Source: a virus
Reading direction: 5' to 3' (one strand)
Length of the DNA: 23,123 nucleotides
Virus record (IMG/VR): IMGVR_UViG_3300011116_000929
Coordinates: 1-23,123 of that record
Shown: piece by piece, positions 1 to 23,123 of the stretch
How the letters are laid out: each line of letters opens with the position of its first letter
Position numbering within the stretch: the stretch's first letter is position 1
The notes under the pieces: model-generated
Told to the model about the DNA's origin: nothing
The model's input: only the letters and a program-made list of their open reading frames with translations
Database searches by the model: none
Program-made: the position numbers and the translations under genes

Positions 1-126
1 CATATCCAATTGCTTCTGAATGAAAGAAACACTAAGACGATGTTTCTTTGCAATCTGTTCGACTGTTTTGTGTGATTTTATTTTTGATGAATGTGTTTCT
101 TTTATAAACTGCTTAAAACTTTTCAT
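1..126 (-). CDS. Small conserved phage protein, N-terminal part (possible DUF5661)
   Basis: This reading frame starts at ATG 126-124 and stays open to the window edge, so 42 residues are visible and the 3' end is missing. It begins MKSFKQFIKETHSS, a leader of the MK(S/T)FK(Q/E)F type that opens many small proteins of marine T4-like phages. It continues with KTVEQIAKKHRLSVSFIQKQLDM, a helix-turn-helix-like stretch resembling, from memory, the N-terminal half of the DUF5661 family. It lies 14 bp downstream of the gp16 stop, with AGAAAG as a weak ribosome binding site. In T4 the next gene after 16 is 17 (large terminase). Here a small ORF comes first, unless the frame ends soon after the window edge. 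Its function is unknown. The family assignment is tentative, but the gene itself looks real because of its start, spacing and conserved style. Confidence 0.6.
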   Translation of the reverse strand, partial: MKSFKQFIKETHSSKIKSHKTVEQIAKKHRLSVSFIQKQLDM

Positions 127-140
127 AAGAAACTTTCTAA

Positions 141-572
141 CTATTTAGTGATATCTTCTGCATTTAAACCATTCTTAAGAAGTTTTTGAAGTTCTGCGGT
201 AGATCCAACAAAAAGAGCATTTGTGACGTTTTTTGGTCCAGATATTTGTTCCTTTTTTAGTTCTTTTACTTTTTGGTGAATATCCATCAATTTATCTGTA
301 GAATCGGCAACATTTTTAATAAGTTGACCAAAAACTTCATATGCCCTTGGTTGCTGTCCATCTTGTGCTAACTCTAAAAGGCTTGTTGCTGCTTCTTGTC
401 CTTTTTCAATTAAACTATAAAGAGTTCCACGGATATAATCATAATCTAACTCTGAATGATCTTTTTCTTCGATATTTTTTATTTCCTTTTTTGATTCTTT
501 GATGATTTCCTTTGCAGTAATAGTTGCTTTAATATCCAAAGTTTCATCTATCTTGTCAAAATTATTTTTCAT
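141..572 (-). CDS. gp16: Terminase small subunit, gp16-like
   Basis: A 143-aa, mostly helical, charged protein (T4 gp16 is 164 aa). The small terminase binds concatemeric DNA as a ring and hands it to the large terminase gp17 at the portal. The central part (DYDYIRGTLYSLIEKGQEAA, then LLELAQDGQQPRAYEVFGQL) is the recognisable core of marine T4-like gp16 proteins, with a long helix-helix segment at about residues 45-110. The N terminus is acidic and lysine-rich; the C terminus (SGPKNVTNALFVGSTAELQKLL) is the typical short tail. The ATG at 572 overlaps the gp15 TGA as ATGA, which fixes the start and implies translational coupling. The order gp13-gp14-gp15-gp16 is the T4 order and is strong independent support. 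I infer the role from similarity and position; no catalytic residues are expected in this subunit. Confidence 0.87.
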   Translation of the reverse strand: MKNNFDKIDETLDIKATITAKEIIKESKKEIKNIEEKDHSELDYDYIRGTLYSLIEKGQEAATSLLELAQDGQQPRAYEVFGQLIKNVADSTDKLMDIHQKVKELKKEQISGPKNVTNALFVGSTAELQKLLKNGLNAEDITK

Positions 573-1621
573 ACATCAATACCTTTGGTCGGACTATAGG
601 TTTTGCCATCACCATAGTCGTAACGATATTCACTAAATCCAAAATCATCATCTTGTTCAATTAAAGCATCATCAACATTATTGATAATGTTGATATAAGA
701 ATTTAATGTATGTGGTGTTATTATAGTACCATCTTGTCCTCTAAGAACTTTAATTTTATTTCCACTAATTGAAGTAATTAACATTTCCTCATCTTCGATT
801 ATTATATAACTATTTTCAGATAATAAACTGGCATCACTAACGGTAAACTCTGTAATCTTATCATCAATATCTTGTGAAAGTATATTTGTATGATCATTAT
901 CGTAGTCTTTAGTCGCTCTTGGTTCTGCTACATATCTAAGTTGTCTAGAAGCATTTGCTCTATTTGTGTCACTATAATAATCAACTTGTACCTTTTTGAT
1001 TAGACCACTTGTAGAGTCTGGTACTGGTCCAAATAAAAATGTTTTAGCTATAAAATCTAAAGTATGAATTATAATTCTTTTTTCATCATATCCATTTTCA
1101 TAGTTATCTGTAAAGTTTATATTTTCAAGAATCATAGGAACATCTCTCTTCTCACCTATTGCTGATACTAAATCTAATGTTATATTGAATGATGGTTGAA
1201 AGAATGGGAGTATTTGTTCTATAATTTGCAGCGAATCATCATTATATTGAGACATTATCGAAAGTTGTATGCCTAAGTTATAAGGAACAGGCATGAAAAG
1301 TTTATTTGGTATTTTATTATCTGCAGAATTTAGTGCTTTAAATGTTTGCATAGCAGAAACTTTTCTACTGTTGTCATATTTAATTGTTTTTAATTCAAAA
1401 GCCATTCTTGGAAGAGTTATTGCAACTCTTTTTCTTAAATCTGGTTTTTGTTCTAATCTTGCTATAAACTTTTCTGTAGGTCCATATGCAATAGGAACTT
1501 TTATAGTACTATAGTCGGTGGCATCTTGTAGTTTGTGTTTAATATCAATACTATTAAATAAAGTACCAAAAGCAATAATCGTTTTACGAATTATTTCGTG
1601 ATAATAGTATTGTCCTAGCAT
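569..1621 (-). CDS. gp15: Tail sheath stabilizer / tail completion protein, gp15
   Basis: A 350-aa protein (T4 gp15 is 272 aa). In T4, gp15 forms a hexameric ring capping the tail tube and sheath and is the surface that joins the head. Visible matches to T4 gp15 are the N terminus MLGQYYYHEIIRK, KVPIAYGPTEKFIARL (residues 41-56) and EQILPFFQPSFNITLD (135-150). A further match is GPVPDSTSGLIKKVQVDYY (198-216), in the place of the T4 PPVDDAEGLIR stretch. Residues 254-312 form an extra beta module (SYIIIEDEEMLITSI, then VLRGQDGTIITPHT) that I do not see in T4 gp15 and that accounts for much of the extra length. The ATG at 1621 follows a 29-bp gap with AAAAGG upstream. The stop overlaps gp16 as ATGA. 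The identification is strong; the purpose of the extra module is unknown. Confidence 0.92.
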   Translation of the reverse strand: MLGQYYYHEIIRKTIIAFGTLFNSIDIKHKLQDATDYSTIKVPIAYGPTEKFIARLEQKPDLRKRVAITLPRMAFELKTIKYDNSRKVSAMQTFKALNSADNKIPNKLFMPVPYNLGIQLSIMSQYNDDSLQIIEQILPFFQPSFNITLDLVSAIGEKRDVPMILENINFTDNYENGYDEKRIIIHTLDFIAKTFLFGPVPDSTSGLIKKVQVDYYSDTNRANASRQLRYVAEPRATKDYDNDHTNILSQDIDDKITEFTVSDASLLSENSYIIIEDEEMLITSISGNKIKVLRGQDGTIITPHTLNSYINIINNVDDALIEQDDDFGFSEYRYDYGDGKTYSPTKGIDV

Positions 1622-1650
1622 AATAATAACCTTTTATTAATTATTTAGAG

Positions 1651-3066
1651 TTAATAATCCCCAAAGGGGTTGTCCTGACTAAAATCTATAATTTCATCTG
1701 CTTCATCTTCGATGGAAATATTTTCTGCATATGCATCTGTTTCATCTTGTTTGTCAATTGAATATACAACATAACTTGCATTTGACCCTCCATTTGTTGT
1801 TCCCATACCAACAATAGATTCTCCAGGAGTAAAACTACCATTTACTATTTTGAGTTTAAGAACTCTTGTATCATAGTTCCAATCATTTACATGTGCAGTT
1901 GTCCCGGTAGAAACACCTCTTACAATTTCATTAAATGCATAACTTCCGGTAGAAATTCCAGAAGGAGACGATAACGTAATTGTTGGTATTTGTGTATATC
2001 CAACTCCAGCATTTATATAACGAATTGAAGTCACAATACCAGAAGAGTTGATATATACCTCTGCAGTTGCAGATACACCCCCAGATGGAGCAGTTGATAT
2101 GGAAACAGCAGGAGAAGAAGAATAACCAAATCCAGAATCTGTAATAGCAAATGGACCAATAGAACCACTTTGAAGAACCGCAGTAGCAATTCCACCAGAT
2201 CCACTATTACTTTTAATAGTAACTGTTGGTGCTGTTGTATATCCCATTCCTGGACTTATGATCAAAATTCTATCAATCGAACTACCCATTTGTCCAGAAC
2301 GATGAGTCATTATTGCTACTGCAGTAGCAGTTGATCCTCCCGTTGGTGCTCTGGAAATTGATACAACTGGTACTGTCAAATAACCAGTTCCGTCATTTAC
2401 TAAATCAATTCTTCCTATAGAACTTCCTCCAATTGCAGAAAGATCGGATGCAAGTGAAACAGATGCAGTCGCAGTCCTTGCACTTGCTGAAGTCATTTGT
2501 ATTGTTTGAATATAACCAAAGTCTTGAACAGATTTATCAACTTCTTCAAGTGAAGTGTTAATATCTTCGTCCATTTCATAATCCATTACTTCACATCTTA
2601 ACTCATAAATATACAAATTATTTAATTGATAGAAAGGTTTTTTTCCCTCTACATATTTAATTTCAAATATTGTATTATCTAAAGGAAGGTAAATCAAATC
2701 ACCTTCTTCTGGTCTTGTTGATAACTCAATATTAGGATCACTAGAAAGAAATGGAGTAATAAAGTCTTCATATCTTTCTTTTGATATTGCAAAAGATACC
2801 TCATCTGTAGTTTTTACACCAAATTTCGATAAAATATCACCTTGACCACCAAATCCTTCATAATTGATTAAATACGCTTCAAGTCTAAATGCATCATCAA
2901 ATTTGGATACTGTTATTTCTTTTAATATTGTTTTTTTATTAAAAATTTTTCTAGGTAAATATACAACATCCTGTCCATACATTCTCAATTGTTCATTGAT
3001 CAAATTTTGTACTAATCTTTGTTCACTGGCAGAACCTTGCAGAAAATATGGATTGAGTGGAGACAT
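1651..3066 (-). CDS. gp14: Neck protein gp14, enlarged by beta repeats
   Basis: A 471-aa protein (T4 gp14 is 256 aa). With gp13 it forms the neck that closes the portal of filled heads and accepts the tail. The T4-like core is residues 1-190: QDVVYLPRKIF (33-43), AYLINYEGFGGQGDILSKFG (64-83), EGDLIYLPLDNTIFEI (121-136) and PFYQL (144-148). The C-terminal tail ends DNPFGDY, like the DNDFMD ending of T4. Between core and tail lies an insertion of about 250 residues. It has four GxGYxxxPxVxI repeats near residues 219, 266, 306 and 347, then a GExIVG-type beta segment (about 378-440). The ATG at 3066 is 4 bp from the gp13 stop. The core is confidently gp14; the inserted repeats are shared with gp8 and the giant structural proteins of this window and may project from the neck. 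Confidence 0.9.
   Translation of the reverse strand: MSPLNPYFLQGSASEQRLVQNLINEQLRMYGQDVVYLPRKIFNKKTILKEITVSKFDDAFRLEAYLINYEGFGGQGDILSKFGVKTTDEVSFAISKERYEDFITPFLSSDPNIELSTRPEEGDLIYLPLDNTIFEIKYVEGKKPFYQLNNLYIYELRCEVMDYEMDEDINTSLEEVDKSVQDFGYIQTIQMTSASARTATASVSLASDLSAIGGSSIGRIDLVNDGTGYLTVPVVSISRAPTGGSTATAVAIMTHRSGQMGSSIDRILIISPGMGYTTAPTVTIKSNSGSGGIATAVLQSGSIGPFAITDSGFGYSSSPAVSISTAPSGGVSATAEVYINSSGIVTSIRYINAGVGYTQIPTITLSSPSGISTGSYAFNEIVRGVSTGTTAHVNDWNYDTRVLKLKIVNGSFTPGESIVGMGTTNGGSNASYVVYSIDKQDETDAYAENISIEDEADEIIDFSQDNPFGDY
1963..2412 (-). repeat. Four GxGYxxxPxVxI protein repeats inserted in gp14
   Basis: Residues 219-368 of gp14 carry four diverged repeats with the cores DGTGYLTVPVVSI, PGMGYTTAPTVTI, SGFGYSSSPAVSI and AGVGYTQIPTITL, each followed by a Gly/Ala-rich strand such as GGSTATAVA or GGVSATAEV. 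T4 gp14 has no such segment. The repeats are similar in protein but diverged in DNA, unlike the fresh tandem repeats of the tailspike. Confidence 0.8.
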
Positions 3067-3070
3067 CTTA

Positions 3071-3886
3071 TTAACCTATCATATCCATTGGAGGCAATTC
3101 GTATTCTGTCTTTAACTGGTGCTCACTCTCTTCTATCTCTTTGACTGCATCATCAAAAAGTTGTCTTCCATTTAGTTGAACACCGCCAGGAAGCAATACG
3201 CCCTGGAATTTAATCATATTTTGTCCCCATTGTTTTTTAATTATTGCAGTTAAATATTTTTTAAGCCACCAATCATTGTATACACTTGATGCATCTGCTG
3301 GATCTACTAGTCTGTAACAATCAAATATAAGATAATTATTTGGTCCCATTTGACTCCAATCAATATCTAAATATAATCTATGATTTTTTTTATTAAATCT
3401 AGTTTGAATGTCTGGAGTAATAATTCTACTCAAATCTTCCAAATAGGTTTTGACCATTGCATAATTCAAAATATCAAGTGCTCCATAATAATATAAATCA
3501 TTTAAAAATAATTGATATTTGATATTAAATAAACCACCAGAAATTGTACTGGAGTCTACCTTGAATACATTATTTACACCAATTACATGATCGGGAAGTT
3601 GTATGAAGTTATTAGATTCTGTATAAGAAACAGTAGTAATTCCAACATTGGAAGATGCAGTTGAAGTTGTAACTCCTGTTCTTATAGAATCTAATTGACT
3701 TTGTGATAACTGATGTTTTAAGAATACTTTTTCGATTCCATCATAATGTCTTTCATTGAAATATTGAATTGCATCATCAACTAAATCGTCAATTTGATCA
3801 TCATCTACGTTAATTTCTATTACCGGATATCCAAGTTTTCTTAAACAATAATCTATTAAACCTTGACGTGATGATGGTTGAGCCAT
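3071..3886 (-). CDS. gp13: Neck protein gp13
   Basis: A 271-aa protein (T4 gp13 is 309 aa). It is a head-completion/neck protein that binds the portal after packaging and together with gp14 forms the docking site for the tail. The N terminus SSRQGLIDYCLRKLGYPVIE, followed by NVDDDQIDDLVDDAIQYFNE, is the diagnostic helical block of gp13 in marine T4-like phages. Later segments are a hydrophobic DHVIGVNNVF and a C-terminal helical PGGVQLNGRQLFDDAVKEIE region ending PPMDMIG. The gene is immediately upstream of gp14 (4-bp gap) and 2 bp downstream of a small coiled-coil gene whose last codons supply the ribosome binding site (AGGCAGG, 3896-3902). A late-promoter-like GATAAATA lies at 3908-3915. 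Identification rests on the N-terminal block and the gp13-gp14-gp15-gp16 order. Confidence 0.9.
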   Translation of the reverse strand: MAQPSSRQGLIDYCLRKLGYPVIEINVDDDQIDDLVDDAIQYFNERHYDGIEKVFLKHQLSQSQLDSIRTGVTTSTASSNVGITTVSYTESNNFIQLPDHVIGVNNVFKVDSSTISGGLFNIKYQLFLNDLYYYGALDILNYAMVKTYLEDLSRIITPDIQTRFNKKNHRLYLDIDWSQMGPNNYLIFDCYRLVDPADASSVYNDWWLKKYLTAIIKKQWGQNMIKFQGVLLPGGVQLNGRQLFDDAVKEIEESEHQLKTEYELPPMDMIG

Positions 3887-3888
3887 TG

Positions 3889-4128
3889 TTAGAAACCTGC
3901 CTCTTCGTATTTATCTTCTTCTTTTAATTTTTTTGTTTTATTTTTAATCAAATCGTCATATTTTTTTTGAAGTTCCAAATTTACAATTAGAAGTTTATTT
4001 TTTTCATCTTCATAATCTTGAACTAAAGATTGCATTTTTGCTTCCAAAAGAATATTCTGATTTAGTAGATTTGAAATTTTTTGTGTGTATACATTTACTA
4101 AAATATTCACATCAACATCATTATTCAT
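3889..4128 (-). CDS. Small coiled-coil protein upstream of gp13
   Basis: A 79-aa protein that is almost entirely heptad-like helix. VDVNILVNVYTQKISNLLNQ and the following NILLEAKMQSLVQDYEDEKN read as a continuous coiled coil, and the C terminus is Lys/Glu-rich (KNKTKKLKEEDKYEEAGF). Small proteins of this kind with a VDVNxL start occur before gp13 in marine T4-like phages. In T4 this position follows wac (fibritin, a trimeric coiled coil), so a role in fibre trimerisation or neck attachment is possible, but that is only an inference from place and fold. The ATG at 4128 is 2 bp after the preceding fibre gene. A GGAGGT ribosome binding site at 4140-4145 lies inside the coding end of that gene. 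No signal peptide or membrane segment is seen. Confidence 0.75.
   Translation of the reverse strand: MNNDVDVNILVNVYTQKISNLLNQNILLEAKMQSLVQDYEDEKNKLLIVNLELQKKYDDLIKNKTKKLKEEDKYEEAGF
3908..3915 (-). promoter_or_regulatory. Possible late promoter GATAAATA before gp13
   Basis: The minus strand reads GATAAATA inside the last codons (EDKYEE) of the 79-aa gene, about 22 bp before the gp13 ATG. It fits the NATAAATA form of the T4-like late promoter core, but it is inside coding sequence in an AT-rich genome and chance occurrence is quite possible. Confidence 0.22.
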
Positions 4129-4130
4129 AA

Positions 4131-5864
4131 TTAGAATTGACCTCCATCTATAGTGTCAGTCCAAACAGGAACATTTGAAGCATTTGTAGTCAAAATATAA
4201 TTTGAAGTACTTGCATAACCAACTTCTGGAGATGTAGTACTTGTAAGTTTTCCATTTGAATCAAAATATGCAGATCCTCTGGTACTAATGCCAGAAGATG
4301 TAAAATTAAGATATAAAGCTCCAATATCAAGAGTACCCTTAGTTCCTGATACTACACTATTTGTAAATGTAGCATCAGGAATAAAAGTAAGGTAACCAGT
4401 AGAATCTTTGTAACCAAAGAAACCTTTTTTATAATTTGCAATACCAGAACTTGTATTGTATTCAAAAGAAATACCACGGTCAGTATTTGTGTCATAATAA
4501 TGTTGTACTGTTAACTGCGTAGTCGTTGCAATTCCAGAAGTTGTGGTTCCAGAAATTGTAATAACTTTAGAGGTAGAATTATATGCCGTAACAGTTCTAT
4601 CGGCAGTCGTTACTGGAAGTCCATTTGGACCAGAAATAATATCGCCAGTATTGATACCAACAACCGAATCTAATGTAATTGTACTCACACCAGAAGCAAC
4701 AGTTCCCATAATGGTCCTGATGCTTGTAATATCCCCAAGATTGAATATTACTTCATTTGCACTTACAGTGCTTGAATTTACTGTAGTTGTAGTTCCATCT
4801 ACTTGTAAATCACCTTTAACAACAACAGTACCCTGATTGCTTAATCCATCTGGGTATGGGTCAATATAAAGAGTATTTCCTCCACCGGATTTAGTAGAAA
4901 TTACATTCGAACTAATTCCAATATTATCAATTATTGCTCCACCGATATTGGTAAATACACCAGAGTGTGTAATCGATCCAGTAAATGTACTAACTCCGGT
5001 TACAGTAAGTATATCACTACCAGAGTCGCCTAAATTTGTATTTCCTTGTACTATTAGATTACCAGTAAGAGTCTGATTTGCTGTTACGTTTAAACTACCA
5101 CCAATATAAACATTACTTGCAATTCCAACTCCTCCAGATACAACTAAAGCACCAGTTGTAGTTGAACTTGAGGTTGTAGTTCCATTAATTTTTACATCAC
5201 TTGCAAAAGTACCAAATCCTGCCTTAGATACGACAAATTTTGATACTCCACCTACTTGAAGATCAACTAATTTTGAAGAACTGGCAGATTGAGTATCTGT
5301 TATGTTTACTCTCAGACCAGTAAAATCTATTCCAGAGTTATTCCAAGTACTTGTGGCATTTAAAACTGGATAATCTAAAGATAAAGTACCTTGGGTTACT
5401 GATGTAGAACCATTTGTACTATCAACTACAAATCTATTTGTAGATCCGTCAGTAATATTAAAATTCTGTGAAGTACCACCAGTGAATATTAAATCTCCTG
5501 TACCATTTGGATCAATATAAATATCACCATTTGAATTTGTAGATGAAACTGTATTTCCATCAATTGTAATATTATCTACATTCCATTGATCAACTTTACG
5601 ATTTTGATCTAGAACAGGAACAAAACCATTTGCTGGAGTTGTTGGGTTTGCTTGCCCAGAGACTAAACCAGGAGCAATACTTAGAAGATCTGTATAATAT
5701 CTACCACCAACTATTTGTGGATTTGAAGAATTGTCACCAGCAAATAATCTTCCTCCAAAGTTTCCATTGGTTCCTACACCAACTGTAAGACCAAGTTCTC
5801 CAAAATTTAAACTACCTGGAGATACAGTTCCTGTGGATCTTTTGACTCTGATTATGCTTGCCAT
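4131..5864 (-). CDS. Fibre-like virion structural protein (wac position)
   Basis: A 577-aa protein rich in Gly, Ser, Thr, Val and Asn, with the look of a trimeric beta-structured phage fibre. The N terminus MASIIRVKRSTGTVSPGSLN, followed by FGELGLTVG, is the usual attachment segment of this marine-phage family. Short beta repeats follow, such as DGNTVSSTNSNGDIYIDPNG (about 100-120) and LTGNLIVQGNTNLGDSGSD. A third example is VVVKGDLQVDGTTTTVNSST, a pattern also seen in other phage fibres. A distal segment (RGISFEYNTSSGIANYKKGF, then FGYKDSTGYLTFIPDAT) resembles repeats in related fibre proteins. The C terminus is DGGQF. The start overlaps the stop of the 74-aa gene (TAATG) with GGAGGT 8 bp upstream. 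It occupies the place of T4 wac between the baseplate genes and gp13, so it may be a neck whisker or side fibre. The structural role is confident; the location in the virion is not. Confidence 0.8.
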   Translation of the reverse strand: MASIIRVKRSTGTVSPGSLNFGELGLTVGVGTNGNFGGRLFAGDNSSNPQIVGGRYYTDLLSIAPGLVSGQANPTTPANGFVPVLDQNRKVDQWNVDNITIDGNTVSSTNSNGDIYIDPNGTGDLIFTGGTSQNFNITDGSTNRFVVDSTNGSTSVTQGTLSLDYPVLNATSTWNNSGIDFTGLRVNITDTQSASSSKLVDLQVGGVSKFVVSKAGFGTFASDVKINGTTTSSSTTTGALVVSGGVGIASNVYIGGSLNVTANQTLTGNLIVQGNTNLGDSGSDILTVTGVSTFTGSITHSGVFTNIGGAIIDNIGISSNVISTKSGGGNTLYIDPYPDGLSNQGTVVVKGDLQVDGTTTTVNSSTVSANEVIFNLGDITSIRTIMGTVASGVSTITLDSVVGINTGDIISGPNGLPVTTADRTVTAYNSTSKVITISGTTTSGIATTTQLTVQHYYDTNTDRGISFEYNTSSGIANYKKGFFGYKDSTGYLTFIPDATFTNSVVSGTKGTLDIGALYLNFTSSGISTRGSAYFDSNGKLTSTTSPEVGYASTSNYILTTNASNVPVWTDTIDGGQF

Positions 5865-6088
5865 TAAAAGCTACCTCCGTTGATGTCCAAATTTTGAGTG
5901 TTACCTGGTGTTAATGATAAAGTTGCTTCCCATTTTGATATTGCAGCATTATATACTAAAACCATACCGTCCGATAAAGATGTAATACTTACATCGGACA
6001 GACCTGCCAAACTACCCCCGGTATTACCAAAGGTTGAAAGAACTTTAATGGCATTTTCGGAACCCAATCTTACCTTGATGTCAGCCAT
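5864..6088 (-). CDS. Short fibre-like protein of 74 aa
   Basis: The protein begins MADIKVRLGSENAIKVLSTF and contains LAGLSDVSITSLSDGMVLVY followed by NAAISKWEAT. This LxDVxxxxxxDGxVLVYNxxxxxW pattern is a well-known short beta module of phage tail fibres and tip proteins. The C terminus is NGGSF, parallel to DGGQF in the next gene. It appears to be a stand-alone copy of a module usually found inside longer fibres, and it is translationally coupled to the 577-aa fibre through a one-base TAATG overlap. Its last Gly-Gly codons form the GGAGGT ribosome binding site for that fibre. A plausible inference is an adaptor or capping subunit for the adjacent fibre. The ATG at 6088 is the only sensible start, but its own ribosome binding site is weak (ATAAGAAA). 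Confidence 0.75.
   Translation of the reverse strand: MADIKVRLGSENAIKVLSTFGNTGGSLAGLSDVSITSLSDGMVLVYNAAISKWEATLSLTPGNTQNLDINGGSF
5873..5878 (-). promoter_or_regulatory. Shine-Dalgarno GGAGGT for the 577-aa fibre
   Basis: A strong GGAGGT lies 8 bp before the fibre ATG at 5864. It is formed by the two Gly codons of the NGGSF terminus of the upstream 74-aa gene, and it confirms the ATG at 5864 as the start. The equivalent site for the next gene is GGAGGT at 4140-4145, from the DGGQF terminus. Confidence 0.8.
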
Positions 6089-6093
6089 TTTTC

Positions 6094-6159
6094 TTATGCG
6101 GTGGTGACTTCAAAATATTCACACATATTATTTTTTATGTCAGCAACATAAAAATCCAT
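6094..6159 (-). CDS. Candidate 21-aa micro-ORF
   Basis: In the 103-bp gap between two real genes an ATG at 6159-6157 opens a 21-codon frame ending TAA at 6096-6094, just 5 bp before the next ATG. The peptide starts MDFYVADIKNNMCEYFEV and ends TTA. Its composition (Asp, Tyr, Cys, Met, Glu) is unlike random AT-rich sequence in this window, and the tight spacing mimics the real genes. The ribosome binding site is poor and the peptide is too short to assign, so it may be a leader peptide or chance. It lies about 30 bp downstream of a late-promoter-like TATAAATA, so it would be the first frame of that transcript. Confidence 0.35.
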   Translation of the reverse strand: MDFYVADIKNNMCEYFEVTTA

Positions 6160-6188
6160 TAGATAAACACTTTATAGTATCCTGAATA

Positions 6189-6196
6189 TATTTATA
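6189..6196 (-). promoter_or_regulatory. Candidate T4-type late promoter core TATAAATA
   Basis: The minus strand reads GTATAAATATATTC here, an exact match to the T4 late promoter -10 consensus TATAAATA recognised by the gp55-type sigma factor with sliding-clamp activation. It overlaps the TAA of the 73-aa gene and opens the largest gap between 20258 and the left edge of the window, about 100 bp upstream of the fibre genes. It would therefore drive the 74-aa gene, the fibre and gp13-gp16. In DNA this AT-rich the octamer can occur by chance; position is the main support. Confidence 0.5.
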
Positions 6197-6413
6197 CTTC
6201 CTTTGATATTACCTGTTTCAAAAGATTTTTAATTTCATTAATATCATTCTTTAGTATTTCAACATCTTCAAATAATTGTGCTGATTTTTCAATTTCTTTT
6301 ATCTTTTTTTCTTTTTCAATTAAAAAATTCTCATAATCACTATTTGAATAATTTATGATAGCATTAGTCTTTTCGTCTCTAAACAAAAACTTATGATCTT
6401 TTACTGGTATCAT
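6192..6413 (-). CDS. Small conserved coiled-coil protein of marine T4-like phages
   Basis: A 73-aa protein starting MIPVKDHKFLFRDEKTNAII. This MIPV...L.RD..T.AIIN opening is familiar from small conserved proteins next to the baseplate genes of marine T4-like phages. The C-terminal two thirds form a charged amphipathic helix (EKEKKIKEIEKSAQLFEDVE, then ILKNDINEIKNLLKQVI), probably a coiled coil. The start overlaps the stop of the 2494-aa gene as ATGA, so it is translationally coupled. No function is known to me. A small assembly factor or a coiled-coil adaptor of the giant upstream protein is a guess from coupling alone. The stop codon is embedded in a late-promoter-like TATAAATA, so the main transcript may continue or restart here. 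Confidence 0.78.
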   Translation of the reverse strand: MIPVKDHKFLFRDEKTNAIINYSNSDYENFLIEKEKKIKEIEKSAQLFEDVEILKNDINEIKNLLKQVISKEV

Positions 6414-9400
6414 GATTTGGATGCAATAACTCTTAGATCTTTAATTCTTGGATATAATGCTTGATTTGATCCAGACATTAAAATTTTAATTTGGAATCCA
6501 TTGAATGGTGGAAGATTTTCTGCATTGAACTCATAACTTCCAAAATCAGAACTGTTTGTGGAAGGAATAACAAATTTGTCCGATCTGCCACTATTATTTT
6601 TTGGATCAATTACAAAACCATTATTATCTAAATTGTCATATCCTGGGAATAACTCAAAAAATTGTTGTTGAAATGTGGAATCAGATCTTAATAATCTATA
6701 CATAACTCTTATGTCGCTAGATGAATCTCTATATGCATCAAATAATACTTTCATACTATCTGATGATTGCTTTAGATTTATTATTTTAGAAACATATATT
6801 GCAGCATGTGGATCATCAAACAGACTATTTACTCTCGGATCCTTGGAATAATCTGTAACTGGATCATTTAATCTAGTCATTACTGTAATTACATTAACTC
6901 TATCGAGATCAATCATTGGAGAAACTTTTGGATCTCCAGTGGAAAATTGGACCTCTAATGTGAAAGATTTATTTCCAGGATAAGCAGAGAGATAAGTTTT
7001 TTCATTTACTTCTGATGCAATAATTCTTGGTGAAGATAATACATGATCGGAAGTTAAAGATATATCTTCAAATCCTTGATCAACATATGAAATCTCATTT
7101 CCACCAACACTACTACCAGAGAATGTTCTAATTCTACAACTTAAAGAACCTGTTGGTGGTATTAGTGTTTGAATGTTTGGTTTTATTATATTAAATGGTA
7201 TGTTTTGTGTTGCTTTTGGTCCTTTAGAATTTGAAGAAGTTGGAAGAATCGTTTGATATGAACCACCAGATTTTGTTTCATTGAAATATAATGCTGGATA
7301 TGCATTCCCATTTCCTGTACTTCTATCCGTTCCATCTGCGGTTGGATCTAATTCAATACTATATTCATCCAAATCTATTGAATAAGAATTGGAGATTGTA
7401 TGTGTTTTGTTAATTCTCTTTAAAGAAACTCCATTTAATTCATATTTTGATACAATTTCATTTGAATTATATGAACTAGGTACAGATCCTCTTGAAATGC
7501 CTGTTAGTGTCTTTGTGGATGTATTTAGTCCAGTGTATCCAATAATTTCATCTTTAATAAGTATGTAACCAGTATTTGCAACACTTACGGAAATATTTTC
7601 AAAATTATTAAAAATACTTACATCAGTCAAAGTCATTGCACTAGTAGAAGATGCACTGTAATCTGCTGCTAATCTTACCGGAGAAATATCGGATTCTATT
7701 CCACTTAAAGATACTTTATTTTGAGTAGAATACATTCCATGATTGTTATGATTTACTTTAAACTTCAATCCACTTGAAATTGAATTTACTGATGATGCAT
7801 TTCCACCGAGAATTGTTGCAATACCTGTAGTTGAAGTGTATTGAATGTACTTAGTAGTATCAGTAGTATCAATTGTTCCTTGAACATTATCAACTATTAA
7901 TGCATTTACTGATGTAATGATGCCAGTATTATTTGGAACTGTCAATAGTAGATTTTTACCTAATCCTCCTGTACTCGTTGAAGTAATACTAAGAACATCG
8001 CCAATCCCGTAACCAATACCAGAAATTGTGACCGTTGCTGCAATTGCAACTCCTCCACTTACAGATAAGTTTGCCTTTGCACCTATACCATTACCAGTTA
8101 TAGTGAGTAGATTTACATTCGAGTATGTTATTGGTCCGTTTGTATATCCAACACCAGAATTAGTTATTGTTAAAGTACCTGTAGATCCTGTACAAATTCC
8201 TCCTAATACTTTGGTTAAATTTGCAGAAAATGTTGAATTATTTTTTTGACTAATATTAACTCCTTTTACTAACTGTACTTGATCTTGATATTTGATACTT
8301 GTTCCAATTCCAACTAAAGTATTATTTGAATACATTTGAATTGGATTTTGTCTTAGAGATACGATTTGATTGTTACCTATACCCAAAGTTGGATTATAAA
8401 ATCTTATATTTGAAGATTTTATATTAAAATCTGCACGATATAAAGTGAATTTCAAATCTTCATATTGACTTGCATCCCAAGTTGCTCCATTTTGCGACTT
8501 AAACAGTGAACCTAAAAGTGGTTGTTGCGAAACAATAACTCGTTCTGATTCCGATTTAGATAAAGTAGATACTTCAGGCTCTCCCATTCTAGAAATCCAA
8601 ACATTATATTGATCAGATGCAGAAAGCAAAACAATTGAATATGCATTTGCAGTTTCAAGATAAACTGGTGATGGGAAAGTAAATGTTGTAGGTATTGATC
8701 CATCTTCAGAGATTGAAACTTGACTTGGTTCCAAAACAACCTCACCAAAAGGAAGAATTGTTTGTGTTGGTAATCCAGTAGTCATTGTTCTCACTTGGAG
8801 AGTTATTGGAATATTATTTGTGGATTTTGATCTGAAGAATATATCACATTTTGTAATAAAAACTCCATTTGCATCAGCAACTTCAAATGATTGCGCCAAT
8901 GGATCTACCCATCTACTATTAGTTACCGTTCTATTCGTAAAAGATGTATCTGCAACGATTCTTGTATCAGTTTCAGTTGTTTGTCTGTTATCTGTTTTTG
9001 CATTTCTTGAGATATCTGCATTTCTTATTCTTAATGTAGTTGCCTCAACATTGTCTAATGTTCCATTTGATGTAAAATTAGATTCTGCAGAACTTTCAGA
9101 AAATCCAGATATTGTGGAATTTACTTCACTTGTAGTTAATTTAATTGTTTTTGTTCCAGTCGTAAATGTTGGCGTCGATGGAACAGTTGGATCCGGAATA
9201 AAGAACGATCCAATAAATGTTCCTGCACTATCACTAATCAACCTTATATCTTTTATGTTACATATTGCGCCACTACTTTGTCCAACAAGACGCATTCCAG
9301 AAACAGCTTGCCCATAAAATCCCGATGATGATTGAATTTCTAAACTTGCAGTATCAATATTCAAAAGTGATGTTGTTGATGAATATTGGGATGATAGTCC

Positions 9401-12400
9401 ATTTGATGGATTGTATGGATCTACACTATACGTTTGTTGTGGGGAAGTATATGGTCCATACTTATGATTTTGAGATGCCAATCTGAACCTAAATGTTCTT
9501 GATCCAATAGAACCAGCAACAGTTTCTCCAACGTTAAATGTTCCACTTACCATAGTAACTTCTAAAAGTTTAGGAGTTACATATGAAGTTACATCAACAT
9601 TGTCAAAGAATGTATAAAATCTTGTATTGGGCTTCATTCTTCTTGCAAGAATTTCAATATTTCTTGATCTCATAAAAGTCAAGACTTCTCTTGATACTAC
9701 CCTGTCTCCAAGATTTGTTGTATCGAATCTTTGAGAAACACCATATTGAATTCCCTGTCTACTTTGATTTGTAGTTGTTGTTGTAGTTTCATTTGAAAAA
9801 TTCACAAAACTATCTTGGAATGTTTGTACTGTTGTTTCTGTTCTTGGTGAACCAGTCCACGGAGTTAATGATACATTTTGACCAATTTGGGATGATCCAT
9901 TTTGTATACTGGCAATTTGTTGTCTTCCCGTTGTTTGAGTACCAGTCCAATTTGTTTCCCAAGATCCCCAATCAACAGGAGATAGACCAGTATTTGTATC
10001 TACTCCTAATTGTTGAATAAAAGAATTATAACTACCTTCTATATCTGCTGTTCTTTGGGATTTTCTTGTTTCGATCCAAGTATCTGATGATGGACTTAAT
10101 TGTATTGAACCAATCCAATTAATAACATTAAATGGATTTACATTTTCAATTCTTGTGGCAAATTTATTTTTTACATATTCTACTTCTGAATAATTCAAGC
10201 ATACAATAGATCCTACTCTCTTGATATCAGCAGACCCTAAATCGTTTACAAATCTCAAATCTGCATCTGCATTTGATATAGTGCCTATTCCAATCACAGA
10301 ATCGGATCCAATTAAAAGATCAATACTTGTAGTATAAGGCTGAGGATTCAATTCTCCTACAGCAGCATCTACACTTGCTCTATAGAGATGATTTGAAATA
10401 TCACCACCATTATATGATTTAAAATTATCAACAAAAAAACCACATTTAAATCTATCAAGTTGTGTTGTTTTATCCCTAATCGTAAGATTCTGAGTATCAC
10501 TTTCAAGAAGTGATAATGATGTATAATATTCTACATTTGATAATCTTTGATCTAAACTCGAAATATCTTTCATTCTATATCTCTTATGAGATACTAAATC
10601 AATTTTTACACTAGAAGCATTAAAAATGTAAGCTGGCAAATAAACTGTTGCAATTTCTAATGAAGAATCAAGACTATTTGGAATTTTTGGTGTTAATGAA
10701 GCAACTCCTTTATTGACTATGAATGCTCCATCTTTATCTAAAAATATTCTATCAATTCTTGGTAAATAATAATCATATGAAAGATTAATATTTTTATTTT
10801 TCGCAAATACATTTGTAGAAGAACTTATTGTAGGATCAAATACTCTTGAAGAAAATTCGAATGGAGAAGTTGTTGTTCCATTGAATTGTGATACTCTTGG
10901 TCTACAATCAATTACATCAGAAACTCTTATCCCATCTACAGATTGTAGTCTTCCGTATATATTTTTATCATAAGAGTTTACTGCAACAAAATCTCCGGTA
11001 TCTGAAGAATTTATTGTAAAATTATTATAAATGATTTTTATTTTTTTAGTAGGAGCAGAAAACTGTGATTTTCTAATAATTTTAGAAAAATCTAAATAAT
11101 CTGATTTTTGTCCTTGATCAAAAATATAATTATTTTTGATATTTTTATCCCCAGGAAAGGCAAATAATATATTTGCTTTTATATTGGATTCTTGAAAAGT
11201 TACAGATTCATTTGCAGAAAATATATTTTCATTTTCATATACAATATCAACTTGATTAGTTCCAACTGAAGATATTAAAGTAGCTACTGCACCACTTATT
11301 TGTCCTACAATTAATTCTCCTTTTACTGAATTTAAAATATTTGAAGATAAGTTTGTTAATTGTATAAAAGGCAATGAAGGATCATTTGAGTTTGAAGATT
11401 CAATAATTGCAACAATTTCAAATACATCTGGAACGTTTAATGAAATTTCTTTGTCTTGAATTCTTGTTCCGTATATATTGCTATATGTTAATGCATCATT
11501 TAGTGTAGTTGATCCGATTCCTGATCCTTGTAAAGATGATTTATCGACAATTAAAGAAGAACATCTATTGTAAATTTTATTCTTTGTCTTTAAATTTATT
11601 TTTTTAAATGTGACTGTTAGGATTGCATTTCCATTTTGGCTAATATTTTGTAAAGTTACAGTTCTTCCACTTGGGACAAGTTTTTGGTCAGTAAGTGATT
11701 CTATTGAACCACCAATAAATGCCAAATTATAATCTTCTTCGTCAAATGGTTCGAGTGTCAGATTAGGATCAGTTTCTAGTAATTGAGATAACCCATTATT
11801 AGAAATTATTACATTATAACTTTTTCTAATAATTAAATCTGATGATGTTAAATCTAAATTAGATATATTTATTTTATTTAATTTTGAATATAAACTAATA
11901 TTTTTTGTATTATTTGTTACTTCTAATGTTATTTTTTTAAAATCATTTGTTGTTATAGTTGAAGATGGAAGATTTCCACTACAAATTCCAGCAACTGAAG
12001 GTAGTGAAACAATTTCAATAACTTTTGAAGTTGTACTGATTTTATTTACTTTATTGTATGTTGGAATACTTTGTCCTTGTTTTGTATATGAAATAATATC
12101 TCCCGTATTAATTCCTACATAAAAATTAGAATTGGAAGTTGTTACTGAACTAATTCCTCCCGATACCCCAGAAATTGTAAACTGTGATCCAGGAGAGGAC
12201 AACGAAATCGTGTTGGAAAGTAATGGATCAGCAGTAAAGCTTACTCCATTTCCTACTATTTGATGGACATCAAAAAAATTATAATCTAGAACTGATGTGA
12301 TTGTTCTGCTGTCATCTATTCCGTTAATTTCAATTTGTTCATCTTTAATGAAAGATCCAGAAACTTGATATAATGTTAAAAGATTTGAAGAAGTTACAGT

Positions 12401-13894
12401 ACTGACAAGATAACCACTTGCCCCACTATTTTTTCCTTTAATATATGCAGGAACTGATTGACTAATCGTTGCATTTAAAGTTAAATTCGTATATGTTTGG
12501 ACATCATATAGTGACATTTCGTATTGTGTTGATGCATCGTTATATGCAACATTTTTCAATTTTAAATCATATACTCTTGCTACACCTATTTTCAAATCAG
12601 AAGAAATACCGGATATTCCAGTTCTTCCTTGGTATAAATTAACCAAAGAACTTGACCCGAATCCTATAGGAATAGATCCAGAAACATTATTTACAAGAAT
12701 TTGTCTACCTAAGTTGAAAGGTATTGCCTGATTATAATCATTTTGTGTTGATCTTGATTTTTCTAAATCAATTATTGTATTATTGATTGTTTCAATTTCA
12801 TAACCTCTTACATATGCTTTTCCTGGACTTACGGAAAGGCACAATAAATTATCAGAAACAGTATTTCCTTGATTTGTTTTTTGATTTTTAAAATATATTC
12901 CATTATTACCAATTCTATCATTTAAACATTCTTTTGTTGTAATTTCAAATGGTTTTACATAATAATCACCAGATTCGTCATAGGTTCTTCTTGCAAATTC
13001 ATCTCTAATCAAATTATAACTTGTTGTTTTTACAAACTTTTGTAAAATGCCATTTTCTAGTCTAAGAAGTTCAATAAAATTTTCATCATTAAATTCATCA
13101 ATTGACTTTTTAATTAATGATGTTGAAATTTTTAATCTATCAGCACCAGGAGCTGCATAGTTAGAAAATCCTTTTGCATTATCAAATAAATCTTTATATT
13201 CATTTGATGCAACAACAATTTCTTCATCAATCAATAAACCAACTCTATATGATGGAGAGTTTGTATAGTAGTCTAATATGATTGCTTGTGTGTCTACTTT
13301 TACGAAAAATCCTCTAATAAAATATATCCCTTCTGCAATTTTTGCGGCAGAACCAGTAGATACAGAATTTGATATAATTGTTGTGGCAAAGGATGTTCCA
13401 GTTCTAATTGTAGATAAAGAGTAAGAAATATCCTCAAGTGCTATTAAATTTTCACCATCAACGAAAGTTGCTGTTGAAAAATCTGAATCACTAGAACTTT
13501 GATATTTTATATAAAGAGTATTATTCGTGATGTCGGTATCATTATTTTGTATATAATTTTCGACTTTTGCCTTTACTCCACTAGTTTCTCCTTGAATTAA
13601 TTTTCCTACAAGACTTTCGAGATATAAAGAAACTGGAAGACCCAAATGAGTTTCATCAATTTGAACACATGTGTATTCTGAATCATAAGCAATTTGACCA
13701 GGAATTACCATCGCTCCTTCTTTGAAGAAGTGGTTACCAAATTTTTCTATTTGATTCTGTAATATTGACTGTAAAGTTGTCAGTTCTCTTGCTTGTATTG
13801 GAGTTCCAGGCTTAAATAAAACTCTTTGATAATTTTTTGAATCGGAAAAATCATCAAAATATGGAGATATATTTAAATTAGTTTTTTGAGGCAT
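6410..13894 (-). CDS. Giant baseplate/fibre structural protein, DUF4815-type
   Basis: A 2494-aa protein, the largest in the window. The N terminus matches the DUF4815 family of marine T4-like phages: TNLNISPYFDDFSDSKNYQR, then FKPGTPIQARELTTLQSILQ and NQIEKFGNHFFKEGAMVIPG (27-66). Around residues 1406-1431 is a conserved block (FMRSRNIEILARRMKPNTRF, then TFFDNVDV). A DPLAQSF motif at about 1664 starts a jelly-roll-like segment with WISRMG (about residues 1664-1830). A GxGY repeat pair and an ISRGSVPSS segment follow later, and the conserved C terminus contains FFELFPGYDNLDN and LPPFNGFQIKI. It follows gp8 by 6 bp (GGAG ribosome binding site), in the slot of T4 gp9-gp12, so a peripheral baseplate or fibre-network role is likely. 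No enzymatic motif was recognised. The full-length frame is intact without frameshifts. Confidence 0.85.
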   Translation of the reverse strand: MPQKTNLNISPYFDDFSDSKNYQRVLFKPGTPIQARELTTLQSILQNQIEKFGNHFFKEGAMVIPGQIAYDSEYTCVQIDETHLGLPVSLYLESLVGKLIQGETSGVKAKVENYIQNNDTDITNNTLYIKYQSSSDSDFSTATFVDGENLIALEDISYSLSTIRTGTSFATTIISNSVSTGSAAKIAEGIYFIRGFFVKVDTQAIILDYYTNSPSYRVGLLIDEEIVVASNEYKDLFDNAKGFSNYAAPGADRLKISTSLIKKSIDEFNDENFIELLRLENGILQKFVKTTSYNLIRDEFARRTYDESGDYYVKPFEITTKECLNDRIGNNGIYFKNQKTNQGNTVSDNLLCLSVSPGKAYVRGYEIETINNTIIDLEKSRSTQNDYNQAIPFNLGRQILVNNVSGSIPIGFGSSSLVNLYQGRTGISGISSDLKIGVARVYDLKLKNVAYNDASTQYEMSLYDVQTYTNLTLNATISQSVPAYIKGKNSGASGYLVSTVTSSNLLTLYQVSGSFIKDEQIEINGIDDSRTITSVLDYNFFDVHQIVGNGVSFTADPLLSNTISLSSPGSQFTISGVSGGISSVTTSNSNFYVGINTGDIISYTKQGQSIPTYNKVNKISTTSKVIEIVSLPSVAGICSGNLPSSTITTNDFKKITLEVTNNTKNISLYSKLNKINISNLDLTSSDLIIRKSYNVIISNNGLSQLLETDPNLTLEPFDEEDYNLAFIGGSIESLTDQKLVPSGRTVTLQNISQNGNAILTVTFKKINLKTKNKIYNRCSSLIVDKSSLQGSGIGSTTLNDALTYSNIYGTRIQDKEISLNVPDVFEIVAIIESSNSNDPSLPFIQLTNLSSNILNSVKGELIVGQISGAVATLISSVGTNQVDIVYENENIFSANESVTFQESNIKANILFAFPGDKNIKNNYIFDQGQKSDYLDFSKIIRKSQFSAPTKKIKIIYNNFTINSSDTGDFVAVNSYDKNIYGRLQSVDGIRVSDVIDCRPRVSQFNGTTTSPFEFSSRVFDPTISSSTNVFAKNKNINLSYDYYLPRIDRIFLDKDGAFIVNKGVASLTPKIPNSLDSSLEIATVYLPAYIFNASSVKIDLVSHKRYRMKDISSLDQRLSNVEYYTSLSLLESDTQNLTIRDKTTQLDRFKCGFFVDNFKSYNGGDISNHLYRASVDAAVGELNPQPYTTSIDLLIGSDSVIGIGTISNADADLRFVNDLGSADIKRVGSIVCLNYSEVEYVKNKFATRIENVNPFNVINWIGSIQLSPSSDTWIETRKSQRTADIEGSYNSFIQQLGVDTNTGLSPVDWGSWETNWTGTQTTGRQQIASIQNGSSQIGQNVSLTPWTGSPRTETTVQTFQDSFVNFSNETTTTTTNQSRQGIQYGVSQRFDTTNLGDRVVSREVLTFMRSRNIEILARRMKPNTRFYTFFDNVDVTSYVTPKLLEVTMVSGTFNVGETVAGSIGSRTFRFRLASQNHKYGPYTSPQQTYSVDPYNPSNGLSSQYSSTTSLLNIDTASLEIQSSSGFYGQAVSGMRLVGQSSGAICNIKDIRLISDSAGTFIGSFFIPDPTVPSTPTFTTGTKTIKLTTSEVNSTISGFSESSAESNFTSNGTLDNVEATTLRIRNADISRNAKTDNRQTTETDTRIVADTSFTNRTVTNSRWVDPLAQSFEVADANGVFITKCDIFFRSKSTNNIPITLQVRTMTTGLPTQTILPFGEVVLEPSQVSISEDGSIPTTFTFPSPVYLETANAYSIVLLSASDQYNVWISRMGEPEVSTLSKSESERVIVSQQPLLGSLFKSQNGATWDASQYEDLKFTLYRADFNIKSSNIRFYNPTLGIGNNQIVSLRQNPIQMYSNNTLVGIGTSIKYQDQVQLVKGVNISQKNNSTFSANLTKVLGGICTGSTGTLTITNSGVGYTNGPITYSNVNLLTITGNGIGAKANLSVSGGVAIAATVTISGIGYGIGDVLSITSTSTGGLGKNLLLTVPNNTGIITSVNALIVDNVQGTIDTTDTTKYIQYTSTTGIATILGGNASSVNSISSGLKFKVNHNNHGMYSTQNKVSLSGIESDISPVRLAADYSASSTSAMTLTDVSIFNNFENISVSVANTGYILIKDEIIGYTGLNTSTKTLTGISRGSVPSSYNSNEIVSKYELNGVSLKRINKTHTISNSYSIDLDEYSIELDPTADGTDRSTGNGNAYPALYFNETKSGGSYQTILPTSSNSKGPKATQNIPFNIIKPNIQTLIPPTGSLSCRIRTFSGSSVGGNEISYVDQGFEDISLTSDHVLSSPRIIASEVNEKTYLSAYPGNKSFTLEVQFSTGDPKVSPMIDLDRVNVITVMTRLNDPVTDYSKDPRVNSLFDDPHAAIYVSKIINLKQSSDSMKVLFDAYRDSSSDIRVMYRLLRSDSTFQQQFFELFPGYDNLDNNGFVIDPKNNSGRSDKFVIPSTNSSDFGSYEFNAENLPPFNGFQIKILMSGSNQALYPRIKDLRVIASKS

Positions 13895-13900
13895 TTGACT

Positions 13901-15484
13901 TTAAAACTCCAATATGATTTTAATATCTTCTTTTTGGCTAGAAGATCTGGGTATTGCTGATCTATTATCTATGTATATGATTTCTCCTGACTTTTTATTA
14001 TATTCTGCAGAAGCAATTCCAGCATTAAAAGTCATTCCAAGTTGATATAATCTACTATTAATTGTGGTCGAAACTCCACTAAATCCAGAATCAATTGATA
14101 GTACTGGTGTTCCATTCATAGAAGAACCATATATTGTTAGATTTCCTCCAGATGCAGGACTTGAAGTAAAGTTTATAATATTATAACCAACAGACGTTGT
14201 TGCTAATCCAACTGGTTGGTAATATTTTAGTACTCCAGTAACATTATCCCAAGATGCAACAAATCCAATTGCAGTTGATCCAACTCCGACTGTTTGTGTG
14301 ATTGTAGAATCTACTGCATAAGTTGTGGCAGTTGTTGCAGATCCAGTAAATTTAAGAGCCTTTAGTCCACTTACTACAGATGTATTTAAAAGTTCTACTT
14401 GACTTCCAGTAATTGTTGGATTTTTTATGATACCTATTCTCGCAAAATCATTACCTGAGATTATATCTGGATTAGATTCTAATGTTTCATATCTAGAATA
14501 AATAAGAACTCTATATGCACCAAGTTCTCTGTAAATATCATATCCATGTCCACCTTTTGGTGGAATAATTACATCAAAAGAAGCAAGAGATGAAGTTCCT
14601 ACACCAACATTTGACAATGAAGTAGTAATTCCAGGAGCACCTGGTTCAAATTTAATAGTACCATAAGTATAATTACTTCCACCATCAGTGATATAAACTT
14701 CTGATACTTTTCCAAAAGAATCTGTTGTTACTGTTACCTTTCCTCCACTTCCGTCTCCCAAAATTGGAACATTTGTAAAAGTCGAAGATGTTGGATTATA
14801 ATTTATTCCTCTTTGTTTTATTACAACAGAGTTTATTTTTCCATCTATAGCGTTCTCTTTTGTTGAAATACTTTCACCAGAATTACCCCAATCTTCTGGA
14901 ACTGGAATATATTCAATTGAATCAAATTTCACAATTTCTGATGGTTTAATTGTGTACAAGTATTTCCAAATATATCCATCACCAGAAGTACCTGCAGATC
15001 TTGGTTCTAAATCGATAAAATTTGGTTGATCATATGATGGTCTTCCATTCTGATTTTCTGCATCAGATCCATTTTGCAGACAAATATAAACTCTAAGATC
15101 TTCATTGATTATATAATAATTTGATTCGTAAAGATTTGATTGTTTTGTTATGGGAGTTTTATTGTAAATAGTATAGTCATGCTTATACATTTCATAAGTT
15201 GTCCCTGCAGTCCAGGTTACTTTTCTGACCACTCTACGAATATCATCACTAGTCACTTGCTTCATAGCAATAATCGTATCTTTAATGTCATTTTCTTCTT
15301 TAAAACCGTCTAAAGGAGAAGGTCCGGTATTCCAATTTGCAGATCCTCCAGATCTTGAATCTGTTGAATTTGGTTGTCCAATAAATGTATAGTAACGATT
15401 TAAAGTTTGTCCAATACCAACAATACTTTTTACAAAATTCTCGGCATTTAATATTCTAAACTGATCAGATATAATAGCAGGCAT
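13901..15484 (-). CDS. gp8: Baseplate wedge subunit gp8
   Basis: A 527-aa protein (T4 gp8 is 334 aa). In T4 two gp8 copies per wedge bind gp7, gp10 and gp6 in the outer baseplate. Three features identify it. The N terminus (MPAIISDQFRILNAENFVKS) corresponds to the T4 ITSKFRTEKMLNF region. SGDGYIWKYLYTIKP (about residue 167) parallels T4 GDGYVWEYLFEIPP. The C terminus, YNKKSGEIIYIDNRSAIPRS followed by EDIKIILEF, parallels T4 HSGEMIYMENRPPI and EEINILFTF. The extra length lies in the middle and contains two GGxNY-type repeats (near residues 230 and 268). The ATG at 15484 lies 22 bp after the 1583-aa gene, in an A-rich leader carrying AATAAATA strings. I am very confident of the family. Confidence 0.92.
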   Translation of the reverse strand: MPAIISDQFRILNAENFVKSIVGIGQTLNRYYTFIGQPNSTDSRSGGSANWNTGPSPLDGFKEENDIKDTIIAMKQVTSDDIRRVVRKVTWTAGTTYEMYKHDYTIYNKTPITKQSNLYESNYYIINEDLRVYICLQNGSDAENQNGRPSYDQPNFIDLEPRSAGTSGDGYIWKYLYTIKPSEIVKFDSIEYIPVPEDWGNSGESISTKENAIDGKINSVVIKQRGINYNPTSSTFTNVPILGDGSGGKVTVTTDSFGKVSEVYITDGGSNYTYGTIKFEPGAPGITTSLSNVGVGTSSLASFDVIIPPKGGHGYDIYRELGAYRVLIYSRYETLESNPDIISGNDFARIGIIKNPTITGSQVELLNTSVVSGLKALKFTGSATTATTYAVDSTITQTVGVGSTAIGFVASWDNVTGVLKYYQPVGLATTSVGYNIINFTSSPASGGNLTIYGSSMNGTPVLSIDSGFSGVSTTINSRLYQLGMTFNAGIASAEYNKKSGEIIYIDNRSAIPRSSSQKEDIKIILEF

Positions 15485-15498
15485 TTTAATAGTAGTTT

Positions 15499-15510
15499 TT
15501 ATTTATTTAT
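15499..15510 (-). promoter_or_regulatory. Possible late promoter (AATAAATA tandem) before gp8
   Basis: Just after the stop of the 1583-aa gene the minus strand reads GTAAATAAATAAATAAAAAC, giving overlapping NATAAATA matches about 15-25 bp before the gp8 ATG; another GATAAATA is at 15581-15588. These fit the T4-like late core, but low-complexity A/T tandem sequence matches such a motif easily. Confidence 0.25.
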
Positions 15511-18500
15511 TTACCTTTGAATAATCCTCTAGTTCTGGTTACTTCTGGTGCAGACGATAAACCAACCAATCCATTATTTGTATTTATCGTAAAATTATTT
15601 GGAGATCCAATTCCTCTATTTTGATAATCATAAATTTTACTCCAACTATATCTTCCATAAAAACCATTAGATTTATTTGATGGATTTGCATTAACTATAA
15701 TTTTATCCACATAACCAGGACCAGGTAAAAACTTACAGAATACAGTAACAATACCAACTCCAGATACTTGTATGTTTTCCGCACGATATACGCCATCAAT
15801 AAATGTATTTGCTGTTCCGACAGAAGATATCGAATTATTTGTGGTTGTAATGCCAGTTAAGGCATGTCCACATTGAACATTGCTATCATAGATTACAAAA
15901 TAATCACCAGTCGATATTCCACTGTAAGTAATTCCATAACTATCAAGTGCAGAATATCCAATTCCCAATGTTGTGTTGTCGTAAGATTCTGTTTTTAATC
16001 TGAAAATTAATTGAGGAAGAGTTGTACCAAATCCTAAACTTGTATCTACTCCAACAATTGTGCCAAAATCTCCTTTTGCCTTAATCGAGAAAATTTGTTC
16101 AATGAGTGATGTATCTGGTTCTATTAAAACTTTTGGTGGATTATTTTTGTTGTAACCAAACCCAGGATTTTGAATTGAAATCGAAGTAATAATTCCAGAA
16201 GTTGTACTAGAAACTGCTGTTGCAAGATTATATGTAGAAATAGAATAAATTGAGGTTGCTCCTGTTCCAACTAAAACATATCCATCATTGTTCGAGATAT
16301 ACAGAATATCTTTTATAATATTTAATTGATTTGTTGATCTGTATGTCCAATACTGCAAATTAAAAGAATAATAAAGATTTCCTGTAGAATCTAATAATGT
16401 ATACATCGAATATGTATTATTATAATCAATATTGACAAAATTTCCAGTAATATTTGGTATTATTTGTGCCCAAACGTTCCCAATTGATGATGTTAATATA
16501 TTATTTCCATCACCAACTACCACAAATCTTGATCCATCCCAAATAATTTTATTTAATTTACTAGATGCAATTGTATTTGTATTCCAAAAAGTACCATCCG
16601 TTGATGTAGAAGATGTGCCATCATCTCCAACTATAATTAATTTTGATGCTCCATATGCTATGGATCTAAAATTACTTGAAGTATTTGATGGTATCTTAGT
16701 AAATGCAGTAGAACCAACACCAACAGCAGAGAAAATTGCTCCATTGTATCCAACAGAAATCCACTTATTAATATCTGAAAAATAATCTACACTAGTTAAA
16801 GATGAAATATAAGAACTTTGAGATCTTGTGACAACTCCAAATAGAGATGTTTCTTCATATTTTTTTAATTCAATCCAAGAAGAAATAGTTGTTCCAAAAC
16901 CTACTGTAGTAACTATTTTTCCGTAATCTCCAACTGCAATATAAGTATTTGTGGATGCAAATGAAATAGAGTTAAAAGTTACTGTTTTACTAAATCCTAC
17001 ATTTGATATAAGATTATAATTTTTTGCATCTGTTGTAATAGCGACTACTCCACTTTGTCCAATAGAAACTATTGGACTACCATAAGTGACTGATAATAGA
17101 GAAGTATTAGTAGAAATACCAGAAGATGCAGACCAATTTAAAATTGGATCTTTTAAATGTACAGAAACAGATGAAATTGCAACTCTTGGTGAAGATGTAT
17201 ATGCATATCCAATTCCTCCTGTTGAAATTGCAATAGAAGAAATGGTATTTGCAACAGAAACAATTGCAGTTGCTATTGCAGGATTTGTGTCCCTATTTTC
17301 GATAATTAAAATATTTGAATCTTCTTCTGGCAATGAATCTACTATCGTAAATAGCGGAAATGCATTATTTACGTATATTGAAGTATCTTCAATATTTACA
17401 TTTTTGATTAATTTTGTTGTTGGTCTGATTGTTGAAATTAAACTTGGTCTTGCTTTGGATACTAAAGAACCATTAATGATTCTATCTTGTTTTTGTTTTA
17501 TCCATTTAAGAGGTCTTTGTTTGTTTGTATCTGTATTGATACCTATGCTATCATAATTATAAGTATCAAGTTGATCACTTGAAACAATTTTTTTAACAAT
17601 TCTTTCAAATTGTTCAATATCTAAGTTGTCATAAATATTTTCTCCAATTTGAACACCATCTCCTTCCTTAATTGTTTTAACTGGAGTAATAATTTCAACA
17701 TCCCTCGAAGAACCTTTAAAGAATAAAATACTGCACTTTGATCCAGATTTTGGTGGTTCTGTAAAAACTATTCTGCTACCTGTCAATGTATATGATTCAT
17801 TTGGTATTTGTAAAATATCATTCAGGTATATGAATAAATTATTTTCCAGTTCTATATCAGATCCTGGATTTTTTTTCAAATCTATAATTTCAGTAACTCC
17901 ACTTATAGATTGGGTCAATGTAAATTTAGTTCTTGTTCCATTGAAGTATATTGAAATATCATCAAATGATATAAATTGTCCAACAAAGAAACCACTAAAC
18001 TTATCCGTTAAAGTTTCAGTTACAGTAATACTAAACTTACTAAATGATGTACCTATATTTGGATTTGTGGTTAATCCCACAACAGATAATACGTCACCAA
18101 TTTTATATCCAATTCCAGGATCATCAATAATAAATTGAATGATACTTGATCCAGAACCAACTTGAACAGAAACTTTTGCATTAATTCCATTCCCAGTAGA
18201 ACCATTTGTATAGGCAATACCTAAATTGCTATAAGGTAATGGTAAACTTATAGATACCGAAGGTAATGCCGTATTAGTATATCCAATTCCTCCATTTATA
18301 ATAGACAATGAAGTAATTGTTCCCCCAGCCCCAACAATCGCAGAAATTGAAGCACCAGATCCAACAGTCGATGCAATACTTACAACTGGAGATGACCTAT
18401 AACCGCTTCCAGCACCATTCAACTTTATTGAACTGATTGTTCCGCCCGCAGATACAGAAACAGTTGCTGCAGCGCCAATTAGAGGTTGATAACCAAATCC

Positions 18501-20258
18501 AGTTGTAATTGCAACATTTACAATTTTTCCTGCATTTGGGGCACCAGTTAAAAATTTAATTGTATTTGCATTTGGAGTATCAATTGTATAATCAACTTCT
18601 GGAGTTTGGAAAATATTATTAATTAAAATGAATGGTTTGTTGTCTATATTTGTGCTACTATTTGTATTTGTAAAGATTCCAACAACTGGTTGATTATTTG
18701 AAGACAATACAAATTCTGTAGCTGCAATACCGGTAAATTGATTTGATATATCATCTAAAATGATATTTTTATCAGTTGGATTATATGCATCCAATTGTCT
18801 AGAAAATACTCTTCCAGAAAAAGACGAATTTGCAATTAACTGTGGATCAGTTGATGCAATAGAAGGACCATAAGGAGGTGTTGAAAAATATATTACATCA
18901 TTAACAATATTAAAATCTCCTTTCATTATCGATGTAGCTGAACCAACAGTATGTGCAGTAGCAACTGATCCCATAAATGCTCTGGTTACACTTAATGCAT
19001 TAGTAGAACCAACGCCAACAGAGTTAACTTTTAAATATTCATTATCAATTTGAAGAATATCATTATTGAAAATAGAACTAATTCCAGAAGAGATGAATAT
19101 AGAGGTAGATCCAATTCCAATTGAAGTAGAAAGTCCAATTGTAATATTTTTTCTATGTATAGGACTTTGAATAATATTATCAATTGAAATTATTACATTT
19201 TCATTTGGATTTTTAAAACTAAATGATTGTGATCCAGAACCAAATGAATCCAAATTAAATGGATTATTTAAAGTTGTAGAAAAACCAGAAACTTGAAAAT
19301 TATTTGCATCTATCTTACGAACAAATATATTTGATGGAAGTTTATTTGTTCCTAATAATGTAGGAGAAAGATAGATATTATCTGCAGGAGTTGATCCTCC
19401 AACATTAGAACCAGAAATTATAATTTGATCTGTTGATGTATATCCTGTTCCTCCATTTACAATTCTTACTTCAGAAATATCTTTATTTGCGTCTCTTGTT
19501 ACATTAAATATTGCACCAGTTCCAATTCCACTAGAAGTAGACGCAATACTTACATATGTTGTATTTGCAGTTCCAGCTCTGGTTGTAGAAACTCTTGATA
19601 TTGTAAAATATAAATTATTTGTGGGAGTTGCCCCACCCATATAAGTTCCAGCAATTGAAATTTGTTGCCCAACGGAATAACCACGTCCTCCATCAATTAA
19701 CTGAACTGATGTTCCAATTGGAACACCTGTTCCTGAATTATAAGTAATTAAAACTTGAAATAATGCTCCAGTACCAATGCCGGTATTTACATTTCCTGGA
19801 ATTGGATTTCCAAATCCAAAATATTGCGAGAAAACTCCAGGAGAAGTCGTGCTACTAATACCGGTAACAATGCCAGAATATGGAACATAATTATTATATC
19901 CATTTTCGTATATTGCGCTTCCAATTCCAGCACCAACTCTCATTAATATATCAAGAGTTCCCGTTGCATAAGATGTTGTTGCAATGCCGATTCTTGTCTC
20001 AGTTTCTTGATTTAACGGATAATAACCAAATCCTGGAGATAAAACTACAATTCTGGAAATTGCACCACCAGAAATTACTGGATAAAAAATTCCCTCTGTG
20101 ATTGGTGTGACTGTATTTTTTATTGTTATTTTTGGTGGATCAGTCGAAGCATATCCGGATCCACCATTTACTACGTCTATAGAGGTTACTGAATAGTTTA
20201 CAGTTTCTATATTTGGACTTAATATTGCACCAGATCCCGGAACTACTCTTGTTGACAT
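15507..20258 (-). CDS. Large baseplate structural protein in gp7 position with beta-propeller-like domain
   Basis: A 1583-aa protein immediately upstream of gp8, where T4 has gp7 (1032 aa). It has about ten GGxGYxxxPxVxI-type repeats (near residues 32, 76, 190, 269, 587, 617, 656, 715, 1014 and 1366). Three modules of the form (I/L)N(N/D)I(F/L)QxPxxxYT occur (near 359, 546 and 812), and an ID-NEYLKV...VTRAFMGS module lies at 380-445. Residues 880-970 (KQRPLKWIKQKQDRIINGSL, then RPTTKLI) are a conserved cyanophage block. Residues 1035-1350 look like a beta-propeller: WISVGYNGAIF, LIIVGDDGTSSTSTDGTFW, FVVVGDGNNILTSSIGNVW. The C terminus ends APEVTRTRGLFKGK. T4 gp7 also contains a propeller, so a gp7 analogue is a reasonable inference, but I see no direct sequence match to gp7. 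The ATG at 20258 has TTTAGG upstream. Confidence 0.78.
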   Translation of the reverse strand: MSTRVVPGSGAILSPNIETVNYSVTSIDVVNGGSGYASTDPPKITIKNTVTPITEGIFYPVISGGAISRIVVLSPGFGYYPLNQETETRIGIATTSYATGTLDILMRVGAGIGSAIYENGYNNYVPYSGIVTGISSTTSPGVFSQYFGFGNPIPGNVNTGIGTGALFQVLITYNSGTGVPIGTSVQLIDGGRGYSVGQQISIAGTYMGGATPTNNLYFTISRVSTTRAGTANTTYVSIASTSSGIGTGAIFNVTRDANKDISEVRIVNGGTGYTSTDQIIISGSNVGGSTPADNIYLSPTLLGTNKLPSNIFVRKIDANNFQVSGFSTTLNNPFNLDSFGSGSQSFSFKNPNENVIISIDNIIQSPIHRKNITIGLSTSIGIGSTSIFISSGISSIFNNDILQIDNEYLKVNSVGVGSTNALSVTRAFMGSVATAHTVGSATSIMKGDFNIVNDVIYFSTPPYGPSIASTDPQLIANSSFSGRVFSRQLDAYNPTDKNIILDDISNQFTGIAATEFVLSSNNQPVVGIFTNTNSSTNIDNKPFILINNIFQTPEVDYTIDTPNANTIKFLTGAPNAGKIVNVAITTGFGYQPLIGAAATVSVSAGGTISSIKLNGAGSGYRSSPVVSIASTVGSGASISAIVGAGGTITSLSIINGGIGYTNTALPSVSISLPLPYSNLGIAYTNGSTGNGINAKVSVQVGSGSSIIQFIIDDPGIGYKIGDVLSVVGLTTNPNIGTSFSKFSITVTETLTDKFSGFFVGQFISFDDISIYFNGTRTKFTLTQSISGVTEIIDLKKNPGSDIELENNLFIYLNDILQIPNESYTLTGSRIVFTEPPKSGSKCSILFFKGSSRDVEIITPVKTIKEGDGVQIGENIYDNLDIEQFERIVKKIVSSDQLDTYNYDSIGINTDTNKQRPLKWIKQKQDRIINGSLVSKARPSLISTIRPTTKLIKNVNIEDTSIYVNNAFPLFTIVDSLPEEDSNILIIENRDTNPAIATAIVSVANTISSIAISTGGIGYAYTSSPRVAISSVSVHLKDPILNWSASSGISTNTSLLSVTYGSPIVSIGQSGVVAITTDAKNYNLISNVGFSKTVTFNSISFASTNTYIAVGDYGKIVTTVGFGTTISSWIELKKYEETSLFGVVTRSQSSYISSLTSVDYFSDINKWISVGYNGAIFSAVGVGSTAFTKIPSNTSSNFRSIAYGASKLIIVGDDGTSSTSTDGTFWNTNTIASSKLNKIIWDGSRFVVVGDGNNILTSSIGNVWAQIIPNITGNFVNIDYNNTYSMYTLLDSTGNLYYSFNLQYWTYRSTNQLNIIKDILYISNNDGYVLVGTGATSIYSISTYNLATAVSSTTSGIITSISIQNPGFGYNKNNPPKVLIEPDTSLIEQIFSIKAKGDFGTIVGVDTSLGFGTTLPQLIFRLKTESYDNTTLGIGYSALDSYGITYSGISTGDYFVIYDSNVQCGHALTGITTTNNSISSVGTANTFIDGVYRAENIQVSGVGIVTVFCKFLPGPGYVDKIIVNANPSNKSNGFYGRYSWSKIYDYQNRGIGSPNNFTINTNNGLVGLSSAPEVTRTRGLFKGK

Positions 20259-20300
20259 ATTTTAAACCTAAAGTTGCGAAAGAATGTAAGAAAAACGTTA

Positions 20301-20351
20301 TTATTCATTATTAAGAAATGCTGCACCTATTGAGAATCCATCGTCTTTCAT
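20301..20351 (-). other. Candidate 16-aa micro-ORF or gene remnant in the intergenic gap
   Basis: Inside the 177-bp gap 20259-20435 an ATG at 20351 opens MKDDGFSIGAAFLNNE followed by two TAA codons. The peptide is Gly/Ala-containing and unlike the surrounding A/T runs. It overlaps, as ATGA, the end of another 24-aa frame (20422-20348) that looks like chance. There is no good ribosome binding site. It may be a micro-peptide, a remnant of a lost gene, or noise. The rest of the gap has no hairpin, tRNA or clear promoter that I could find. Confidence 0.2.
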
Positions 20352-20435
20352 TGCAATAAAAAAATATTATTATAATTAAAAATCTTATTCAATATTGGAG
20401 CATTTAGAAAATTCATTGTCATCAACTATTATATG

Positions 20436-23123
20436 TTAATTTCCAGAAAGATGAGATAAAATAACTGAGAATCTGTGATAACCAGTTGGTATGTTTCCAC
20501 CACCAATCATAGTTATTATAATTCTAGCATTTGTAGAAGTAGTATTAGTATCACTTAATCGGCATATAACACGACTGTCACTATTACACTGTATAATTCC
20601 AAATAATGGTGCTACTCGGAATACGCCACTAGGAATTGGCATATCATAAGTTTGTTCTGTAGATCCATTAAGATTTAGTACAATAGATTCTAAAAATTGT
20701 TGTTTAAATATTTGTATATATTCTGAAGATTGTTTTAATATCAATCCCTGCCCACAATGCCAAATATGATTATCTCCTACTTTAAGATATTTGGCACCAC
20801 TCTTTATCCATATTCCGTATTGTTCAAATCCTTTTATATAATTAGCTGCAATTAAACTGGACCGCTCGTGTGGTGTATTCGTTAGGCTGTAACCATCAAT
20901 AACTATTCCGTAATTTGCACTGCCTACATTTATAATACTATTACCGGTAATGACATATTCGCCACTATTTCCTAGCAACTCTATACCAATAGTATCAGGA
21001 CCGCCATTAGCATATATTAAATTATTACTAATGTTAGATTGTACCATTCCTTTTAGATATACGCAACATACGTTACAATTTAAGTGAGAATTACTTAGAT
21101 TCATTCCAGACTCTGCTCCATCATCATTACAAAAAATACCATAGTTTGCTGCTACAAATCCACAATTTGCAACATATAAACCTTCAAAAAAATCATTTAT
21201 TTCTATTGATTTATTTCCATAAATAAAGTCTGTATTTGTAATTTGAATTGTCGAGAATGAATTAATATGAGCGCCACCATCATCTACATGTATTCCAGTT
21301 CCAGAATTTGTATTATCTAATCTAAAATTGCAATTTGAAATTTTTACATCACCTTGCCGTACTATGTGTAACCATTTTTTGAATCCACGCTCCATGTTTG
21401 CTTGTCCTTGAAATTCTACCTCACTTATTACAATGGTTCTTTGTGGACGACCTTCAAAACTATTTCCTATAATTTTAATGCCAGAAGAATTTTCGGAAGG
21501 GAATACTCTTGTTTCAAAGGTCAATCCTCTCATAGAAAATCCATTAGATCCTGTAGCACCAGAAAGCCACCATTCTCCTGGAAGATTAATTTCAATACCA
21601 TTACCGTTTACAATATTTAATCTTATTATGGATACCCCAACTCCATCTCCTAAAAACGATATACTTTTATCTCCACTCAAAGTAGTAGAAATAGTGCTAG
21701 TAATAAGATATATTCCTGCCGGAAAATGAACACATTTACCAGTACTAGTAGCGTAATTTACAGCAGATTGTATTGATGCTGTATCATCAGAAGATCCATT
21801 CCCAGCGGCACCAAAGTCCTTAACACTTACAATATCATTTAATTTTGATTGTATTGATCTTGGGGTAGCATTAGCTCCGTTTTGTGTATAATTACTAGAT
21901 AATGTAATATAAGAACTATTATCTATACTACCATCTGCTTTTAAAAATTGACTTGATGTTCCGCTAGTCTTAACAAAACTTGTAGCATTTATAGTACCAG
22001 AAGTAAGATTGGAAGGATTTAGATTAGTTAAGTTTGCGCCAGAAGCAGTAGGTAGTGTAGCAGGAAATCTACCATCTGGTATTGTTCCAGAAGTAAGATT
22101 AGTAGCATTTAAATTAGTTAAGTTTGCAGCATTTAGATTAGTTAAGTTTGCGCCCGAAACAGCAGGTAATGTAGCAGGAAATCTACCATCTGGTATTGTT
22201 CCAGAAGTAAGATTAGTAGCATTTAAATTAGTTAAGTTTGCGCCAGAAGCAGTAGGTAGTATAGCAGGAAGTCTACCATCTGGTATTGTTCCAGAAGTAA
22301 GATTAGTAGCATTTAAATTACTTAAGTTTGCGCCCGAAACAGCAGGTAATGTAGCAGGAAATCTACCATCTGGTATTGTTCCAGAAGTAAGATTAGTAGC
22401 ATTTAAATTAGTTAAGTTTGCGCCAGAAGCAGTAGGTAGTGTAGCAGGAAGTCTACCATCTGGTATTGTTCCAGAAGTAAGATTAGTAGCATTTAAATTA
22501 GTTAAACTTTCGCCATTACCGCTAAATTTTGTAGAAGTTAATGTACCAGTAGATGGTATAAATGATAATCTAGTTGAAGATACTGATAGAGATTGAACTG
22601 TTCCGGATGTATTAGAAACTGCTGTTAGATATGATGGAGAACTTGAAGAAGTATCATCATTAATTGTAATATTAGTATTTGCAGTCGAGTTTACCGTAAC
22701 CTGTCCTGTGGACCCAGATAGGGTAATATTAGTTCCAGCAACAATAGAAGTTACAATGCCCGTCAAGTTCGCACCATTACCACTAAAACTTGATGATGTT
22801 AAAATACCAGTGACTCTTGCATTACCTACTACAAAAAATGCAGATGTTGGATTAGTGGTTCCAATACCAATACTAGATGCTGTTAATACTCCAACAGTAG
22901 AAATACCAGAAACTGATAATGAAGTAACTGATGTAATACCACCTATAACACTTGTTGCTATACCTGCACTAGAAGCATAAGTTGCTATACCTGCATTAGA
23001 AGCATAAGTTGCTATACCTGCACTAGAAGCATAAGTTGCTATACCTGCACTAGAAGCATAAGTTGCTATACCTGCACTAGAAGCATAAGTTGCTATACCT
23101 GCACTAGAAGCATAAGTTGCTAT
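20436..23123 (-). CDS. Tail fibre/tailspike with pectate-lyase-like beta-helix (5' end missing)
   Basis: The frame is open from the window edge, so 895 residues are visible and the true start is upstream; a TTG at 22766 is internal. In order: residues 1-57, a tandem IATYASSAG repeat; 58-205, marine-phage fibre stalk (GIGTTNPTSAFFVVGNARVT, then GNGANLTGIVTSIVAGTNIT); 206-379, a 30-residue repeat containing NATNLTSGTIPDGR. Residues 431-800 are a right-handed beta-helix opened by SVKDFGAAGNGSSDDTASIQ, the hallmark of the pectate lyase 3 superfamily found in phage tailspikes. Coil turns include KISNCNFRLDN, IQITNTDFIYGN and YVITGNSIINVG. Residues 800-895 form a C-terminal beta domain ending SHLSGN. 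The likely role is host surface binding, possibly with polysaccharide cleavage. I cannot assign catalytic residues. It is followed by a 177-bp gap. Confidence 0.85.
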   Translation of the reverse strand: MATYASSAGIATYASSAGIATYASSAGIATYASSAGIATYASNAGIATYASSAGIATSVIGGITSVTSLSVSGISTVGVLTASSIGIGTTNPTSAFFVVGNARVTGILTSSSFSGNGANLTGIVTSIVAGTNITLSGSTGQVTVNSTANTNITINDDTSSSSPSYLTAVSNTSGTVQSLSVSSTRLSFIPSTGTLTSTKFSGNGESLTNLNATNLTSGTIPDGRLPATLPTASGANLTNLNATNLTSGTIPDGRFPATLPAVSGANLSNLNATNLTSGTIPDGRLPAILPTASGANLTNLNATNLTSGTIPDGRFPATLPAVSGANLTNLNAANLTNLNATNLTSGTIPDGRFPATLPTASGANLTNLNPSNLTSGTINATSFVKTSGTSSQFLKADGSIDNSSYITLSSNYTQNGANATPRSIQSKLNDIVSVKDFGAAGNGSSDDTASIQSAVNYATSTGKCVHFPAGIYLITSTISTTLSGDKSISFLGDGVGVSIIRLNIVNGNGIEINLPGEWWLSGATGSNGFSMRGLTFETRVFPSENSSGIKIIGNSFEGRPQRTIVISEVEFQGQANMERGFKKWLHIVRQGDVKISNCNFRLDNTNSGTGIHVDDGGAHINSFSTIQITNTDFIYGNKSIEINDFFEGLYVANCGFVAANYGIFCNDDGAESGMNLSNSHLNCNVCCVYLKGMVQSNISNNLIYANGGPDTIGIELLGNSGEYVITGNSIINVGSANYGIVIDGYSLTNTPHERSSLIAANYIKGFEQYGIWIKSGAKYLKVGDNHIWHCGQGLILKQSSEYIQIFKQQFLESIVLNLNGSTEQTYDMPIPSGVFRVAPLFGIIQCNSDSRVICRLSDTNTTSTNARIIITMIGGGNIPTGYHRFSVILSHLSGN
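21987..22508 (-). repeat. 90-bp tandem repeats in the tailspike stalk
   Basis: There are five full 90-bp units (22419-22508, 22329-22418, 22239-22328, 22149-22238, 22035-22124) and a partial sixth (21987-22034). A 24-bp insert (22125-22148) duplicates the NLTNLNA start of a unit. Each unit encodes 30 residues with the core LTSGTIPDGR. In transcription order the variable ends run RLPATLPTASGA, RFPATLPAVSGA, RLPAILPTASGA, RFPATLPAVSGA, RFPATLPTASGA: two alternating types followed by a hybrid. DNA identity between units is very high, so expansion by unequal recombination or slippage is recent. Confidence 0.93.
22954..23123 (-). repeat. 27-bp tandem repeats encoding IATYASSAG
   Basis: There are six full 27-bp copies (starting 22954, 22981, 23008, 23035, 23062 and 23089) plus 8 bp of a seventh that runs off the window. 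Five copies are identical; the copy at 22981-23007 has one base change (Ser to Asn, IATYASNAG). Because 27 is a multiple of three, copy-number change keeps the frame and alters only stalk length. There are no spacers, so this is not a CRISPR array. Confidence 0.95.

Follow-up and report, generated by a model that had tools for sequence, protein, structure and literature searches.

What a head-closure protein of the phage neck gains from carrying a long array of small beta repeats, and where on the virion such repeats would sit, is the question raised by the gp14 gene described here. The window analysed is the whole of a 23,123-nt IMG/VR virus record (IMGVR_UViG_3300011116_000929), whose minus strand encodes T4-like virion proteins. 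Its features are listed in Table 1.

Table 1. Coordinates of gp14, its parts and other virion genes in the window (aa, residues of the protein named)
Feature	Position	Strand	Evidence
gp14 neck / head-closure protein, 471 aa	1651..3066	-	PF11649, 3.1e-27; PHROG 460, 1.6e-124
gp14 T4-like conserved core, aa 1-183	2518..3066	-	PDB T4 gp14, 2e-20; AF2 model compared with 9lu6
gp14 small beta-barrel-like module, N-terminal half, aa 184-212	2431..2517	-	Weak VIA match; kept in repeat-less gp14
gp14 GxGY repeat 1, aa 217-251	2314..2418	-	HMM
gp14 GxGY repeat 2, aa 264-297	2176..2277	-	HMM
gp14 GxGY repeat 3, aa 304-335	2062..2157	-	HMM
gp14 GxGY repeat 4, aa 345-379	1930..2034	-	HMM
gp14 barrel-like module, C-terminal half (GE..G..SGT.A.V..W motif), aa 383-443	1738..1920	-	Conserved in repeat-less gp14; AF2 strands
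gp14 C-terminal tail conserved in Kyanoviridae (DFSQDNPFG), aa 444-471	1654..1737	-	Alignment of 95 sequences
gp13 head-tail adaptor	3071..3886	-	PHROG 211; alignment
gp15 tail sheath stabiliser	569..1621	-	PF16724, 4e-78; alignment
gp7-position protein, GxGY at aa 24, 183, 261, 608, 648, 1006, 1357	15507..20258	-	HMM; PHROG 2885
gp8 degenerate GxGY copy, aa 260-298	14591..14707	-	HMM
2494-aa protein GxGY copy, aa 1905-1948	8051..8182	-	HMM

Identity and layout of gp14

By sequence, fold and gene order, window gp14 belongs with the ordinary neck (head-closure) proteins of T4 type. Residues 4-183 match the Pfam family T4_neck-protein (PF11649, E 3e-27), the protein belongs to PHROG 460 (head closure Hc2, E 1.6e-124), and its gene is flanked by those of gp13 and gp15, an order that is also found in P-SSM2, T4 and others. 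The structure of gp14 was predicted as a monomer with AlphaFold2 (AF2) on 95 relatives (mean pLDDT 76.5, pTM 0.50), and the core of the model was matched to T4 gp14 (9lu6_M) with a VIA Z of 12.0 over 127 aligned residues (rmsd 3.8). The likeness to T4 gp14 therefore lies in core sequence, fold and gp13-gp14-gp15 order, and the role in the neck is assigned by homology. T4 gp14 differs in that it has neither the barrel-like module nor the GxGY array, a short stretch (residues 178-256) binding gp15 instead. In T4 the protein is a hexamer, placed between the dodecamer of gp13 and gp15.

A reading made from the letters of the window (hereafter the sequence-only reading) had described gp14 as nearly doubled in size, with about 250 residues, including four repeats, between core and tail. 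Both points were borne out: the protein is 1.84 times the length of T4 gp14 (471 vs 256 aa), and the residues beyond the T4 protein are found at about aa 184-443 (~260 residues), with four repeats detected by HMM. Core and tail had been considered intact, which holds for the core (PF11649, T4 fold), whereas the tail is a Kyanoviridae feature. Its 'DF.E.NPFG' motif is kept across Kyanoviridae gp14, with D461, N466, P467 and F468 invariant in 95/95 sequences, but no BLAST alignment of the T4 gp14 tail to the window gp14 tail was obtained (the alignment covers aa 4-148 only). Searches with gp14 returned no match in NCBIfam and nothing outside the core in Pfam.

The extra length is also due in part to a small beta-barrel-like module that surrounds the array. 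In the AF2 model, aa 186-441 form a confident all-beta region, and the model range 184..439 weakly matches domain III of aIF2gamma, an EF-Tu-type barrel (VIA Z 5.3-5.7, about 70 residues). The array would thus occupy one loop of a small barrel, a placement with which the sequence agrees, both barrel-like halves being retained in repeat-less Syn30-type gp14 (308 aa). The array predicted alone reached a mean pLDDT of 84.9 and a pTM of 0.78. Foldseek comparison of the array with the PDB gave no significant match (best E 0.46), and its best VIA match, a T4 tail-sheath fragment (3fo8; Z 5.5, 76 aligned, 17% identity), is treated as a lead only.

The GxGY repeat in gp14 and in other virion proteins

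The array spans aa 217-379 and is made up of four beta repeats of ~40 aa each, in which GxGY starts at aa 226, 273, 312 and 354; the interval 1963-2412, to which the repeats had earlier been assigned, corresponds to about aa 219-368. The motif G.GY(2-5)P.[VI].[IL] occurs 4 times in gp14 and 0.0000 times per shuffled copy (500 shuffles). A seed HMM found exactly four repeats in gp14, with domain E from 2e-16 to 2e-18, and 2 weak matches in 200 composition-matched shuffled copies. A chance origin of the repeat signal in gp14 was ruled out by these shuffles.

Comparison with the other virion genes supports one repeat family common to the neck and baseplate proteins of this virus, and the copy numbers given by the sequence-only reading were revised. 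About ten copies had been counted in the gp7-position protein, where 7 are found by HMM and about 10 by eye. For gp8, about two had been proposed; two degenerate copies are present (GINY at aa 226, GSNY at aa 269), just one of them HMM-supported, and the two literal GxGY strings of this protein are not repeats. Of two copies in the 2494-aa protein, one is HMM-supported and the other is partial.

Elsewhere, most PHROGs in which the repeat occurs are made up of virion proteins (of the tail, baseplate or connector, or otherwise structural). Among predicted viral structures, those that contain the repeat come largely from cyanophages and uncultured phages; a baseplate wedge subunit is one of them, and DNA-stabilising proteins of the P22 gp10 type are others. 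A tblastn search of phages with the consensus repeat gave no match, which the low-complexity filter may explain. Sequence searches yielded no solved relative of the repeat, matches to BurrH being sums of sub-threshold scores.

Two database labels were also noted. The 2409-aa DUF4815/VrlC-position protein of metaG-MbCM1 (L560 10957-18186; NC_019443.1 80956-88185) is labelled 'gp14 neck protein', and the gp7-position protein of HTVC008M (L414 3436-6486; NC_020484.1) is labelled 'head closure Hc2'; in each of the two genomes the true gp14 gene is at another place. The GxGY repeats that these proteins share are probably behind such wrong labels, by which gp7- and DUF4815-type proteins are called gp14 or Hc2.

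Age, copy number and constraint of the array

Relatives were taken as the best 80 per query by similarity, so that the number of sequences in an architecture class is no measure of its frequency; two queries with the core only, from which the 6-repeat forms came, were added to lessen similarity bias. The insert was present in 79/79 of the nearest complete relatives (gp14 of 458-479 aa), and by this comparison it is an old, fixed feature within the clade of the window. Across the Kyanoviridae sampled, gp14 length ranged from 308 to 767 aa and was near-constant within the other sampled clades. An insertion of constant length in all gp14 had been named as the observation that would speak against the sequence-only reading, and such constancy was found in the window's clade and not family-wide.

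The gp14 classes comprised forms with 0 repeats (308 aa; Syn30 and, by length, S-SM1), 2 repeats (359-393 aa), 3-4 repeats (442-446 aa; P-HM1), 4 repeats (435-489 aa; window and P-SSM2 clades), 6 repeats (559-665 aa), 7-8 repeats (644-657 aa; S-8S56 and S-CAM9) and a LamG domain plus 5 repeats (760-767 aa; S-SSM7). Zero repeats were found in gp14 of T4, a Kuttervirus and a Vibrio ackermannvirus (213-256 aa), and the gp14 of pelagiphage HTVC008M (290 aa) is without GxGY. On a core-only tree (87 rows), 7 architecture changes were counted vs about 36 with shuffled labels. Within the 2-repeat clade of this tree lies the repeat-less Syn30 type; this position means that the array was lost there and is dispensable.

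The best-scoring counterparts of repeats 1-4 of window gp14 are repeats 1-4 in the P-SSM2 clade and repeats 2-5 in the S-SSM7 clade (less clearly so for repeat 3 in the latter), and positional counterparts in distant clades generally outscore the gp7 repeats encoded by the window itself. Given this position-by-position correspondence, the array is ancestral and inherited by position. One small module had been thought to have spread through the neck and baseplate proteins, a view that survives for an ancient event only: recent spread within this genome is rejected by the positional orthology, and if the module did pass from protein to protein, it would have done so before the sampled clades parted. 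As a separate observation, comparison by eye showed a similar S(N/D)..SIK motif after the extra repeats of four 6-repeat gp14s (L448, L454, L467, L482); since the cores of these proteins look like those of different clades, array segments may have been exchanged between lineages.

Copy numbers from 0 to 8, loss of the array at least once and the scattering of the same repeat over many virion proteins are also what would be expected of a near-neutral modular expansion, in which a tolerant loop gathers beta modules without a dedicated function. This explanation is considered unlikely. Compared with the nearest relative, array dN amounts to about one third of dS, which indicates purifying selection, and position-specific conservation between deep clades and the rarity of architecture changes (7 for the 87 sequences of the core tree) also argue against it. 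Indels are rare within the array, and its dN is ~2x that of the core at similar pS. These rates suggest an array that is constrained yet freer than the core, as expected of an exposed domain.

Probable exposure and possible function at the neck

Larger domains were found in the same stretch of gp14 in relatives. In the S-SSM7 clade, a concanavalin-like LamG domain (PF13385), lectin-like, lies between the first and second repeats (29.0 bits in L338 vs the Pfam cut-off of 27.6). In three metagenomic contigs (L244, L246 and L247, found again as L522, L514 and L532), a ~360-aa FG-GAP beta-propeller, taken to be seven-bladed, is located just before repeat 1 of a 2-repeat gp14. The propeller was matched to PF14312 (FG-GAP_2) in L244 (E 5e-77, 7 stretches) and L246 (E 2e-69, 6 stretches) and was assigned from sequence likeness in L247; L244 agrees with the propeller-less L200 at 86% before the insert and 79% after, and the gp13-gp14-gp15 order is intact in the propeller contigs. 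These two are the only modules of adhesion type, and they occur in just one clade and in three contigs, respectively. Both are too large for burial in the neck ring, and therefore the insert site most likely faces outward. The earlier suggestion of a surface decoration is strengthened by these substitutions.

In T4, the stretch 178-256 of gp14 is disordered until the tail joins and contacts gp15 in the virion (PMC12270204). Because the insert lies in this gp15-binding arm, between core and tail, the array is placed outside the head-tail joint. The C-terminal arm that clamps gp15 would thus carry an additional beta domain that faces outward, in which a loop of the small barrel-like module holds the four-GxGY array, and the array would ring the outside of the joint. 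With a gp14 hexamer as in T4, six arrays and about 24 repeats would be present per virion. Since the AF2 model is a monomer, the direction in which the array projects is something that we infer; structure and literature searches found no high-resolution or assembled Kyanoviridae neck.

We put at about one in two the probability that the arm of gp14 bears an exposed, interchangeable beta decoration that acts as a weak adhesin, most likely for host-surface or environmental glycans. A weak adhesin leads because two of the modules are of adhesion type and because a neck carbohydrate-binding module of lactococcal 936 phages was shown to bind the host (PMC6669499). Neither catalytic nor sugar-binding residues were identified. 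By mass spectrometry, gp14 was found in the S-SM1 virion (PMC3037559); the S-SM1 protein has the repeat-less-type length of 308 aa, and the detection is thus not of an array-bearing gp14.

The near-fixed array length within a clade also fits a structural role, and the main rival of the weak-adhesin reading is that the array is a brace, which together with the gp14 tail and a module of gp15 tightens the head-tail joint while the substituted domains merely ride along. The insert does lie in the arm that binds gp15 in T4, array length is almost constant within clades with rare indels, and gp15 has an extra module of its own (~70 aa, about aa 246-318, window 668-886), parts of which match tail-fibre PHROGs. 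That module is present in S-SSM7, S-SCSM2R, Syn30, P-HM1 and S-8S56 and missing from P-SSM2 and the S-RIM phages, and so does not track repeat number: P-SSM2 (4) and S-RIM (2) are without it, and Syn30 (0) has it. A brace would also have to be reconciled with the repeat-less gp14 of cultured Syn30 (and by length S-SM1), nested in a repeat-bearing clade, and with the 360-aa propeller tolerated in the same stretch. We regard it as doubtful, although a stronger candidate than near-neutral expansion.

Docking of whiskers (fibritin) or tail fibres by the array, a contact that the sequence-only reading had also raised, is very improbable. The array would be near the collar, and a fibre-like 577-aa protein occupies the position of T4 wac, but this protein gave no Pfam match. 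The T4 partner of fibritin is domain III of gp13, not gp14 (PMC12270204), and cyanophage gp13 has by alignment 29-30 residues (29 in the window) where T4 domain III has 50, so that much of the fibritin-binding region is missing.

The 577-aa protein (window 4131-5864; PHROG 15769) was judged fibre-like by eye. In S-8S56 (L085 1881-2999) and S-CAM9 (L089 1880-3001), whose gp14 has 7-8 repeats, gp13 carries its own ~100-aa insert. The gene just upstream of gp13 encodes a 3403-aa protein with an Mtd_N domain in S-SCSM2R and a 1832-aa protein with a subtilase domain (PF00082, 5.6e-28) in P-HM1 (L086 13671-19169). At window 20436-23123, a 5'-open 895-aa ORF with tandem IATYASSAG and NLTSGTIPDGR repeats is fibre- or tailspike-like and, after the repeats, has a short match far below cut-off to the rhamnogalacturonidase family NF049898.

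Small beta modules of the Ig-like type are found on many unrelated phage virion proteins, where they are held to be weak carbohydrate adhesins. The GxGY repeats differ in being ~40 aa long and without a Pfam match, and the array reaches a VIA Z of only 2-3 to Ig chains. The neck passage structure proteins of 936 phages (PMC6669499) resemble gp14 in combining a constant part with interchangeable accessory domains; they belong to an unrelated siphophage group, and their carbohydrate-binding domains are at fibre ends rather than inserted in a head-closure ring protein. Collar gp13 of Agrobacterium phage Milano (PMC10491603) is likewise a beta-rich domain that decorates the neck and resembles glycan-interacting proteins, but it is a separate collar protein, not a ring protein, and a role in stability was proposed for it. 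Decorated neck proteins are thus already known as a kind, and the LamG and propeller substitutions at the gp14 site are new here.

Marine T4-like cyanophages are abundant, and the neck is usually treated as conserved plumbing. It is possible, and somewhat more tentative than the adhesin reading of gp14 itself, that marine T4-like phages have in their head-closure ring a modular platform for adhesins, with GxGY, LamG and propeller sites for hosts or particles that are separate from the tail fibres. The natural series of 0, 2, 4 and 8 repeats, LamG and propeller, partly in cultured phages, makes the question testable. If the modules of gp14 are exchangeable and exposed, the neck would be a site of surface diversification, and this could affect adsorption, particle attachment or stability.

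Follow-up and report, generated by a model that had tools for sequence, protein, structure and literature searches.

The open reading frame (ORF) at the end of the window probably encodes the receptor-binding fibre of a T4-like cyanophage, a putative trimer in which a repetitive stalk carries a tailspike tip acquired by exchange. The window, the whole stretch of DNA analysed here, is an entire IMG/VR record of 23,123 bases, and both the N-terminus of the fibre and the N-terminal part of gp7 (gp7-N) lie outside it. By analogy with cultured cyanophages, where a T4 gp9/gp10-like fibre connector holds this slot, the stalk would attach to the baseplate close to gp7, the tailspike module would have been gained at a common linker (PRSIQSKLNDIVSVKDFGA), and the tip would recognize, and possibly cut, a polysaccharide on the cyanobacterial surface. 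The features of the fibre and of the gene that follows it are listed below.

20436..23123, minus strand: fibre/tailspike ORF, 895 aa visible, N-terminus past the contig end
22954..23123, minus strand: 27-bp tandem repeat (9-aa IATYASSAG units), proximal stalk
22017..22505, minus strand: 90-bp tandem repeat (30-aa NLTNLNATNLTSGTIPDGRLPATLPTASGA units), distal stalk
21834..21887, minus strand: linker TQNGANATPRSIQSKLND, residues 413-430, likely exchange boundary; phrog_18522 spans the linker
20694..21833, minus strand: predicted right-handed beta-helix domain, residues 431-810; PF12708 match at 431-620
20439..20693, minus strand: C-terminal ~85 aa, residues 811-895, low model confidence, shared with Pseudomonas phage MR4
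15507..20258, minus strand: gp7-C, the C-terminal portion of the giant baseplate wedge protein gp7, next gene downstream of the fibre; phrog_2885, 8.5e-173
19998..20258, minus strand: ~87-aa leader of gp7-C, absent from the fused gp7 of relatives

The stalk and the beta-helix of this ORF are real and not a chance resemblance. The sequences GIGTTNPTSAFFVVGNARVT and IVSVKDFGAAGNG lie in a single reading frame, which is open at its 5′ end where the record ends. The stalk, residues 1 to about 412, begins with the 9-aa units (6.3 copies of the 27-bp repeat), continues with GIGTT-type sequence and ends with the 30-aa units (4.2 copies of the 90-bp repeat); repeats resembling the 9-aa units are also present in cyanophage fibre loci. 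The helix motif begins at I431, with SVKDFG at 433, and residues 431-620 match PF12708 (Pect-lyase_RHGA_epim) with E=1.3e-11 and 45.2 bits, against a curated cut-off of 27. Solved beta-helices are matched by the tip in phmmer with E down to 3.1e-8. The preliminary description had set the domain boundary at 431, which holds for the start of the helix motif, while the exchange boundary is better set at about residue 412-430.

The tip is predicted to fold as a right-handed parallel beta-helix. An AlphaFold2 model built on an alignment of 38 trimmed relatives, which replaced an untrimmed alignment of 30 sequences, has a pTM of 0.81 and a mean pLDDT of 76, with beta-strands up to residue ~810, a mostly confident helix and an unresolved stretch of about 80 residues at the end. 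The first iterated profile of the tip drifted and was rebuilt on the query columns; a single-sequence AlphaFold2 model of the tip is uninformative (pLDDT 39). Foldseek relates the model to solved beta-helices with a probability of 1.00, the neighbours being the alginate epimerases AlgE4 and AlgE6, the Sf6 tailspike (1.1e-6), the CBA120 tailspike TSP3 (1.1e-6) and the Pam1 tailspike (5.1e-5). Among the viral models of BFVD, Pseudomonas phage MR4 comes first (4.9e-12), and P-SSM2 and S-SRP01 are also listed. Since the TM-scores against these neighbours are about 0.4-0.6, the fold class is clear and no close structural twin is claimed. The family match and the predicted structure both bear out the earlier proposal that this T4-like fibre ends in a beta-helix tailspike tip. 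The models are of monomers, the state that could be predicted here, and the fibre itself would be a trimer, in which residues 811-895 are a possible trimerization or binding domain.

The virus is, as judged from its genes, a T4-like cyanophage of Kyanoviridae type. On the minus strand, the fibre ORF is followed by gp7 (1583 aa), gp8, a DUF4815 protein of 2494 aa, small proteins and fibre-like ones, and after these by the head-tail adaptor, neck protein, tail sheath stabilizer and small terminase. Homologues of gp8, gp7, neck protein and TerS are in cyanophage order, and neighbouring genes have PHROG matches. A second fibre-like protein of 577 aa is encoded at 4131-5864 (phrog_15769, 1.1e-104). 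The preliminary description called the virus marine from its sequence style only, and this is doubtful: gp8 is 70-72% identical to that of the cultured marine Synechococcus phages S-SSM7, Sf-FS3 and S-SCSM2R, but 90% identical to that of contig L037, whose sample, 3300005584, is a Great Lakes surface-water metagenome according to its publication (PMC6234284). Of the IMG sample numbers looked up in papers, this is the only one that led to a habitat. Most of the other close samples are presumably freshwater lakes, and the virus is probably a freshwater one.

Relatives differ in what stands in the slot before gp7-C: some carry another tip, one has a different beta-helix, and one lacks the fibre altogether. 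Locus L105 is 97% identical to the window from gp7 codon 88 on, and upstream of this point it has an uninterrupted, fused gp7 and no fibre. In locus L039, 14 kb beginning shortly ahead of the gp7-C start are 82% identical, and gp7-C is preceded by a different fibre, which ends in VYQCTIHSGMVGTFIIVQ and has no helix in its visible part. About 460 bases separate the two (L039:845-1300), where a small ORF is possible. In locus L130 the slot holds a pair of fibre genes, and the second of them (L130:7439-9937) contains a PF12708 helix (6.2e-14), lodged between two ends that alone form a helix-less protein of 118 aa in L117. Sibling loci of L130 have ORFs of 383-785 aa that share the start of this second fibre. 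Of the 14 loci fetched that share this gp7 split, some of them near-duplicates of one another, L130 alone has a helix. In cultured cyanophages the slot protein is annotated as a baseplate wedge tail fibre connector, and that of S-SSM7 matches PF07880 (T4_gp9_10_N) with 4.2e-11; by its slot, the fibre of the window may be the equivalent of such a T4 gp9/gp10-like connector, its own N-terminus being outside the record. The slot is a defined place for studying change of host recognition in T4-like cyanophages.

The sequence comparisons support assembly of the fibre by domain exchange, as had been proposed. Many phage proteins whose N-termini are unrelated contain the linker SKLNDIVSVKDFG, and in many such proteins a linker of the type at residues 413-430 comes before VSVKDFGA; in viral contigs, RSIQSKLNDIVSVKDFGA is one case of a recurring pattern, another being GAVQRTVESKLQDAVSVKDFGAVGNG, again with unrelated N-termini. 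The 30-aa stalk repeats also stand in 36 ORFs that lack a helix and end instead in collar-like, glycine-rich or other tips. Exchange is supported by the recurrence of the linker, the stalk repeats with other tips and the differences in the slot, and the protein is not conserved as a single unit in related phages. A recent import marked by a shift in composition was considered and rejected: the GC content of helix and stalk is like that of the rest of the window, and composition therefore gives no sign of recent foreign origin.

This agreement in composition would also suit a helix that is an old, vertically inherited part of the fibre family, as would the beta-helix proteins of the cyanophages P-SSM2 and S-SRP01. 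Vertical descent is nevertheless improbable, given that L130, the only one of the 14 fetched same-split loci with a helix, has it in another fibre context and that the best relative of the helix comes from a Pseudomonas autographivirus. A fusion made in assembly, by joining two repeat-sharing phage genomes in the metagenome, is very unlikely. Tandem repeats such as those of the stalk provoke misassembly, the near-identical L105 lacks the fibre gene at the slot, and the exact combination of stalk and helix is found in no second contig among the searched sequences; an exact-DNA search near the junction returned nine contigs and no second copy of the fusion, the similarity being confined to the cap and some stretches of the helix. 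Against an artefact, however, the frame is open throughout stalk, linker and helix, and the linker and the stretch preceding it are not tandem repeats. In L039, moreover, the same gp7-C leader independently comes after the end of a fibre, and the fibre of L130 is a beta-helix fibre in the same slot. Exchange at the linker is the reading followed here.

Gp7, encoded after the fibre, is in many relatives one fused protein of about 4070-4380 aa; in the other arrangement it is split, fibre genes lie between the two halves, and the downstream half opens with a conserved leader of about 80 aa. In many cyanophages this leader is the N-terminus of gp7, downstream of a fibre or connector gene. It occurs once in each of 297 cyanophage records, and a split unique to the window was accordingly rejected. 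Relative to fused gp7, the break is at residue ~2577-2582 in the group of the window and at ~2910-2917 in S-SSM7. In L229 (422-5640) it is the neck protein gp14 that is interrupted, near residue 330; three ORFs lie in the gap, two or more of them fibre-like, and the C-terminal part of gp14 begins with the same leader as gp7-C. Counting both gp7 breaks and the one in gp14, related phages have fibre genes plus leader at three separate break points in structural genes. The upstream parts of the split genes gain short new tails, which are loosely alike in the window-type split and L229 and different in S-SSM7; the upstream half belonging to the window would, from its relatives, be of this kind. 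A tentative and rather doubtful explanation is that the fibre genes travel as a cassette together with the leader, the first ~80 aa of gp7-C; this cassette would repeatedly insert into giant cyanophage structural genes and split them into two working proteins, giving the upstream part a new tail and the downstream part a new start. Phages could then acquire, drop and exchange receptor-binding tips, tailspikes among them, with the baseplate intact. Repeated recombination at shared repeats is a possible alternative to a mobile cassette; the fused gp7 may also be the derived state.

The protein most likely serves as a baseplate fibre and contacts a surface glycan with its tip. Cutting of this ligand would be a separate step. 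The alignment has no conserved acid on the helix outside the N-terminal cap region, and the DPH catalytic motif of the AlgE type is absent from residues 431-895. Both absences favour a non-enzymatic binding or spacer domain that has kept the fold and lost the activity, as does the case of Pam1, in which the helix and beta-sandwich of gp17 are described as recognizing host extracellular polysaccharide (PMC9382816). On the other hand, the Foldseek neighbours of the tip include active glycosidases, lyases and epimerases. Across tailspike families there is little conservation of catalytic residues, which can also sit at subunit interfaces, so the absence of conserved acids says little. Both absences are compatible with a tailspike-type active site and neither excludes one. 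A tip without cutting activity is a possibility just short of even, and it bears on the cutting step only; the reading as a fibre with a tailspike tip is the same in both cases. T4-like cyanophages, apparently from fresh water, can thus carry tailspike modules like those in phages of capsulated bacteria, and in at least part of their hosts the receptor is therefore likely to be a surface polysaccharide.

Beta-helix tips are already known elsewhere, and a rarity of such tips is not supported, since P-SSM2 (a marine T4-like phage), Pam1 and S-SRP01 have beta-helix proteins. The best whole-domain relative of the tip, by sequence and fold, is the tailspike-like "lyase" of Pseudomonas phage MR4, the sole phage record with a sequence match over 80% or more of the domain. 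The MR4 protein, gp54 (QJD54752, annotated "putative lyase superfamily protein"), aligns with the whole C-terminal 465 aa of the fibre at about 25% identity, the end domain included, but its N-terminus is short and has no stalk repeats, and the name "lyase" in its record comes without a tested activity. In phages, a tblastn search of the tip at 1e-5 gave no match, while a relaxed search gave MR4 at 8e-9; the two disagree at face value, and the relation to MR4 is separately confirmed by profile and fold. The tailspike of Shigella phage Sf6 (2vbe, 2vbk, 4urr) is a right-handed beta-helix that opens with the same cap motif, although its identity to the tip is 13-14%, its N-terminus is of the podovirus type and no residue-level correspondence to its active site was obtained. 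Pam1 tailspike gp17 (7eea), like the tip of the window, is a beta-helix receptor-binding domain, and from a freshwater cyanophage, but it also has 13-14% identity, and Pam1, a podovirus, is outside the T4-like cyanophage group. Connectors such as SSSM7_102 of S-SSM7 ("baseplate wedge tail fiber connector", T4 gp9/10-like) occupy the same slot, directly before gp7-C and its leader, whereas they are about 340-400 aa long and lack a beta-helix. PSSM2_026 (Q58MX8) of Prochlorococcus phage P-SSM2 differs in gene position, in length (548 aa) and in having a collagen-like repeat in place of the stalk, yet it shares the beta-helix/pectate-lyase-like character of the tip, and its gene, within the tail-fibre cluster, likewise belongs to a T4-like cyanophage.
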